The notes beneath the pieces are model-generated. The model searched no databases, had not been told where the DNA came from, and saw only the letters and a program-made list of their open reading frames with translations. A stretch of DNA of 64,000 nucleotides from Pyrinomonadaceae bacterium (GTDB lineage Bacteria; Acidobacteriota; Blastocatellia; Pyrinomonadales; Pyrinomonadaceae). The position numbers and the translations under genes are program-made. This document shows, in pieces, positions 1-64,000 of the stretch (position 1 is its first letter; every line of letters starts with the position of its first letter). Where the stretch lies: positions 62,001 through 126,000 of the forward strand of contig JACMJZ010000026.1 of NCBI GenBank assembly GCA_014380365.1, written 5' to 3'.

Positions 1-116
1 CGGGCTAAAACGAGATGGTTGACCCTCCACTTGCTGCTCGCGTAGCATGTGCCGGGACGGGCGTGGATTGCTTCGAGTTTATCGGGTTCAATTTCATCAA
101 GAGGGGCAGCTCAAGG

Positions 117-389
117 TTGGAAATAGACGACGACGCAAAAGAGATCGTGAGAGACATTGGAACGGCGATCAACGAGTCGGTTGAAAACTCATCGAAGGTT
201 GCCGAGGCCATCGAACGGCTGCGCGATGCAGGCTATGAGATGGAGTTGACCTTGCGGCTGGAAATCGGCTTGCGTCCACACGCCGGCGAGGATGGCGAGG
301 AACGCGACACAACTCTCGACCTGACTGACGAGGATGTGGAAGTGCTGCAACGGATGAAGATTAGGATCGACCCGGAAGAAAAAGACTAA
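117..389 (+). CDS. Small hypothetical acidic protein
   Basis: The product is about 90 residues, highly charged and acidic, with a predicted helical centre (AKEIVRDIGTAINESVENS) and an acidic C-terminus ending in DPEEKD. There is no signal peptide or membrane segment. I prefer the TTG start at 117 because AAGAGGGG lies about 10 bases upstream and the conserved-looking part begins there; an in-frame ATG at 15 would add 34 low-quality residues rich in Cys and Gly. The gene stands alone, convergent with the metalloprotease gene, and is followed by a strong nested hairpin. I do not recognise a family. The upstream neighbour lies outside the window. Confidence 0.55.
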   Translation: MEIDDDAKEIVRDIGTAINESVENSSKVAEAIERLRDAGYEMELTLRLEIGLRPHAGEDGEERDTTLDLTDEDVEVLQRMKIRIDPEEKD

Positions 390-394
390 AGCAG

Positions 395-516
395 AAGCCC
401 GACCGTCAGGGAGGGCTCAAGTTTCAAGGCCGCAGCCACTTTTGAGAAAGCCCCAGCGCCTTATGAGAGCGATGGGGCTTTTGATTACTGAAGAACCCTC
501 CCTGACGGTCGGGCTT
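395..516. repeat. Long inverted repeat with perfect 21-bp arms
   Basis: The arms at 395-415 and 496-516 are perfectly complementary (core GCCCGACCGTCAGGGAGGG). They enclose a second, smaller hairpin. The element lies between convergent genes and ends in a short T run, so it could act as a bidirectional terminator. Confidence 0.8.
447..484. terminator. Nested hairpin with T run, probable terminator
   Basis: AAAGCCCC near 448 pairs with GGGGCTTTT near 475-483 across a loop that contains GCGCCTTATGAGAGC. The A-stem-T layout is that of a Rho-independent terminator usable from both strands, fitting the convergent genes on either side. Confidence 0.5.
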
Positions 517-588
517 TTGCCATGATCCCGGCCCGCCCGCACCGACAAGGCAGGCCCGCCCGCTAACGCAGGCGGTTCCGACAGATCA

Positions 589-3402
589 TCAAGGGCCGAA
601 GCGCTGTCGATATTCGCCCGACACGATGAAGGACCTGACCATTTCAGCACCAATGTAGTCGCCATTGGCCTGATTCAACTTGTTCAACCAGAAATTATAG
701 CCACCGAAATCAAGGCCAAACTCCGGCGGGTCATTTGGATTGCGACGCAGGTAGCCAAAATACTGCATCAGCACAAACGCCTTGTTGAACTCCTGGCTCG
801 TGAGCGTGGCGTTTTCAGCCACCAGCCGCAACACATGGGCACGCGCCGGCGTGCTCGCGGTGTTACTTGCGCTGCCAAACGCGTTAATAGCTGCTGTCCG
901 CGCCTCGGCCGTTGGGGTCACGCCGCCATTAGCAAAAAGAGCGTCAACAAACTGCGCCGGGGTCAGGGTTGTAGGATGTTTTGTTATGAAGGGTGCACGC
1001 GAGACGAAGTCCAGTGCGAAGAAGATCTTGTTATTGTTCAGCCGGGTCTGCCAGTCGCCGACTCCAACCTCCACCCCGTTGCCGATCTGCTGTGTGTCGG
1101 GTAGGAATTCAGCAAGCCTGACCGGCACCGGCGCGCCGGGCAGATTTCCGTAGCCGGCCTTGTACATGCGGTAGACGAGATAACCCGTCTCCTGAAATTC
1201 AATGGAAAGGTAGAAGGCCGCGGACACGTTGGCGCGCTTCACATCGATGCAGGCCGCGTCGGCGCCGCACGAAGTAATCTGATTCACCCAAAACCCCAGA
1301 CCACCCGTATCGGGCGCGCGGTTAAAAAAGTCAAGATAATGCTGGCGCACAAAGAACTCAGCGTTTGAAAAGGGATTTGGCGCATTCGGGGCATCATCGC
1401 TGGTAATGGTAACGGTGACAGTAGTGGTCGAGCCGAGTGTGCAGGCTACCGGGCTACTCAAGGTGACGTTGAACGTTTCCGCGCTTTCGTTGAAAGAGTC
1501 ATCCACGATGAAGACTGTAATGGTCTTCGAAGTTTCCCCACCGTCGAACCGTAGTGTGCCGGCAGTGGCCTCATAGTCAGATCTGTCCGTGGCCGTCTGC
1601 GGGGTGGCATCGTTCGTCGCATATTTAACGCTCGCCGCCCCGGCGGTATCGCCGGTGCGGGTCACCGCTAAATCAACCTTGATCGTCGCGTTGGGAGCTT
1701 CGTTGACGTTCGCCGTGCTGGCACTAAACTGCACTGTGTTGGGTCCGGGGCCGCCTGGCAAGTTCCAATTGAAGGTGACGCTGCCATCTGCGCTGCCATA
1801 TCCGTCGACCGCGATCTGGTATGTCGTGCCCGCGACTGCGGAAAACTGAACGCGACTGGTTAAAATGCCGCCCGGGTTATTCTCGTCGTCGTTTCGCTCG
1901 ATGAGGGTTAGGCCGTTGACAGCCGAGCCAGTGTAAACCGCTAGCAACGTGTCATATGTGCTGCCCACGGTTGTCATCGTCACTGTGCCGCTGGTTGGCG
2001 CAGTCCAGCGGTACCAAATGGACTTGCCGCTGAAGACTCCATCGTCTGAGTGAGTTGGCTCGCCGGATTCTTTGGTCGAGAAAAGGTTGGTGCCGGCTAC
2101 CGATCCGGAGTGGCCGGTAACCGTCTGTGTACTTGCAAAGTTGTCGTTAGGGGGCGCCGGCGCGTTGGTAATGTTATAGCCGAACGAGTCAATCGCGTTT
2201 CGATCAGCATCCTGCATTGTCTCGGGCACGTTCTGCGCAATGGTTGGATCCATGATGCCGATAAAGCTGCCGCCGGGGAAAGCATCGTCCTTCCAGTGGG
2301 CGGCTTGGTGAGTATCACCTCCGCTGCCGTCGGAGGCCTTGCCGGTTGAAAGACCGCGTTCCGGCCCGCCGTTGAATTGCACCTGCTCGCCACCACCTGC
2401 CGTAAGAACCCGCAACGCCGTGCTGAAGTTACTAAGGTTGGCGGCGCTGGGACGGAAACGGAAGAGATCCCAGATAGTCATAGCAAACACACCCGACTGG
2501 GGGTCGGCAGGCTCGCCCACCGCGGAGTCAAAGCCGAGGAAGTGACCTATCTCGTGAACTGCCACCGCGTCAAAGTCAGTACCGCTAATGCCATCATTGG
2601 GATTGAAGTCAAAACTGAACGCTGAGTTGAATCCGATACGAGGCACAGGAATATCGTCATCCGGATCGTCATTGGCGATATCCGCCGGAAACACTCCTAA
2701 CGCCCGCAGGAGCGGACTTCCAACAAGCAGAGTATCTATGTTTCCGCGATCCGTGGACACTGCAGTCGCCGGTAGCGCGTTGGCGATGGCAGTTTCTGAT
2801 GGGCCGGCGTGATTGATGAGGCGGTTCCGCCAGCTCGGATAGATTCCGACGGCGGTAAACAGCGGTGAGCTGGTAACACCTATTGTGTCTGCGTCGAAAG
2901 GATCGGTCTCGTCAAAGAACGTCGGGCCGTAGTCCACTTCAACGACGACGGTGATGGGGTCTTTGATGAGTTCTTCCCATTTGTCGGCGGCGGCAATAAA
3001 AGCGTTCTTGACAGTGTCATTAGTGTTTAGCCGTGGAGTCGCCATGAGGATAATGTTAAGCCCTGTCCCTGCCTCGGCGGCCTCTTCTTTGCCGAGGTGA
3101 TTGATCTGAATTAGCCCTCTGCTCGACGTGCCTGAAATCGCGCGCGCTTCGATTGGCGTGGCGGCACGACAAAGAGTCTCGCCGTTTGGTCCGGCATAAA
3201 GGACGAAGGAACCCTTATCGGGTGCGACGGTATAAACCGGCCTCGATTTCTTGACCGGAACTACGTCGCCTTGCGCAAAGGAGTAGAACGGCAAGCTGGA
3301 AACGAGGGCAATCAGCGCCAGCACTAACGCCGCCCGCAACTGAGGAGAGGATTGAAAAAGTCGTCTTAAGAGCGCACGGGATGGGAAACGGGAATTCTTC
3401 AA
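589..3402 (-). CDS. Secreted zinc metalloprotease with PPC-like, Calx-beta and DUF4214 domains
   Basis: A 937-residue exported protein. Residues 1-44 form a signal peptide (basic n-region, hydrophobic stretch LVLALIALVSSLPFY, then FAQ). A metalloprotease domain follows, with the zinc motif HEIGHFLGFD at 283-292 (His283, Glu284, His287). Next come a PPC-like beta domain (about 415-550; SIWYRWTAP), a Calx-beta domain (about 555-670; ends VFIVDDSFNESAETFNV), and a C-terminal DUF4214 region (about 680-935; FVRQHYLDFFNRAPD and a second copy-like segment ending SGEYRQRFGP). Function is inferred: a secreted or surface-bound protease whose C-terminal domains mediate adhesion or cell-surface attachment. 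It is paralogous to the gene at 4056-6638, sharing the Calx-beta/DUF4214 tail but not the PA domain. A possibly structured leader precedes it. Confidence 0.85.
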   Translation of the reverse strand: MKNSRFPSRALLRRLFQSSPQLRAALVLALIALVSSLPFYSFAQGDVVPVKKSRPVYTVAPDKGSFVLYAGPNGETLCRAATPIEARAISGTSSRGLIQINHLGKEEAAEAGTGLNIILMATPRLNTNDTVKNAFIAAADKWEELIKDPITVVVEVDYGPTFFDETDPFDADTIGVTSSPLFTAVGIYPSWRNRLINHAGPSETAIANALPATAVSTDRGNIDTLLVGSPLLRALGVFPADIANDDPDDDIPVPRIGFNSAFSFDFNPNDGISGTDFDAVAVHEIGHFLGFDSAVGEPADPQSGVFAMTIWDLFRFRPSAANLSNFSTALRVLTAGGGEQVQFNGGPERGLSTGKASDGSGGDTHQAAHWKDDAFPGGSFIGIMDPTIAQNVPETMQDADRNAIDSFGYNITNAPAPPNDNFASTQTVTGHSGSVAGTNLFSTKESGEPTHSDDGVFSGKSIWYRWTAPTSGTVTMTTVGSTYDTLLAVYTGSAVNGLTLIERNDDENNPGGILTSRVQFSAVAGTTYQIAVDGYGSADGSVTFNWNLPGGPGPNTVQFSASTANVNEAPNATIKVDLAVTRTGDTAGAASVKYATNDATPQTATDRSDYEATAGTLRFDGGETSKTITVFIVDDSFNESAETFNVTLSSPVACTLGSTTTVTVTITSDDAPNAPNPFSNAEFFVRQHYLDFFNRAPDTGGLGFWVNQITSCGADAACIDVKRANVSAAFYLSIEFQETGYLVYRMYKAGYGNLPGAPVPVRLAEFLPDTQQIGNGVEVGVGDWQTRLNNNKIFFALDFVSRAPFITKHPTTLTPAQFVDALFANGGVTPTAEARTAAINAFGSASNTASTPARAHVLRLVAENATLTSQEFNKAFVLMQYFGYLRRNPNDPPEFGLDFGGYNFWLNKLNQANGDYIGAEMVRSFIVSGEYRQRFGP

Positions 3403-3409
3403 AACTTAA

Positions 3410-3530
3410 AATCTCCTCGGGGTCGATGACTGATGGAAAACTGCGGTTGTAACAACTGAGTATCCGTCGGGGGGACACCAACAGCTTATGGGGTTGCGCC
3501 GGAAAAGAAAAGCCCGGCTAACTTGCTACC
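3410..3530 (-). promoter_or_regulatory. Candidate structured 5' leader of the metalloprotease gene
   Basis: On the minus strand the roughly 130 bases before the start contain two short stable hairpins: AGCCGGGC/CCGGC around 3498-3518 (A/T-rich loop) and GTGTCC/GGATAC around 3464-3482 with a CCCCGAC loop, preceded by a GC-rich GGTGCTGCGAGGTAGC block. The spacing resembles a cis-regulatory RNA, but it lacks the diagnostic GCAAAGCC-type core of c-di-GMP-I riboswitches and I cannot assign it to a class. Confidence 0.25.
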
Positions 3531-3544
3531 TCGCAGCACCGGAC

Positions 3545-3781
3545 TCAGATGCACGCTTCCCGAAGCCAGATGCTTATCCGCAGACTACGCCGATTACACA
3601 GATTCTCAATCAGTATGAAGGGGCGAAAACGGGCAAGCGAAATGCTGCTAAATCGTTCCGCGAGAACATAGAACGGCAGGCAAGCAACCAACGCGAGCAA
3701 CCCGACAAGCAGCAGTGCGCGCACTCCGGCAGACACCCCGAACTGTTTTTGGAGCTGGCAGGAGCGTGAGTAACTCTTCAC
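3545..3781 (-). pseudogene. Remnant of a third metalloprotease: signal-peptide fragment
   Basis: The GTG-initiated frame encodes VRALLLVGLLALVACLPFY followed by VLAE, which aligns without gaps to the signal peptide of the 937-residue protease (LRAALVLALIALVSSLPFY then SFAQ); about half of the aligned positions are identical, including the LPFY cleavage-region motif. Downstream of this the frame (RFSSISLARFRPF...) has no resemblance to either protease and stops after 78 residues. I read it as the 5' end of a duplicated secreted-protein gene whose body has been lost. It could also be a short real exported peptide. Confidence 0.45.
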
Positions 3782-4055
3782 TGTGGAATCTGTCCTTTGT
3801 TAAAGGGAAAGGGCACAACTAAAGTCGAAGCGAGGCCGCAAGTCAGTTACGGAAGTTAGTTTAGAGGAGACACCTGCCGGCTCGGGAAATCTATGCCCAA
3901 CCAAACGACTTGTCAACGAATGGAAGCTCGACAGGTGTCTTGGGTTGCCAGGTGTTTAGATCCTCACTTGAGTCGGGCACCCTTCATCACTCCATAAGCG
4001 CCTGATGAAATCAGGACTCTAAACCCCTGTTTACCAAATCAAGAAGCCCGATGAA

Positions 4056-6638
4056 TCAAGGGCCGAAGCGCTGCTGATACTCGCCCGAGACTATGAAGGC
4101 CTTGACCATCTCAGCATTCACGAAGTTTCCGTTGAAGTCGTTGAGCTTGCCCAGCCAGAAATCGTAGCCGGTGTAATCAGAGTCGGGAGCATCGTTCGGA
4201 TTACGCCGCAGGTAACCAAAGAACTGCGCGAGCACAAACGCACGATTTGTCTCAGCCGCAAACAGATCAGAATCTTCTGCGACGGCTCGCAAAACTTGCG
4301 CTCGCGTCTTCGTGCCACCGTTTAGATCGCTGACCAACTGATCGCGTTCGGACTGCGATAACACGCCGCCGGCGTTGTTGTTAAGTGCGTCTACAAACTG
4401 GGCCGGCGTCATAGATATATAGGCGGTGATGAAGCGCGGCCGCAGCACAAACTCAGCTATCAAAGCCTGCTTATTGCTCTCCAGGATCTGTTCGGCGCCA
4501 GGTTGACCAATGATCACCCCCTTGCCGATCCGCTGCGTGTCCGGCACAAATTCATTGAGCCGGACGATGGGGACTGAGAGCTGATGCGTGCCGCCAAGAG
4601 TCGATGTACCCTGAGCGCTGCCGTAAGCCGCTTTGTAGAGGCGCTCCACCAGATAGCCAGTCTGCTGAAACTCGATTGATAAGAAGAAGGCCGCCGAGAC
4701 GTTGATGCGCCGAATCTCGCGACATTCCTGCGTCGCGCAGGAATCGATCTGGTTTTTCCAAAACGCGAGACCACCGGCATCAGGCTCGCGATTGAAGAAG
4801 TCAATATAGTGTTGCCGCACAAAGAAGTCGGTGTTGAAGCTGGCATCCCTGACGGGGTTTAGTCCATTGGACCCCTCATTGCTATTAATAGTAACCGTGA
4901 AGGTGGCAGGCGAGCCGAGGGTGCAGCCGACCGGATTGGTCAAGTTAACACTGAATGTCTCAGCACCTTCGCCGAATCGGTCGTCAACAATAAAGACTGA
5001 GAAAGTCTTCGAAGTCTCGCCCGGGCCGAACTGTAGCGTGCCGAGCGCCGTCAAATAATCCGAACGCCCATTCGCCGTTATGTCGGCGGTCGCATAGTCA
5101 ATAGTTGCCGCACCTGTTGTGTCGCCACTGCGCAAAACTGTCAGATCAAGTTTGGTTGTCTGGTCCAGCGTTTCGATGACGCTTTGATTAGCCGCGCTGA
5201 ATTGCGCGGTGTTAGCCGGCGAAGACGAAGTAATGACCCATCCAATATCCCTGAACAGTGACGCCGTTAAATCTCGCGGCATGTCGACACTATGGGTCAG
5301 ATCACCGTTGATACTGGGCTCCATTAGTTGATTGGGAAAAGCAGATGTGTCCCAGTGTGACACCGACGAGCCCGACTCAAATGGACTTGGGGCGAACATT
5401 AATACTCGGCCCAGTGGGTCGGCACCTCCAGGCCTGGACAGGTCAAGCAGCAGCGTTACATTTACTCCGGCCCCCAACTGCGCTTTGATCGCGTTTCCAT
5501 CGGCTAACGTAATTCTCACGGAAGGAATCGTGATGCTAGGATCCGATCCCCCCAACCCGGGCGGCGGACTCCCCGCCACGTTATCGATAATTACAGCACC
5601 CACGGCGCCCACATCCTGAGCGTTCTTTACTTTGACCGTAAAGTTGCAGTTGCCGCGATCCATGAGAGCCACTCGTCCCGAGATCGCCGCACCGTTTCCC
5701 AGCGGTGTGCAGCCATCTGCCGGGGAAGTCTGCGCCAGATTTGCGGTTATTCCTGCAGAAGATATAGGCGGGCCAAAGGAAGCTGTCCCCACCGCATAGT
5801 CACCGACAATTGCGGCAGGCGAATTAACTCTCAGCCGGGGTGTCGCCAGCACGCTGGAAGCCCGACTTGTTACAGCAAAACCCTTCCAAGTGAGATGGCC
5901 TGTGTTGACCGCCGATGCTTGGCGCTCGGCGTCAGTCATATCAATCCAGGTTTTTCCAGTGGCGTTGTCGAAAAGAAACCGGTCGTAGATCGACGGGATG
6001 CCGCCGTTTTGTACTCCCGTGCTGGAATTCGTGAACGTCTGAAAGCCAAGACCGTGGGAAAACTCATGCAGGATCACGCTGACCAAATCAACGCCGGCTC
6101 CGTGGTTCGCGTCAAGCCCAAGGTAAAAAGGTGAACCCTCAAGGCAACCGGTGTTGCCGAGATTGATATTGAATCGCGCGTTGATTTCATGATTCGGCGC
6201 GCTCAGATCCACTCCCGTTAACGCGTTGGCCAGAGCGCTGCCGTACCATGTTCCGGGAACAACCGTTGGCGGCCCTGGGGAGAAGTCACGCCAGATGTTG
6301 GCCGCGCCTGCTGAACCAAGCACACCTGAGTTAGCCGTACAAGTTAGTGGTTCCCAGGTCGCTCGCACCGTGATTGTGGAAGAGCTAACGAGAGTTGCGC
6401 CCCAGATGTTGGCCGCATGCTGGAAAGCATTGAGTCGCTGCTGACCGAGGGTGGTGCCCGGGTTGCCGCCCACCGGGGCAACGGCTGTCGGATCATTGAA
6501 GCCAACGCCCGCCGCGTCGCCGTTGAGAATCACAATCGTCGCAGCGCCAAAAGCGGAGGATGAAAGGATTGAGATCGCCGCTAAAGTGAGCAGCGCCGCC
6601 GAGAGTCTGCGGAAAACCGCTTTACCTATGCCGGACAT
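4056..6638 (-). CDS. Secreted zinc metalloprotease with PA, Calx-beta and DUF4214 domains
   Basis: An 860-residue exported protein with a signal peptide at 1-31 (ends SSSAFGA). The protease domain carries HEFSHGLGF, with His191, Glu192 and His195 as the likely zinc ligands and catalytic base. A protease-associated (PA) domain is inserted at about 285-410 (CNFTVKVKNAQDVGAVGAV), followed by a Calx-beta domain (about 480-595; SVFIVDDRFGEGAETFSV) and a DUF4214 C-terminus (FVRQHYIDFFNREPD to SGEYQQRFGP). The last 300 residues closely parallel the neighbouring protease. Its ATG overlaps the stop of the upstream small membrane-protein gene in a TAATG arrangement, so the two are probably translationally coupled. 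Confidence 0.85.
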   Translation of the reverse strand: MSGIGKAVFRRLSAALLTLAAISILSSSAFGAATIVILNGDAAGVGFNDPTAVAPVGGNPGTTLGQQRLNAFQHAANIWGATLVSSSTITVRATWEPLTCTANSGVLGSAGAANIWRDFSPGPPTVVPGTWYGSALANALTGVDLSAPNHEINARFNINLGNTGCLEGSPFYLGLDANHGAGVDLVSVILHEFSHGLGFQTFTNSSTGVQNGGIPSIYDRFLFDNATGKTWIDMTDAERQASAVNTGHLTWKGFAVTSRASSVLATPRLRVNSPAAIVGDYAVGTASFGPPISSAGITANLAQTSPADGCTPLGNGAAISGRVALMDRGNCNFTVKVKNAQDVGAVGAVIIDNVAGSPPPGLGGSDPSITIPSVRITLADGNAIKAQLGAGVNVTLLLDLSRPGGADPLGRVLMFAPSPFESGSSVSHWDTSAFPNQLMEPSINGDLTHSVDMPRDLTASLFRDIGWVITSSSPANTAQFSAANQSVIETLDQTTKLDLTVLRSGDTTGAATIDYATADITANGRSDYLTALGTLQFGPGETSKTFSVFIVDDRFGEGAETFSVNLTNPVGCTLGSPATFTVTINSNEGSNGLNPVRDASFNTDFFVRQHYIDFFNREPDAGGLAFWKNQIDSCATQECREIRRINVSAAFFLSIEFQQTGYLVERLYKAAYGSAQGTSTLGGTHQLSVPIVRLNEFVPDTQRIGKGVIIGQPGAEQILESNKQALIAEFVLRPRFITAYISMTPAQFVDALNNNAGGVLSQSERDQLVSDLNGGTKTRAQVLRAVAEDSDLFAAETNRAFVLAQFFGYLRRNPNDAPDSDYTGYDFWLGKLNDFNGNFVNAEMVKAFIVSGEYQQRFGP

Positions 6639-7195
6639 TATCTCTGCCCTCCAGATTCAGTTTGCCGGACGGGCTGGCGGTTTTCGGAAGGCGACTTCGA
6701 CTTAACTCCATCTATCAATTCGCGAGGGATGCCCAGGAAAGCCGCAGCCGATTCGGGGTTGTCCACGCAAGACTGCGCGATGCCATCAGCCGACTTCTTT
6801 GCAAGTGCAACGTTCTGAAAGCGCCCCTGCAAATCCATCGAAACTGACCCGTCGGCATGCCGCACCTGCTGAAGCCCATCGGTGGATTGGTTCACCAGGT
6901 GCTTGAGTCCCTCAGCCATCTGCTGGGCCTCTTCCTGAGTTAGAGGTCTAATCTGAGCTTGGGTAAGCGACTGACCATCCTGGGTCGATCGAAGCGGCAG
7001 CGCATTGCTGCGAGAGTTGTTCCCCGCTCGGGAGCTGTTCGTTTCTCCGCTCGGCGTTTCACCCTTGCTCGCCTGCATCGAGATTGCAGTTGCGGCTACA
7101 GCGAAGATAATTACGACCGCGACGACGCCGATAATCTGGAACCGTCGAGTTCGCAGAGACGCGTCCGTCCTCATTCCTTTTGCGTGCTTCCTCAT
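6638..7195 (-). CDS. Single-pass membrane protein coupled to the metalloprotease
   Basis: About 185 residues: a basic N-terminus, one membrane segment (IIGVVAVVIIFAVAATAIS), then a polar extracytoplasmic region with a Gln-rich stretch (LTQAQIRPLTQEEAQQMAEG). I start it at 7195 because AAGGAGA lies six bases upstream of that ATG; the ATG at 7210 would contain the Shine-Dalgarno sequence inside the gene. The stop TAA overlaps the protease start ATG. I do not recognise a family. Coupling suggests a partner such as an anchor, inhibitor or secretion helper of the protease, which is inference only. The C-terminal half (SCVDNPESAAAFLGIPRELI) looks folded. Confidence 0.65.
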   Translation of the reverse strand: MRKHAKGMRTDASLRTRRFQIIGVVAVVIIFAVAATAISMQASKGETPSGETNSSRAGNNSRSNALPLRSTQDGQSLTQAQIRPLTQEEAQQMAEGLKHLVNQSTDGLQQVRHADGSVSMDLQGRFQNVALAKKSADGIAQSCVDNPESAAAFLGIPRELIDGVKSKSPSENRQPVRQTESGGQR

Positions 7196-7444
7196 TGGAC
7201 TCTCCTTCAAGATGTGCTCGGTTTACCACAGGACTTCAGAAAACAGTACTTGGCTCGTTGATAATACGGGGCGCGTGAGGAGATTTACTTTCGAAACTGC
7301 GGCAGTGAGGCGAATGCTTCTCCAGCTCTCCAATCCTTGAACAGTAATCCTTAACTTTTTTGCCCTCGCTCAAGATGCTGATTATACCAGAAGTGTTGTA
7401 CCCAGCCGTGGGAAATCTGCACCCTCCGTGCTGGTACTGGTGCA

Positions 7445-7538
7445 GTTTACTTTGCGGCCCTTTGCGAATCTTTGCGCCCTTTCCGGTAAAATCTTCAAGA
7501 GGACCGCAAAGTGCGCGATGTAAGACGCAAAGTTACCC
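7445..7538. repeat. Hairpin of the CGCAAAG word family
   Basis: The left arm repeats the word CTTTGCG about every ten bases (TTTACTTTGCGGCCC, TTTGCGAATC, TTTGCGCCC). The right arm carries the complement (GGACCGCAAAG, GACGCAAAGT). Related copies lie at 14064, 15373 and 41093. Confidence 0.7.
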
Positions 7539-7589
7539 AAAGAGATGGAGTCCTCCCCAAATTGCACCAATAGCACAAAACTTGCTCGT

Positions 7590-7619
7590 TTGGCTCAACT
7601 TTCGACCTTGTGTTATCTT
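7590..7619 (+). promoter_or_regulatory. Possible sigma-70-type promoter of atpD
   Basis: TTGGCT at 7590-7595 and TATCTT at 7614-7619 are separated by 18 bases and match the -35 and -10 consensus at four of six positions each. They lie about 65 bases before the atpD start, downstream of the hairpin. The match is weak and unsupported by other data. Confidence 0.25.
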
Positions 7620-7682
7620 GACTGGCTTTCAATCCATCCAGATTTGATTCGCCTTCATTGGCCGAAAGAGGAGTCGACATAA

Positions 7683-9212
<1,530 letters not shown>

Positions 9213-9221
9213 AGGATGAAG

Positions 9222-9295
9222 AAGTTCAGAGTTCAAGCTTTAGCTTGCGTCTTTCGCTGCCAGGAGCAACCTGAAGGTTGAACTCAGAACTACTA
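9222..9295. repeat. REP element (bipartite) between atpD and atpC
   Basis: Left half 9222-9248 ends in CAAGCTTTAGCTTGC; right half 9266-9292 begins GCAACCTGAAGGTTG. Each half folds into its own mini-hairpin, with G:C in one half and C:G in the other. The element starts ten bases after the atpD stop. Confidence 0.85.
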
Positions 9296-9300
9296 GTGAT

Positions 9301-9714
9301 ATGGCGCAGCTCAAACTCGAAGTAGTCACACCTGAACGCCGCGTAATTTCGGAAGCAGTTGACGCGGTCACCGTGCCCGGACTCGGTGGCGAACTTGGTA
9401 TTCTGCCGGGACACACTCCCTTAATTTCCCAGTTGCAAACCGGGGTACTGTCGTACACGGCGGCCGGAAAAACGCTTCAACTACACGTCTCCGGCGGCTT
9501 CATCGAAATTAAAGATGATGTGGTTTCGGTGCTGGCGGAAATTGCGGAACGACCCGACGAGATCGACGCGGCGCGCGCGCGCCTTGCTCGTGAGCAAACT
9601 GAAAAGCAGTTGAACGCGTGGAGCGGAAGTGAACAGGATTTAGAAGAAGCCCGCGTGAAGCTGGAGCGTTCGCTGGTGCGCTTGCAACTCGCCGGTGGCG
9701 CCTCGCGAAACTAG
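9301..9714 (+). CDS. atpC: F1F0 ATP synthase subunit epsilon
   Basis: A 137-residue central-stalk subunit that couples rotation to catalysis and can inhibit ATP hydrolysis. The N-terminal beta-sandwich is clear (LKLEVVTPERRVISEAVDAV, GELGILPGHTPLI, the LHVSGGFIEI segment), followed by the C-terminal two-helix region (AARARLAREQTEKQLNAW). Length and domain order match the family. It follows atpD by 88 bases, but a REP element fills that gap. The stop TAG is four bases before the next REP element. Confidence 0.95.
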   Translation: MAQLKLEVVTPERRVISEAVDAVTVPGLGGELGILPGHTPLISQLQTGVLSYTAAGKTLQLHVSGGFIEIKDDVVSVLAEIAERPDEIDAARARLAREQTEKQLNAWSGSEQDLEEARVKLERSLVRLQLAGGASRN

Positions 9715-9717
9715 CAA

Positions 9718-9790
9718 GAAGTTTAGAGTACAACCTTCAGGTTGCCATTTTGCGCAATACGCAAGCTAAAGCTTGTACTCTGAACTACTA
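9718..9790. repeat. REP element between convergent atpC and pdxJ
   Basis: Left half contains CAACCTTCAGGTTGC (about 9731-9745); right half contains GCAAGCTAAAGCTTG (about 9761-9775) and ends ACTCTGAACTACTAG. The stop codon of pdxJ lies in the terminal bases of the element. Confidence 0.85.
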
Positions 9791-10543
9791 GCCAGAGCCC
9801 AACCGAATTGCTTCGCGCATTTCCCGCACCGCCCTTTCCAGTCCCACAAAAATTGAGTACGCGACAATATTGTGGCCGATATTGAATTCGGTAATTTCTG
9901 AAAATGCAGCCACCGCTCCCACGTTGCGATAAGTAAGCCCGTGGCCGGCGGCAACCAAAAGACCATACTGCGTAGCCAGCGCCGCGCCCTCTCGCAGGCG
10001 TCTCAATTCCTGGCCCACCCGCAACGCTCCTTCGCCATGCATGCCCCGCGCACCCAACGTTGATTCCGCATATGCGCCGGTGCATAACTCAATCTGCTGC
10101 GCGCTCACCTCATGCGCTGCTTCTATTTGCTTCGGGTCCGGATCGATGAAAACGCTCGCGAGTATTCCCGCCTGGCGCAGCCGATTAACCGTTGCGCGGA
10201 CGATCGCGACGTTGGCCAACACGTTAAGCCCGCCCTCGGTAGTTATTTCGTTTGCATTTTCCGGCACGAGTGTGACTGCGTCGGGACGTGTCTCCAGCGC
10301 TACCTTCAGCATCTCCTCAGTCGCCGCCATCTCCAGATTCAGGTAGGTGGTCGTGGTCTCGCGTAACGTTTTCACGTCTGCATCCTGGATATGACGCCGA
10401 TCGCCGCGCAGGTGAATGGTGATGCCATCCGCCCCGGCTTGTTCGCATAGCATAGCCGCCGCCACGACGCTGGGTTCAGGCGCCCGGCGCGCCTGGCGGA
10501 CCGTGGCGACGTGATCAATGTTTACGTTAAGGCGTGCAGTCAT
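9788..10543 (-). CDS. pdxJ: Pyridoxine 5'-phosphate synthase
   Basis: Condenses 1-deoxy-D-xylulose 5-phosphate with 3-amino-2-oxopropyl phosphate to form pyridoxine 5'-phosphate, the last ring-closing step of the DXP-dependent vitamin B6 pathway. The 251-residue TIM-barrel protein has the family N-terminus LNVNIDHVATVRQAR, the segment GADGITIHLRGDRRHIQD, and later VSLFIDP-like ASVFIDPDPKQIEAA and AAGHGLTYRNV. Length is typical (about 240). Start ATG at 10543 is immediately followed by the conserved MTARLNVNIDHVA. It is convergent with atpC and shares the REP element at its 3' end. Confidence 0.95.
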   Translation of the reverse strand: MTARLNVNIDHVATVRQARRAPEPSVVAAAMLCEQAGADGITIHLRGDRRHIQDADVKTLRETTTTYLNLEMAATEEMLKVALETRPDAVTLVPENANEITTEGGLNVLANVAIVRATVNRLRQAGILASVFIDPDPKQIEAAHEVSAQQIELCTGAYAESTLGARGMHGEGALRVGQELRRLREGAALATQYGLLVAAGHGLTYRNVGAVAAFSEITEFNIGHNIVAYSIFVGLERAVREMREAIRLGSG

Positions 10544-10550
10544 TGGTGTG

Positions 10551-10630
10551 TAGTGTAACTCAAACTGTTAGTTTGCGATGTGCGAGGCAAATCTTGTGGA
10601 GATAATCGCAAACTAACAGTTTGCGCTACG
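10551..10630. repeat. REP-like hairpin, CAAACTGTTAGTTTGCG type
   Basis: Arms about 10551-10577 and 10607-10629 contain CAAACTGTTAGTTTGCG and its complement. The CAAAC...GTTTG mini-stem is the same as in the main REP family, but the outer word is GTAGTGTAACT/GCGCTAC instead of CTCTGAAC. Confidence 0.75.
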
Positions 10631-10647
10631 TCGTTTCGTTCTGTGCT

Positions 10648-11283
10648 TTACGTCGTTTCGTTCTCATCTTCGCGCGCTCGCTGGGCGAGAGTCCAGAGCC
10701 GCAAGTACTCGTCACGCACAGAACCGTCCAGTCGCTGGCTGAGTTCGGAAGGCAAATGCAATATCTCAATGAGCTGCTGAACGTCAGCCAGGTCTCTTAA
10801 CTCGCGGTGTTTAGCGCTAAGGCCCGATGCGAGCTTCAGTTCAATCAGGCTTTCGAGTCCAACGACTCGATATTCAGCGACGTCTATGGCGACAGTCTTC
10901 GGTTCGGGGAACACGACTGGCTTGGGCTTTCCGTCGCCGGGATACTCGCCTGCCGTAATGACTTCAACCTTTACTCCCGTTTCAGTGTTGCGAAAATGCT
11001 TGCGGGCTCCCGGAAAGAGCGGAACATATCCACGCCCAACAAGCTTTTCATGAAACTCCTCGAGCCCTTGCCGACTCATCAATAAATCCACATCTTCCGT
11101 GGGGCGGATGAAGCCGTGCAGAGCAAGGGCCATCCCGCCGATAATCGCATAGTCAATCTGTTCCTCAGATAAGCGTCGAGCGACATCACTCAACGTCTTA
11201 TGAACAGGACTCGTTGCCATAAAAAATTCGTCCACCTGCCGAAGGGTGTCGGTTGCAGAAGCAATCGGTTGAAGGCGTGACAT
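10648..11283 (-). CDS. Nucleotidyltransferase-fold protein
   Basis: A soluble 211-residue protein with the nucleotidyltransferase signature: IIGGMALALHGFIRPTEDVD, where the GG turn and the Asp-x-Asp pair (DVDLL) would bind metal and nucleotide. A later helical part (LESLIELKLASGLSAKHRELRDLADVQQLI) is characteristic of the MNT/AbiEii-like group. Substrate is unknown; such proteins occur as toxins, tRNA or antibiotic modifiers. I place the start at 11283 (MSRLQPIASATD) because the 32 residues upstream of it are encoded by a hairpin repeat. An alternative start is MATSPVHKTL. No antitoxin partner is seen next to it. Confidence 0.75.
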   Translation of the reverse strand: MSRLQPIASATDTLRQVDEFFMATSPVHKTLSDVARRLSEEQIDYAIIGGMALALHGFIRPTEDVDLLMSRQGLEEFHEKLVGRGYVPLFPGARKHFRNTETGVKVEVITAGEYPGDGKPKPVVFPEPKTVAIDVAEYRVVGLESLIELKLASGLSAKHRELRDLADVQQLIEILHLPSELSQRLDGSVRDEYLRLWTLAQRAREDENETT

Positions 11284-11308
11284 CAAACGGAGTATAGCGC
11301 ACCTGTCT

Positions 11309-11377
11309 GTTTGGAGTACCGCCTTCGGGCGGACATTTCTAAAAAGAACCCTCGTAAAGGCGGTACTCCAAACTTGC
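11309..11377. repeat. Hairpin of the GGAGTACCGCC family
   Basis: GTTTGGAGTACCGCC at 11309-11323 pairs with GGCGGTACTCCAAAC near 11359-11373; the left side also contains the local hairpin CCGCCTTCGGGCGG. Located between two minus-strand genes, just upstream of the nucleotidyltransferase start. Confidence 0.75.
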
Positions 11378-11385
11378 AACTTGGC

Positions 11386-12156
11386 CTAGAGTCCCATTGC
11401 AGCCCGCGCGGCTTTGATGGCGTTATCATAAACTCCTCGCCGCGCTTGCTGGCGAATTCGTCCGACTTCGCTGAGCATCTTGATGCTGTCGCTGGCCACG
11501 TTGACCTTGCTTCCTTCCGCATGGTCCCAACGGACCGGAATCTCGCTGAGGCGCAAGCCCGCGCGGTAAGCGACATAAAGAAGTTCGACGTCAAAGCCGA
11601 ACCGATCGATTGTCGCCCCTTCAATAATCGGCCGGCAGACGCTCATGCGAAAAGCTTTGAAGCCACACTGCGTGTCCCAGAAGGGAAGTCCGGTCGCCAG
11701 TCTGACCGCAAGATTGAACACGCGGCCGCCTTGTTCGCGCCGCCACGGTTGGTGAATGCCAATCAGGCTACGATCGAGCGCCCGCGAGCCAAACGCCAAA
11801 TCGCATTCGCCGCGCTCAATAGGTTCGAGAAGCTTCGGCGCTTCGGTAATGGGTGTGGATAAATCGGCGTCGGTGAACAACGCAATCTCGCCGCGCGAAG
11901 CCAGCAGCCCCAGTCTGACTGCGCGTCCTTTCCCAAGGTTCGATTGATAACTGATGACTGAAGTGCGAACGGTCGTGGTACGGGCCAACTCTTCACGCGC
12001 AGCGGCCGCTGTGCCGTCCGTCGATCCGTCATCGACAACGATCAACTCCGTGTCCGCACCGTATGCAACGAGGTAATTAACAATCTCGCGCAACGACTTT
12101 CCCAGACGCGCGCCTTCATTGTAGGCAGGGACAACAATTGATAGTGATAGTGTCAT
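11386..12156 (-). CDS. Family 2 glycosyltransferase (dolichyl-phosphate glucose/mannose synthase-like)
   Basis: Transfers a sugar from a nucleotide-sugar donor to a lipid phosphate or similar acceptor. Length 256. The GT-A fold motifs are LSIVVPAYNEGARLGKSL at the N-terminus, ELIVVDDGSTDGT, the DXD-type motif FTDADLSTP, FGSRALDRS and the DTQCGFKAFR segment, then FDVELLYVAYRAGLRLSEIPV. This combination is typical of the Alg5/DPM1-like branch rather than cellulose-synthase types. There are no membrane segments at the C-terminus. The start is set at 12156 (MTLSLSIVVPAYN); the longer reading from 12225 would translate a hairpin. Confidence 0.88.
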   Translation of the reverse strand: MTLSLSIVVPAYNEGARLGKSLREIVNYLVAYGADTELIVVDDGSTDGTAAAAREELARTTTVRTSVISYQSNLGKGRAVRLGLLASRGEIALFTDADLSTPITEAPKLLEPIERGECDLAFGSRALDRSLIGIHQPWRREQGGRVFNLAVRLATGLPFWDTQCGFKAFRMSVCRPIIEGATIDRFGFDVELLYVAYRAGLRLSEIPVRWDHAEGSKVNVASDSIKMLSEVGRIRQQARRGVYDNAIKAARAAMGL

Positions 12157-12196
12157 CGAACTCGCGGGCGAATATACCACAGCAGAATACGGAAAA

Positions 12197-12246
12197 CGTG
12201 GCACGCGCATCTTGCGCGTGTTCACGGGCGGGACGCCCGTGCCACC
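12197..12246. repeat. Hairpin of the GTGGCACGGGCG family
   Basis: GTGGCACGCGCATCTTGCGCG at 12198-12217 and its partner CGGGCGGGACGCCCGTGCCAC at about 12226-12245 form the outer stem (GTGGCACG/CGTGCCAC), and each half is itself palindromic (CGCGCAtcttGCGCG; CGGGCgggacGCCCG). Sits between divergent genes. Confidence 0.75.
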
Positions 12247-12327
12247 TACGGAAAGTGCCTGGTGTGTTAATATTCACTACAGTTGCCCTGATTTGATCCA
12301 GCGGGTTTACGCGTTAATGAATTAGAC

Positions 12328-14052
12328 ATGACCAAGCGATTTATCATCACCGCCAGTGCAATCATTCTCGTGGCCGCCCTCGTCGGCGGCACAATTGGCC
12401 GCTCGCGGCGCTTTCGCCACAGCGTGCCGGCCAACGGCGCCGTCTCACGCACTCAAGTCGACGATATTGAGCAGGATTACAACGAAGCGGTTTCGGCCAT
12501 CTCAGTGCAATACGCCGGTGAGATCGACTACGAAAAGGCGACACAGGCTGCCATTCAGGGAATGCTTTCCACGCTCGATCCCCACTCGATGTACTTCCCA
12601 TACAGCGAGTTCAAAAAGCTCAAGGAAGACCAGGATTCACGCTTTTACGGCATTGGCGTGACAATCGTTCAGCATCGCGATGGCGTGTACATTTCGTCAG
12701 CTGTGGAAGGAACACCCGCCGGCCGCTTAGGACTACGCTACGGCGATCGCATCCTTGAAGTAGACGGCAAAGATGCTCGACAGTGGACCAGCGACCAGGT
12801 TTCGAAGAGAGTGCGCGGCGGCAGAGGTGAGGCGGTCACAATCAAAGTCGATCGGGCTGGAGCAGAAGCGCCGCTGAGTTTCACTCTCATCCGCGATTCC
12901 GTTCCACTGCCATCAATACGGAATGCTTACATTCTAAGACCGGGAACAGGTTACGTTGGGCTGACCGGCGGATTCCAGAGTACGAGCGATGAAGAACTGC
13001 GGGAGGCCATAAAGAAGCTGAAAGCTCAGGGCATGCGACAACTTATTCTGGACATGCGCGGCAATCCGGGCGGACTTCTCAACCAGGCGATTGATGTTTC
13101 CAGCGAATTCCTGCCGCGCGGTCAGGTGGTTGTTTCGGTCAAAGGCCGCACGGAATACAGTGATCCGATTGTGTACAAGTCGAGCGGCGCTGACCCGGAA
13201 GACGTTCCCCTGGTGATCCTGATCAATCGTGGATCGGCATCGGCTACCGAGATTGTCGCGGGCGCAATTCAGGATCACGGCCGGGGTTTGGTTGTTGGTG
13301 AAACGAGTTTCGGAAAAGGACTCGTGCAGCACGTTTTCCAGTTGCCGTTTAATACCGGACTGACACTGACCACCGCGCGTTACTACACGCCGTACGGCCG
13401 TTCGTTGCAGCGCGACTATTCGAGCGGTTCGATTTACGACTACTACACTGGACACGCTGAAGATGCGAATCCGCAATCTTCGCCGTCCGCGCCAAGTGCG
13501 TCGCCCAACGCTCGCAGCGTCGCGAGGCCTCTGGCTCAAGCGTTGTCTACGCCTCAGTTGCAGAATGGTCCCGCCGTTAAGACTGCGGCCGGCCGAGTTT
13601 TTTATGGTGGCGGCGGTATCACCCCGGATATTGAGGTCAAGCCGCAGACGTTTTCGCCACTCAGAAATCGCATTGCCGAAGCGGCGTTTCAGTTTACACG
13701 TCAACTTGCCGCCGGACTCTTGCCCGGGTTGGAAGCGTACAAGGTTGAGAAGGTGCAGTATGGGAAAACTGCGAAGGCCACCGACTATCCCATAAGTGAT
13801 CGAGTGATGGAAGCCTTTCGCGGCTTTGTTCGAACCGACGCGCAGTCGCAGCTAACGCCGGCTCAGCTCGAGGAAGAACTAGACTTTGTGAAGTTGCGAC
13901 TGCGCGAGGAGATCATCACGGCTGCGTTTTCCAACGATGCCGGTGCCCGCGTGTTGCTCGACAGCGATCCACAAGTGTTGCGCGCCCTCGAAGCTTTGCC
14001 GGATGCAAAGCGTCTGGCGGAAAGCGTACGCACGGGCGTTATTCAAAGTTAA
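12328..14052 (+). CDS. S41 carboxyl-terminal processing protease with PDZ domain
   Basis: A periplasmic or membrane-anchored serine protease of the CtpA/Prc family, 574 residues. An N-terminal membrane anchor (FIITASAIILVAALVGGTIG) is followed by a helical region, a PDZ domain (about 105-195; VYISSAVEGTPAGRLGLRYGD), and the protease core. The catalytic Ser lies in GSASATE (about 303-305) and the Lys in SFGKGLVQ (Lys330), with the preceding MRGNPGGLL motif. An insert of about 50 residues rich in Ser, Ala and Pro (about 380-430) follows YYTPYGRSLQRDY. The C-terminal helical extension is long. Role: trimming of exported proteins at their C-termini, substrate unknown. Confidence 0.9.
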   Translation: MTKRFIITASAIILVAALVGGTIGRSRRFRHSVPANGAVSRTQVDDIEQDYNEAVSAISVQYAGEIDYEKATQAAIQGMLSTLDPHSMYFPYSEFKKLKEDQDSRFYGIGVTIVQHRDGVYISSAVEGTPAGRLGLRYGDRILEVDGKDARQWTSDQVSKRVRGGRGEAVTIKVDRAGAEAPLSFTLIRDSVPLPSIRNAYILRPGTGYVGLTGGFQSTSDEELREAIKKLKAQGMRQLILDMRGNPGGLLNQAIDVSSEFLPRGQVVVSVKGRTEYSDPIVYKSSGADPEDVPLVILINRGSASATEIVAGAIQDHGRGLVVGETSFGKGLVQHVFQLPFNTGLTLTTARYYTPYGRSLQRDYSSGSIYDYYTGHAEDANPQSSPSAPSASPNARSVARPLAQALSTPQLQNGPAVKTAAGRVFYGGGGITPDIEVKPQTFSPLRNRIAEAAFQFTRQLAAGLLPGLEAYKVEKVQYGKTAKATDYPISDRVMEAFRGFVRTDAQSQLTPAQLEEELDFVKLRLREEIITAAFSNDAGARVLLDSDPQVLRALEALPDAKRLAESVRTGVIQS

Positions 14053-14063
14053 CCGACAGTACT

Positions 14064-14150
14064 AAACCGCAAAGAACGCAAAGTATTGCGCAAAGAACGC
14101 AAAGAATTTCGCGTGCCTCTGCGGCTTTTCTTTGCGTTCTTTGCGGTAAA
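14064..14150. repeat. Hairpin of the CGCAAAG word family
   Basis: The left arm has AAACCGCAAAGAACGCAAAG and a further GCGCAAAGAACGCAAAG; the right arm is TTTCTTTGCGTTCTTTGCGG. It fills the gap between the convergent protease and methyltransferase genes. Confidence 0.85.
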
Positions 14151-14164
14151 TTCCTTTGGTCTGA

Positions 14165-15325
14165 TTAATCCAGCATTCGCACAATCACACATTTCAGGTA
14201 ATAAGTTTCCGGGACGCCCAGGTAGATGGGATGGTCGCTGGCCTGCATTCTCTTCTCCACCAATTGCAGCCTCCGGTGCGCATCGTTTCCTGCTTCAGCA
14301 ATCAGTCCTAAGAATAGTTCTTCCGACATGTGATATGAACAGGAGCAGGTGACGAGCACACCGCCCGGGTTCAGCAACTTGATGGCGCGCAGGTTTATTT
14401 CCTTATAACCGCGCGCGGCGGTTTTAACGCTGGCGCGGTTTTTCGCAAAGGCCGGAGGGTCGAGCACTATGGTGTCGAAGCGCTCGCCCGCGGCTTCCAT
14501 CTCGCGTAAGGCATCGAAGACGTTGGCTTCGCGAAATTCGACATTCGCGGCGCCGTTCAATTCGGCATTTCGTTCGGCGGCTTGTATTGCCTCTGCCGAG
14601 ATATCGATTCCGACCACGCTTTCACAAACGCGCGCAAGCTGCAGAGCGAAGCCTCCCGCAAAGGTGAAGCAATCAAGCGCGCGGCCATGCCCAATGGCAC
14701 GTGCGGAAGCGTGGTTCTCCCGCTGATCAAGAAACGATCCGGTCTTCTGGCCGGAAAGCGGTTTGACCAGGAACCGCACGCCGTCCTGCAGTATTTCAAG
14801 TTCTTCCGGCGCCTCACCGTGGAGCGTCCCCGTCGTCATCTCGAGGCCTTCGTGCTGACGGACTCGGACATCATTTCTTTCAATGATTGCGCGCGGGGAA
14901 AACTCTTCGACCAGCACTTGCACCAGCAGCGACTTGATCGCCTCGGTTCCCTGCGAGAGTGTTTGCAGGACAAGCACGTCGTCGTAGCGATCGATGATCA
15001 GGGAGGGAAGCAAGTCGCCTTCTGAATAAACCAGCCGGTAGGCGTTGGTTTCCGAATCCATTTTTCTGCGCTGGGCAGCTTCACGAATCCGTTTTCGCCA
15101 CCACTCGCGATCGATGGTGTCGTGCGTTAGCGAAAGAAAACGAAGGGCGATTTGTGAGCTGTCGCTGTAGAAGGCCTGGCCCACGAAATTCCGGCCCGTA
15201 TCGGTCACGTTCACGATCGAGCCCCCTGCGGACTCGTCCGTCCGCGCGATATCGCTGCGATAAATCCAGAGATGCCCGCGACGAATGCGATCTGCGCCAC
15301 GCTTTGTAACTGTGATGATGTTCAT
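14165..15325 (-). CDS. Class I rRNA methyltransferase, RlmI-like
   Basis: A 386-residue S-adenosylmethionine-dependent methyltransferase of the RlmI (23S rRNA m5C1962) group. The N-terminal PUA domain contains RIRRGHLWIYRSDI. A linker domain follows (LPSLIIDRYDDVLVLQTLSQG), then FLDQRENH, the SAM-binding loop ALDCFTFAGGFAL and the acidic turn VVGIDISAEAI. The catalytic region has VLDPPAFAKN and a TCSCSYHM motif containing the predicted catalytic Cys. Length and domain order match RlmI (396 in E. coli). The exact target base cannot be proven from sequence. The downstream convergent gene encodes the S41 protease. Confidence 0.88.
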   Translation of the reverse strand: MNIITVTKRGADRIRRGHLWIYRSDIARTDESAGGSIVNVTDTGRNFVGQAFYSDSSQIALRFLSLTHDTIDREWWRKRIREAAQRRKMDSETNAYRLVYSEGDLLPSLIIDRYDDVLVLQTLSQGTEAIKSLLVQVLVEEFSPRAIIERNDVRVRQHEGLEMTTGTLHGEAPEELEILQDGVRFLVKPLSGQKTGSFLDQRENHASARAIGHGRALDCFTFAGGFALQLARVCESVVGIDISAEAIQAAERNAELNGAANVEFREANVFDALREMEAAGERFDTIVLDPPAFAKNRASVKTAARGYKEINLRAIKLLNPGGVLVTCSCSYHMSEELFLGLIAEAGNDAHRRLQLVEKRMQASDHPIYLGVPETYYLKCVIVRMLD

Positions 15326-15372
15326 AAGTTAGTTTCTTGTTCGTGAATCTATCACAGGGCTCGAAGAAGAAC

Positions 15373-15466
15373 TTAACCGCAAAGGTCGCAGAGTCTCCGC
15401 AAAGCACCGCAAAGAGATTGTTCTTTGCGCGCCTTTGCGAATCCCTTTGCGCCCTTTGCGGTTAAC
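15373..15466. repeat. Hairpin of the CGCAAAG word family
   Basis: The outer arms TTAACCGCAAAGG (15373-) and CCCTTTGCGGTTAA (-15466) are complementary. The interior repeats the words CCGCAAAGCACCGCAAAG and TTTGCGCGCCTTTGCG. Lies in the divergent gap before the mutase gene. Confidence 0.85.
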
Positions 15467-15554
15467 GTGTGATCACAACATATTCTATGTTAGGCTTTCG
15501 AGCACTTCGCGCAGTGGTTAGTCCGAAGTATTTTTCAGCTACTCCAAACCCTAA

Positions 15555-17165
15555 ATGGCAATCAAGTCACATACGGAACGCCGCAAGCGTTTCGAGACGT
15601 CTTCCGGAATTGACCTGCCGGCCGATTTCAATCCCTCGACTACTGACCCAGTAGACTACGACAAAGATCTAAACTCACCGGGCGACTTCCCCTACACCCG
15701 CGGCATTTACTCGAACATGTACCGCGGCCGTCTGTGGACCATGAGGCAGTATGCCGGCTACGCAACGGCCGAAGAATCCAATGCGCGCTATAAATATCTT
15801 CTGGCTCAGGGAACAACGGGACTCTCGGTCGCCTTCGATTTACCCACGCAGATTGGTTTGGATTCCGACGATCCCCTCGCCAGCGGGGAAGTCGGCAAAG
15901 TCGGGGTCGCTATCGATTCGCTCGAAGACATGGAACGCTTGTTTGCCGGGATTCCACTCGACAGCGTCTCGACTTCGATGACCATAAACGCGACGGCTGC
16001 GACGCTCCTCTGTCTTTACCTGGCAGTCGCGCGCAAGCAAGACGTCGCTTTCGGTCAACTAAAAGGCACGCTGCAAAACGATATTCTCAAGGAGTACATC
16101 GCGCGCGGCACTTACATCTATCCGCCGAGACCGTCGCTCCGTTTGGTTACCGACATTTTCGCCTTCTGCTCGCGCGAAGTGCCAAACTGGAACACGATAT
16201 CAATCAGCGGTTATCACATCCGCGAGGCCGGTTCCACCGCGGTCCAGGAAGTTGCCTTCACTCTTGCCGATGGGATTACCTACGTCGAAGCCGCATTGAA
16301 GGCTGGACTCGAAGTTGATGATTTCGCCCCGCGGATTTCTTTCTTCTTCAACTCGCACAACAACCTGCTCGAAGAAGTTGCCAAGTTTCGCGCGGCGCGC
16401 CGGCTATGGGCGCGCATCATGCGCGAGCGCTTCAAGGCACGCGACCCGCGTTCGCTGATGCTGCGTTTTCACACGCAAACTGCCGGTTCCTCGCTGACCG
16501 CGCAACAACCCGAAGTAAACGTAGTTCGTACAACGCTGCAAGCGCTGGCCGCGGTGCTCGGCGGCACACAATCGCTGCACACAAACGCAATGGACGAAGC
16601 GCTGGCTCTGCCCTCGGAGGATGCAGCGCGAGTAGCTCTGCGCACTCAACAAGTGATCGCTCATGAGTCGGGGGTCGCCGACATTGCCGATCCGCTGGCC
16701 GGCTCCTATGCAATTGAACAGTTAACGAGCGAGATTGAGGATCGGGCGCAGAAGTATCTGGAGAAGATTGATGCTGTGGGCGGAATGCTGCGCGCGATTG
16801 AAACCGGTTACGTTCAGCGTGAAATCCAGGAAGCTGCCTATCGCTACCAGCGAGCAGTCGAAGCTGAGGAAGCTATCGTCGTCGGGGTGAATCGTTTCCA
16901 GAGTGACGAAGGAACGGGGGTGCCGACGCTGCGTGTGGACCCGGCGATTGAGCAACAACAGATCGAGCGCCTCCAGGCGGTGCGCAGTAGGCGAGACGCG
17001 CCGGCAGTCGACAGCGCGTTAGCGAAGTTGGAGGAGGGAGCGCGTGGCGCCGAGAATCTTGTGCCCCGAATACTCGAATGCGTCGAGGCCTATGCGACCG
17101 TGGGAGAAATCAGTAATCGACTGCGAAACGTTTGGGGTGAATACAAAGAAACGTCGACAGTGTGA
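15555..17165 (+). CDS. Methylmalonyl-CoA mutase, catalytic (large) subunit without B12 domain
   Basis: Interconverts (R)-methylmalonyl-CoA and succinyl-CoA. At 536 residues it holds only the TIM-barrel catalytic domain; the cobalamin-binding domain is absent and must be a separate small subunit encoded elsewhere. Seen: [19 protein letters not shown] followed by [56 protein letters not shown] and [20 protein letters not shown]. The Tyr in RQYAG and the Arg in PSLR are the residues known to select methylmalonyl-CoA; isobutyryl-CoA mutases carry Phe and Gln there. No convincing Shine-Dalgarno was found, so the start is less certain than the family. Confidence 0.92.
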
Positions 17166-17197
17166 AAGTCTTTCGTAAGAACCACGCCTGCATTTCA

Positions 17198-17267
17198 GGT
17201 GTATAGAGTCCAAGCTTTAGCTTGCGTGTTTGGGCGGCCCCAACCTAAAGGTTGTACTCTATACGCC
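17198..17267. repeat. REP element, TATAGAGTC variant
   Basis: Left half GTGTATAGAGTCCAAGC... ends CTTTAGCTTGC; right half CAACCTAAAGGTTG ends GTACTCTATAC. The outer word is TATAGAG instead of TTCAGAG, and both arms changed together, preserving the pairing. It lies between the mutase and deacetylase genes. Confidence 0.8.
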
Positions 17268-17322
17268 TGTACGCCATTGTGCTCGCCATTTCCCGACAGT
17301 CGAGCCAGGGGATGGAGAATTC

Positions 17323-18276
17323 ATGAACAGAAGAGAATTCACAACTAATCTCGGGATGGGAGCGATCGCGTTTGGTCTTGGCGGGATAAGACTCTCCGGC
17401 GCACTACCCGATAAAAAGCATCAGCCACGAATCGCCATCACGATGGATGACTTTAACTGGAATAGATCGGTGAAGCTGACGCCGGATGAGCGTAACAAGG
17501 CGATACTTGGCGCGCTCAGCTCGCACGGCGGGTTGAAAGCCGCTTTGTTCGTGGCGGCCAGGAATGCCGATAATGAAAAAGGTAAAAGCTTGCTCCGCGA
17601 GTGGGACCAGGCTAGTCACATGATCGCGAATCATTCCTATTCACATATGGAACTTAATACCGGTGAGGTCACCACGGAGAAGTTCACGTCGGACATACTC
17701 AAGGGTGAAACGGTTCTCAAAGACTTTCCACGCTTCCAGAAGAGTTTTCGCTTTCCATATCTGAAAGAAGGTGAAACTGCCGTCAAGAGAGATGTGGTGC
17801 GAAAGTTTCTCAAACAACATGGCTATCGTAACGGTCACGTCACTATCGACGCTTCCGACTGGGCCGTCGAAAATCGACTCAGCGCGCGGCTAACTAAAGA
17901 CCCGGCGGCCGACGTAAAGCCGTATCGCGACTTCTATCTCAGTCACATGTGGGAGCGTGCCGTTTATTACGATGAACTATCGAAGAAGGCGCTCGGGCGC
18001 AGCGTCAAGCACACGATACTGATGCACTACAACCTGCTGAACGCGCTGTTTCTCGGTGATCTGCTCGACATGTTTCAGAGCAAGAGCTGGAAGTTGATTG
18101 ACGCTACGGAGGCATTCAGAGACCCGGTGTTCTCCGCCGAACCAAAGATTGTTCCCGCAGGTGAGAGCATCATTTGGGCCATCGCGAAGGAGACGGGCAA
18201 GTTTGATTCACTGCTCAGATATCCTGGCGAAGACGCAGAGTACGAGAATGCGCGGATGGATAAACTGGGTTTGTAG
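17323..18276 (+). CDS. Tat-exported polysaccharide deacetylase
   Basis: A 317-residue carbohydrate esterase 4-type (NodB fold) protein. It begins with a twin-arginine signal (NRREFTTNLGMGAIAFGLGG). Catalytic motif 1 is ITMDDFNW, with the DD pair, and motif 2 is ANHSYSHMELN, giving the H-S-x-x-H metal ligands. RFPYLKEGE supplies the motif-3 Arg. It probably removes acetyl groups from an extracytoplasmic polysaccharide. I start at 17323; a longer frame from 17230 would translate the REP element. GATGGAG lies seven bases before this ATG. No glycan gene cluster is adjacent, so the substrate is unknown. Confidence 0.8.
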   Translation: MNRREFTTNLGMGAIAFGLGGIRLSGALPDKKHQPRIAITMDDFNWNRSVKLTPDERNKAILGALSSHGGLKAALFVAARNADNEKGKSLLREWDQASHMIANHSYSHMELNTGEVTTEKFTSDILKGETVLKDFPRFQKSFRFPYLKEGETAVKRDVVRKFLKQHGYRNGHVTIDASDWAVENRLSARLTKDPAADVKPYRDFYLSHMWERAVYYDELSKKALGRSVKHTILMHYNLLNALFLGDLLDMFQSKSWKLIDATEAFRDPVFSAEPKIVPAGESIIWAIAKETGKFDSLLRYPGEDAEYENARMDKLGL

Positions 18277-18307
18277 GCGCGATTTCTAAAGTTACTCTCG
18301 AGAGACG

Positions 18308-18985
18308 ATGACGCAAATACTAACTTTTGGGCTGGGCCTCGGAGCTTTTTTGGCTGTGATCATTACGATTGCGGTGTTGGTTTCGCGCCGCGCGAAAAGG
18401 CTCGAGAGGGAGCGAACGCTGGGGTTGAAGTCTTCAGCGACTCTTCTCGGCTGGCAGTTTGGCGAGGAGGCCCCTCTAAACTACCTTCCTAATCTTGATA
18501 AGTTTGCGCTTTTCAGCGAGGGTCATAGTAAGCAGATCAAGAACCTGATTTACGGCGAGACAAACGGGGTTAAGGCCGCGGTATTCGATTACGTTTACGT
18601 CACCGGGGGTGGGAAGCACCAACAAACGCACTATCAGTCAGTCGTTTACTTTGAACCAAGCAATCTAAATCTTCCTTTCTTCTCATTACGTCCTGAGAAT
18701 TTCCTGCATAAGTTCATCGCGGCGCTTGGCTACCAGGACATCGACTTCGGCAATCGCCCGACGTTTTCCAGTCAGTACCTGCTGCGGGGTAACGACGAAG
18801 CAGCAATTCGCAATACGTTTAGTGATGCCTTGCTGGCCTTCTATGAAACGAACCCGGGAATCAGCACCGACGGTGGCGGAAATCAGATTTTCATTTTCCG
18901 GCAAGGATACAGCGCGCCACCGGATCAGATTCGGGCGTTGATCGATTGGGCCGCCGGGCTGCAAAACGTGTACGGGCGTTGTTGA
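18308..18985 (+). CDS. Hypothetical membrane-anchored protein
   Basis: 225 residues. One N-terminal membrane segment (ILTFGLGLGAFLAVIITIAVLV) is followed by a basic stretch (SRRAKRLERERTLG) and a soluble domain (about 45-225) rich in aromatic residues, with the distinctive LYGE-like IYGETNGVKAAVFDYVY and QSVVYFEPSNLNLPFFSLRPENF. The sequence layout resembles DUF3137-type proteins, where a membrane anchor precedes a folded domain, but I cannot assign it. It follows the deacetylase by 31 bases and may share a transcript. Confidence 0.65.
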   Translation: MTQILTFGLGLGAFLAVIITIAVLVSRRAKRLERERTLGLKSSATLLGWQFGEEAPLNYLPNLDKFALFSEGHSKQIKNLIYGETNGVKAAVFDYVYVTGGGKHQQTHYQSVVYFEPSNLNLPFFSLRPENFLHKFIAALGYQDIDFGNRPTFSSQYLLRGNDEAAIRNTFSDALLAFYETNPGISTDGGGNQIFIFRQGYSAPPDQIRALIDWAAGLQNVYGRC

Positions 18986-19034
18986 TAGCGGGGCCCGGTA
19001 GTACGGGTATAGAATGGTTTCCACGGAGAAACTT

Positions 19035-19277
19035 ATGGCACAAAGATTAAGGGCGATCTATCAAAACGGTGCATTCGTTCCACAATCACCTTGTGACTTG
19101 CCCGAGAATGCGGAAGTTGACCTGGTGATTGAAAGACCTCATTTGCTCCCGTCGCTGGTCACCGATCCCGACGAGCGCAAACGCATTATGGAAGAGTTAG
19201 TCCAGAACATGCGCGACAATCCCATCCCAGATAACGCGCCACATTTTACTCGCGAAGAACTGCATGAACGCCGTTGA
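19035..19277 (+). CDS. DUF104-type antitoxin (VapB-like)
   Basis: An 80-residue protein with the DUF104 pattern: a short beta-rich start RLRAIYQNGAFVPQSPCDL followed by PENAEVDLVIE, then a charged C-terminal helix (DERKRIMEELVQNMRDNPI). DUF104 proteins are known antitoxins of VapC-type PIN-domain ribonucleases. I take the ATG at 19035 (MAQRLRAIYQ) rather than 19014 because it starts the conserved domain. Its stop overlaps the first codons of the toxin remnant by 14 bases, the usual antitoxin-toxin layout, so the pair is an ancestral operon whose toxin has been disabled. Confidence 0.72.
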   Translation: MAQRLRAIYQNGAFVPQSPCDLPENAEVDLVIERPHLLPSLVTDPDERKRIMEELVQNMRDNPIPDNAPHFTREELHERR

Positions 19278-19425
19278 TACAAATATCCTGATCTACGTTC
19301 ATGATCGACGCAGCGTGAGGAAGCAAATGATCGCGGAACTTTACTCCGAAGACTTCGATGCGTCTGCACAAGCGGAGGGACTGGAAATTGTAAATCCTTT
19401 TGCCGAGCCTGAACGTGCCCCCTAG
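19264..19425 (+). pseudogene. VapC-type PIN toxin with in-frame internal deletion
   Basis: A 53-residue frame begins MNAVDTNILIYVHD, the canonical N-terminal PIN strand with its first catalytic Asp (Asp5), and then jumps directly to ELYSEDFDASAQAEGLEIV and NPF, the canonical C-terminal strand of VapC. The roughly 70-80 central residues, including the other acidic active-site residues, are missing although the frame is intact. It overlaps the antitoxin gene by 14 bases. I infer an internal deletion that inactivated the nuclease while leaving the antitoxin. Too short to have been an independent gene call in most pipelines. Confidence 0.7.
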
Positions 19426-19447
19426 GTGTTTCAGTTCGAATCTACGT

Positions 19448-20527
19448 ATGTCACATCTACTCGAAGTCACGAATCTGCAGACGCACTTTCCCACGCGGGC
19501 GGGTCTGGTGCGCGCGGTTGATGGCGTCAGTTTCTATCTCGATCCGGGCGAGCTGTTGGGGTTGGTCGGTGAATCGGGTTGCGGCAAGTCGATCACGGCG
19601 CTTTCGATCATGCGGCTGATTGCGCCGCCGGGGAAGATAGTCGCGGGTGAGATTACTTTTGACGGTAAGAATTTGCTGAAATTGTCAGATGGCGACATGC
19701 GTGAGATTCGCGGCGACGACATCGCGATGATCTTTCAGGATCCGATGACCTCGCTGAATCCGGTTTACACAGTCGGCGAACAGATTGCCGAAGCGTTGCG
19801 ACTCCATCGTAAACTTTCGCGCAAAGACGCGCGCGCCGCCGCCATCGAGGCGATGCGCGAAGTCTCAATTCCTGATCCGGCGCGTCGCGTCGACGACTAT
19901 CCACACCAACTTTCCGGCGGGATGCGCCAACGCGTAATGATCGCGATGGCACTCGCTTGCGATCCGAAGCTCTTAATCGCCGACGAACCGACGACCGCGC
20001 TCGACGTAACTATCCAGGCGCAGATATTGGAGCTGTTAAATGATCTCCGGCGAAATCGCGAGTTGGCAGTGCTCTTGATCACCCACGATCTGGGAGTAGT
20101 TGCGGAAGTCGCCGATCGGGTGGCAGTGATGTATACCGGAAGAATTGTTGAGGAGTCGCCGGTGGATGAGTTGTTCGCGCGGCCGAGGCATCCGTACACC
20201 GAAGGGTTGCTGCGATCTGTCCCGAAGCTCACGATGGAGCATGTCGCAAAGAAGGAACGTTTGGAAACAATCGAGGGCACCGTGCCCAGCCCGACTAATC
20301 TGCCGCCCGGTTGCCACTTCGCGCCACGCTGTCCGCATCGGATGCCGCGCTGCACCGAAGAAGAGATTCCGCTTTATGAGTTGGAAGGAGAGGTGAAGGT
20401 TCGCTGCGTGCTGTTCGACCTGGCGGCGGCAGTCGCGGCGGATCATCAGAACGTATCCGCAGATTACGCAGATTCGGCAGCGCGGCTAGGGCCTCCACCA
20501 AAGGTAGATGACAATGCGATCCACTAA
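19448..20527 (+). CDS. Peptide/nickel-type ABC transporter ATP-binding protein, OppD-like
   Basis: Energises import of short peptides or similar substrates across the cytoplasmic membrane. 359 residues: Walker A GESGCGKS (about 41-48), Q-loop [13 protein letters not shown] signature LSGGMRQR, Walker B LLIADEP, D-loop TALD and switch [10 protein letters not shown]. The C-terminal oligopeptide-transporter domain is present, with four Cys-rich positions ([15 protein letters not shown]) that in relatives bind an iron-sulfur cluster. The start at 19448 ([14 protein letters not shown]) is preferred. The last 25 residues ([20 protein letters not shown]) are encoded by repeat-like DNA and probably not conserved. 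oppF follows, but no permease or binding protein is in the window. Confidence 0.9.
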
Positions 20528-20582
20528 TCACACGAACAACACTAACAACTTTTCGTGTAGGTTCGTGTGTTTTCGTGGATCG
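20518..20582. repeat. Hairpin of the CACGAACA word family
   Basis: GATCCACTAATCACACGAAC (20518-) pairs with GTTCGTGTGTTTTCGTGGATC (to about 20582). The left arm overlaps the last codons and stop of oppD. Confidence 0.75.
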
Positions 20583-20612
20583 CCTGTCTGAACTCCGTGG
20601 ATTCGGTTTCAT

Positions 20613-21617
20613 ATGGCCAAAAACATGAGCAGTAATGGTCACAAATCACTCGTCAGCGTACGCGGGCTGGTGAAGCATTTCGCTGTCGAAGGCAGCGACG
20701 ACGTGGTGCGCGCAGTTGACGGCGTCTCGTTTGAAATCTTCCCTCGCGAAACGCTTGGCCTCGTGGGTGAATCAGGTTGTGGCAAGTCCACAGTGGGCCG
20801 ATGCCTGCTGCGCCTGATTGAACCTACCGCCGGGAAAATAGAGTTTGAGGGACGCGATGTTTTATCGTTGGGCAAGTCAGAACTGCGAGCGATGCGCCGC
20901 GAGATGCAGATTGTTTTTCAGGATCCTTACGCGTCGTTAAATCCCCGGATGAAGATAGGCGACATTGTCGGCGAGCCGCTGGTTATTCATAATATCGGCA
21001 CGAAGAGCGAACGACGCGATCGCGTAGCTGAACTGCTGAAGCGAGTTGGCCTCGATCCGAATTATCGCGATCGTTACAGTCACGAATTTTCGGGAGGTCA
21101 ACGGCAACGCATCGGCGTAGCTCGTACGCTCGCGCTCAATCCAAAGCTGATCGTCGCAGACGAGCCGGTGTCGGCGCTGGACGTCTCCGTGCAGGCGCAG
21201 GTGGTAAATCTGTTGCAGGATCTGCAGCAGGAGTTTGGCCTCGCATATCTGTTTATCTCTCATGGGCTCGCGGTCGTCGAACACATTTCGACGCGCGTGG
21301 CGGTGATGTATCTGGGCCGGATTGTAGAAGTCGCCACAGCTGCCGATCTTTACGCGCAGCCATTGCATCCCTACACGAAGGCGTTGCTCTCGGCGATTCC
21401 CGTTCCCGATCCGAAACAGAAACGCGAGCGCATTGTTTTGCAGGGCGATGTGCCGACGCCGATTAATCCGCCGTCGGGTTGCCGCTTTCGCACGCGCTGT
21501 CCGATAGCCATTGACGAGTGTGCGCGGATTGATCCAGAGTTGCGCGAGGTTTTGCCGGGACACACCGCTGCCTGCATTCGCGTCTCGGGTTGGGCTGACG
21601 CGATGCCAGCCGAATAG
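20613..21617 (+). CDS. Peptide-type ABC transporter ATP-binding protein, OppF-like
   Basis: Partner ATPase of the OppD-like protein. 334 residues: Walker [10 protein letters not shown]-loop [10 protein letters not shown], signature [10 protein letters not shown], Walker B LIVADEP, D-loop SALD. The switch region reads FISHGLAVV; the catalytic His is kept, but the Asp usually following it (HDL) is Gly, a small oddity that should not abolish ATP hydrolysis. The C-terminal peptide-transporter domain has [15 protein letters not shown]. It follows oppD by 85 bases across a hairpin. oppBC and a binding protein are absent from this window, so the permease is encoded elsewhere or these ATPases serve several permeases. 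Confidence 0.9.
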
Positions 21618-21624
21618 CGCCGGC

Positions 21625-21714
21625 GAAGACAAACTAAAGTTTGAACTCTGAACTTCTAGAGCGTGCCGAATCTCGATTGACCGCGAAGATCAACTAAAGG
21701 TCAGAACAGCTGAA
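21625..21714. repeat. REP half-element and a degenerate second half
   Basis: At 21625-21660 the right-half REP (ACAAACTAAAGTTTG then AACTCTGAACTTCTAG) starts eight bases after the oppF stop, without a left half. A degraded copy (AACTAAAGGTCAGAACAG) follows at about 21684-21714. The arrangement suggests that half-elements can exist alone. Confidence 0.7.
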
Positions 21715-21824
21715 ACTTGCGCTTAAAAACGTTCGTATCAGCCACATCGCAGCAGACTGCTTTTGTTTGGACTTGGACGGAAGCTTTTCTCCCCGTCCTC
21801 TATTTCAACAGGAGGATAAGCATC

Positions 21825-22604
21825 ATGAGTGAGCCGGAAACTGAACTAACCCCACGTTTTAACCCTCAACCAGATCCCCCCAAAGTCATGTCCACGGCCC
21901 AAACGTTGACGAGCATCTTTTTCGAACCCGGCGAGACATTCCAGGCGCTGAAAGTGCGCCCACGTTTCCTGATTGCCGGTCTGCTCACGGTCGTCTTTTT
22001 CATGGCTTACTACACTACCTTTGTGTCGCGGGTCGGCTCTGAAGCAATAGCGCGAGCGCAGATTGAATCACGGCAACCAGACGCCACGCCCGAGCAGATT
22101 GAGCAGGGGCTTGCGATGCAGAACAACCCCATCATCAAGGCCGTGACGTATGCATCTTTCCCGTTGGTCTTTGCGATCATGTTCGCCGCTGGAGCGGGAC
22201 TGTATCTGCTGGGCACGATGTTGATGGGCAAGTCGATAAGTTATAAGCAGGCGCTCTCGGCTTGGGTGTATTCGAGCTACCCGCCCACAGTTGTGTATGT
22301 AGTGATCAATGTTGTGCTTTTGTTTTTGAAATCTGCTGAGGATATCGATCCCACAGCCATCAACAGCGGAATCGCGCGCGCGAACCCAAGCATCCTGGTG
22401 GACACCAAGACCCAGCCGATGCTTGCTACAATCCTTGGCTCGTTTGATCTGATTCAGTTTTATGGATTGTTCCTGGGGGCGGTGGCGCTGAAAACTCTGG
22501 GTAAGCTTTCATCCGGATCAGCCTGGGCGATTGTGCTGGGAATATGGTTTGTTGGATTGCTGCTGCGGGTCGTGATGACGCTCATCATGGGCCAGGCGTT
22601 CTAA
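21825..22604 (+). CDS. Yip1-domain membrane protein
   Basis: A 259-residue protein with a soluble, Pro-rich N-terminus (PRFNPQPDPPKVMSTAQTL) and five predicted membrane segments: LIAGLLTVVFFMAYYTTF, VTYASFPLVFAIMFAAGAGL, TVVYVVINVVLLFL, FYGLFLGAVALKTLG and AWAIVLGIWFVGLLLRVVM. The sequence ETFQALKVRPRFLIAGLL followed by multiple helices fits the bacterial Yip1 family, whose function is unclear; in bacteria it often sits next to transport genes. A textbook AGGAGG at 21810-21815 fixes the start at 21825. It lies between oppF and the MacB operon on the opposite strand. Confidence 0.82.
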   Translation: MSEPETELTPRFNPQPDPPKVMSTAQTLTSIFFEPGETFQALKVRPRFLIAGLLTVVFFMAYYTTFVSRVGSEAIARAQIESRQPDATPEQIEQGLAMQNNPIIKAVTYASFPLVFAIMFAAGAGLYLLGTMLMGKSISYKQALSAWVYSSYPPTVVYVVINVVLLFLKSAEDIDPTAINSGIARANPSILVDTKTQPMLATILGSFDLIQFYGLFLGAVALKTLGKLSSGSAWAIVLGIWFVGLLLRVVMTLIMGQAF

Positions 22605-22607
22605 TGA

Positions 22608-22680
22608 AGTAGGACAGGCATTCCAGCATGTCCTAGTTCTCGACAGGGCTTCTGGAGTAGGACAGGAATGTCTGTCCTAC
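22608..22680. repeat. Tandem palindromes of the GGACAG family
   Basis: TAGGACAGGCATTCC...GTCCTA (22610-22634) and TAGGACAGGAATGTCTGTCC...A (22658-22679) are two palindromes; the stop codon of the following minus-strand permease gene (22677-22679) lies inside the second. A relative occurs at 59849. Confidence 0.8.
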
Positions 22681-23933
22681 TCGTATCTGAGCGATTCAAT
22701 CGGATCGAGTCGTGCTGCCTTCCATGCCGGCCAGATCCCGAAGATCAGTCCAATGCCAACGCTGGCGACAAAACCGCCGATCGGCGCCCAGAGCGGCACG
22801 TAAGAAGGCAGCACCAGACGCAACAGAAAAGTCAGCAGCCAGCCGATCGACAGACCTACGAGGCCGCCAAAGCCTGTAAGCGTCGCCGCCTCGATCAAAA
22901 ACTGCCACATGATGTCGCTGCGCTTAGCGCCGATGGCTTTGCGAACACCAATCTCGCGGGTTCGCTCGGTCACTGAAACCAGCATGATATTCATCACGCC
23001 GATACCGCCCACCATTAAGCCGACAGATGAGATAACCACCATGGCAATCGCCACACCGCTCAGGATCGATCGGAAGCTACTGAGAAACAGTTCGGCAGTT
23101 TGCAGTCCAAAGTTATCCGGTTTGCCGAATGGAACCTGACGGCGCACCCGCAGAAGATCAGTGATCTGGTCTTGCGCCTCGTCCATCATTCCCTTGCGCG
23201 CAACCGCGAGAATGTAGACATCGTTTGACGATGGCTTGAGTTTGCGAGCAACGTTGAAGGGGACGTAAATCACATTGTTCTGATCGTCGTCGCCACCCCC
23301 AAGGAGAAACTGTTCCCGCTTTTCCAACACGCCCACGACGCGAAACTGGCGCCCGCCTATTTCGATCTCATTTCCCACCGGCGTACCGTAAGGGAAAAAA
23401 TCCTGGCCGACAGATGAACCGATTACCGCTACTTCTTCATTGTTATCATTTTCGTACTGGGTGAAAAATCGGCCTTCCTTAACGATCTGAGTGCCGGCGC
23501 GTTCGAAGTCAGGCAAAGTGCCCTGGATCGCTATGGCGGCGGAAGTTTTGCCGGGCCCAGAGATCATGATCTTCTGGCCGAAAAAATTATTACTGATGTC
23601 GAGGAAGGGAACGGAGAGTTCGACGGCCGGCAGCCCGGTCAGCGCTACTGCGTCGTCGTAAGTAAGGTCTTTGCGCATTCGCTCTTCGCGCGACATGCGA
23701 CCAATGTGGATTCCGGAATTGAACTTGATAATGAAGATCGAGTTGGTGCCGTAGGATTCGAGTTCCTTCTTGACCGTGGTATCGACGCCGCTGATGATCG
23801 AAGAGATCAGCATGACGGTGATCACGCCGATCATCACCCCGAAGACAGTCAGAAACGACCGCAGTTTATTGGCGCGCAACGTGTCGAGCGCCATCTTCAG
23901 GTTTTCGTAGATATCAGTGCGGATTAACTTCAT
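22677..23933 (-). CDS. MacB-like ABC permease, fourth of four
   Basis: FtsX-fold permease of a tripartite MacAB-type exporter. 418 residues: an N-terminal membrane helix (FLTVFGVMIGVITVMLISSI), a large extracytoplasmic MacB_PCD domain (about 45-285), and three C-terminal helices ending in ARLDPIESLRYE. The N-terminal MALDTLRANKLRSFLTVFGV is shared almost unchanged with the other three permeases. The stop codon lies inside the GGACAG hairpin. It has no ATPase domain of its own and must use the separate ATPase at 28157. Operon order on the minus strand is adaptor, ATPase, then four permeases. Confidence 0.92.
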   Translation of the reverse strand: MKLIRTDIYENLKMALDTLRANKLRSFLTVFGVMIGVITVMLISSIISGVDTTVKKELESYGTNSIFIIKFNSGIHIGRMSREERMRKDLTYDDAVALTGLPAVELSVPFLDISNNFFGQKIMISGPGKTSAAIAIQGTLPDFERAGTQIVKEGRFFTQYENDNNEEVAVIGSSVGQDFFPYGTPVGNEIEIGGRQFRVVGVLEKREQFLLGGGDDDQNNVIYVPFNVARKLKPSSNDVYILAVARKGMMDEAQDQITDLLRVRRQVPFGKPDNFGLQTAELFLSSFRSILSGVAIAMVVISSVGLMVGGIGVMNIMLVSVTERTREIGVRKAIGAKRSDIMWQFLIEAATLTGFGGLVGLSIGWLLTFLLRLVLPSYVPLWAPIGGFVASVGIGLIFGIWPAWKAARLDPIESLRYE

Positions 23934-23944
23934 TGCATCATGAA

Positions 23945-24021
23945 TCCTGACTTAGGAGCAGTCGACAGGAGCAGTCGGCAGTTAGAAAACGCTCGTAGCG
24001 CTTGCCGCTTCCTGCTTCTAG
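23945..24021. repeat. Weak hairpin between permease genes
   Basis: AGGAGCAGTCGACAGGAGCAGTCGG (given as two copies of the word GGAGCAGTCG) on the left, CCGCTTCCTGCTTC on the right. The arms are imperfect, so this may be an eroded member of the hairpin population. Confidence 0.35.
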
Positions 24022-25259
24022 TCAGAGCGGAGCGCTTCAATCGGATCGAGTCGCGCGGCTTTCCACGCTGGAAACACACCGGCCGCCACGCCAATTCCAC
24101 CGGACACAAATACCGTAAACAGGATTGCGCCGATGGACAGATAAGTCGGGAAAAAGATGGCGGTCAGAATCGTCCCGATAATCCAGGCCAGTAAGACGCC
24201 TATACCACCGCCGATCGCCGAAAGTGTAACGGCTTCCACGAGAAACTGTTTTAGGATGTCCATCTGGCGCGCTCCAAGTGATTTTCGCACGCCAATCTCC
24301 TTGGTTCTCTCCGTGACCGAAACCAGCATGATATTCATGATCACGATCGCCCCGACCAAGAGGGCAATCCCGGGTACTGCAATAGCAACAATGTAGGTTG
24401 GCCCGAGCAAGCGGTCACGGAATCCAGTGATCGCATCGGGTGTCACAATCCCGAAGTTGTCCTTCTCCTCGGCTTTCAGACGGCGACGTGCACGCAATAG
24501 AAACCTCGCTTCGTCGACAGCGTCCACAAACGTGTCATCGGTCTTTGAGGTCGCCTGAAAGTAGAGCAGTCGATTGCGCGTGAAGCCGCCGAAGTTGTTC
24601 CCATAAGTCTTGAGCGGAAGCGTTATGAAATTGTCCTGGGGTATTCCAAAGACCGTTCCTTTCGCTTCGGCGATGCCGATGACGCGATAGGGCAACCCGG
24701 CAATACTTATTTCCTGGCCGATGGCAGTTGAGGCGCCGGCTGGGAAAAGCGCGTTGGCGACATCCATGCCGATGAAGGCCACGCGCATAGCGGCATCATT
24801 TTCTGACTCCGTAAAAAAGCGACCTTCGGCAATGTTGGTGTTGTCGATCTCTGCAATTACGGCCATCGACCCGTCCACGGGAACATCTTCCGCGAATTTC
24901 GACTCGCGTTTTACGAGCGAGCGGCTCGCCCGCGCTTTGGCGCCAATCTTGTCGATCAACGTCGCCCGCGCGCGCAGATACTCCAGATCATCGAGTGTCA
25001 GCTCCTTGTTTCTTCGTTGGGCCGCCGCGATGGAGTCGAGGTCCTTGAAATCTTCGAAATTGAAACGCTGCACGGTAAACGACTTCGAACCGATGCCGGC
25101 AATCTTTTCGTCGATATAGCGGTTGAATCCCTGGATGAGCGAAACGACGACCACGAAGGCGGTGACGCCAATGATCATACCGAGCAGCGTCAGCGCCGAG
25201 CGTAACTTGTGCGCCCAAATCGCCGCGATCGCCAGTTTCAGAGTTTCGATGAATTTCAC
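24018..25259 (-). CDS. MacB-like ABC permease, third of four
   Basis: 413 residues with the same plan: an N-terminal membrane helix (ALTLLGMIIGVTAFVVVVSL), the large periplasmic-type domain (about 45-280), and C-terminal helices with PTYIVAIAVPGIALLVGAIV and the invariant NIMLVSVTERTKEIGVRKSL. It ends AARLDPIEALRSD. It differs most in the extracytoplasmic domain from its siblings, with SFTVQRFNFEDFKDL instead of the NTIFVSKF-type segment. Probably contributes to the inner-membrane half of the exporter, perhaps as a hetero-oligomer. Confidence 0.92.
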   Translation of the reverse strand: MKFIETLKLAIAAIWAHKLRSALTLLGMIIGVTAFVVVVSLIQGFNRYIDEKIAGIGSKSFTVQRFNFEDFKDLDSIAAAQRRNKELTLDDLEYLRARATLIDKIGAKARASRSLVKRESKFAEDVPVDGSMAVIAEIDNTNIAEGRFFTESENDAAMRVAFIGMDVANALFPAGASTAIGQEISIAGLPYRVIGIAEAKGTVFGIPQDNFITLPLKTYGNNFGGFTRNRLLYFQATSKTDDTFVDAVDEARFLLRARRRLKAEEKDNFGIVTPDAITGFRDRLLGPTYIVAIAVPGIALLVGAIVIMNIMLVSVTERTKEIGVRKSLGARQMDILKQFLVEAVTLSAIGGGIGVLLAWIIGTILTAIFFPTYLSIGAILFTVFVSGGIGVAAGVFPAWKAARLDPIEALRSD

Positions 25260-25302
25260 GGTTTGGTTACTACGGTTTGCGCGTCACTTTGGTTGCACTC
25301 AA

Positions 25303-25374
25303 GCAGTTCAGAGTACAAACTTTAGTTTGCTCTTCCCATGCGGCAAACTAAAGTTTGTACTCTGAACTTCTGAC
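25303..25374. repeat. REP element, AAAC/GTTT type, between permease genes
   Basis: Left half 25303-25330 (GTACAAACTTTAGTTTGC) and right half 25343-25369 (GCAAACTAAAGTTTGTAC) are a near-perfect inverted repeat with a 12-base loop. It ends just before the stop codon of the upstream permease gene. Located inside the operon. Confidence 0.9.
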
Positions 25375-25376
25375 TT

Positions 25377-26618
25377 CTATTCCCAGCGTAGAGCTTCGAT
25401 GGGGTCGAGCCGAGCGGCTTTCCAAGCGGGCCAAAGTCCAAAGACTATCCCCACCGCCGCGGAAACACCAATGCCGACCCCGATTGCCCACAACGGCACA
25501 TACGCGGGCAACGGCGAGTATCTATTGATTAGGAACGCCAAAATTTCGCCCACGACCAGTCCAGTCAGTCCTCCGATCGCCGTCAGCACCACGGCCTCGA
25601 TCAGGAATTGCGAAAGGATATTAAAGCGGGTTGCGCCCACCGCCTTGCGAACGCCAATCTCTTTGGTGCGTTCGGTGACGGAAACAAGCATGATGTTCAT
25701 CACGCCGATGCCGCCAATCATCAAAGCCACGAAGGAGATTGCCGTCAACACCAGCGCGGTCGCTCCGGTAAGCTGGTTGTAGATATCGAGCAACGAATCC
25801 TGGGACGAGATGCCGAAGTTATTTTTCTCGTTGATGGGGACGCGACGCCGGCGACGCAAGATGTCGGTAATTTCATCAACGGCTGATTTGACGTAGGCAC
25901 GTGTCTGCGGCCTGACGATGATAAAGAATACAACGCCGGGAAATGGACGGTCGGCGTAATACTTATCGAAGGTGGTAATGGGGACGAAGATTGAATTGTC
26001 GCGCGACTGTCCGAAAAAATTACCCAGCGGTTCCATCACGCCAATCACAAAGTAAGGGCTGCCATCAATTCGTACCTCTTTCCCGAGTGGATCTTCGTAG
26101 GGGAAAAGCGCGCGCACAACGTCGACCCCAACGATGCAGACGTTTTCCCGGTTGTCCATATCGAGGTCCTTGATGAACCGACCACGCGCCACATATTGCG
26201 AATGAACAAACTCATAATAGGGGGTGACGCCGAGAAGTATGGGGGTGTCCGTTTGCTTGTTTTGATAACGCGTCGTGACGGCAATCAGCCTATGGATGGG
26301 TGAGACGCCGGCGATTGATGGGGCTTCGCGCCGCAGCGCTTCAGCGTCGTCCATCGTTAGATCCTTTCGATGGATCTCCGAGGGGCCGGGTGGACGACCA
26401 AAGCCCGGATCGAATTTGGAGACGAAGATAGTGTTGGAACCCAGCGACTCCACCTGGTCGGCGAAAGCCTTGTTCAGTCCCTGGATGATCGAGACCATAA
26501 AGATGATCGTGATCACGCCAACGCTGACACCGAGAATGGTCAGCGACGAGCGCAGCTTGTTCGCGCGCAACGTGTCGATGGCCATCAGGGATGATTCTTT
26601 TATGTCGTCTAATCGCAT
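25377..26618 (-). CDS. MacB-like ABC permease, second of four
   Basis: 413 residues: an N-terminal membrane helix (SLTILGVSVGVITIIFMVSI), the MacB periplasmic core domain (about 45-285), and C-terminal helices with LIGGIGVMNIMLVSV-type sequence and TERTKEIGVRKAV. It ends ARLDPIEALRWE. The N-terminal MAIDTLRANKLRSSLTILGV is nearly identical to the fourth permease. A REP element fills the gap after its stop codon. Confidence 0.92.
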   Translation of the reverse strand: MRLDDIKESSLMAIDTLRANKLRSSLTILGVSVGVITIIFMVSIIQGLNKAFADQVESLGSNTIFVSKFDPGFGRPPGPSEIHRKDLTMDDAEALRREAPSIAGVSPIHRLIAVTTRYQNKQTDTPILLGVTPYYEFVHSQYVARGRFIKDLDMDNRENVCIVGVDVVRALFPYEDPLGKEVRIDGSPYFVIGVMEPLGNFFGQSRDNSIFVPITTFDKYYADRPFPGVVFFIIVRPQTRAYVKSAVDEITDILRRRRRVPINEKNNFGISSQDSLLDIYNQLTGATALVLTAISFVALMIGGIGVMNIMLVSVTERTKEIGVRKAVGATRFNILSQFLIEAVVLTAIGGLTGLVVGEILAFLINRYSPLPAYVPLWAIGVGIGVSAAVGIVFGLWPAWKAARLDPIEALRWE

Positions 26619-26639
26619 CGTACTCAGGAATCTGCGTCA

Positions 26640-26678
26640 CTGCGGCTTTGCCGCCGCACTGTGCGGCGGCAGAGCCGC
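26640..26678. repeat. GC-rich hairpin between permease genes
   Basis: CTGCGGCTTTGCCGCCGCAC pairs with GTGCGGCGGCAGAGCCGCG around a short centre. Located between the first and second permease genes, inside the operon. Confidence 0.6.
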
Positions 26679-26763
26679 GTTAATTAATTGGCAATTCCGA
26701 TCGCAGGGCTCGATCGAGATCAAGCCGTACGGCCCAGCTGACAAAGCCGCATTGGTTGCCTGT

Positions 26764-28047
26764 TTACTCAGCCCGGAGGGCTTCGATGGGATCCAGTCGC
26801 GCGGCGCGCCAGGCGGGCCAGAGACCGCTGACGATGCCCACTAACGACGACACTCCCACGCCCAGCACGGCCGAACCAACGCTCATCAATAATGGAAAGC
26901 CGATCAGTGCCGCAATCAGGTAGGCGAGGCCAAACCCGGTGAGCACTCCTATGCCACCGCCGATGGCTGTGACCGCAACCGCCTCGATCAAAAACTGCGT
27001 AAGGATGTCTTTCCGCCGCGCTCCCAAAGCTTTGCGAATCCCAATCTCCTTGGTGCGTTCAGTAACGGAAACCAGCATGATGTTCATCACCACAATCCCG
27101 CCGACCACGAGCGAAATTGCCGCGACGGCAATCGTCACGATGTAGATGTTGGAAGTTGCTTTGCCATAGAGGTCGAGGAAGACATCCTGCGTTTCCAGGG
27201 AAAACCCTTCGTCTTCCACTTCACCAAAGGTAAGTCCACGGCGGTTGCGCATGATTGTGCGCACCTGGTCCTGGGCAGACTCGAGTTGTTCGGCTGCGGG
27301 AACCTGAATCATGACCACTATTGAATCGCGCGCGCCGTAGAGTTTTTGATAAGTGGAGTAGGGAATGTAAGCGACGCTGTCTCGCGACGCTCCGAAGATC
27401 GAACCAAGGGACTCGAGCACGCCGACAATCTGAAACGGGCGGCCGGCGACTTTTATCTCTCGCCCCAGAACCTGATCGGCCGAAGCGCCGCCGAACAGGT
27501 TTGTCACGACGTCTGAGCCCACCACGCAGATTTCGCGCCCCGAATCTCCTTCTTCCTCGGTCCAGATGCGGCCGACGTCAATCGTGCGTCCATCGATATC
27601 AAACATCGTGATTGGAGTAACGCCACGCACGGTGAAGTTCTCCATCTGTTGATCGCCCTGCTTGATAGTCTCTCTGGCATTAGCGGCTACGCCGACGCGC
27701 CAACACGACGTGCAGAGACGGGTGATGGCCTCCGCGTCTTCATCGGTTACGTCTTTGCGCTTATTGAATTTTATGAACTCTTCGCGCGACCTGATGATTT
27801 GAGGCCGCTTGGAAATTGTGAAGACTGTTGATCCCTGGGACGAGAAAGTGTTCGCGACTTTGTTGTCCAGGCCCTGAATGATTGTCACTACGGCAATCAC
27901 CGCGGCCACACCGACAACGATCCCTACGAGCGTGAGCGCCGTGCGCATTTTGTTTGCGCGCAGGCTGCCGACCGCAACGAGAAAGGACTCCCAAAGCGGA
28001 GCCAGTCGAAACAGTGGTAGGGTCCTAAAACGAGAGGAATTCTGCAC
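26764..28047 (-). CDS. MacB-like ABC permease, first of four
   Basis: 427 residues, with an N-terminal extension (LFRLAPLWESFLVAVGSLRA) before the usual LRANKMRTALTLVGI segment. One N-terminal membrane helix, the large extracytoplasmic domain (about 60-295), and three C-terminal helices; motif NIMLVSVTERTKEIGIRKAL and the terminal ARLDPIEALRAE are shared. The extracytoplasmic domain contains two Cys (ITRLCTSCWRV) not present in the others, possibly a disulfide. It is the permease closest to the ATPase gene. Confidence 0.92.
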   Translation of the reverse strand: MQNSSRFRTLPLFRLAPLWESFLVAVGSLRANKMRTALTLVGIVVGVAAVIAVVTIIQGLDNKVANTFSSQGSTVFTISKRPQIIRSREEFIKFNKRKDVTDEDAEAITRLCTSCWRVGVAANARETIKQGDQQMENFTVRGVTPITMFDIDGRTIDVGRIWTEEEGDSGREICVVGSDVVTNLFGGASADQVLGREIKVAGRPFQIVGVLESLGSIFGASRDSVAYIPYSTYQKLYGARDSIVVMIQVPAAEQLESAQDQVRTIMRNRRGLTFGEVEDEGFSLETQDVFLDLYGKATSNIYIVTIAVAAISLVVGGIVVMNIMLVSVTERTKEIGIRKALGARRKDILTQFLIEAVAVTAIGGGIGVLTGFGLAYLIAALIGFPLLMSVGSAVLGVGVSSLVGIVSGLWPAWRAARLDPIEALRAE

Positions 28048-28057
28048 ATCCGTAATT

Positions 28058-28128
28058 GTAGGGGCAGGGCTTGTCCCTGCCCACCTCTGGCCGAACGAGA
28101 ATCGGGCGGGTACAAGACCCGCCCCTCG
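28058..28128. repeat. Hairpin of the GTAGGGGCAGGG family
   Basis: GTAGGGGCAGGGCTTGTCCC followed by TGCCC on the left, GGGCGGGTACAAGACCCGCC on the right; the halves are each palindromic. Lies between the ATPase and first permease gene, within the operon. A relative occurs at 51591. Confidence 0.75.
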
Positions 28129-28156
28129 AGCTCAAAACGAAACGTCACACTCGCGG

Positions 28157-28915
28157 TTACCGGCTCTTTTCGTCTTTTTCAATTAGTCCGTCCCGAATGG
28201 AAACGACCCGATGCGCTCGGGCGGCGACGTCGGGCTCATGGGTAACGACGATGATGGTGTTTCCTTCGCTATGCAGTCGTTCGAAAAGATCCATGATTTC
28301 CATGCTGGTACGAGAGTCGAGCGCACCGGTAGGCTCGTCGGCGAGAAGAATAGAAGGGTGGTTAACCAGGGCGCGGGCGATGGCTACGCGTTGGCGTTGG
28401 CCACCCGATAGTTCGTTTGGCCGGTGCATCATTCGGTCAGTCAAATCCACGGCGGCGAGCGCTTTCTTGGCCATCTCATGCCGCTGCGCGGAACTGACTC
28501 CGCCATAAATTAATGGAAGCTCGACATTGTGTAACGCCGTAGCTCGGGCCAGGAGATTGAACGTCTGAAAAACGAACCCTACTTCCTGGTTGCGGATGCG
28601 AGCGAGCTCGTCGTCATCCATCTCCGAAACGTTTTTTGCGTTGAGCCAATACTCGCCCTGACTCGGCGTGTCCAGGCAGCCGATCAGATTCATCAAGGTA
28701 GACTTTCCTGATCCGGAAGGTCCAATGATGGCAATGTACTCACCCTTAGGAATATCAAACGAGACCCCGTGCAACGCATGCACTTTTTCCGAGCCCATCT
28801 CGTAGGTTTTCCAGATGTTGCGCATCGAGATGAGCGAGCCCGCGTCATGCGGGCGCGGCGGCTCTGGCTGCACGACCGGTTCGACCGCCGGAGATGTCAG
28901 TGTGGCGTCGCTCAT
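28157..28915 (-). CDS. MacB/LolD-type ABC exporter ATP-binding protein
   Basis: The single ATPase of the operon, 252 residues. It has Walker [10 protein letters not shown], the Q-loop [13 protein letters not shown] signature [10 protein letters not shown], Walker [13 protein letters not shown] and the switch VVTHEPDV. The A-T-G-A-L-D '[12 protein letters not shown]' form is typical of the MacB/FtsE/LolD group. The gene starts directly after the adaptor stop (TAA followed by ATG), so the two are tightly coupled. One ATPase appears to serve four separate permeases. Confidence 0.95.
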
Positions 28916-30433
28916 TTAGCTGTTCTCGTTTCCGTTGGCGTTGCCGGGCTTCTTGGTTTGGCGCTTAACGCTGGAACCGTCTTTAAGTGTCTTCAACACG
29001 CGGCTCGGTCCTCGGACTATCTCCGTGCCTGCGTTAAGGCCGCTGGTGACTTCGATATCAGCTTCGCCGGTAATGCCGGTGGTTACTTCGATGAACTTGA
29101 CCTTGTTTCCTTCGAGGGCATACACACCTTTGACGCTCTTCGGTTTTTCACTGGAAACAGGGGTGGGAACTGACCCGGCGATGGTCGCCGCGGGCGAAGG
29201 AGACGCCGAAGGAGCTTTCTCCACGATAGCTTCGAGCGGCACCGCAATCACATTGTTTTTGGTCTTCGTGGTGATGGTTGCCGTGGCGCTCATGCCCGGG
29301 CGCAGTCCGTTGCGCAGCTCATCAGGCACTTCACGCAACTCAACAGTGACTTTGAATTCCTTGGCCTCCTGAACATTGACGCGATTTGAAAGGCCGCCTT
29401 GTGTATCAGACTTGGAAACGGCGAGCGGATTTTTTTGCGTGACCACTGCCGTCAGCTCTTTGTCGCCGAGAGCATCTACTTTCACTTTAGCTTGCTGGCC
29501 GACTTCAACGTTTGAAATCTCCGTCTCGTCTACGTTGACTTCCACATTTATGGTGGACATGTCAGCGATGGTCATCAGCGGGGTAGTCGACAAACCCGCG
29601 ACTGCGTATTCACCGACGCGCGTGGGAATGTCAGCGATCACGCCGGTGAGCGGCGACAGTTGCGTCGCTTTCGAGCGTTGACTCGACTGGCCACGCAGCA
29701 ACGCCTGCTGCTGGTTGGCGCGCATCTCCGAAGACTTGATTCCGGTCCGCGCTTCCTGCACCGTGAGCTTTTGTTGATTCGCACGCTCCTGCGCCTCTTT
29801 GACGGAAATTCGTTGTGACTCCAGATTTGCTCTGGCCGTTTGCAGCGCAATCTTCGCCTGTTCGAATCGATCTCGCGCGGCGTCGTACTCAGAGCGAGAT
29901 GCGACTCCGGCTTCAATCAGATCAGTATTACGTTTGAGCTCACGTTGGGCAGTGTTCAGATCGACCTGAGCGCGATCCACCTGAGTTTGCAAAGCCACTA
30001 GTTGTTGCCGTGCCGAGGAAACGGACGACTCCGCGACCACCAGACCCTGTTGCGCCGAGGCCACCGCATTGCGCGCATTCTGAATGTCGTTCATCGCGCC
30101 CTGGGCAGCGGCCCACTGAGCTTCCTGGCTCGACTGAAGTTGCGTGGGATCAACGCGCACCAGCGGCTTACCCTGGGTTACCTGATCGCCGGCGTTCACA
30201 TAGATTTCCTCGATTCGGCCGGGGACTTCGCTGGTCAGCTTGATGTAGCGAATGGGTCTCACTTCGCCGGAGGCAGTAACTGTCTGCCGCAGTTCCGGTT
30301 TGATTTCGAGCTTAATCGTCGTCACTTCCGCTTCTTCTTTTCGGCTGGCAAAGACGCTGATGATGATGATTAGCGCTACTACGGCTACCGCCGAGACCGC
30401 GATGATGATTTTCTTCTTTCGAGTTAACGCCAT
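28916..30433 (-). CDS. Periplasmic adaptor of a MacAB-type exporter (membrane fusion protein)
   Basis: A 505-residue membrane fusion (HlyD/RND-type) adaptor. One N-terminal membrane helix (IIIAVSAVAVVALIIIISVF) is followed by a lipoyl-like strand (RYIKLTSEVPGRIEEIYV with GDQVTQG), a long coiled-coil hairpin (about 110-260; many Gln and Ala), then beta-barrel domains (SPLTGVIADIPTRVGEYAV; VGQQAKVKVDALGDKELTA) and a C-terminal Ser/Pro-rich stretch (KAPSASPSPAATIAGSVPTP) inserted before KSVKGVYALEGNKVKF. It would link the permeases to an outer-membrane channel, but no TolC-like gene is in the window. Confidence 0.92.
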   Translation of the reverse strand: MALTRKKKIIIAVSAVAVVALIIIISVFASRKEEAEVTTIKLEIKPELRQTVTASGEVRPIRYIKLTSEVPGRIEEIYVNAGDQVTQGKPLVRVDPTQLQSSQEAQWAAAQGAMNDIQNARNAVASAQQGLVVAESSVSSARQQLVALQTQVDRAQVDLNTAQRELKRNTDLIEAGVASRSEYDAARDRFEQAKIALQTARANLESQRISVKEAQERANQQKLTVQEARTGIKSSEMRANQQQALLRGQSSQRSKATQLSPLTGVIADIPTRVGEYAVAGLSTTPLMTIADMSTINVEVNVDETEISNVEVGQQAKVKVDALGDKELTAVVTQKNPLAVSKSDTQGGLSNRVNVQEAKEFKVTVELREVPDELRNGLRPGMSATATITTKTKNNVIAVPLEAIVEKAPSASPSPAATIAGSVPTPVSSEKPKSVKGVYALEGNKVKFIEVTTGITGEADIEVTSGLNAGTEIVRGPSRVLKTLKDGSSVKRQTKKPGNANGNENS

Positions 30434-30831
30434 GAGATGTTCCTTCGCTCGGGGTTATGGGCCTATCGCTGATATGGGTAATTATTTTGCACAAAAACGC
30501 GCTATTTTGGAAACCCGTATGATTCGAGTAGTTCTTACGTGATAATTGAGCAAACAGTTTCAAATAACAGGACAACTCCACGATAATGCCCATGGACTAG
30601 TAAACAGCAAACAGCCAACAGCAAACAGCCAACCATCCCGGTCGTGGTTTCCGGCTGCCTGCTGTCTGCTGTTGACTGTTTGCTGGCTCTAAGTTCCTCA
30701 CTCGCGAGGATCTCGCGTTGGCGGGGTGATTGGTTTCGCGTTAGAATGACGCGCCGTTCCCGAACTCAGTGCTAGTGTAAAGAATGTGAATCTTCGCGAA
30801 TCGGGCGCGTGGCACAAACTTCCGCAAAACG
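30434..30831. other. Divergent intergenic region between adaptor and FHA genes
   Basis: About 400 bases. It contains a word-family hairpin (30602-30688) and otherwise A+T-richer stretches on both sides that may hold the two divergent promoters; none matches a sigma-70 consensus well enough to call. Confidence 0.5.
30602..30688. repeat. Hairpin of the AACAGCCAACAG word family
   Basis: The left arm is built from AACAGCAAACAGCC repeated twice; the right arm from CTGCTGTCTGCTGTTGACTG followed by TTTGCTGG. The tandem words make several registers of pairing possible. Confidence 0.8.
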
Positions 30832-31407
30832 ATGATTACCTGTGAAAGGTGCAAAGCTTCGAACCTTGATGGCGGGCAGTACTGCGATGAATGCGGCGCC
30901 CCTCTCCGCCCAAACCCGCAGAGTGTCAGCCCTCCCAGCAAAACTTCGGCGAAAGGAGAGGCGAAGGGACAAAACGGATCGCGTGCTCCTTCACCTGTCC
31001 CGCAACCCGAAGTAGCTGCGGGCAAGGCAGCCGCGGGAATGAATGTCTCGTCAGCGCGCGCTTCAAACGACAAGGCCCATGCGAAGCTCGTGATTGAACG
31101 TGGCAAATCTGCAGGCAAGCAGTTTCTGTTGAGTGCCGCCGAATCTCAGATCGGCCGCTGGGATGCCGATGGTGGAGTCTTTCCCGATGTTGATCTGGAT
31201 TCCGACGATCCGGAAGCAAAAGTTTCTCGACGCCATGCGCGCATAACACTTCGAGAGGGGACTTATTCTCTCGAGGATTTGGGCTCCACCAACGGCACGT
31301 TTATCAATCGAGGAAAGCGGCTGGCCGCCGGCGCACGTCAGCCCCTGAGCGACGGCGATGAGATTATTGTTGGGAAGACCTTCCTGCGCTTCCAACTGAT
31401 TAAGTAG
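30832..31407 (+). CDS. Zinc-ribbon and FHA-domain protein
   Basis: 191 residues. A four-Cys zinc ribbon (CERCKASNLDGGQYCDECG, residues 4-22) and a Ser/Ala/Pro-rich linker precede a C-terminal FHA phosphopeptide-binding domain (about 82-190). The FHA signature is intact: IGRWD, then SRRHARITLREG and LEDLGSTNGTFINRGKRL. FHA domains bind phosphothreonine, so this small soluble protein probably reads the output of the kinase encoded 56 bases downstream. The same ribbon-linker-FHA order recurs at the ends of that kinase, suggesting a shared origin. Confidence 0.85.
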   Translation: MITCERCKASNLDGGQYCDECGAPLRPNPQSVSPPSKTSAKGEAKGQNGSRAPSPVPQPEVAAGKAAAGMNVSSARASNDKAHAKLVIERGKSAGKQFLLSAAESQIGRWDADGGVFPDVDLDSDDPEAKVSRRHARITLREGTYSLEDLGSTNGTFINRGKRLAAGARQPLSDGDEIIVGKTFLRFQLIK

Positions 31408-31463
31408 ACGTAGCGCCAAATATTTTATAACTCCGACGCGCGTTTCCAGGATTTGGACTAGTA

Positions 31464-33149
31464 ATGGCTGAGTGTATCGAATGTGGTAAGCCGGTGGTCC
31501 CGGGCGAATCTTTTTGCAGCAACTGCGGCACGCAACATCCCGTGGCTGCGCCTACCGCCGTGCCCGCAGCTGCGAAATCCGCCGTGAAGGGCGAAGCTAT
31601 GGAGCTAGCCGGCGACTTTGGAGTCGCCGCCGCAGTTGCACCTGACGATCCTGACTTAGCCGACTCGACTGATGAAGCTCCCGTTTCAACTGGACTGGAC
31701 TCGAATTCCCTGGGCGGCGCTTCGACCGGCGAGGTGAAGGTCCAGGCCAAACACACAGTTAAGAAAGGGACGACCGGTGGTCATCAGCCCACCATCAAGC
31801 AACTCGATCCCGGTAGTGTCTTAAACGCGCGCTATGAGATCGTCCGCCGAATCGGTGGCGGTGGCATGGGCGCTGTGTATCTCGCCAAGGATCGAAATCT
31901 TGGCGATGCTCCACGCGCGGTCAAGGAGATGGTTGAAGCCCATCTCGATCCTGCCCTGCACGAAAAATCAATAGCCGACTTCAAACGAGAAGCGGTCTTG
32001 CTCACCGCTCTCGAGCATCCATCGATTCCCACCATCTACGATTATTTCTACGACGAAACATTGGGGCGTTTTTATCTCGTGATGCGATTTATCTCCGGCG
32101 GCGACCTCGCCTCGCGCTTGCGCGCAGCGCCCGGTGGTCGAATTGATGAGAAGACGGTCGCTGACTGGGGAATGCAAACGGCGGACGTGTTGGAATACCT
32201 CCACAGCCGTCCCAAGCCAATCATCTATCGCGATCTCAAGCCGGCGAACCTCATGATCGACGGCAATACCAGCCGCATCATGGTGATCGATTTTGGTATC
32301 GCCCGTTGGGTGAAACAAGAGGAGAAGGGCGTGACCGCGGTGGGAACAATGGGTTACGCGCCACCGGAACTCTTTGGCGGACGAGTCGAGGCGCGTTCGG
32401 ACGTTTATAGCCTTGGCGCCACAATGTTTCACCTGCTGACGGGCTCCGATCCCCAGGATAATCCGCTCCTGATTTTTGACTTTGCAAAGAACCCGCGGCC
32501 GCGCCAGATATTGCCGTCAATCTCGAGTGAGATGGAACTGATCCTGATGCGGGCGGTTGAATACAAACCTGAGGATCGGTTCGTTTCGGCCGGGCAGATG
32601 CGCGATGCGCTCGCCAGTCATCTTGAGAAACTGATGAGCGGTCAAGTTAACTACGGCGTGCCAGCCGGTCAGGTCGGCGGCGAGACCGTCCAAGTGCAGA
32701 CGGTCTACTGCGGCTTTTGCGGCGGACGAATTGCCGCGGACGACGTGTTCTGCGCCCACTGCGGCGCGCGCCAGCCGATGAGCGGGCTGGGTTCAAGCGC
32801 GACCTTGCGCGCGGCCCGTCCGACAGCAAAACTTGTGGTAGCTGGAACTACCGAGCTTGACGCGTCGTTCGTCTTGCAGAAAGACAACAACCTGTTGGGC
32901 CGTACCGATCCCCATTCGAATGTCTTTCCAGAGATTGATCTCTCCCGGTTTGATCCGGAAACGAAAGTCTCGCGCCGCCACGCGAGGATCTGGCGCGAAG
33001 GAGAAACCTTTCTGGTTGAAGATTTGGGTTCGGTCAACGGTACGGTGATCAATGATTCGGTGCGGCTCGCGCCACGCCAGCCGCGGGTGTTGGATAGTGG
33101 GGACAAGCTTCGGCTGGGCGAGACGACGCTACATTTTCTTCTTGGGTAG
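31464..33149 (+). CDS. Ser/Thr protein kinase with two zinc ribbons and FHA domain
   Basis: 561 residues, no membrane segment. Order: N-terminal zinc ribbon (CIECGKPVVPGESFCSNCG), a linker, the kinase domain (about 122-385), a second ribbon (CGFCGGRIAADDVFCAHCG; about 414-432) and a C-terminal FHA domain (about 455-560; IGR-like LLGRTDPHSN, SRRHARIWREG, LEDLGSVNGTVIND-type sequence). Kinase motifs: glycine loop GGGGMGAVY, ATP lysine in AVKEM, catalytic loop YRDLKPANLM (about 253-262), and DFG at about 275. The usual His of HRD is Tyr here. An intact activation segment (TMGYAPPE) suggests activity. The operon also encodes an FHA-GAF-PP2C phosphatase, so this is a phosphorylation/dephosphorylation module. 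Confidence 0.92.
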   Translation: MAECIECGKPVVPGESFCSNCGTQHPVAAPTAVPAAAKSAVKGEAMELAGDFGVAAAVAPDDPDLADSTDEAPVSTGLDSNSLGGASTGEVKVQAKHTVKKGTTGGHQPTIKQLDPGSVLNARYEIVRRIGGGGMGAVYLAKDRNLGDAPRAVKEMVEAHLDPALHEKSIADFKREAVLLTALEHPSIPTIYDYFYDETLGRFYLVMRFISGGDLASRLRAAPGGRIDEKTVADWGMQTADVLEYLHSRPKPIIYRDLKPANLMIDGNTSRIMVIDFGIARWVKQEEKGVTAVGTMGYAPPELFGGRVEARSDVYSLGATMFHLLTGSDPQDNPLLIFDFAKNPRPRQILPSISSEMELILMRAVEYKPEDRFVSAGQMRDALASHLEKLMSGQVNYGVPAGQVGGETVQVQTVYCGFCGGRIAADDVFCAHCGARQPMSGLGSSATLRAARPTAKLVVAGTTELDASFVLQKDNNLLGRTDPHSNVFPEIDLSRFDPETKVSRRHARIWREGETFLVEDLGSVNGTVINDSVRLAPRQPRVLDSGDKLRLGETTLHFLLG

Positions 33150-33250
33150 TGTCAGTAGTCAGTGGTCATTTGTCAGTGGTAGTACCGACAACTGCCTACT
33201 GACACTGACTAGGGACAACTGACCACTGACCACCGACCACTGCCAACTGA
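33150..33250. repeat. Hairpin of the CAGTGGTCAGTGG word family
   Basis: The left arm contains GTCAGTAGTCAGTGGTCA and TTGTCAGTGG; the right arm TGACCACTGACCACCGACC and ACTGCCAACTGA. It begins directly after the kinase stop codon, between kinase and RDD genes. Confidence 0.8.
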
Positions 33251-33253
33251 AAA

Positions 33254-33787
33254 ATGCCAGCAGCATCAGTAGAAACAGTTTCCACGCGACCGGCCTTGAA
33301 GCCGCGCTCGCCGGTTCAGAAGTTCGCGAGGTTTCGCGCGCCGTTTTCTTTGCGGTGCGGGGCAATACTAATCGATTACGTCTTACTGACCGCCATCATC
33401 GCCTTTAGCACGCTCGTCAGCCGGTTGCAGGGTGGCGGAGCGCGCTCGGCGGGTAGCTTGACCGAAACCATCGGAATTATTCTGGCGATCGTGATTGCGG
33501 TCCTGGATCTTGGCGTGCTGCCCGGCTTAACGGGACTGACAGCGGGCAAGTGGGCAACCGGCCTGCGAATACTGCGGGCCGACGGCAGGGAAATCGGAAT
33601 AGGCCGCGCGTTTCTCAGGCACTTTGTCGGTTACCCGGTTTCATTCATTACTCTGGGCTTGGGTTTTCTCGCCGCCGCACTCTCACAACGAGGACGCGGC
33701 CTGCACGATGTTATTGCTGGTACAATTGTGGTACGCGAAGGGCCCGCAATGGCGGTGCGTGCTGGCGGCTCCAAAGCCACGACCTAA
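33254..33787 (+). CDS. RDD-family membrane protein
   Basis: 177 residues with about four membrane segments: CGAILIDYVLLTAIIAFSTL (the R-D of the family is at LIDYV), ETIGIILAIVIAVLDLGVLP, and a C-terminal pair (RHFVGYPVSFITLGLGFLAA). The motif TAGKWATGLRILRADGREIG and the RGRGLHDVIAGTIVV ending are typical of RDD proteins, whose function is unknown but which often accompany transport or signalling genes. It lies between the kinase and phosphatase genes of the signalling cassette. Confidence 0.82.
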   Translation: MPAASVETVSTRPALKPRSPVQKFARFRAPFSLRCGAILIDYVLLTAIIAFSTLVSRLQGGGARSAGSLTETIGIILAIVIAVLDLGVLPGLTGLTAGKWATGLRILRADGREIGIGRAFLRHFVGYPVSFITLGLGFLAAALSQRGRGLHDVIAGTIVVREGPAMAVRAGGSKATT

Positions 33788-33788
33788 C

Positions 33789-33838
33789 TTTGAAATCTCA
33801 AATTTCAAATCTCAGATTGAGATCTGAAATCTAAAACT
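33789..33838. repeat. A/T-rich hairpin (GAAATCTCAAATTTC family)
   Basis: GAAATCTCAAATTTCAAATC pairs with GATTGAGATCTGAAATC and overlapping registers. It is the most A/T-rich hairpin of the window, between RDD and phosphatase genes. Confidence 0.6.
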
Positions 33839-33842
33839 CGAA

Positions 33843-35570
33843 ATGTCAGAGCTAATAGTTAAATACCCCGACCGCGCGCCCGACCGTTTCCCGTTGGGCC
33901 GACTCCGCATTACCCTGGGCCGTTCGGCTCGCAACGACCTCTGCATTCCGGATCCGTTCGCTTCGCGAGTGCACGCCGAAGTGCGCCGCGAAGGCGAAGA
34001 CTACTTTCTCCAGGATCTGGGTTCCGCAAATGGCACGCTCTACAACGGCGGAACGGTTGAAGGCACCGTGCCGCTGATGCCGGGCGGGCGAATTCAGATT
34101 GGCGAAACGGAAATTGTCTTTGACGATGGCACCTACCACTCAAGTATGGGCGCCACGATGATCACGGACAACTCGTCCCATTCCCTGGCGGAAGCGACAA
34201 TTGCCATCGCTTCCGGCGACCGCACCACTTCCGGTCTGCTGGAAGCCATCGAAGGCGCGCGCACAAAGTCGGAAGAAAACGTGGTGGCGCGCGTCGCCCG
34301 AGAAGGCGACTTGCTGGCCCTGATTAGCAAAGTGGGTATCACGCTGCTCAGCTCGTCAACGCTCGAACAGACACTCGAGCAGATCGTCTCACTGGTGTTC
34401 GAGGCGGTGCCTGCCGATCGTTGTCTCCTGATGATGCGCGACGAGGCCAATCAGGAACTGCGGGTGGCGGTGGCGCGTTTGCGCGATCGCGCCGGTGAGA
34501 TTGGTGAGATACGCGTTAGCCGCAACGTCATGGACGAAGTCGTTATTCGGGGCAAGTCCGTCCTGACGTCCGACGCGCAGCATGATCCACGGTTTGCCAG
34601 CGGCACGGTTGTGCTCCAGGGCGTCAGGTCGGTGCTCGCCGTTCCCCTGGGCGTGGCGGAAAACGTTTTCGGGATCATTTACGCCGATTCCCCAATCGCT
34701 GAAGGAAGGTTCACCGAGGATCACCTCAAGGTGTTGACCACGCTTGCTTCGGTTGCGGCTATTCGCGTGGAGAATGCGCGGCTGGTTGAGTCGCGATTAC
34801 AGCAGGAACGTTTGGAGCGCGAGCTGCAACTGGCGATGGAAATTCAGCAGCGTTTCCAACCAACTGCGCCGCCCGTGGTGGCTGGTTATGAGTTTCAGGG
34901 CATCAGCTTTCCCTGTTACGAAATCGGGGGAGACTACTACGACTTTATTCCGCGCGCGGATGGCCGCATGGTGATTGCCCTGGGCGACGTTTCGGGCAAG
35001 GGGACTGCCGCCGCGCTTTTGATGTCGTCGCTGCACGCCGCCATCCACGCCCAGACCGGCTCACACGAATCGCTCGTGGAAACAATCTCAGCCGTTAACA
35101 AATATCTGGCTGAAAACATTCCGCCGAATCGCTTCGTCACGCTCTTTTATGCCGAGCTCGATCCTGAGTCGGGCACACTGTCGTTCCTTAACGCTGGGCA
35201 CAATCCGCCGCTGATCGTTCACGCGGCCGGCACGGTGGAGCAACTGGCGGCGGGCGGATTGCCTTTGGGCATCAGGCCAAACGCCGAGTACCGCGAAGGA
35301 CGCACCCAACTGCAACTAGGCGACGTGCTGGTTATTTATTCTGATGGTGTGACGGAAGCGGCCAGCCCGAGCGGTGAAGAGTTTGGCCCGACGCGGCTCT
35401 ATGAAGTAGTGCAACGCAACGTTGACGCTTCGGCAGCCGGCATTCGCGATCGCATCGAATCAGCGTTAACTAAGTTCTCACAGGGCACTCAAGCCGCCGA
35501 CGACATCACCCTGGTGATCGTCAAACGACAATCTGAGACCCGACAACTCTCGGGCAGCGGCGCCCGGTAA
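33843..35570 (+). CDS. FHA-GAF-PP2C (SpoIIE-type) phosphatase
   Basis: 575 residues, cytoplasmic. The N-terminal FHA domain (about 5-95; ITLGRSARNDLCI, SRVHAEV, LGSANGT) precedes a short linker, a GAF domain (about 150-320; ALISKVGITLLSSSTLEQTL) and a C-terminal SpoIIE/PP2C-like domain (about 335-560). Metal-binding Asp residues are in GGDYYDFI and GDVSGKG (about 380), and in YSDGVTEA. Such proteins dephosphorylate Ser/Thr-phosphorylated partners, often antagonising kinases; here the kinase at 31464 is the obvious candidate. An FHA domain on the phosphatase suggests that it is itself recruited to phosphorylated proteins. Confidence 0.9.
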   Translation: MSELIVKYPDRAPDRFPLGRLRITLGRSARNDLCIPDPFASRVHAEVRREGEDYFLQDLGSANGTLYNGGTVEGTVPLMPGGRIQIGETEIVFDDGTYHSSMGATMITDNSSHSLAEATIAIASGDRTTSGLLEAIEGARTKSEENVVARVAREGDLLALISKVGITLLSSSTLEQTLEQIVSLVFEAVPADRCLLMMRDEANQELRVAVARLRDRAGEIGEIRVSRNVMDEVVIRGKSVLTSDAQHDPRFASGTVVLQGVRSVLAVPLGVAENVFGIIYADSPIAEGRFTEDHLKVLTTLASVAAIRVENARLVESRLQQERLERELQLAMEIQQRFQPTAPPVVAGYEFQGISFPCYEIGGDYYDFIPRADGRMVIALGDVSGKGTAAALLMSSLHAAIHAQTGSHESLVETISAVNKYLAENIPPNRFVTLFYAELDPESGTLSFLNAGHNPPLIVHAAGTVEQLAAGGLPLGIRPNAEYREGRTQLQLGDVLVIYSDGVTEAASPSGEEFGPTRLYEVVQRNVDASAAGIRDRIESALTKFSQGTQAADDITLVIVKRQSETRQLSGSGAR

Positions 35571-35571
35571 T

Positions 35572-35601
35572 GTCAGAACCCCGACGCGTCGGGGTTCTGA
35601 C
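35572..35601. terminator. Perfect 30-bp palindrome, probable terminator
   Basis: A perfect 15-bp inverted repeat with no loop (outer GTCAGAACCCCG, centre CGACGCGTCG). It begins one base after the phosphatase stop and lies between convergent genes. There is no T run, so it could be an intrinsic terminator of unusual type, a protein-binding site, or a hairpin repeat. Confidence 0.5.
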
Positions 35602-35618
35602 TAGAACGGCGGGTCCAT

Positions 35619-36527
35619 TCACTCTCGAACATACTGCGTCATCTCCCGCATCGCCGTTAGCTGTTCTTCAGTTATTTGGTACTCCTTGTCTCCCACTCTA
35701 AGCACTAAGTTCTCTCCAGCGGTCATGCGGTGAAAATCTGTATAAGCAACCTGCAGGAAAAGAAATCCTGAAAACTTCCCCTCAGCCAGTTTCGACGATG
35801 AGAATCTTCCCAATGTCGCGAATACAACTGTTCCGTCGGTTAGAGCGCTCACCTTCGTTTCTCCGGCAAACAAAGGCTTCCTCGAGTACGCCGCAAAATC
35901 GAGGTTTACCGATGAGGGCAAAGATGATCTCTTGACGCCCGTTGCATCGCCGGGCACCGCAAAGTGCGGCGTGAGGACGAGCCCCTCATTCAGATCGCCC
36001 TCCAGCTGCAAACGTGGGATGGAGACATCGGTTTGCTTGCGACTGGACGAATACACGGCTTTAGGTTGGAACTCATCGCCATTGCCAGCCATGGAGAAGT
36101 CGGCCCCCGTTCCGGGCAGCGGATATGCGTTTTTGTCGAAGCCAAAATATTCCAGTCCTTCGGTGTAAGTTATTACGACATAGCTGCTCTTCTGCTTGAT
36201 GAATCCAACCCAGATTTCCTTGAGTTTTCCCACCGATGCGTAATGACCCTTTACAAACGCCGCCGTCGCCGCTGCCCGTTTCTGGCGTTCCTCGGGACTC
36301 TTCTCGTTCAATGGAGAATTAATAAAGGTGACGGTCAGCGAGACGTCGTTGTGGAGGTTGACGTGAACGCCCGGTTCGCCAAATGCCTTGATGATTTCGC
36401 CTTGGAGACTGGAGATCTCGACCAGCGACTTGGCGGTCTGCATGCAGCCGTTGGCCAGGACGCACAACAGCACGGTCGCCAGCCGAAATCTGAGGCGTGA
36501 GGACGAGGACGTATCTGGATCAATCAT
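35619..36527 (-). CDS. Predicted lipoprotein of unknown function
   Basis: About 302 residues after start choice. The N-terminus carries a lipobox (ATVLLCVLANGC), so the mature protein is probably anchored by lipid. The rest is soluble, with a helical region (PEERQKRAAATAAFVKGHYA) and beta-rich segments (EGLEYFGFDKNAYPLPG, PRLQLEGDLNEGLVLTPHFAVP). I do not recognise the family. I chose the ATG at 36527, which overlaps the end of the upstream hydrolase gene by eight bases (ATGATTGA), suggesting translational coupling; a longer frame would read into that gene. Confidence 0.65.
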   Translation of the reverse strand: MIDPDTSSSSRLRFRLATVLLCVLANGCMQTAKSLVEISSLQGEIIKAFGEPGVHVNLHNDVSLTVTFINSPLNEKSPEERQKRAAATAAFVKGHYASVGKLKEIWVGFIKQKSSYVVITYTEGLEYFGFDKNAYPLPGTGADFSMAGNGDEFQPKAVYSSSRKQTDVSIPRLQLEGDLNEGLVLTPHFAVPGDATGVKRSSLPSSVNLDFAAYSRKPLFAGETKVSALTDGTVVFATLGRFSSSKLAEGKFSGFLFLQVAYTDFHRMTAGENLVLRVGDKEYQITEEQLTAMREMTQYVRE

Positions 36528-37641
36528 TAGGCTTTCCTTGCAGCAGTCCTTCGCAGGGAAGTGTCTGCGGCCCTGCATCGCTGCACATCGCATAGGAGGG
36601 TCCCTGATACATCGACACGCCGGCAAACTCACCTTTAGCGTTGATGATGTAGAAATTGACGCCAAAGCTTGGATTGCCTTTGCTGTTCAGCAAGCGCTTC
36701 TCCACTGTGTTTGCTTTAATGCGACGAAGGGCTTCGAGCCCGGCGTCTTTCGGATGCTTGCCACGCCGCATCTCCTCAACGATCAGAAACGAGCAGAGGT
36801 TGTAGAGGTTCGCTTCGCCACGTCCGGTTGAACCGGCGGCGCCAACCGCGCCATCCACGTAAAGCCCGGCGCCCAGGATTGGCGAATCGCCCACGCGACC
36901 AGGAATTTTCCAGGCGAGTCCGCTGGTCGTCGTGACACCGCAAATCTCACCTTTGGCATTTATGCCGTTGCAGTTGATTGTGCCGTAGTAATGCTCGCGA
37001 TCGACTAATCCTTCCGCGACCATCTTCAAACCCTCGCGATGCCAGACTTCGGCGCGAGTCTTTGGATCGAGATAGTGAGACGGGTCGGTGCGGCGTTTCC
37101 ATTCCAGCCAAAGCCGGCGTGAATGTTCCGTGTTTAGATCGTCTTCGATTTTGAATCCCATATTGCGAGCAAACATCTGCGCGCCTTTGCCGACGAGCAA
37201 GTGATGGTCAGTCGTTTCCAAAACCGACTTTGCCACGAGCGAAGGCGTGCGCACGCCCTCCAACGAGGCCACCGCCCCCGCGCGTTTCTTCGGGCCATGC
37301 ATGCATGACGCATCGAGCTGCACTACACCATCAGCATTCGGCAGCCCGCCATAACCCACACTGTCGTCGAGCGGATCGAGTTCGACGATGTTCACTCCTG
37401 CGACCAATGCGTCGAGTACATCGGCGCCCTGCACCATCATCGTGAACGCCTTTTGCACGACAGTCATATCGCCGCCGTGTCTGAACCGGTTGCCGTTGGC
37501 TGACGAGACGACTACCGGCTTGATCGCGCTTTGAACCAGGAGATTGGGAAACTGGCTGATTGCTGACTTGGCGGAGGCCAGAGTCATTCCGGCAACCGCG
37601 CCGGCGCGCATGAAGTCACGACGTTTGATTGGTTTGGACAT
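36520..37641 (-). CDS. Tat-exported Ntn hydrolase, glycosylasparaginase/isoaspartyl peptidase-like
   Basis: 373 residues. An N-terminal twin-arginine signal (IKRRDFMRAGAVAGMTLAS) suggests export folded. The rest is the asparaginase-2 fold. The likely autocleavage site is the Gly-Thr in YYGTINCNGINAKGE (Thr about 221), whose new N-terminal Thr would be the nucleophile, and TSGLAWKIPGRVGDSPILGA and STGRGEANL form the substrate-binding side. Family members cleave beta-N-acetylglucosaminyl-asparagine or isoaspartyl bonds; which one cannot be told here. The downstream lipoprotein overlaps it by eight bases. Confidence 0.82.
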   Translation of the reverse strand: MSKPIKRRDFMRAGAVAGMTLASAKSAISQFPNLLVQSAIKPVVVSSANGNRFRHGGDMTVVQKAFTMMVQGADVLDALVAGVNIVELDPLDDSVGYGGLPNADGVVQLDASCMHGPKKRAGAVASLEGVRTPSLVAKSVLETTDHHLLVGKGAQMFARNMGFKIEDDLNTEHSRRLWLEWKRRTDPSHYLDPKTRAEVWHREGLKMVAEGLVDREHYYGTINCNGINAKGEICGVTTTSGLAWKIPGRVGDSPILGAGLYVDGAVGAAGSTGRGEANLYNLCSFLIVEEMRRGKHPKDAGLEALRRIKANTVEKRLLNSKGNPSFGVNFYIINAKGEFAGVSMYQGPSYAMCSDAGPQTLPCEGLLQGKPND

Positions 37642-37663
37642 AGAGTTCCTCGAATACGTTCAA

Positions 37664-37746
37664 GCAGTTCAGAGTTCAAACTTTAGTTTGCTCTTCGTAT
37701 AGTGCGCGCGACGCTCAAGCGGTTCAGAGCTCAAACTTTAGTTTGC
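37664..37746. repeat. Two tandem REP left half-elements
   Basis: Half-elements at 37664-37691 and 37719-37746 share GTTCAGAG, then (T/C)TCAAACTTTAGTTTGC, in the same orientation, separated by about 27 bases. They lie between the Ntn hydrolase start and the RayT stop. Together with the inverted copy at 38469 they flank the transposase gene. Confidence 0.85.
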
Positions 37747-37759
37747 GTTTTCGTTAACA

Positions 37760-38359
37760 CTATATATCCCACTTCTTTCCGTAGTCTAGAATCGGATAGT
37801 TCAGCCAAATTCGCTTGGCTTCTTCCGGGCCAACTTCTTCCAAATATTGTCGGGCACTGGACCAGGGCCAATCCGACCACCGCCTCACGTAACCGTGATG
37901 CACAGGATTATGGTGAACATAATTGAGCGTAGCCCAGAAATGTCGTTCGGACCTCATCGGTTTCTCGAAACAGTTGTACCAGACTTTGCGACCCCGTCGA
38001 TTATCAGCAAGGTTCCACTCGAAGGAAGAGCGGCCATGAAACTGACCAAGTTTACCTCGCAGTTCCTTGATTCTCTCGGTTTTCAGGAAGAGATGATAAT
38101 GGTTCGGAAGTATGCACCATGCATATATGCGCGATGCAAAAGAGTCGCAAATCCTAAGAACTTCTGATTCGCACACGGTCATCCGTTCCGGGTCTTTTCC
38201 AATCACTGGCACATGCTCGTAACAGGATGAGGAAACTAGATACTGCCGCGATACTTGGAAATCGAGATGTGGCGGACTATGCCAGGGTAAACTGCGGGCT
38301 CTTCGAAGCTCAAGTACCCTCCTCCTGTCACTTTCCTTCATCTTTCGCCAGTCGTACAT
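37760..38359 (-). CDS. REP-associated tyrosine transposase (RayT, Y1 type)
   Basis: A 199-residue IS200-like HUH transposase. The HUH motif is PNHYHLF with His87 and His89, and the catalytic Tyr is in LNYVHHNPV (Tyr147). The N-terminal segment (RSLPWHSPPHLDFQVSRQYL) followed by SSSCYEHVPVIG and the C-terminal DWPWSSARQYLEEV are typical of the RayT/TnpA-REP lineage, which is domesticated and does not carry insertion-sequence ends of its own. Instead it is flanked by two REP half-elements on one side and an inverted one on the other. It is therefore the likely processing enzyme for this REP family. Known RayTs cleave REP single strands at a GTAG-type site. Confidence 0.9.
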   Translation of the reverse strand: MYDWRKMKESDRRRVLELRRARSLPWHSPPHLDFQVSRQYLVSSSCYEHVPVIGKDPERMTVCESEVLRICDSFASRIYAWCILPNHYHLFLKTERIKELRGKLGQFHGRSSFEWNLADNRRGRKVWYNCFEKPMRSERHFWATLNYVHHNPVHHGYVRRWSDWPWSSARQYLEEVGPEEAKRIWLNYPILDYGKKWDI

Positions 38360-38468
38360 GGCGAATGTGTATTAACTCGGAGGACGAAAGACAAGCTAGA
38401 CCGTTAACTCTGAAGCTCGTGAGACTTACCAGAGGTCTTGTTACTGTCAAAACTGGGAAACCAGAAAA

Positions 38469-38498
38469 GACAAACTAAAGTTTGAACTCTGAACTACT
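38469..38498. repeat. REP right half-element, inverted relative to 37664
   Basis: GACAAACTAAAGTTTG then AACTCTGAACTACTTG. It is the reverse complement form of the tandem left halves on the other side of RayT, and its end overlaps the stop of the downstream HHH gene. Confidence 0.85.
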
Positions 38499-38955
38499 TG
38501 AGCGTTCCGAGACTGTGCTTAATTCTCTCAGCGGTCTTCGATCCAATTCCGTCAACTAAATCTAAGCCTCCACCAGCCACGAATTTCTTCAGCTCCACGC
38601 GCGAAGAGACTTTGAATTTCTGGTGAAGCAGGGCGGCGGTCTTTGGCCCAATGCCGGGAATCTCCAGCAGGTCAAGCACCGTCTCCGGTGTCTCCGCAAT
38701 GATTCTTTCCCAGGCGTCGAACGTGCCGCGTTCGATCAGGTCGACAATTTTTCCCGCGATCGCTTTTCCGACTCCGGGAATTGCCAGCAGTCCTGCCAGA
38801 CCCTCCTCTTTGAGAATTTTCTCCAGAGACATCGGCCAGGTCTCAAGCGCCTCGGCGGCATTCCGATAGGAACGCAGGCGGAAAGGATCGTCGCCGCGAA
38901 TCTCCATCAGCGCGGCCAGACGGAAAAAGCGCTTCGCAATTGACTCGTTGTCCAT
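38494..38955 (-). CDS. Helix-hairpin-helix protein, PolX N-terminal-like
   Basis: 153 residues, matching the N-terminal DNA-binding region of family X DNA polymerases: LAALMEIRGDDPFRLRSYRN, then KILKEEGLAGLLAIPGVGKA and a second HhH (LDLLEIPGIGPKTAALL), then VDGIGSKTAERIKHSL. The polymerase and PHP domains that follow in full-length PolX (about 570 residues) are absent. It is probably a real stand-alone DNA-binding protein rather than a fragment, because the frame starts and ends cleanly. The stop overlaps the REP half-element. Confidence 0.7.
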   Translation of the reverse strand: MDNESIAKRFFRLAALMEIRGDDPFRLRSYRNAAEALETWPMSLEKILKEEGLAGLLAIPGVGKAIAGKIVDLIERGTFDAWERIIAETPETVLDLLEIPGIGPKTAALLHQKFKVSSRVELKKFVAGGGLDLVDGIGSKTAERIKHSLGTLK

Positions 38956-39018
38956 TTAGGCGAATCTTGCTGCGTTTGACGCTGCGGTGTCAAACAGAAA
39001 AACTCTGGCAAGGTGTGC

Positions 39019-39927
39019 TTACGACACGATCATGGTTCCAGTACCACTGTCCGTGAAGATTTCTGACAGCAACGCATTGCGCGCCGTGCCGTCGAGAATG
39101 TGCGCGCTGTGAACGCCTCGCCTGAGTAGCGCGGCAATGCTCTGAAGCTTGGGAATCATCCCGCCGGTTGCGCTGCCGTCTTTGATCATAGCCGCGGCTT
39201 CGTCCGCCGTGAGGCGCGAAAGTTTCGTCTCCGGCTCACCCGCGCGTAGATAAATCCCATCAACGTCGGAAAGGAGAATTAGTTTTTCCGCTTGCAACTG
39301 GATGGCTATCTCGGCGGCGATGGTATCGGCGTTAATGTTAAAGACCGTGCCCTCCGCGTCAGCGCCCAGGGAAGAGATGACCGGGAGGTAGCCGTGGTCA
39401 AGCAAAACAGTCAGCAGGCGCGAGTTGATCTTTACAACGTCGCCGACGTGGCCAAAATCAATCTGCGAGCTTTCACCGGTCTCGCGATTCATGATCTCCT
39501 TTGGCGGACGTCGCTCGGCGTGGACGATGTTGCCATCAACGCCGGATAGGCCCACCGCCTCAATTCCGCGATTACGCAAGGCAGCCAGAATGTCGGTATT
39601 GATTTTTCCGGCGAAGATCATCTTGGCCATTTCAAGAGTGGCGTCGTCGGTAACCCGCCGGCCCTCGATAATCGTTTGCTCGACTCCCATCCTGGAAGCC
39701 AGTTCGCTTAACTGCTTGCCGCCGCCGTGGACTACGCAAATCTTTATGCCGACCTGATGGAGCAGAGCCAGCTCTTCCGCCAACGAGCTCAAGTTTTCCT
39801 GATCTTCCGTAGCTTTACCGGAAAGCTTCACCACGAAAGTCTGGCCCTGGAACCGCTGGATGTAAGGCAATGCCTCGCGCAGCAAATCGAGCCTCAATTG
39901 ATCGCCCACTTCGTTGGTATTAGTCAT
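39019..39927 (-). CDS. argB: Acetylglutamate kinase
   Basis: Phosphorylates N-acetylglutamate in the second step of arginine biosynthesis. 302 residues. Amino-acid kinase fold: TFVVKLSGKATED, the VHGGGKQLSELASRMG loop, VTDDATLEMAKMIFAGKIN, INADTIAAEIAIQL and KLILLSDVDGIY, with the GGMIPKLQS lid at the end. Typical length. It is the last gene of the minus-strand arg cluster, and its product feeds argC. Confidence 0.95.
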   Translation of the reverse strand: MTNTNEVGDQLRLDLLREALPYIQRFQGQTFVVKLSGKATEDQENLSSLAEELALLHQVGIKICVVHGGGKQLSELASRMGVEQTIIEGRRVTDDATLEMAKMIFAGKINTDILAALRNRGIEAVGLSGVDGNIVHAERRPPKEIMNRETGESSQIDFGHVGDVVKINSRLLTVLLDHGYLPVISSLGADAEGTVFNINADTIAAEIAIQLQAEKLILLSDVDGIYLRAGEPETKLSRLTADEAAAMIKDGSATGGMIPKLQSIAALLRRGVHSAHILDGTARNALLSEIFTDSGTGTMIVS

Positions 39928-39938
39928 CGTTCGTTTTC

Positions 39939-40036
39939 AGCCGCGGATTAACGCGGACACTCGCGGATCAGATCAGAAAAAACATCTGGAGAGTATTTTG
40001 CTCATATCCGCGTGTATCTGCGTTCATCCGCGGCTA
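39939..40036. repeat. Hairpin of the CGCGGATTAACGCGGA family
   Basis: CAGCCGCGGATTAACGCGGA (39939-) pairs with CGCGTGTATCTGCGTTCATC then CGCGGCT. The right arm contains the final codons and stop of the argF' gene. Confidence 0.8.
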
Positions 40037-41043
40037 GTTTCCTTCTTTCCTAACAAGCTAGCCATGATTGCCTTCTGCATGTGCAGGCGATTTTCCGCCT
40101 CGTCAATCACCACTGATTGAGGCGAATCGATGACGCCGTCAGTAACAATCACGTTACGTCGCACCGGCAGGCAGTGCATAAAGATTGCTCTGTTTGTGCG
40201 TGTCATCTTCTCTTCATCCACAATCCATTTCTCGCGATGCTCGGCCCGCTGGGCAATGTCTTTCTCAGGGGTTCCATAAAACCGCTTCGCGCCCCAACTC
40301 TTCGCGTAAATGACTTCAGCGCCGTCGAACGCAGCGTTGATATCGTTAGTGACTTCGAGCCTGCCTCCTGCTCCTGCCGACTGTTGCCGGATAGTTTCCA
40401 TCAGCTCGTCATCAAGTTCATAACCCGACGGACAGGCGACCACCACTTCGTGCCCCATCTGCGCCGCGGCGAGCACAAAACTGTTAGGCACTGCCATGGG
40501 CAGCGGTTTCGGGTGCCAGGCCCACGTGAGCACCACGCGCTTTCGTCCCGCACCGAGCTTTTCGCGGATCGTCATCATGTCTGCCATCGACTGGCAGGGA
40601 TGATGCATTGCCGACTCGAGATTAATGATGGGCACGTCAGCATACTTGGCGAACGCGTTGAGCACCGGATCGGTGCGCTCTTCGTCCCAGTTCTTAAGGG
40701 CTGCGAAAGTGCGCACGCCAATAGCCGCGCAATAACGACCAAGCACTCGCACAAACTCGGCGACGTGCTCGGTTTTATCTCCATCCATCACGACACCATC
40801 GCGATGCTCGAGGGTCCAACTGGTCCCGCCAGGTTCAAGCACAACAGCATTTCCGCCGAGCTCGTAAATGCCAACCTGCATCGACGCGCGCGTACGCAGA
40901 CTGGGATTAAAGAACACGAGCGCAACCGACCGGTCGGCAAGCGGCTTAGATTTATCTTCGCCAGTCTTGAAGCGCAACGCCGACTCGATCAGCGCTTCCA
41001 ACTCTGCGTGCGACAAATCGCCAGTGGTTAGAAAATGTCTCAT
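40024..41043 (-). CDS. argF': N-acetylornithine (or N-succinylornithine) carbamoyltransferase
   Basis: Carbamoylates an acylated ornithine, the variant of ornithine carbamoyltransferase used where arginine is made on acylated intermediates. 339 residues from MRHFLTTGDLSHAEL. Carbamoyl phosphate motif FFNPSLRTRASM, then EPGGTSWTLEHRDGVVMDG, SAMHHPCQSMADMMTI, the AOTCase-like LTWAWHPKPLPMAVPNS, YAKSWGAKRFYG, HCLPVRRNVIVTDGV and DEAENRLHMQKAIM. These segments follow acetylornithine carbamoyltransferase rather than ordinary OTCase. Which acyl group is used is not certain. The longer start (41076) would translate a REP half-element. The stop lies in a hairpin arm. Confidence 0.87.
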   Translation of the reverse strand: MRHFLTTGDLSHAELEALIESALRFKTGEDKSKPLADRSVALVFFNPSLRTRASMQVGIYELGGNAVVLEPGGTSWTLEHRDGVVMDGDKTEHVAEFVRVLGRYCAAIGVRTFAALKNWDEERTDPVLNAFAKYADVPIINLESAMHHPCQSMADMMTIREKLGAGRKRVVLTWAWHPKPLPMAVPNSFVLAAAQMGHEVVVACPSGYELDDELMETIRQQSAGAGGRLEVTNDINAAFDGAEVIYAKSWGAKRFYGTPEKDIAQRAEHREKWIVDEEKMTRTNRAIFMHCLPVRRNVIVTDGVIDSPQSVVIDEAENRLHMQKAIMASLLGKKETSRG

Positions 41044-41059
41044 CCTGGAATGCCACTCA

Positions 41060-41088
41060 AGAAGTTCAGAGTACAACCTTCAGGTTGC
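41060..41088. repeat. REP left half-element upstream of argF'
   Basis: GAAGTTCAGAGTACAACCTTC then AGGTTGC, the C:G mini-stem variant, without a right half. It directly adjoins a CGCAAAG-type hairpin. Confidence 0.75.
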
Positions 41089-41092
41089 TGCT

Positions 41093-41210
41093 TGCCTTTG
41101 CGTTCCTTTGCGAATCCTTTGCGTGCTTTGCGGTTAATCTCTTCATTCCCAGCCGAACGAAACCGCAAAGACCGCAAAGAATTCGCAAAGAGCCGCGAAG
41201 AAAAGCCAAG
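41093..41210. repeat. Hairpin of the CGCAAAG word family
   Basis: Left arm with CTTTGCGTTCCTTTGCG and GCTTTGCGGTTAA; right arm AACCGCAAAGACCGCAAAG and TTCGCAAAGAGCCGCG. The central part (TCTTCATTCCCAGCCGAACG) is the loop. Confidence 0.8.
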
Positions 41211-41218
41211 CACAAACT

Positions 41219-41476
41219 CTAAGCCGTCTTTGCTCTCGAAAACAGCGGCTTTGCCAGCCCGTACAAGCTGATCAGCAGCCAAAACACTTCCATCAGAAAC
41301 GCCGATAGATTGAAGTGAAATATCAACGAGAGAATTACCAAAAGAGCGCCCACTGCATTCAATAACAAATAGCTAACAGCCGAGCTCGACAACTTCTCAA
41401 GCTGCAAAAGCAGATAAGCGATCACCATCATCAACACACCGATGTTGCCGGCCAGATCGTACCAACTGTAGTTCAA
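41219..41476 (-). CDS. Small three-helix membrane protein, CBU_0592-like
   Basis: 85 residues from a TTG start at 41476, chosen because GGAGGA lies six bases upstream. Three membrane segments: LAGNIGVLMMVIAYLLLQLE, YLLLNAVGALLVILSLIFHF and AFLMEVFWLLISLYGLAKPL. The pattern of these segments resembles the CBU_0592 family of small membrane proteins, of unknown function. An upstream ATG at 41584 would read into a hairpin repeat. It sits inside the arg cluster between argD and argF', which may be accidental. Confidence 0.65.
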   Translation of the reverse strand: MNYSWYDLAGNIGVLMMVIAYLLLQLEKLSSSAVSYLLLNAVGALLVILSLIFHFNLSAFLMEVFWLLISLYGLAKPLFSRAKTA

Positions 41477-41517
41477 ATCAATTCCTCCGGTTTGCTTAAA
41501 GTGCCAACCATCCAGTT

Positions 41518-41612
41518 TGAATTCTCTGCGACTCCTCAGCGCGCTCAGCGTCTCTGCGTTGAATCCTCGACTGGAAAAGCGCACCGCTGAGACGCAGAGG
41601 CCGCAGAGGTTA
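41518..41612. repeat. Hairpin of the GACGCAGAG word family
   Basis: CTCTGCGACTCCTCAGCGCG and CTCAGCGTCTCTGCG on the left, CGCTGAGACGCAGAGGCCGC and AGAGG on the right. Related to the CACAGAG element at 46701. Confidence 0.7.
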
Positions 41613-41627
41613 TGCGGAGAACCAAAA

Positions 41628-42827
41628 TTACGAAGCCGTCCGGCTAACCACCTCTTTGAGTCTAGCGATGAAAAAATCTATTTCGGCAGTTTTCAAACAG
41701 AGCGGCGGCAACAGCCTAAGCACATGCGGATCGCTCGAGGTGCCGGTAATGATCTTTTGTTCGAGCAGCGCCTGGTGAATCGGCGCGGCTGGCTCGGAAA
41801 ACTCCAAACCGAGCAGGAAGCCGCGCCCCCGCACCCGAACGACCGAGGGCACTTCCGCCAGACGTTCGCTTAAATATGCTTCGACAGTTTGCACATTTGC
41901 CAGCATGCCTTCGTTCTCGATTGCTTCCAGAGTTGCGGTTACTGCGGCCATCGCGATCATGCCGCCGCCAAAAGTTGTGCCCAAATCGTTCTCTTTGATA
42001 TGCGAAGCGACACGCTCATTGACCAGGCAAGCACCAACGGGAATCCCACTACCAAGTGCCTTGGCGAGGGTAATGATATCCGGCACAACGCCCGCGCCGG
42101 CTTCGCTGCCCGCGAAAAACCACTCGCCCGTACGACCCACGCCAGTCTGAACTTCATCATAAATCAACACGATGCCTCGCTCGTCACACAGCGTTCTTAA
42201 CTCCCCGTAAAACTCCGGTTCCGCCATGCGCACTCCGGCCATCGACTGAATCGGTTCGAGCATAATTCCGGCAACGCTTTCATCCGCGAGCCCGCGCACC
42301 GAATCAATGTCGCCCCACTCTGCTTCCCGATGTCCCGGCACATGTGGCTTCCCAATCTCGCGATACTTGCCGAGAAAGGTGGCGCTGATTGAGTCGGCAG
42401 TGCGGCCGTGAAAGCCGCCGGAAAAGCTGACGATGTTTTCCCGACCGGTCGCCATGCGCGCCATGCGCATCGCGTTTTCGTTGGCTTCAGTGCCGGAGTT
42501 ACAGAAGAAAGCCTTCGTCAGTTCGGGCGGCGCAATAGAGACCAGTTTCTCAGCGGCGCGCGCGCGCGCCTGGGAGTAGACGAGATTGGAATAGAACAAG
42601 AGTCTGCCGGCTTGCTCTCGAATCGCGGCGACCACGTGGGGATGCGAATGACCCGTTCCGGCGACCGCGTGACCGCCATAGAGATCTAGATACTTTTCGC
42701 CAACGCTCGAGTAGATCCAAACACCCTCGCCGCGCTCGGCGACGATCGGCATCTTCTTGTACGTCGCGAGCTGATAGCGCTCCTCTGAGTCTCTGACTGC
42801 TTCAAGTTGTGCAGCTTGCGCTTCCAT
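41628..42827 (-). CDS. argD: Acetylornithine aminotransferase
   Basis: PLP-dependent enzyme that converts N-acetylglutamate semialdehyde to N-acetylornithine. 399 residues from MEAQAAQLEAV. Class III aminotransferase motifs: DLYGGHAVAGTGHSHPHVV, FFCNSGTEANENAM, VSFSGGFHGRTADS, LIYDEVQTGVGRTG, and the PLP lysine in TLAKALGSGIPVGA. Start choice is uncertain (42827 or 42854); the shorter form avoids a stretch encoded close to a hairpin. It is cotranscribed with argC above and argF' below. Confidence 0.94.
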   Translation of the reverse strand: MEAQAAQLEAVRDSEERYQLATYKKMPIVAERGEGVWIYSSVGEKYLDLYGGHAVAGTGHSHPHVVAAIREQAGRLLFYSNLVYSQARARAAEKLVSIAPPELTKAFFCNSGTEANENAMRMARMATGRENIVSFSGGFHGRTADSISATFLGKYREIGKPHVPGHREAEWGDIDSVRGLADESVAGIMLEPIQSMAGVRMAEPEFYGELRTLCDERGIVLIYDEVQTGVGRTGEWFFAGSEAGAGVVPDIITLAKALGSGIPVGACLVNERVASHIKENDLGTTFGGGMIAMAAVTATLEAIENEGMLANVQTVEAYLSERLAEVPSVVRVRGRGFLLGLEFSEPAAPIHQALLEQKIITGTSSDPHVLRLLPPLCLKTAEIDFFIARLKEVVSRTAS

Positions 42828-42853
42828 ATAATGTCGAATGCTATGCAACCTCA

Positions 42854-42936
42854 TGGTTGGGAAGGGTGGCTTGCCCCCGCCGTCTGTTATGGTTTCATCT
42901 GACGAAGAGCGGGGTTAAACCCACCTTCCCGACCTG
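42854..42936. repeat. Hairpin of the GGGAAGGGTGGC family
   Basis: GGTTGGGAAGGGTGGCTTGC then CCCC on the left, GGGGTTAAACCCACCTTCCC then GACC on the right. The same family occurs at 45340. Confidence 0.8.
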
Positions 42937-42966
42937 GAGACTACGATACTTGTGTGATTAGTGGGG

Positions 42967-44007
42967 TCATGGATTTGTTCCCACCAACATCAAACCCGTC
43001 GTTTCATCCAAACCAAACATCAGGTTCATGTTCTGTACTGCCTGGCCGGCGGCGCCTTTCACCAGGTTGTCCAGGGCTGAAAAGACAACTATCTGTCGCC
43101 CGCGGACGGCAAAGCCAATGTCGCAAAAGTTAGTTGTCTTCACCCAGTTGATGTCTGGCGATCCCTTTACGATGCGCACGAACGACGAGTCTCGATAGAA
43201 CCCCGAAAAGACAGTGCGCAGCCCCTCCTCAGTCATCTCGTTCTTGGTTTCGACGTAGATCGAAGCGAAGATTCCTCGCGCGACCGGCAGCGAATGCGTC
43301 ATGAAAACAAACTCGCTGTTCCAGTGGCCGACGGTGCGCAGTTCCTGTTCGATTTCTGGCACGTGTTGATGAGTGAAAGGCTTGTAGGCGTAAAACGAAT
43401 TCATTCGTTGTGGGTGATGGGTGTTTGCCCCGGGCTTAGCGCCTGAGCCTGACGAACCTGTCTTCGCATCCACTATCACGCGGGTGCCGGTCTCGATGAG
43501 TTGGTGCGCCACGAGCGGCGCCAGTCCGAGCAGTGTCGCAGTTGCGAAACATCCCGGGTTGCTGATTAGCCTGGCGTGGCGAATTCGCTCACGGTTGGTT
43601 TCCGTCAAGCCGTAAACAAACTCACTCTGCGCTTCACTCGCGGTGTGCTTCTGGCCATAGTGCCGCTCAAACTCATCCTTGTCCCGCAAACGAAAGTCGC
43701 CCGAAAGGTCTATCACCTTCAGGTTTGCTGGCAAGCGTGGAACGATCTCCATGGCTTGCCCATGAGGCAGCGCGAGAAATAGGCAGTCGAGATCGTGGAG
43801 ACCATTCGTGTCAGCAGTGGCCTTCTGAAAACTCAGATCGGTCACGCCAAAGAGATTGCGATGAACCTCGCCGACGGGCTTTCCTGCGTGCTCGTTCGCA
43901 GTAACCAGCCTTACTTCCGCATTGGGATGAGACAGCAGAATGCGAAGCAACTCTGAGCCGCCATAACCGGAGCCGCCGTAGATTCCGATGCGTATCTTTG
44001 CAGCCAT
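42967..44007 (-). CDS. argC: N-acetyl-gamma-glutamyl-phosphate reductase
   Basis: NADPH-dependent reductase forming N-acetylglutamate semialdehyde. 346 residues from MAAKIRIGIYGGSGYGG. The Rossmann loop IGIYGGSGYGGSELLRILL, the HPNAEVRLVTANEHAG segment, LALPHGQAM, the catalytic Cys in SNPGCFATA, and the substrate-binding THHPQRMNSFYAYKPFTHQH are present. ATG at 44034 (MEEPSSKTD) is an alternative start. Gene order argC-argD is common. Confidence 0.93.
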   Translation of the reverse strand: MAAKIRIGIYGGSGYGGSELLRILLSHPNAEVRLVTANEHAGKPVGEVHRNLFGVTDLSFQKATADTNGLHDLDCLFLALPHGQAMEIVPRLPANLKVIDLSGDFRLRDKDEFERHYGQKHTASEAQSEFVYGLTETNRERIRHARLISNPGCFATATLLGLAPLVAHQLIETGTRVIVDAKTGSSGSGAKPGANTHHPQRMNSFYAYKPFTHQHVPEIEQELRTVGHWNSEFVFMTHSLPVARGIFASIYVETKNEMTEEGLRTVFSGFYRDSSFVRIVKGSPDINWVKTTNFCDIGFAVRGRQIVVFSALDNLVKGAAGQAVQNMNLMFGLDETTGLMLVGTNP

Positions 44008-44118
44008 ATCCGTTTTGCTCGAGGGCTCCTCCATGCGACACTGCCGGGCGAAGATCCAACGCTGAGTCAATCTAGCTCGAAGACTTACCTTTCAAACCAA
44101 AGCGAAAAGAGCCAACAC

Positions 44119-44262
44119 ATGCGGTACATTTTTGCACCCTTCCTGGTCATTGGCATCACTTTTTTCATCCTCGGCATTAACGGTCAAAGAGCCTTTTTTC
44201 CTATCGGCGTTGTGTTTGTGGCTCTGGGCCTCGTCATGGCGATCAGGATGAAACGTCGCTGA
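44119..44262 (+). CDS. Tiny two-helix membrane protein (47 residues)
   Basis: ATG at 44119 and TGA at 44260-44262 enclose 47 residues: MRYIFAPFLVIGITFFILGI then NGQRAFFPIGVVFVALGLV and a basic tail (AIRMKRR). Two hydrophobic segments with a short polar turn and a positive C-terminus look like a real small membrane protein. It is on the opposite strand to the arg genes, in the gap between argC and the P-loop gene, and has only a weak Shine-Dalgarno-like AAAGAG. Confidence 0.5.
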   Translation: MRYIFAPFLVIGITFFILGINGQRAFFPIGVVFVALGLVMAIRMKRR

Positions 44263-44265
44263 AGG

Positions 44266-45324
44266 TTAACTAAACACTGGCGCAACCGCTTCAACCTTCG
44301 ACTTGATTAGTTCGTAGAGTTCTGAGCCGTGGCGCTTGGCGTTTGCGGCAGGCACGCCAAACTCCTTCTCAATGTAGTCCTCGCCCATTTGCGAATCCGT
44401 CACCGATCCCGAAACAACTGCGACTTCGATTCCGCGTTTGCGCAGCAGTTCAATTCCGCCCCAAGCGCCCACGTAGTCGGACGCGCAGAAGATCAGAGCG
44501 ACTGTCGCTTCGCGCAACTCGAAGTCATCGAAGACCGAATCAACGGAGTAGCCGCCGAGGATGCCGTCGCCCAACTCGATGACTATCAAGTCAGGCGAAC
44601 TTTCATTCAGTCGCGCGATAATGGCCTTCGCTATCGGCGCCAAATCACCGACGCCTACAGTTGAAGGTAAACCGCAATCAAGAAAACTTGCGGTAGCGAC
44701 TGCTCCGTGATCCTCCATGTTCAGCGTGTCACGCAGGCAGGCGACACCGGAAAGCTTTGCTCCTGCCACACGCACGCCCGCGTGCGTCGCTTGCTTGATT
44801 AGCTCCGTCGCCGCGTAGGTTTTGCCGCTATTCATGCAGGTCCCAGCGACCAGCACGATAGGTGCCGTATCGCCAAGGTGCTCGCGTGATGGCAGGGCAA
44901 CGTCGCCGATGTTCAGCACGCGGCCGTCCTCATCACAGGCGAGACCCACAACCTCAACCTGTATCGCGTCACCAAGACTGGAGTGGTGGCCGGTGCAAAA
45001 CCCGATCACTCCACCCATGTTCAGTAGGTGCAGATGATCGCCGGCTGCGACTGTTTCAGGGACATCGCCAACGAAACCCTTCAGCGCGCGCCGCCGTCCG
45101 AGTACGCCCATCAGTAAATCACCCGGATTGATTTTTGCCAGACGGCCGCTGGGTAATTCGAGCATGTTGTAGGTGGCGCTATCCGTCAGTGCGCGCGCTA
45201 CTACCACATCACCGGCTTGAGGCGCCGGGCTCGATGAAACAAGCGCCACCGTCTTGTTGAGGCCCAGTGGCGATGTTGCTGAGCCAATCTTGTCGGCTTC
45301 GAGTATGTGAATTTCTGTTTGCAT
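44266..45324 (-). CDS. P-loop protein of unknown function (DUF1611/MobB-like)
   Basis: 352 residues, cytoplasmic. A Walker A motif GTCMNSGKT lies at 161-169, with GGVIGFCTGHHSSLGD before it and DLIVIELGDGILGGYSVDSV after it, so this is an ATP- or GTP-binding fold with an N-terminal beta-rich part (about 1-150). The sequence layout resembles DUF1611 or dethiobiotin-synthase-like P-loop proteins, but I cannot name the activity. It lies between argG and argC on the same strand, so a role in arginine metabolism is possible: the window has no N-acetylglutamate synthase and no acetylcitrulline deacetylase. This is speculative. Confidence 0.55.
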   Translation of the reverse strand: MQTEIHILEADKIGSATSPLGLNKTVALVSSSPAPQAGDVVVARALTDSATYNMLELPSGRLAKINPGDLLMGVLGRRRALKGFVGDVPETVAAGDHLHLLNMGGVIGFCTGHHSSLGDAIQVEVVGLACDEDGRVLNIGDVALPSREHLGDTAPIVLVAGTCMNSGKTYAATELIKQATHAGVRVAGAKLSGVACLRDTLNMEDHGAVATASFLDCGLPSTVGVGDLAPIAKAIIARLNESSPDLIVIELGDGILGGYSVDSVFDDFELREATVALIFCASDYVGAWGGIELLRKRGIEVAVVSGSVTDSQMGEDYIEKEFGVPAANAKRHGSELYELIKSKVEAVAPVFS

Positions 45325-45339
45325 GTTTTCTTCCTAACC

Positions 45340-45474
45340 GGCGGGGGCAAGCCCACCTTCCCGACCTTAGAGACTTGGTGAGTTGAAGCGATTCCTTCGA
45401 GGAAAGCCTCTCAATCAAATCCAATCGCTCAACTGAGATCAGCTCAGGGTTGGGAAGGGTGGCTTTCCCCGCTC
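45340..45474. repeat. Long hairpin of the GGGAAGGGTGGC family with nested arm
   Basis: GCGGGGGCAAGCCCACCTTC then CCGACC on the left and GGTTGGGAAGGGTGGCTTTC then CCCGC on the right. An inner pair, AGTTGAAGCGATT with AATCGCTCAACT, is nested inside. It touches the stop codon of argG. Confidence 0.8.
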
Positions 45475-46672
45475 ATCTGCCACCACCCAATCTCAGTCGC
45501 AGCGCATTGAGCTTGATGAACCCTTCAGCGTCGCGCTGGTTGTAAACTGTGTCAGCCTCAAACGTCGCCACGCTTTCATCGTATAGCGAGTGCGTTGAAC
45601 GACGCCCGACAACAATCGCATTTCCACGATAAAGCTTCAGACGAACATCGCCAGTGACGTTGTGCTGAGTTTCGTTAACCATCTTGCGCATCAACTCAAA
45701 CTCCGGCGCAAACCAGAATCCGTAGTAAACGCATTCGGAGAACTTCACGCTCAACGAATCGCGCAGGTGCATAACCTCGCGGTCGAGCGTGATTGACTCC
45801 AACGCCCGATGCGCAGCCTGAAGAATAGTGACGCCTGGCGTCTCATAAACTCCTCGCGATTTCATGCCGACGAAGCGGTTTTCCACTAAGTCAACTCGAC
45901 CAACGCCGTGCGCACCGCCGCGTTTGTTCAGGCGCTCCAGCAAAGCCACAGCGCCAAGCTTTTCTCCGTTAATCGCAACCGGTTCGCCTTTTTCGAAAGA
46001 AATCTCGATGTACTCGGCTTCCGTCTCGGCAGTTTCCGGCGAACGCGTGAGTTGGAAAATGTCCTCAGGCGGCTCGGCCCAGGGATCCTCCAGAATCCCG
46101 CCCTCATAAGAAATGTGCATCAGGTTGGCGTCGGTCGAATATGGCTTCGCCGCAGTCGCGGTGACAGGTATGTTGTATTCGTGCGCGTAGGCAATCAAAT
46201 CGGCGCGGCCCTTGAACTCCCACTCGCGCCATGGGGCAATCACCTTGATGTCGGGCTGCAAGGCGTAGTAAGTCAGCTCGAAACGCACCTGGTCGTTTCC
46301 TTTACCCGTGGAACCATGGGCCACGGCGTCGGCATTTTCCTGGCGCGCGATCTCAATCTGGCGCTTTGCGATTACCGGGCGGGCGAGAGAAGTGCCGAGA
46401 AGATAGACGCCTTCGTAAACCGCGTTCGCCTTAACGGCAGTCCAAACATATTCCCGCACAAACTCCTCGCGCAGGTCTTCAACGTAGAGTTTCGACGCGC
46501 CAGTCGCGAGGGCTTTCTCCTCCAAGCCACTCAATTCTTCGCCCTGGCCCACGTCGGCGCAGTAACAAACTACTTCGCAAGCGTACCGTTCCTTCAGCCA
46601 GCGCAGCATGACGGATGTATCGAGCCCGCCGGAGTAAGCTAGAACGATCTTCTTGATTTTCTTCTCGCCCAT
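45473..46672 (-). CDS. argG: Argininosuccinate synthase
   Basis: Joins citrulline and aspartate with ATP to argininosuccinate. 399 residues, usual size. P-loop-like motif [15 protein letters not shown], then [35 protein letters not shown] and [11 protein letters not shown], and [20 protein letters not shown]. In a pathway that carbamoylates acetylornithine, the deacetylated product of argF' must be released before this step; the deacetylase is not in the window. Confidence 0.95.
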
Positions 46673-46700
46673 TGATCCTCAGTTCGTCCGTGTCTAGTAA

Positions 46701-46795
46701 GTCTCTGTGCTTCCTCTGTGCTCTCCGTGGTAAAACTTTCCGCTCGGCAGACGTTCACCACAGAGACACAGAGAACGCAGAGACTGCACAGAGGG
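46701..46795. repeat. Hairpin of the CACAGAGACACAGAG word family
   Basis: Left arm CTCTGTGCTTCCTCTGTG and CTCTCCGTGGT; right arm ACCACAGAGACACAGAGAAC and GCAGAGACTGCACAGAG. It lies between argR and argG. Confidence 0.8.
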
Positions 46796-47209
46796 TCATC
46801 CAAATATCTCCCAAATCTTCTTCATCACCGCGCGCTGTGCCTTCTGATCTCTGACCGCTACAAAGATGGTATCTTCACCCGCCAGCGTTCCCACGATTTC
46901 GGAAATAGCAGCACCATCAATCTCGACAGCTACTGCCGATGCCAATCCCGGTTCCGTTCTGGCTATCACCAGGTTGTCGCCGGAGAGGTCGAGGCTGAGG
47001 AGTCCTCGGACCGCCGCGCCATTCGCCTGGGGCATTGCATAGTGGCCGCGGTGCTTTACCACACCAAGCTCTACCAGGTCACGGGAAACGCTTGACTGCG
47101 TTGCCGGCACGCCGGCGCGTTCGAGCAAGGACTTCAGCTCTTCCTGCGTTCCAATCGGTTTGGCCCGAATGAGGCTCAAAATCCTCTTTTGCCGCGACTC
47201 TTTGTTCAT
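46796..47209 (-). CDS. argR: Arginine repressor
   Basis: 137 residues. The N-terminal winged helix (ILSLIRAKPIGTQEELKSLL, ATQSSVSRDLVELGVVKHRG) binds DNA and the C-terminal oligomerisation domain binds arginine (NLVIARTEPGLASAVAVEID, GTLAGEDTIFVAV). Length is slightly below the usual 150. It would repress the arg genes when arginine is plentiful. ARG-box-like sites at 47230-47262 lie in the divergent promoter region shared with argH. Confidence 0.93.
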   Translation of the reverse strand: MNKESRQKRILSLIRAKPIGTQEELKSLLERAGVPATQSSVSRDLVELGVVKHRGHYAMPQANGAAVRGLLSLDLSGDNLVIARTEPGLASAVAVEIDGAAISEIVGTLAGEDTIFVAVRDQKAQRAVMKKIWEIFG

Positions 47210-47229
47210 AACGATCTATGCGCCAGACT

Positions 47230-47262
47230 TGCATAAACATTGCATAGATGAATAAACTACCA
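47230..47262. promoter_or_regulatory. Candidate tandem ARG boxes in the argR-argH divergent region
   Basis: TGCATAAACATTGC (47230-47243) and TGAATAAACTACCA (47249-47262) each match 10 of 14 positions of the ArgR consensus core TGAATAAAAATTCA, with 19 bases between start positions, about two helical turns. They lie just upstream of argR and before argH, the expected place for autoregulation. Confidence 0.4.
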
Positions 47263-47308
47263 AGTTGGATGCTTAACAGTCAAGCCGCCTGACTTGCGGC
47301 TTATTCAC

Positions 47309-47380
47309 AAGCAGTTCAGAGTTCAGCCTTGAGGTTGCCGAATGGGCAGACAACCTGAAGCTTGGAATCTCAACTTCTTG
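47309..47380. repeat. REP element upstream of argH
   Basis: Left half CAGTTCAGAGTTCAGCC then TTGAGGTTGC, right half CAACCTGAAGCTTGG then AATCTCAACTTCTTG. Several mismatches between the halves, so this is an older copy. Confidence 0.75.
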
Positions 47381-47405
47381 AATGGCGTCGAATCAGGAGT
47401 AGCGG

Positions 47406-48794
47406 ATGACAAAAGAGAAGAATTTGTGGGGTGGTCGTTTTGGCGGGGAAGCCGACAAGACCTTTGCCGAGTTTAACCGCTCGTTCAGATTCGATCACCG
47501 GCTGCTGGAAGTGGATGTGCGCGCCAGCATTGCCCATTGCCATGGGCTCCAGGTTGCTGGGGTGTTGACCGCGGAGGAAGCAAATCAAATCCAGCGGGGA
47601 CTCGATCAGATACTTGCACAGGCCGGCGCAGATTCAGAGTACTTCAATTCAATTGAATCTGAAGACGTCCATTCGTTTGTTGAGACGCATCTGGTCGCTT
47701 TGATTGGCGACGCCGGTCGCAAGCTCCATACGGGCCGCAGCCGGAACGATCAGGTGGCTACCGACCTGCGCCTGTGGCTCAGGGGTGCAATCGATGATCT
47801 CATCGCGCGAGTGCGCTCGACTCAAGAGGCGTTGTTGGATCTAGGCGAAGCAAATTCGGGTGTTGTTCTTCCGGGTTACACGCACCTGCAGCGTGCGCAG
47901 CCGGTACAGTTTCCTCACTGGTGCCTGGCCTACTTTGAAATGTTCAGCCGGGATCGCGAGCGACTAACGGATACACGCGGGCGCGTCAATGTATTACCGC
48001 TGGGTTCGGCAGCACTCGCGGGCACTTCCTACCCCATTGATCGAGAGGCGCTTGCGCGCGAACTGGAATTTGCCGCCATTTCTCGTAACAGCCTCGATGC
48101 GGTCAGTGATCGCGATTTCTGCTTGGAGTTTGTCGGCGCTTGCTCGCTGGTGATGGTTCACCTCTCGCGGCTCGCTGAGGATATTATTCTTTACACCACC
48201 GCCGAGTTTGGCTTCTTCGAGTTGAGTGATGCCGTGGCTACCGGCTCAAGCTTGATGCCGCAGAAGAAGAACCCCGATTCGATGGAACTGGTGCGCGGCA
48301 AAGCCGGGCGCGTGTTTGGTCACAACGTCTCGCTGTTAACGATGCTCAAGGGACTGCCGCTCGCTTACAACAAGGACATGCAGGAAGACAAAGAGGCGGT
48401 CTTCGATGCTTTTGATACCACCGGCCAATGTCTTGATGTAACTTCGCTGGTTTTGCGAAACATCGATCTGAAGGAAGAGCGAATGAGCGAAGCAGCGTCG
48501 CACGGCCATATGAACGCCACGGAGCTTGCCGATTATCTAGTGCGCAAGGGAATGCCGTTTCGTGAAGCCCATGAGACAGTTGGCCGAATCGTCATGCACG
48601 CCATCGAGCGGGGAGTTGAGTTGCAGGAACTCTCACTGGGTGAGTTGCGTTCGATGTCCGCTTTGCTTGACGCCGACGTCTTTGAGGCGCTTTCGCTTGG
48701 GGAGACTCTCGAAACGAAAGCGCAGCCTGGCGGAACTTCACCAGCTAGAGTAGGGGAAGCTCTGGCAGCAGCGCGCGCGTCTCTGTTAAGCTAA
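47406..48794 (+). CDS. argH: Argininosuccinate lyase
   Basis: Splits argininosuccinate into arginine and fumarate, the last step of the pathway. 462 residues. Family motifs: WGGRFGGEADKTFAEFNRS at the N-terminus, THLVALIGDAGRKLHTGRSR then NDQVATD, the YTHLQRAQPVQFPHW segment, and the signature GSSLMPQKKNPDSMELVRGK. AGGAG lies five bases before the ATG. It is divergent from argR and could be controlled by the same ARG boxes. Confidence 0.95.
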   Translation: MTKEKNLWGGRFGGEADKTFAEFNRSFRFDHRLLEVDVRASIAHCHGLQVAGVLTAEEANQIQRGLDQILAQAGADSEYFNSIESEDVHSFVETHLVALIGDAGRKLHTGRSRNDQVATDLRLWLRGAIDDLIARVRSTQEALLDLGEANSGVVLPGYTHLQRAQPVQFPHWCLAYFEMFSRDRERLTDTRGRVNVLPLGSAALAGTSYPIDREALARELEFAAISRNSLDAVSDRDFCLEFVGACSLVMVHLSRLAEDIILYTTAEFGFFELSDAVATGSSLMPQKKNPDSMELVRGKAGRVFGHNVSLLTMLKGLPLAYNKDMQEDKEAVFDAFDTTGQCLDVTSLVLRNIDLKEERMSEAASHGHMNATELADYLVRKGMPFREAHETVGRIVMHAIERGVELQELSLGELRSMSALLDADVFEALSLGETLETKAQPGGTSPARVGEALAAARASLLS

Positions 48795-48799
48795 CGTTC

Positions 48800-49069
48800 G
48801 TGCCGGAACTAAGCAGATTCTTTGGCATTATTATCCGGATGTTTTCGGAGATTGGCGGGCCTCATCATCAGTCGCATTTCCATGCCTATTACCAGGAACA
48901 TGTGGCGGTCTTCGCTCTGGAGCCAGTTGAGATTATTGCGGGCTATTTACCGAGGAGACAGCAACGGTTGGTCGAAGCATGGGCCGAATTGCATCAAACG
49001 GAATTAAAGGCGGACTGGGATAGACTACAGGCGGGCCAAGCTCCGCATCCGATCGAGCCGTTGAGGTAG
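48800..49069 (+). CDS. DUF4160 protein
   Basis: 89 residues from a GTG start at 48800, five bases after the argH stop. The DUF4160 pattern is clear: LSRFFGIIIRMFSEIGGPHH, then HFHAYYQEHVAVFALE and WAELHQTELKADWDRL. DUF4160 proteins are typically encoded directly before a DUF2442 protein, as here, and the pair has been suggested to be a toxin-antitoxin-like module (inference from neighbourhood, not proven). Confidence 0.75.
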   Translation: MPELSRFFGIIIRMFSEIGGPHHQSHFHAYYQEHVAVFALEPVEIIAGYLPRRQQRLVEAWAELHQTELKADWDRLQAGQAPHPIEPLR

Positions 49070-49079
49070 GAGGTTACTT

Positions 49080-49382
49080 ATGAACCATCCAATCTACCGA
49101 GTTACAGATTTCACGATCGTTGGGCCATATGCACTGCAAATCGCCTTTGATGACCAGAGCAAGCAGCGTATTGATTTTCGTCCGATTTTAGCCGGTGAGT
49201 TATATGGGCCATTGCGGGAGCTTGAACTCTTCAACCAGGTCGCGCTGGATCCGGAAGTTCATACACTCGTCTGGCCGAATGGGGCCGATTTCGATCCAGC
49301 GACTTTGCATGACTGGCCTCAGCTTGAAATGGAACTAATCGAACGTGCAAAGCGGTGGGAACTTGTTCCGGCAAGTGATTGA
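49080..49382 (+). CDS. DUF2442 protein
   Basis: 100 residues, with the DUF2442 pattern LQIAFDDQSKQRIDFRPIL, GPLRELELFNQVALDPEVHT and LVWPNGADFDPATLHDWP. AGGAGG at 49068-49073 precedes the ATG. It follows the DUF4160 gene by 10 bases, as a pair. The function is unknown; family members occur with DUF4160. Confidence 0.8.
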   Translation: MNHPIYRVTDFTIVGPYALQIAFDDQSKQRIDFRPILAGELYGPLRELELFNQVALDPEVHTLVWPNGADFDPATLHDWPQLEMELIERAKRWELVPASD

Positions 49383-49422
49383 GCGGCACCGTAACAGCGC
49401 GACTCCCGTCGAGTCAATCAGA

Positions 49423-49908
49423 ATGAACTTCTTAAGATCACTAATCCTCCTCGCTGTGGCGCTGCCGATGGCGACCGCTCTTGGTGAGCCGAACTCTCAA
49501 GTAAGAAAGAAACTTCACGAGAAAACAAGGAGGACTTGGGAATACGTCGGTACGGCGAATTCCGAATACTGGTTCCGCAATATAAGAACTCTTGATCGAA
49601 CACCTAAGAAGCACGTTCTCATCTGGTTTAGAATTGCTGTGCCTGCTCCTGACATGGAATACGCAATGCGGGGCACTAAGATTGTCTGGTCAGAGCTCTT
49701 CGAGGAAAGTGGCTATAAGTTACATCTGTGGGAGTTCAATTGTTCCGCGAGTCAGATGCGTTCTTTGCAAGACGTTTCATACAATGGAGAAGGCAAGCTC
49801 GTGTCGCAGCACATGAATCGAAACCCACCTTTTGTGTACGCCACGCCAGATTCTATCGGAGAGGCCGCACTGCGTGCGGCGTGTCGAAATCGCAGAAGGA
49901 ACCCCTAG
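49423..49908 (+). CDS. Exported hypothetical protein
   Basis: 161 residues from MNFLRSLILLAVALPMATAL, a signal peptide ending near ALG. The mature part contains TWEYVGTANSEYWFRNIRTL and LHLWEFNCSASQMRSLQDVS, with a conserved-looking Cys pair in FNCS and AACRN. The layout (small exported, W-Y rich) recalls surface-adhesin protein E-like families, but I cannot assign it. I start at 49423 because the frame upstream overlaps the DUF2442 gene. Confidence 0.6.
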   Translation: MNFLRSLILLAVALPMATALGEPNSQVRKKLHEKTRRTWEYVGTANSEYWFRNIRTLDRTPKKHVLIWFRIAVPAPDMEYAMRGTKIVWSELFEESGYKLHLWEFNCSASQMRSLQDVSYNGEGKLVSQHMNRNPPFVYATPDSIGEAALRAACRNRRRNP

Positions 49909-50002
49909 TTCAATAAGAACGCTTCTTGGGTTGTTGACAATTCTCAGCAGGCCAAGTTAAAACGTCTCACCGTTTCTAATTCAACAAAAAGAGGTCCCGT
50001 TA

Positions 50003-51586
50003 ATGTCGACGTCTCGACGTGATTTCATCAAGACTGCAAGCGTTGCTGCGGGGACCGTAGCAATTTCATCGGCATTGCCTTCGTGGATAAGCGACGTGGA
50101 AATGGCAGAAGCTGCCGTGGCTGCCGCTGTCGACAAGAATGCGCTTGCCGATATTGCGCTGAGCACAGCACGCAAGCTTGGCGTTACCTACGCGGACATA
50201 CGCATCAATCGCTACCGCACGGAGTCGATCTCCACGCGCGAGAAGCAAGTGCAGAATGTTTCGCGCAGCCAGAATTTTGGCTTCGGCGTGCGGGTGCTGT
50301 TCAAGGGAACCTGGGGGTTTGCCTCGAGCCGCGAGGTCACGCCAGAGGAAGTGCGGCGTATTACGCGGCAGGCCGTTGATATCGCGCGCGCAAACTCCGT
50401 CTACCAGCGCAAGCGCATCACGATGGTGCCTGCGCCCAAAGTGGCCGCAACTTGGAAGAGCGGCTTCGAGAAGGATCCTTTCGAGGTCGCGATTGACGAC
50501 AAGATTCAGTTTCTCCTCAATCTGAATGAACGGGCACTGAAAACCAACGGCGTAAGTTTTGTTAACTCTTCCATGGGGTTTGTTAACGAACAGAAATTCT
50601 ATGCTTCGACTGACGGCTCGCGGATAGATCAGTACATCATTCGCGCCAATCCTAATTTCAACGTCACCGCAGTGAACCGCGCCAACGGCGATTTCCAGTC
50701 GCGCAATTCACTGGGTGGGCCGCAGGGACTTGGTTACGAGTACATGGAAAAATATCCCTGGATGGCGGAGGCCGAGCGGGCCGGTGAAGAAGCCGTGGCC
50801 AAACTCAAAGCCAAACCTATCGAACCGGGTAAGTATGATCTGGTGCTGCATCCCTCGCATTTGTGGTTAACGATTCACGAGTCTGTGGGTCATCCGACGG
50901 AACTGGACCGCTCGCTTTGGTGGGAAGCTGACTATGCGGGCACCAGCTTCCTGACGCGCGACAAGATCGGCAAGCTTCAGTTTGCGTCGAAGATGGTTAA
51001 CTTCGTCGCCGATCGAACACAGCCGGGCGCTCTGGCAACTGTTGGATACGACGACGAAGGCGTGCCGGGACAACGATGGCACCTGGTCAAGAATGGACTC
51101 TTCGTTGACTGGCAGACGACTCGCGATTTGGCCCTGATGTCGCCGCGGAAGAAATCGTATGGCTGTTTGCACGCCGACAGTTGGGGCAGCATTTCGTTTC
51201 CCCGCATGCCCAACGTTTCGCTGCAGCCGTCGGCAGGGAACACCACCATGGACGATCTGGTAGCTGGCGTGGAGAAGGGAATTCTGATCTATGGCGACGG
51301 AAGTTATTCCATAGATCAGCAGCGCTACAATTTCCAGTTTGGCGGCCAAACATTCTGGGAGATCAAGAACGGAAAAGTTGGCGGGATGGTGCGCGACGTT
51401 GCCTACCAATCGCGGACGACTGACTTCTGGAATTCTTGCGACGGCTTGGGAGGTCAGGCGTCGTACGAAATCGGCGGCAGCTTCAACGACGGCAAGGGCG
51501 AACCGGGGCAGTCGAATGCCGTCAGTCACGGTTGCCCGGTGGCGCGTTTTCGTCAGGTGAATGTTCTCAATACCGCCGCGAAGTAG
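50003..51586 (+). CDS. TldD-type metalloprotease with Tat signal
   Basis: 527 residues. A twin-arginine signal (SRRDFIKTASVAAGTVAISS) precedes a TldD domain, which is unusual because E. coli TldD is cytoplasmic. The metal motif HESVGHPTELD lies at 292-302 (His292, Glu293, His297), followed by GYDDEGVPGQRWHLV and SHGCPVARF. TldD pairs with TldE (PmbA) to form a protease that trims unfolded peptides, e.g. microcin precursors in E. coli. The partner gene follows directly. AAAGAGG lies before the ATG. Confidence 0.9.
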   Translation: MSTSRRDFIKTASVAAGTVAISSALPSWISDVEMAEAAVAAAVDKNALADIALSTARKLGVTYADIRINRYRTESISTREKQVQNVSRSQNFGFGVRVLFKGTWGFASSREVTPEEVRRITRQAVDIARANSVYQRKRITMVPAPKVAATWKSGFEKDPFEVAIDDKIQFLLNLNERALKTNGVSFVNSSMGFVNEQKFYASTDGSRIDQYIIRANPNFNVTAVNRANGDFQSRNSLGGPQGLGYEYMEKYPWMAEAERAGEEAVAKLKAKPIEPGKYDLVLHPSHLWLTIHESVGHPTELDRSLWWEADYAGTSFLTRDKIGKLQFASKMVNFVADRTQPGALATVGYDDEGVPGQRWHLVKNGLFVDWQTTRDLALMSPRKKSYGCLHADSWGSISFPRMPNVSLQPSAGNTTMDDLVAGVEKGILIYGDGSYSIDQQRYNFQFGGQTFWEIKNGKVGGMVRDVAYQSRTTDFWNSCDGLGGQASYEIGGSFNDGKGEPGQSNAVSHGCPVARFRQVNVLNTAAK

Positions 51587-51590
51587 GTAT

Positions 51591-51660
51591 GTAGGGGCGT
51601 CCCTCCGAGGGCGCCCCGGGTCGTGATGGGCAAGGGACGCCTACGGAGGGAAGCCCCTGC
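51591..51660. repeat. Hairpin of the GTAGGGGC family
   Basis: GTAGGGGCGTCCCTCCGAGG on the left with CCTACGGAGGGAAGCCCCTG on the right, plus an inner GCGCCCCGGG centre. Lies between tldD and tldE. Related to 28058. Confidence 0.75.
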
Positions 51661-51676
51661 AATCCGGAGAAATCGA

Positions 51677-53026
51677 ATGTTATTAAGTGAACAGGAAGCG
51701 CGAGCACTCACGGAAAAAGTGCTTGGCTACGTGAAAGCCAACGATGCAGTTGTTAACGTTGGCAGTGAAAAATATTCGCATCTGCGTTTTGCGGCAAATG
51801 CCTTCACCACCAGCGGAGCGCGCGAGAATACCACCGTTGGCGTAACAGTATGGATTGACAAGAAGCGAGGTTCGTCCTCCACCAATGAAATTGATGACGA
51901 CTCACTCCGGGCGGCAGTGGCTCAGGCCCAGGATCTTGCACGCATCTCGCCGGTCGACCGTGAGTACATGCCCTCGCTTGGCCCGCAGGTGTATAAGCCG
52001 GTGAATGGTTATGCCGAGGCGACGTCGAATATCTCTCTTCACGATCGTGCGCGAGCAATCAACGATGTCATAGCGAACTGTGAAAAGGCTGGTGTGATCG
52101 GCGCGGGGTTTCATCAGGCCCGCGGCTCCGCCGGGGCTTCCGCAACCAAAAACGGCAACTTCTCTTACGAGCGCTCGAGCCTGGTGAGTCTTTCGACTAC
52201 GGCGCGCACTCCTGACGGAGGCAGCTCTGGTTATTTCCTGCGTAATCATTTCGACGTCGCGAAGCTCGACGTCAAGCGCGTTTCGCGGGAAGCGATTCGG
52301 AAGGCGTTGGAGTCACGACGACCACGGACGCTGGAACCCGGGGTTTATCCGGCGATTCTGGAGCCGCAAGCGGTGGCCGATCTGCTTTCATTCTTCGCTT
52401 TCAGTTTTGACGCGCGCAGCGCTGATGAAGGTCGCAGTCCTTTTTCGTTGCCGGGTGGAAAGACAAAAGTGGGTCAGCAGATCTTCGATGAACGCATCAA
52501 CATCTACAGCGATCCCTGGAACGCGGAATTGCCGGGCTCGCAGGCGGCACAGGCGGGAATCCCGGCCCAACGAATTCAACTGGTACGCAATGGGGTGCTG
52601 GAGAACCTGACCTACTCGCGATTCTGGGCGAAGCAAAAAGATAAGCAGCCCACACCCGGCCCGGTAAACAGCATCATCGAAAGCTCGTTGAGTCCGGTAT
52701 CGCTGGAGGACATGATCAAAGCCACAGACCGGGGAATTCTGATTGGCCGTTTCTGGTATATCCGCGGCGTGGACCCGCGCATTGCGTTGCAAACCGGATT
52801 GACGCGCGATGGTATCTGGTATGTAGAAAAGGGCAAGATTCAATACCCGGTCACAAACTTCCGTTTCAATCAAAGCCTCATGCAACTGCTGGCGCCGGGC
52901 AACGTGGAAATGATTGGCGTGCCGGAGAGGGTTGGCAGCGCCGAGGGTCAGGGCGGCAGTTCATCACTGCTCCCCGCTCTCAAAGTCAAAGAGTTTCATT
53001 TCACGTCTGCGTCGGAAGCTGTCTAA
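51677..53026 (+). CDS. TldE/PmbA-like subunit of the TldD/TldE protease
   Basis: 449 residues from MLLSEQEARALTEKVLGYV, with GGAGAAA six bases before the ATG; a longer frame from 51623 would translate a hairpin. TldE-type features are EARALTEKVLGYVKANDAVV, TPDGGSSGYFLRNHFDVAKL and RGILIGRFWYIRGVDPR. It lacks the HExxxH motif, as expected for the partner without metal. It follows tldD by 90 bases across a hairpin and is presumably cotranscribed. Unlike TldD here it has no signal peptide, an oddity for a complex. Confidence 0.85.
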   Translation: MLLSEQEARALTEKVLGYVKANDAVVNVGSEKYSHLRFAANAFTTSGARENTTVGVTVWIDKKRGSSSTNEIDDDSLRAAVAQAQDLARISPVDREYMPSLGPQVYKPVNGYAEATSNISLHDRARAINDVIANCEKAGVIGAGFHQARGSAGASATKNGNFSYERSSLVSLSTTARTPDGGSSGYFLRNHFDVAKLDVKRVSREAIRKALESRRPRTLEPGVYPAILEPQAVADLLSFFAFSFDARSADEGRSPFSLPGGKTKVGQQIFDERINIYSDPWNAELPGSQAAQAGIPAQRIQLVRNGVLENLTYSRFWAKQKDKQPTPGPVNSIIESSLSPVSLEDMIKATDRGILIGRFWYIRGVDPRIALQTGLTRDGIWYVEKGKIQYPVTNFRFNQSLMQLLAPGNVEMIGVPERVGSAEGQGGSSSLLPALKVKEFHFTSASEAV

Positions 53027-53073
53027 GCTTCCCGACTCTCGCTCGAATCAGGGTCTGATCCGGAGCAAGCAAA

Positions 53074-53150
53074 CAAGAAGTTCAGAGTACAAGCTTTAGC
53101 TTGCGTCTTTGGAGAACCGGCAAGCTAAAGCTTGTACTCTGAACTTCTTG
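53074..53150. repeat. REP element with perfect 31-bp arms
   Basis: Arms 53074-53104 and 53120-53150 are perfect reverse complements with a 15-base loop. Each arm contains GTACAAGCTTTAGCTTGC or its complement, and the ends are CAAGAAGTTCAGAG. This is the least decayed copy in the window and the best model for the family. Confidence 0.95.
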
Positions 53151-53167
53151 ATTGTCGGGCGCGGGGC

Positions 53168-54496
53168 TTAACGCTGAGTTTGGGAAGATGTCCCATCCTG
53201 CGAGGGAGCGGGCGTCGCAACCGGCTCCGGCTGGATTGTTTCCTGGTAAATGTATCTCGTGTCCAGCAGTTTAAGAATAACGGCTGACTTCACAGCGTTT
53301 CGTTCACGGTCCATGCTGATAATTCCCGTGATGCCACTGAAGTTTTTAGTCTCGGCGAGGGCGTCGCGAAGTTTTGGTCCTTCGCTTGTACCCGCCCTTT
53401 GCATCGCTTCGGCGAGAAACCGGAGCGCGTCGTAAGCCAGCGCAGCGTGCGCGTCAGGCGTGAGATTGCGATAACGCTGGCGGTAGTTTTGCACAAAGGT
53501 TTTGATGTTCTCAGCCGGATCGTCTGCTGAATAGTGGTTGGAAATGTAGGAATTGTTGAGCGCGTCTCCGCCCAGCTCCCACAGTTCGGGCGCATCCCAG
53601 CCATCGGCTCCGAGCAACGGGACGGTCAAGCCGAGTTGGCGTGCTTGCTTAGCGATCAGAGCCACATCACCGTAGTAACCCGGAATATAAACCACGTCAG
53701 GGTTGGCCGCCTTAATGGCGCTCAACTGCCCGCGGTAATCCGCGTCGCCTTGCTTGTACGATTGCTTGGCGACCAGATGGCCGTCTAGTTTGACGAAGCT
53801 GTACTCAAAAAAGTCCGTCAAGCCGCGGCTGTAGGGGGAATTGAAGTCGAGCATGATGGCCGCTCTCCTGGCCTTCAACGTGTTAGCGGCAAATTTGGCC
53901 ATCACTTCGCCCTGGAACGCATCGATGTAACAAGCGCGGAAGATGTAGTCGCCGACCTGGGTAACCGCGGGGTTGGTTGATGACGGCGCGATCAGCGGCA
54001 CTTTAGCTGACTGCGCTTTAGGCGCCGCCGCCAAACTATTTCCCGAAGCGCCGGCCCCGATGATCGCCACTACTTTGTAATTATCTATTAGCCTGCCGGT
54101 GAGCTGCGCGGCCGACTCCGGACTCCCCTTGTCATCTTCGAAGACCACATCAATCTGTTTACCGTTGATTCCGCCGCTCTGATTGATTTCATCCGCCGCC
54201 ATCAACACGCCGTTTCTTGCTGACTCACCGTAGTTGAAAGTGGGCCCGGAAAGATCACCGAAGAATCCGATTTTAACTGTCGAGCCATCCGCAGCGTCTT
54301 GTTGTTGGCGGGAACAGGAAAGCGAGATAGAGATGAGGGAGAACGAGAGCAGAAGAGCGAGCCAACTGTGCCCGCGGCTTTTTCGGTGCTCTCCGCGCTG
54401 GGAGCGCAGGCGTCCTGCCTGCAATGAGGCGGGGTCTTTGCCCCGCCGAAAAGTGTCATGAGGGCGCGGCCCGGGTGGAATTCGTAATTTACTCAC
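53168..54496 (-). CDS. Branched-chain amino-acid-type substrate-binding lipoprotein (first)
   Basis: Family LivJ/LivK. Mature part has KIGFFGDLSGPTFNYGESARN, INQSGGINGKQIDVVFEDD, APSSTNPAVTQVGDYIFRAC, and YIPGYYGDVALIAKQA. The lipobox is LISISLSC. The start is unclear: no ATG lies just before the signal peptide. I take GTG at 54496, which overlaps the livF stop, but the n-region would then be more than 50 residues long and pass through a GC-rich hairpin (54402-54448). An internal TTG at 54424 is another option. The C-terminus is Pro/Gln/Ser-rich (PVATPAPSQDGTSSQTQR). Confidence 0.75.
   Translation of the reverse strand: MSKLRIPPGPRPHDTFRRGKDPASLQAGRLRSQRGEHRKSRGHSWLALLLSFSLISISLSCSRQQQDAADGSTVKIGFFGDLSGPTFNYGESARNGVLMAADEINQSGGINGKQIDVVFEDDKGSPESAAQLTGRLIDNYKVVAIIGAGASGNSLAAAPKAQSAKVPLIAPSSTNPAVTQVGDYIFRACYIDAFQGEVMAKFAANTLKARRAAIMLDFNSPYSRGLTDFFEYSFVKLDGHLVAKQSYKQGDADYRGQLSAIKAANPDVVYIPGYYGDVALIAKQARQLGLTVPLLGADGWDAPELWELGGDALNNSYISNHYSADDPAENIKTFVQNYRQRYRNLTPDAHAALAYDALRFLAEAMQRAGTSEGPKLRDALAETKNFSGITGIISMDRERNAVKSAVILKLLDTRYIYQETIQPEPVATPAPSQDGTSSQTQR
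54402..54448. repeat. GC-rich hairpin in the 5' end of the binding-protein frame
   Basis: Two adjacent palindromes, GCAGGCGTCCTGCCTGC and GGCGGGGTCTTTGCCCCGCC. They lie inside the frame as annotated, which suggests that the true start is further downstream. Confidence 0.6.
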
Positions 54497-55193
54497 CAAG
54501 GTAAGCTTCTTTGATTCTCGGATCGGCGGCAAGTTCTTTGGAGGGCCCTTCCATAACGATCCTTCCCGTCTCCAAAACGTAGGCGCGGTCAGAGTGGCCC
54601 AGCGCGGCGTGCGCGTTTTGTTCTACCAGGAGAATCGTGGTTCCTTTGCCCCTGATCTCGTCGATTGCTTCGAAGATGGTGTGCACGACCAAAGGCGCCA
54701 GACCAAGCGATGGCTCATCCAGAAGCAGGAGACGTGGGTTCGACATCAACGCCCGGCCGATCGCCAGCATCTGCTGCTCGCCTCCCGACAGGGTTCCGGC
54801 CTTTTGTGATTCGCGCTCCTTCAAACGCTTAAACATAGTGAACGCACGTTCCATATCCGCGGCGACTTTCTTCTTGTCTTTGTTCAGGTAGGCGCCCATT
54901 TGCAGGTTTTCGCGCACGGAAAGATTTGCGAATACCCCTCGTCCTTCGGGCGACATTGAAATTCCGCGAGCTACCAGCTTGTGGGTTGGCGTGCCGCTAA
55001 TGTCTTGGCCTTCGAACACGACCCGGCCCTGCCGCGGTTCTAGCAAACCGGTAATCGTGCGCAAAGTAGTCGTCTTGCCGGCGCCATTCGCTCCGATCAA
55101 AGTGACTACTTCACCCTCCTTGACGTGCATCGAGATTCCGGTCAGGGCCTCGATAGCGCCGTAGTTTACCGATACGTTTTCTAACTTAAGCAT
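54489..55193 (-). CDS. livF: Branched-chain amino-acid ABC transporter ATP-binding protein LivF-like
   Basis: 234 residues with Walker A GANGAGKTT, Q-loop MSPEGRGVF, signature LSGGEQQMLA, Walker B LLLLDEPSLGLAP and switch LLVEQNA. The PEGRGVF segment is typical of LivF. It energises import with LivG. A hairpin separates it from livG, 75 bases upstream. The following binding-protein gene may overlap its stop codon. Confidence 0.95.
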   Translation of the reverse strand: MLKLENVSVNYGAIEALTGISMHVKEGEVVTLIGANGAGKTTTLRTITGLLEPRQGRVVFEGQDISGTPTHKLVARGISMSPEGRGVFANLSVRENLQMGAYLNKDKKKVAADMERAFTMFKRLKERESQKAGTLSGGEQQMLAIGRALMSNPRLLLLDEPSLGLAPLVVHTIFEAIDEIRGKGTTILLVEQNAHAALGHSDRAYVLETGRIVMEGPSKELAADPRIKEAYLGE

Positions 55194-55199
55194 AAAAAG

Positions 55200-55268
55200 T
55201 TCAGGGGTTAGGTGACGGGTGTCAGGTACCGGGTTTGACTGACACCCGATACCTGGGCCCCGATACCG
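55200..55268. repeat. Hairpin of the GGTGTCAGGTACCGGG family
   Basis: GGTGTCAGGTACCGGG with ACACCCGATACCTGGGCCCC, plus an outer GGTGACGGGT. It lies between livG and livF within the operon and reaches the livG stop. Confidence 0.7.
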
Positions 55269-56080
55269 CTAATCGCCAAGGTACGCCTCTATGACTTTTG
55301 GATCGTTCTTAATTTGTTCCGGCAGTCCCAGCGCAATCGACTTACCGTAGTCTACAACCTGGATTCTTTCGCAGACGCCCATCACTACCTTCATGTTGTG
55401 CTCGACGAGAAGGATAGTTAAGCCAAAGCGGTCGCGAATCTGCTTGATCAGTTTCATCAAGTCTTCCTGCTCCGAAGGGTTCATCCCTGCGGCCGGCTCG
55501 TCGAGCAACAAGAGCTGCGGTCGGGTGGCGAGCGCGCGCACGATCTCGAGTCGTCGCTGCTTTCCGTAGGGCAGGCTCGTGCCGCCCTCGTCCTTCGAAT
55601 CCTCGAGATCGAAGATGGCAAGCAACTCCATGCAGTAATCGCGCGAAGTCTTTTCGCACCTGCGGAAGCGCGTCGTCCGCAGAATTACATCCGCCAACGT
55701 TTGATTCGTGTGAATGTGACAGGCAGTCATCACATTGTCGAGCACGCTCATGCTGGGGAAGAGGCGGATGTTCTGAAACGTCCGTGACACGCCATGCGCC
55801 GCGATTTCGTAAGGCCGTTTGCCGTCAATGCGCTTGCCTTCGAAATGAATTTCGCCGGAGGTTGGCTGGTAGACACCGGTCAGGAGATTAAAGATAGTGG
55901 TCTTGCCCGCGCCGTTGGGACCGATGAGTCCGTAGATCTCACCGGGCTGCACGGCCATGTCGAGTTCGCTGACGGCTACCAGGCCCCCGAAACGAATCGT
56001 GGCCTTGTCAGTTCTCAGGATCGCGCCAGTCGCTGGAGGTGGTGCGGCGTTCGCTGTGCCGGCCGAATTAAGATCCGTAC

Positions 56081-56084
<4 letters not shown>
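55269..56084 (-). CDS. livG: Branched-chain amino-acid ABC transporter ATP-binding protein LivG-like
   Basis: 271 residues. Walker A GPNGAGKTT, LFPSMSVLDNVMTACH, signature LPYGKQRRLEIVRAL (a Gly-Lys-Gln form of the ABC signature typical of LivG), Walker B LLLDEPAAGMNPSE and switch LLVEHNM. An N-terminal extension (about 25 residues, Ala/Pro-rich) precedes the domain. The ATG overlaps the livM stop in an ATGA. Confidence 0.95.
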
Positions 56085-57181
<1,097 letters not shown>

Positions 57182-57189
57182 AAGAATCG

Positions 57190-57319
57190 AGAAGTCAGAC
57201 AGTCAGAGATCAGAGGTCAGAGATCGGAGATCGGAGGTCAAAAGACAAGGCAAAGGGTTTTCCATACTGATCTCTGACCTCCGACTTCTGATCTCTGACC
57301 TCTGACTTCTGACCTCTGG
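57190..57319. repeat. Hairpin of the GTCAGAGGTCAGAG word family
   Basis: Left arm built from GTCAGAGATCAGAGGTCAG and AGATCGGAGATCGGAGG, right arm from CTGATCTCTGACCTCCGAC and TTCTGATCTCTGACC. About 130 bases long, the longest hairpin in the window, between livH and livM. Confidence 0.85.
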
Positions 57320-57320
57320 T

Positions 57321-58289
57321 TCAGACTTTTTCCTGCGCCACCGAACCCAGCAGACCTGAGGGGCGGAAAAGGAGTATCAGAATCAAAATCGCAAACGCGA
57401 CCGCGTCTTTGTACGTCGGAGATAAATAGCCAACGACCATGGTTTCGGTAATACCGATCAGCAGGCCACCCAGCACGGCGCCCGGAATGTTGCCAATGCC
57501 ACCAAGCACTGCCGCCACAAACGCTTTCAAGCCAACCAGGATGCCCATCAATGGATCAATGCGCGGAATGCGAATCGCCACCAGCACGCCCGCAGCGGCC
57601 GCGAGCGCGGAGCCAAGGGCGAAGGTGAACATGATGATGCGATCCGTGTTGATGCCCATCAGTTTCGCCGATTGCAGGTTGAACGAAACAGCGCGCATTG
57701 CCCGACCAGTCTTCGTCCGAAAGACGACGAGCTGCAGACCAATCATCAACGCGATGGCAATTACGAGCACGATGATGTCGGCGCTGTTAATACTCGCTCC
57801 GCCAAACAAGTCGATGTTACGTTTCTTGAAGAGTTCCGGGAAAAACTTTGGATCGGCGCCGAAGACCACCTGGCCCCCGTTTTCCAGCAGCAGAGAAACG
57901 CCGATGGCCGTGATCAGCGCAGTCAGACGTGAGTACTTACGAACTGGTCGATAGGCGAAGCGTTCGATGATCACGCCGAGTGCTGCGCAGATCGCCATGG
58001 CCAGCAGCATCACGACCAGAGCCGTGATCAGCGACGGCTCCATCGCGCCACTGCCCAACAACCCGCGGGCGATTAAACCGTCGGCGCTCTGACCGATTGC
58101 CTGCGCGCCCCTTGCGCCGAGACCATTGGCCAGGTAATAGCCCATGAAGGCCCCGACCATGTAGACGTCGCCGTGCGCGAAGTTGATCAGCTTCAGCACA
58201 CCGTAGACCATCGTATAACCGAGGGCGATGAGCGAGTAGATCGCGCCCAGCGAAATCCCGTTGATAAGCTGTTGCAGGAACGTGCTCAT
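57321..58289 (-). CDS. livH: Branched-chain amino-acid ABC transporter permease LivH-like
   Basis: 322 residues, about eight membrane segments. Motifs: QQLINGISLGAIYSLIALGY, TMVYGVLKLINFAHGDVYMV, and the permease loop MRAVSFNLQSAKLMGINTDR then IMFTFALGSALAA. Pairs with LivM. It contains an unusual stretch between helices (GARGAQAIGQSADGLIARGLL) of about 25 residues. Confidence 0.94.
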   Translation of the reverse strand: MSTFLQQLINGISLGAIYSLIALGYTMVYGVLKLINFAHGDVYMVGAFMGYYLANGLGARGAQAIGQSADGLIARGLLGSGAMEPSLITALVVMLLAMAICAALGVIIERFAYRPVRKYSRLTALITAIGVSLLLENGGQVVFGADPKFFPELFKKRNIDLFGGASINSADIIVLVIAIALMIGLQLVVFRTKTGRAMRAVSFNLQSAKLMGINTDRIIMFTFALGSALAAAAGVLVAIRIPRIDPLMGILVGLKAFVAAVLGGIGNIPGAVLGGLLIGITETMVVGYLSPTYKDAVAFAILILILLFRPSGLLGSVAQEKV

Positions 58290-58346
58290 ACTTATGACTT
58301 GTGATCCAGGGCTTGGTTCAGAATGCTAGTTAGTAACGAAACCGCC

Positions 58347-59663
58347 TTAAGGTGTGGCTGTTTTCACCGGCGACTTCGCTGCAGCCGGCGAAGTGGTCAT
58401 CGCGGGACTCTTGGTTGCTGCTGGAGATGTCTTAGCCGCCGGTGATGCTCCGGTTGCAGGCGCTGCGGGTGACGCGGCAGCAGCGGGGGAAGCACTTGTG
58501 GCGGCGGTCGGCATCGCCGCGCCTTCAACCTGAACGCGCTCCGCCACAACAAACTTTCCGCCGGCTTCAATTTTGACCATGACGATCGGTTTAACCGCGT
58601 CGCGATTTTCGTTGAAAGTTACTTTTCCGGTTACTCCGGGAAACTCCTTAGTGTCTGCCAGGGCCTGGCGAATAGCGGCGCCGTCAAGCGAGTTGGCGCG
58701 CTTGATAGCGTCAAACATGATTCGCGCGGCGTCGTAAGCAGTGGCGGCCAGCGCATCGGGAACCGTGCCGTAGCGCGTTTTGAAGTCAGTCACAAATTTC
58801 TGGACGATTGGATCGACATCATCGGGGGAATAATGGTTACTGAAATAACAGCCATCGAGGGCCGCGCCGCCGATCTGATACAGGCTCGGGGAGTCCCATC
58901 CGTCGCCGCCGACCAGCGGAACGGTGATGCCCTTATCGCGCGCCTGCTTTGCAAACAAAGCAACATCTCCGTAATAACCGGGCACAAAAATCACATCCGG
59001 GTTAGCGCCTTTGATGGAAGTGATCTGCGCGTTGAAATCCTGATCGCCTGCCTGGTACGACTGGGTTACTACGACTTGCCCGCCGAGCCGGGTAAACACT
59101 TCGCTGATGACTTTCTCCAAGCCAGTCGAATAATCGTTCTTGCGATCAACCATCAGCGCGGCGCGCTTGGCGTTGAGGCTCTTCGCTCCAAACTGAGCGA
59201 TAGCCGCGCCTTGCACCGGATCGATGAAGCAGCTGCGGAAAATGTAATCGCCCTTCTTCGTAACTTCGGGGTTGGTCGAAGACGGAGTCAACATCGGAAT
59301 CTTTGCGTTTTGCGCGATGGGGGCCGCGGCAATCGACCGCGAGCTGGCCACTTCACCCAGAATGGCGTGCACCTGATCCTGAGTGACAAACTTGGTAACG
59401 ATGGTCGCAGCCTCAGATGCGTCTGAGCGATCGTCTTGTATGAGGAGTTCGACCTGCTTGCCATTGATGCCGCCAGCGAGGTTCACTTCATCGGCGGCCA
59501 TCTTGATGCCGTTGACCGAGGAGATACCGAAGTTGGCGGTGTCTCCGGTGGTCGACATGAAGACGCCGATTCTGACTTTGTCGCCGCCGCTCCCTGAGGG
59601 CTGGCAGGCGAGGGCCAAGAGCAAGCTGGCAACAATCGTTAGGCTAAGTAGGATGCGTTTCAT
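58347..59663 (-). CDS. Branched-chain amino-acid-type substrate-binding lipoprotein (second)
   Basis: 438 residues from MKRILLSLTIVASLLLALAC, a lipoprotein signal ending LALAC. Periplasmic-binding fold: RIGVFMSTTGDTANFGISSV, NLAGGINGKQVELLIQDDRS, LTPSSTNPEVTKKGDYIFRS, FVPGYYGDVALFAKQARDKG. The C-terminus is a 55-residue low-complexity tail rich in Ala, Pro, Ser, Thr and Lys, with the unit SPAA repeated several times, absent from typical LivK. The mature domain resembles the first binding protein (53168) closely. I start at 59663 rather than 59711. This is the first gene of the operon. Confidence 0.9.
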   Translation of the reverse strand: MKRILLSLTIVASLLLALACQPSGSGGDKVRIGVFMSTTGDTANFGISSVNGIKMAADEVNLAGGINGKQVELLIQDDRSDASEAATIVTKFVTQDQVHAILGEVASSRSIAAAPIAQNAKIPMLTPSSTNPEVTKKGDYIFRSCFIDPVQGAAIAQFGAKSLNAKRAALMVDRKNDYSTGLEKVISEVFTRLGGQVVVTQSYQAGDQDFNAQITSIKGANPDVIFVPGYYGDVALFAKQARDKGITVPLVGGDGWDSPSLYQIGGAALDGCYFSNHYSPDDVDPIVQKFVTDFKTRYGTVPDALAATAYDAARIMFDAIKRANSLDGAAIRQALADTKEFPGVTGKVTFNENRDAVKPIVMVKIEAGGKFVVAERVQVEGAAMPTAATSASPAAAASPAAPATGASPAAKTSPAATKSPAMTTSPAAAKSPVKTATP

Positions 59664-60027
59664 ATAGTCCTCACGGGCGATTAGTTTTGGTGAACCGTTT
59701 TTGTGAACCAAAGCTCGGATGCGAAGCGAACCGGGGAGACTTCCATCCGCAATCGGGTAACATTTTTACTGTAGGCTTAAAATCGAGGCTGAATAATAGC
59801 TTCCCGAGCGTTAATGACGCAATCCTTAACTGCGATGTAACGCAGAGTGGGACAGACATTCCTGTCTGTCAGGCGTTGGGGAGATGTCGATTGTGAGTGT
59901 CGAAGTACGAAACAAAACCGGACAGACAGGAATGTCTGACCTACCAAGCGGCGCGCAGGCTTACAGTTTGCGTTACTGTAGCCGAAAAACGTGGAATTTA
60001 GTTTGCACCTCATCTAGACTGCGACCA
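59664..60027. other. Divergent intergenic region between the liv operon and the decarboxylase gene
   Basis: About 360 bases. A GGACAG-family inverted repeat (59849-59943) is followed by a GGCTTACAGTTTGCGTTAC-type half-element (about 59960-59978). No clear promoter sequence was picked out. Confidence 0.5.
59849..59943. repeat. Inverted repeat of the GGACAG family
   Basis: GTGGGACAGACATTCCTGTC then TGTC at 59849-59872 pairs with GACAGACAGGAATGTCTGAC then CTAC at 59920-59943; the left arm is itself palindromic (GACAGACATTCCTGTCTGTC). Relative of 22608. Confidence 0.8.
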
Positions 60028-61518
60028 ATGACTAAAACTGGAGCAGGACTCTCGCCAGCCTCAGGCGACATGAGCGCGGAGGAATTTCGGCGCTTTGGTC
60101 ACGAGCTAATCGACTGGATCGCAAAATACTTTGAGCGCATCGAGGATCTGCCGGTACTCTCCCAAATCGAGCCCGGTGATTTGAAGGCGCAACTCCCGCA
60201 GTCCCCGCCGGCGTCCGGCGAATCGATGCAACAGATTATCGCCGATGTCGATCGGCTGATCGTTCCCGCGCTCACCCACTGGAGCCATCCTTCTTTCTTC
60301 GCCTACTTTGCTACGTCAACCTCGGCGCCGGGAATCTTCGGCGAACTCCTGAGTGCCGCTTTCGATAACAAGGCGATGCTTTGGCGCACCTCGCCGGCGT
60401 CCACCGAGTTGGAAGAGGTCACCCTTGATTGGTTGCGTCAGATGATGGGACTCGACGCGGGCTACACCGGAATGATTTACGACACGGCTTCAGTTTCCAG
60501 CATGCACGCCATCGCCGCGGCGCGCGAGGGAGTCGAGCTGCGCATCCGCGAAGAGGGAATGAGCGGACGCAGCGACCTGCCCTTATTGCGTGTCTATACT
60601 TCCGAGCAGGCCCACTCGTCGATTGAAAAGGGAGTTATCACGTTGGGACTGGGCCAGCGCGGGTTACGAAAAATTCCCACGGACGCCGCGTTTCGGATGG
60701 ATGCCAAGGCCCTGGCCGACGCGATTGAAGAAGACAAGCAAAACGGCTACGTACCATTTTGTATTGTCGCCACAGTGGGAACTACGTCCACCTCGAGCAT
60801 CGATCCGGTGGCGGAGATCATTCCCATCGGCGAGAAGCATGCGATGTGGCTGCACGTCGACGCAGCTTATGCGGGTTCGGCAGCGGTAGTTCCCGAGCTG
60901 CGCCACATTCTGAAAGGCTCCGAGCGCGCCGATTCTGTCGCAGTCAATCCGCACAAATGGTTGTTCACCCCCTTCGATCTTTCTGTTCTTTATTGTCGCC
61001 ACATGGATCTTTTGCGGCGAGCGTTTTCTTTAGTGCCTGAATATTTGCGTACGCCCGAGCAGGATAACGTGCGCAGCGGCTCCGACTATGGCATTCAACT
61101 GGGGCGCCGCTTCCGGGCGTTAAAGCTTTGGATGATCATTCGCTACTTCGGCCACGAAGGTTTGGCCGCGCGGATACGCGAGCATTGCCGGCTGGCGAAA
61201 GTCTTTGCTTCGTGGGTGGAAGAATCTGCCGACTGGGAACTGATGGCGCCTGTGCCGCTGGCGCTGGTTTGTTTTCGCGCGCGTCCGCGCCTTGATTCAG
61301 TTGACGAATCTGAAAGCAACGCGCGCCTCGATGTCTTAAATGAAGCGATCATGCATGGCGTGAATGCGACCGGGAAGGCTTTGCTCTCTCACACAAAACT
61401 AAACGACAAAATCACGCTCCGACTCTCCGTCGGCAATATTCGCACGACTGAGAAACACGTGCGCCAGGTTTGGGAATTATTGAATGAGCAATTAGAGTTG
61501 CTCAGCCAGCGGTCGTAG
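60028..61518 (+). CDS. PLP-dependent group II amino-acid decarboxylase
   Basis: 496 residues from MTKTGAGLSPASGDMSAEEF; a longer frame from 59884 would translate a hairpin. The aromatic amino-acid decarboxylase-like fold is clear: EFRRFGHELIDWIAKYFERI, THWSHPSFFAYFATSTSAPG, MIYDTASVSSMHAIAAAREG, WLHVDAAYAGSAAVVPEL, and the PLP lysine in VNPHKWLFTPFDLS (Lys310). The substrate (Trp, Tyr, Phe, DOPA or another) cannot be decided. The flanking genes give no hint. Confidence 0.88.
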   Translation: MTKTGAGLSPASGDMSAEEFRRFGHELIDWIAKYFERIEDLPVLSQIEPGDLKAQLPQSPPASGESMQQIIADVDRLIVPALTHWSHPSFFAYFATSTSAPGIFGELLSAAFDNKAMLWRTSPASTELEEVTLDWLRQMMGLDAGYTGMIYDTASVSSMHAIAAAREGVELRIREEGMSGRSDLPLLRVYTSEQAHSSIEKGVITLGLGQRGLRKIPTDAAFRMDAKALADAIEEDKQNGYVPFCIVATVGTTSTSSIDPVAEIIPIGEKHAMWLHVDAAYAGSAAVVPELRHILKGSERADSVAVNPHKWLFTPFDLSVLYCRHMDLLRRAFSLVPEYLRTPEQDNVRSGSDYGIQLGRRFRALKLWMIIRYFGHEGLAARIREHCRLAKVFASWVEESADWELMAPVPLALVCFRARPRLDSVDESESNARLDVLNEAIMHGVNATGKALLSHTKLNDKITLRLSVGNIRTTEKHVRQVWELLNEQLELLSQRS

Positions 61519-61567
61519 ATGTCCGACAAACTTCAGTTTGTTGGACTTGGATTCTAAGGGAGGAGAA

Positions 61568-62152
61568 ATGAAATCATCGCGGAACCTTTTTCAACTTGTT
61601 GCTTGTCTATTGCTCTGTAGCCTGCCTGCCATTGCGCAGTCGCCCGCTACAGACGCGAAACAGTTTAGTAAGGACGGACTGACGTTTAGTTACCCCGTGG
61701 GTTGGAGCATTGAAGATTCCAGCAACGAAGACCTGCAACAGTTGACCCTGACAAACCCTCGCAGCGAGGCGCAGCTCAGGCTCTTTGTTCATCGCGGTCG
61801 TATCTCCGCGGACAAGCTGGCCCAAGCAAAAAAATCTCTGATCGATCCTTACCTGGCTTCAACCTTCAAGCAGTTCGAAGATATGGGCGCAAAGCCGGTA
61901 CGCTCGGACGCCAGTCTGGACATCGGCAGCACCAAGGCCGAAGGCGTCATCATCCGCGCCATGCTCGACGAGCCGGGCGCCGCGGAGATTTACTGGGCCT
62001 TAATAAATCAGCGCGTCGTTGTGCTGACGCTGTTCGGCCCGGACAAAGCGCTCAAACAGGCGGCGCCAGTGTGGGACCAGTTAAGAAAGAGCCTACAAAT
62101 CGCAGAGTCGCAACCGGCAGATAAACCTACGCCGAAACCCACTCCCAAGTAG
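61568..62152 (+). CDS. Exported hypothetical protein
   Basis: 194 residues from MKSSRNLFQLVACLLLCSLP, a signal peptide ending AIAQ. GGGAGGAGAA precedes this ATG, so the start is firm. The mature domain (about 25-175; FSKDGLTFSYPVGWSIEDSS, QLTLTNPRSEAQLRLFVHRG, YWALINQRVVVLTLFG) resembles the PsbP/DcrB-like fold of small exported proteins. The tail is rich in Pro, Lys and Thr (PADKPTPKPTPK). Function unknown. Confidence 0.7.
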   Translation: MKSSRNLFQLVACLLLCSLPAIAQSPATDAKQFSKDGLTFSYPVGWSIEDSSNEDLQQLTLTNPRSEAQLRLFVHRGRISADKLAQAKKSLIDPYLASTFKQFEDMGAKPVRSDASLDIGSTKAEGVIIRAMLDEPGAAEIYWALINQRVVVLTLFGPDKALKQAAPVWDQLRKSLQIAESQPADKPTPKPTPK

Positions 62153-62208
62153 AGCTGGGGCTAACTGACGACCGGATTAGTGATGACACTGCTTGCAGAG
62201 ACGAACAA

Positions 62209-62670
62209 ATGCGGTTTGTTAGAGAGAGCTTTATCGCAGCAACCCCCGAGCGCGTTTTCGAATTTCATGAACAGCCAAATGTCCTGACCTTGCTGCTGCC
62301 GCCTTGGGAGACCGCGCGCGTAATTCAGCCCGCGAAGATTTCGGAAGTTGGTTCTCAGGCGATAGTTGAGACCAGGGTGTTTGGCCCGATAACTGTGCGC
62401 TGGGTCGCGGAACACACACTCTATGATCCGCCACGCGTGTTCGAGGACATACAGTTGAAGGGACCTTTTCGGAGTTGGCGGCATCGACACGTGGTCGAGC
62501 CGCATGCTGATGGAGCTCTGCTGCGTGATGAAATAGACTACGAACCGCCCCTGGGATTTTTAGGGCGTGCGTTTGCGCCGTTGCTTGTTGAGCGGCGGCT
62601 CAGGAAGCTTTTCCATTACCGTCATGAAGTCACCCGTCGATGGTGTGAAGGACAAAAGGAAGTCGTTTAG
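62209..62670 (+). CDS. SRPBCC/START-fold ligand-binding protein
   Basis: 153 residues with the SRPBCC pattern: RFVRESFIAATPERVFEFHE, then LPPWETARVIQPAKISEVGS and LRDEIDYEPPLGFLGRAFAP, ending LLVERRLRKLFHYRHEVTRR. Proteins of this group bind hydrophobic ligands or act as cyclases; the ligand is unknown. The stop codon is part of a REP element. Confidence 0.82.
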   Translation: MRFVRESFIAATPERVFEFHEQPNVLTLLLPPWETARVIQPAKISEVGSQAIVETRVFGPITVRWVAEHTLYDPPRVFEDIQLKGPFRSWRHRHVVEPHADGALLRDEIDYEPPLGFLGRAFAPLLVERRLRKLFHYRHEVTRRWCEGQKEVV

Positions 62671-62738
62671 AGTACAACCTTCAGGTTGCCCTCCTGCTTA
62701 CACAGCAAGCTGAAGCTTGTACTCTGAACAGCTTGAGT
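62665..62738. repeat. REP element containing a stop codon
   Basis: Left half GTTTAGAGTACAACC then TTCAGGTTGC at 62665-62689, right half GCAAGCTGAAGCTTG then TACTCTGAAC at 62705-62729. The TAG at 62668-62670 is the stop codon of the SRPBCC gene. Mini-stem variants differ between halves (C:G and G:C). Confidence 0.85.
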
Positions 62739-62760
62739 GAACTCTAGACTTATCTAAGCT

Positions 62761-63051
62761 ATGCTGACTCATATTGTTATCTGGAAGTATCGGGCTGACG
62801 TTGAAGCGGAGGTGCGCGAGGAGCACGTCCGGTTGCTCAGCAAATTACCTGCGGCCATCAAAGAGATCGAGAGTCTGCAAGTGGGGTTCGATATGGTGCG
62901 TCTGCCGCGTTCCTACGACAGTGGCCTCGTAGCTACATTTAAGGATCGGGCGGCGCTGCAGGCCTACACGGTCCATCTCGAGCATGTGAAAGCTGCCGAG
63001 TTTGGCAGGAAGATCAGCGAGCACGTTGCGTCGGTCGATTTCGAGATTTGA
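62761..63051 (+). CDS. Dabb-family (stress-responsive A/B barrel) protein
   Basis: 96 residues. The Dabb pattern is present: LTHIVIWKYRADVEAEVREE, then LPAAIKEIESLQVGFDMVRL and GLVATFKDRAALQAYTVHLE with EHVKAAEF. Such proteins form small dimeric alpha/beta barrels of varied or unknown function. The next gene starts eight bases later. Confidence 0.85.
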   Translation: MLTHIVIWKYRADVEAEVREEHVRLLSKLPAAIKEIESLQVGFDMVRLPRSYDSGLVATFKDRAALQAYTVHLEHVKAAEFGRKISEHVASVDFEI

Positions 63052-63058
63052 GTCCCCG

Positions 63059-64000
63059 ATGAAACGTTGGAAAAAACTCTTATTGGCGTTGCTGGTCGTG
63101 GTCCTGTTTTCGCAGATTCCCTTCGCCTATCGTCGTTACAAACTTGGCCGTCTTCAAGCGGCGATTCAGCAAGTCAATTCCCAGCGTCGAAATTCAGAAA
63201 AATCCGACTACCTTGAATACACAGGGGTGATGCATGTTCATTCTTTCCTGGGTGGACACAGCACCGGCAACTTCGAACAGATCATCGCAGCAGCACAGGC
63301 GAACCAACTCCGCTTCGTGGTAATGACTGAACATACCTCCGACAGGTTTAATACGGCGGCGATGACGCTGAAGGGAACACATGGAGGAATACTCTTCATC
63401 AATGGCACTGAGTTTAGGGCCGGCAATGCAGATCGTTTGCTGCTTGTCCCCGGTGATGAGCTGGCTAATGACAGCCGGCCGTCGTCAAGCGAAGATGTAA
63501 TTACCAGGACGAAGGCCGCGGCGCGGCTCGCGTTTGTCGCCTATCCACAGGAGTTTAAGAGTTGGACCGCCAGAGGGTACGACGGAGTCGAGGTCTATAA
63601 CGTTTACACAGACGCACTCCAGATCAACCCCGTGACAATGTTCTTCGACGGACTTTGGTCTTATCGCAGCTATCCCGATTTGCTGTTCGCTAACTTCTAC
63701 CGAAGACCAGACAGGAATTTACAGAAGTGGGACGAGGCAATTGGCTCCACTTCAAGGAGACTTGTCGCTACCGCAGGCAATGATGCCCACGCTAACGTTG
63801 GCTTCAGTCTCAACAGCGATTCGGGCAAACCTCTTTTCGGGGTCACCCTGGATCCTTATGAAAGAAGTTTCCGTCTCGTCCGGCTCCACGTGCTGCTGCC
63901 GAATGATAAACAGCTCGACGCCGAGTCGCTGCTGGCGTCGTTGGGCGCGGGACATTGCTTCATTGGATTCGATCTGTTCGGCGACACTTCGGGCTTTAGT
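63059..64000 (+). CDS. Secreted or membrane-anchored PHP-domain protein, truncated by the window
   Basis: Starts ATG at 63059, frame open to 64000 (314 codons). An N-terminal hydrophobic anchor (LLLALLVVVLFSQIPFAY) precedes a PHP-like domain with the metal motifs YTGVMHVHSFLGGHST and RFVVMTEHTS, and later AGNDAHANVGFSLNSDSG. PHP domains hydrolyse phosphoesters with three metals. The anchor makes it a probable extracytoplasmic phosphoesterase. It follows the Dabb gene by eight bases and may be cotranscribed. Confidence 0.8.
   Translation, partial: MKRWKKLLLALLVVVLFSQIPFAYRRYKLGRLQAAIQQVNSQRRNSEKSDYLEYTGVMHVHSFLGGHSTGNFEQIIAAAQANQLRFVVMTEHTSDRFNTAAMTLKGTHGGILFINGTEFRAGNADRLLLVPGDELANDSRPSSSEDVITRTKAAARLAFVAYPQEFKSWTARGYDGVEVYNVYTDALQINPVTMFFDGLWSYRSYPDLLFANFYRRPDRNLQKWDEAIGSTSRRLVATAGNDAHANVGFSLNSDSGKPLFGVTLDPYERSFRLVRLHVLLPNDKQLDAESLLASLGAGHCFIGFDLFGDTSGFS

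Follow-up and report, generated by a model that had tools for sequence, protein, structure and literature searches.

The systems closest to the locus considered here are REPtrons, in which the gene of a REP-associated tyrosine transposase (RAYT, or TnpAREP) is flanked by inverted REP elements that are dispersed genome-wide. The Mb RAYT of Marinomonas cleaves in vitro a REP with a 5-bp stem, a T12-T13-N14-A15 loop and the tetranucleotide GTAG two bases off; T12, T13 and A15 matter, N14 does not, and the guide helps to choose the cut (PMC8266576). In the literature that we searched, RAYT-linked REPs nearly always have GTAG or GTGG as their guide, and the role of the guide in cut-site choice has been tested by mutating one flexible system. 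For Acidobacteria, that literature describes only class 3 elements and TIRYTs (TIR-associated tyrosine transposases), the TIRs of the latter being described as unrelated to REPs (PMC3733652). No description of AGAG or GGAG REPs in Acidobacteriota was found in it (the literature searched omits most subscription papers).

The present locus lies in a 64,000-nucleotide stretch of a Pyrinomonadaceae genome (the window, below). It is very probably a REPtron, with a single-copy RAYT gene that is immobile and vertically inherited and lies between inverted copies of its own recognition element. The REPtron is a known kind of locus; what is new here is that the guide word varies.

The transposase gene and its flanking elements

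The gene and the elements around it are these:

37667..37690, plus strand: REP element, outer left, GTTCAGAG-TT-CAAAC-TTTA-GTTTG
37722..37745, plus strand: REP element, inner left, with one guide mismatch (GTTCAGAGC), 18 bp from the 3' end of the gene
37760..38359, minus strand: RAYT/TnpA-REP gene, an ORF of 199 aa with the HUH motif H87-Y88-H89, Tyr147 and YVHHNP; scores just under the NF047646 cut-off
38392..38415, minus strand: REP element, right, decayed (4 mismatches), 33 bp from the RAYT start
38471..38494, minus strand: REP element, outer right, inverted, 112 bp upstream of the RAYT start

An earlier note on this DNA had assigned the gene to the REP lineage of Y1 transposases, and the LPNHYHLF motif with H87 and H89, together with Tyr147, bears the assignment out. 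Against the NCBIfam family NF047646, 'REP-associated tyrosine transposase', the protein has an E value of 3e-21 and 75.7 bits, just under the curated cut-off of 80; its closest relatives score on either side of that cut-off (82.3, 79.6 and 78.4 bits), and the Pfam Y1_Tnp score also lies below the Pfam cut-off. A profile built from 47 relatives matches E. coli TnpAREP (4er8; E 9e-10). The AlphaFold model (pLDDT 89.9) has as its best PDB match the same structure, TnpAREP with bound REP hairpin (E 5e-8), with ISDra2 and IS608 ranking behind. H87, H89, N146, Y147 and N151 are invariant across the 47 relatives, and the single catalytic tyrosine, the HUH motif and the Y...NP signature of RAYT/TnpAREP (class 2 Y1) proteins are all present. 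Membership of the IS200/IS605 family was considered and rejected: TnpAREP is the better match when set against IS608 and ISDra2, the Y...NP signature is present, and the gene is single-copy. Purifying selection acts on the gene in relatives: of the eight pairs with measurable dS, seven have a dN/dS of 0.03-0.09, and the closest pair (L039/L043, dS 0.12) has 0.20. Some of the dS values are above 1 and rough, and comparisons with the gene itself are saturated.

The same note had placed two elements to the left of the gene and an inverted one to its right; that arrangement stands, with boundaries a few bases narrower than it gave, and the fourth, decayed element at 38392-38415 had been overlooked. 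The decayed copy matches the place of an intact upstream element, ~30 bp from the start, in the three related genomes with a full-length RAYT (G007, G010 and G011).

The element is 24 bases long and its consensus, from 53 copies in the same genome and read guide first, is TCAAGNA-GTTY-AGAG-T-W-CAAxC-TTYA-GyTTG; the general build is 5'-GTNY-AGAG-TN-(5-bp stem)-TTYA-loop. DNA folding yields a hairpin of 5 bp with a 4-nt loop at -2 to -3.6 kcal/mol. Stem pair 4 covaries, being GC in 20 copies, CG in 18 and AT in 12 of the 53, which places the stem under structural constraint. The single-stranded guide GTNYAGAGT is conserved as strongly as the stem. Where a canonical REP carries GT[AG]G at 0-2 nt from the stem, the tetranucleotide here is AGAG, 2 nt away.

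The RAYT is likely to disperse these elements. Each would serve as a strand-specific, single-stranded DNA target (for example GTTCAGAGTTCAAACTTTAGTTTG). The HUH nuclease would bind the folded strand, reading its stem, TTYA loop and AGAG guide, and would cut at a nearby dinucleotide picked by the guide, with CT predicted from A3-G4 of the guide word; strand transfer would copy the paired unit into new intergenic sites. Together with the transposase, the word itself has changed in related lineages, to GGAG, TGAG, GTTG or GTAG. As a trace of cutting, we sought a constant dinucleotide beside the elements, CT where the guide is xxAG and CA where it is GTTG; none was found in the flanks.

Copies in the window and the genome

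The pattern GTTYAGAGTNCAANCTTYAGNTTG, with up to 3 mismatches, has 19 matches in the window against 0.00 expected from shuffles. About a dozen copies beyond those at the RAYT had been noticed earlier; they are indeed scattered through the window, and the figure was an undercount, since 16 lie apart from the three at the RAYT:

9224..9290: inverted element pair (REPIN)
9721..9785: inverted element pair
17201..17264: inverted element pair
21630..21653, minus strand: single element
25306..25367: inverted element pair
41064..41087, plus strand: single element
47314..47374: degenerate inverted pair
53080..53144: inverted element pair
62665..62729: inverted element pair

The whole genome (G000; 4.98 Mb in 34 contigs) has 232 matches at the same tolerance, against 3 for a reversed control pattern, and 91 copies keep the guide and loop pattern exactly, with 0 mismatches. 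Context was read from 464 kb of the genome. In that sequence 22 of 31 element clusters are inverted pairs with guides outward and hairpins 12-24 bp apart, and only 6 of 54 elements fall inside ORFs of at least 150 aa, which make up 81% of the sequence (the ORF calls behind this count are mechanical). The elements are thus mostly intergenic inverted pairs (REPIN/BIME units), with ~230 copies in this genome. An Rfam search of the window gave no match.

Copies sit near the 3' ends of genes, at a median distance of 20 bp in this genome, as would suit transcription terminators or mRNA-stabilising hairpins to which the flanking of the RAYT is incidental. That explanation is very improbable: conservation of the single-stranded guide equals that of the stem, which has just 5 bp, the consensus has no T-run after the hairpin, the copies come as inverted pairs, and the guide word differs with the RAYT lineage.

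Other hairpins and repeats share the window and the genome. Hairpins of a second family, whose guide is GGAG and whose stems are CCGCC (GTTTGGAGTACCGCC-TTYA), occur at window positions 11309-11373; GGAG guides are found at 19 places in the genome, most of them of this family. No RAYT matching it was found in the genome, and we read the family as an orphan or as the remains of a system whose RAYT was lost. Window positions 57190-57318 and 33187-33250 hold degenerate tandem repeats of 7/21 bp (CTGACCT-type and GACCACT-type), and a ~230-bp repeat elsewhere in the genome (L129:9943-10177, that is G000:C5:49943-50177) has 73-81% identical copies in the related genome G004 (L149, L150 and L165).

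The search for other RAYT genes that the earlier note had proposed turned up five further RAYT-like loci in the genome, at C33:105976, C5:503996, C7:278160, C21:195829-196302 and C20:528819 (L070, L071, L072, L074 and L076), each with inverted hairpins of its own; the clade considered here has one member in this genome. Wherever inverted repeats were found at other RAYT-like loci of the genus the hairpins are different, those of C5 and C21 having GTAG, and no AGAG/TTYA element lies within 300 bp of any of these loci, the five included. At 22609, 22657, 22672 and 28057 the window also contains short words from the GTAG-type hairpins that accompany the C5 and C21 RAYTs.

The same site in the genus

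The RAYT clade is present in five of 16 genomes of the genus: G000, G007, G010, G011 and G004. The G011 copy has one internal stop, and that of G004 is a remnant, residues 112-199 only, between intact elements at the ancestral site. The gene order argB, helix-hairpin-helix (HhH) gene, RAYT, asparaginase-like gene is common to all five genomes, as are inverted elements on both sides of the RAYT. Because all five share the chromosomal site, the RAYT has been fixed in place since their ancestor; it is single-copy and vertically inherited. The REPtron arrangement, which the earlier note had recognised correctly, is thus repeated at the same site in four further genomes, with similar hairpins beside ~50 distant relatives (next section). 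A RAYT flanked by a different repeat in sister strains, which was to have counted against that arrangement, was looked for in the genus and not found.

An element-rich sister without the RAYT, which was likewise to have counted against it, was found clearly once, and is best read as a case of loss. G015 (98% complete) has 92 copies and other RAYTs, with none of this clade even at an E value of 0.01. Its sister G004, ~85% identical, keeps only the remnant, a sign that the RAYT decays in the G004/G015 sub-lineage, so that G015 likely lost its own; the sequence compared between genomes amounts to 1.2 Mb, and the G015 counterpart of the locus lies outside it. That G015 keeps its 92 copies means that they can persist without the RAYT. 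Two other genomes, G001 and G012, also lack a RAYT of the clade; exact copies number 22 in the first and 12 in the second.

It is possible, though we doubt it, that the locus is a REPtron by descent whose RAYT no longer mobilises anything, having taken up a host role (hairpin processing in single-stranded DNA, or REP-based regulation), and that the copies are relics. The single copy, the fixed site across the genus and the strong purifying selection in relatives all suit such a role, as does the persistence of copies in G015. The distribution of copies points the other way. At comparable sites G004 and G015 have four clusters in common and about six that are not, so that only some copies are shared at ~85% identity; 91 copies in G000 match guide and loop exactly; and copy number is higher in genomes with a RAYT or remnant (one-sided Mann-Whitney p 0.02, n 5 vs 11, uncorrected for relatedness and completeness). 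No clean pair of empty and occupied element sites was obtained from G004 and G015, the intergenic DNA across sites being unalignable at ~85% identity; because that DNA is too diverged for empty sites, mobility is argued from the positions that differ between them. We continue to prefer a REPtron whose RAYT probably disperses its elements.

Guide words across phyla and known systems

A scan of one genome per species found 57 loci, in Acidobacteriota, Verrucomicrobiota, Planctomycetota, Calditrichota, Lentisphaerota, Electryoneota and others (phyla are taken from sequence-record labels, and most of the genomes are MAGs). Hairpins with a 5-bp stem and a TTYA loop lie beside the RAYT, mostly on both sides, in ~50 relatives. 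The guide, 2 nt from the stem, is AGAG at ~20 loci (L009 being counted by its one-mismatch stem), GGAG at ~20, TGAG at 4, GTTG at 4 and GTAG at 3, the last only in a few Verrucomicrobiota relatives. Most loci keep to a single word; at L023, L025, L026, L034, L037, L048, L053, L056 and L063 one or two copies deviate.

The elements are abundant in the Pyrinomonadaceae genome, and a RAYT might have landed by chance in a genome already rich in hairpins, the flanking being coincidental. This is hardly credible: such flanking recurs in ~50 relatives across phyla, which contradicts coincidence, and other RAYTs of the genus are without such hairpins. Moreover, one MAG holds three of the loci (L012, L013 and L020), two flanked by GGAG and the third by AGAG, despite only 3 exact AGAG copies genome-wide.

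On the RAYT tree 12 changes of guide word are required; with the words shuffled the figure is 24.3, and 0 of 200 shuffles came as low; in this clustering, co-evolution and shared host descent are confounded. Genome counts covered the words AGAG, GTTG, GGAG and GTAG. AGAG copies number 178 in G000, 161 in G019, 100 in G004, 92 in G015 and 81 in G034, and 3 or fewer in genomes of GTTG or GTAG RAYTs; in G020 and G022 they are barely above, or not above, controls. GTTG copies are concentrated in Verrucomicrobiaceae genomes (G025 38, G029 22, G030 15, G031 10); GGAG copies number 68 in G017 and 24 in G021, and GTAG copies 57 in G025, 29 in G027 and 20 in G028. There are exceptions: G025, G029 and G030 each hold two guide words, and in G032 GTAG (37) exceeds GGAG (19). 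We consider it evenly balanced whether the guide word (AGAG, GGAG, TGAG, GTTG or GTAG) evolves with the transposase across phyla, with stem length and TTYA loop fixed, as a natural series of guide re-programming.

GTAG/TTYA elements also number 102 in G034 (L025) and 51 in G017 (L013), where the RAYTs found are flanked by AGAG or GGAG; another or a lost RAYT is to be expected for them. Two more distant RAYTs of Lentisphaerota (L059 and L061) have inverted flanking hairpins with GTAGTA before a GCGC-type stem. A protein residue that might track the guide was also sought. At position 139, Arg is found in 37 of the 42 xGAG proteins and in no GT[AT]G protein; we make no claim for it, because a single independent pair is supported and the column is the best of 199.

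Five natural guide words occur with one fold and the same hairpin; therefore, guide swaps between close RAYTs can test cut-site choice, and would also test the co-evolution of repeat family and transposase. REP/RAYT populations are now placed in abundant, mostly uncultured phyla.

Two of the described systems share the phylum. The class 3 TnpA-Y1 of Planctomycetes and Acidobacteria also lies beside high-copy or inverted repeats, but has an HVH motif, a Y....Q signature and a CnGA foot (PMC6006769); the TIRYTs of Acidobacteria likewise pair a Y1 transposase with inverted repeats (PMC3733652). Subclass 2.8 TnpA-Y1 proteins (~199 aa) have NHYH, W[YH] and Y[IV]H.NP motifs (PMC6006769). The RAYT resembles them, by motif alone, in NHYH, W127-Y128 and YVHHNP (with V and H for the I and Y of YIHYNP); they come from Cyanobacteria, with a proline-rich N terminus and long canonical GT[AG]G REPs, whereas 5-bp stems and an AGAG guide are found here. 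The E. coli TnpAREP/REP-BIME system (group 2, subclass 2.2; PDB 4er8) shares the HUH-Y fold, a gene between inverted REPs and hundreds of paired intergenic copies; its REP, in contrast, is long and bulged with GTAG at the foot, and its protein has W94-Q95, whereas in this family the tryptophan, W127, precedes H, F, C or Y. The REPtron Mb of Marinomonas sp. MWYL1 (group 3, subclass 2.5 TnpAREP) is alike in its 5-bp perfect stem, its T-T-N-A loop, a guide 2 nt off and REPs concentrated beside the RAYT (PMC8266576), and differs in having GTAG as its guide and DH[LF]H as its RAYT motif, where this locus has AGAG, NHYH and, before the guide, a conserved GTNY of its own.
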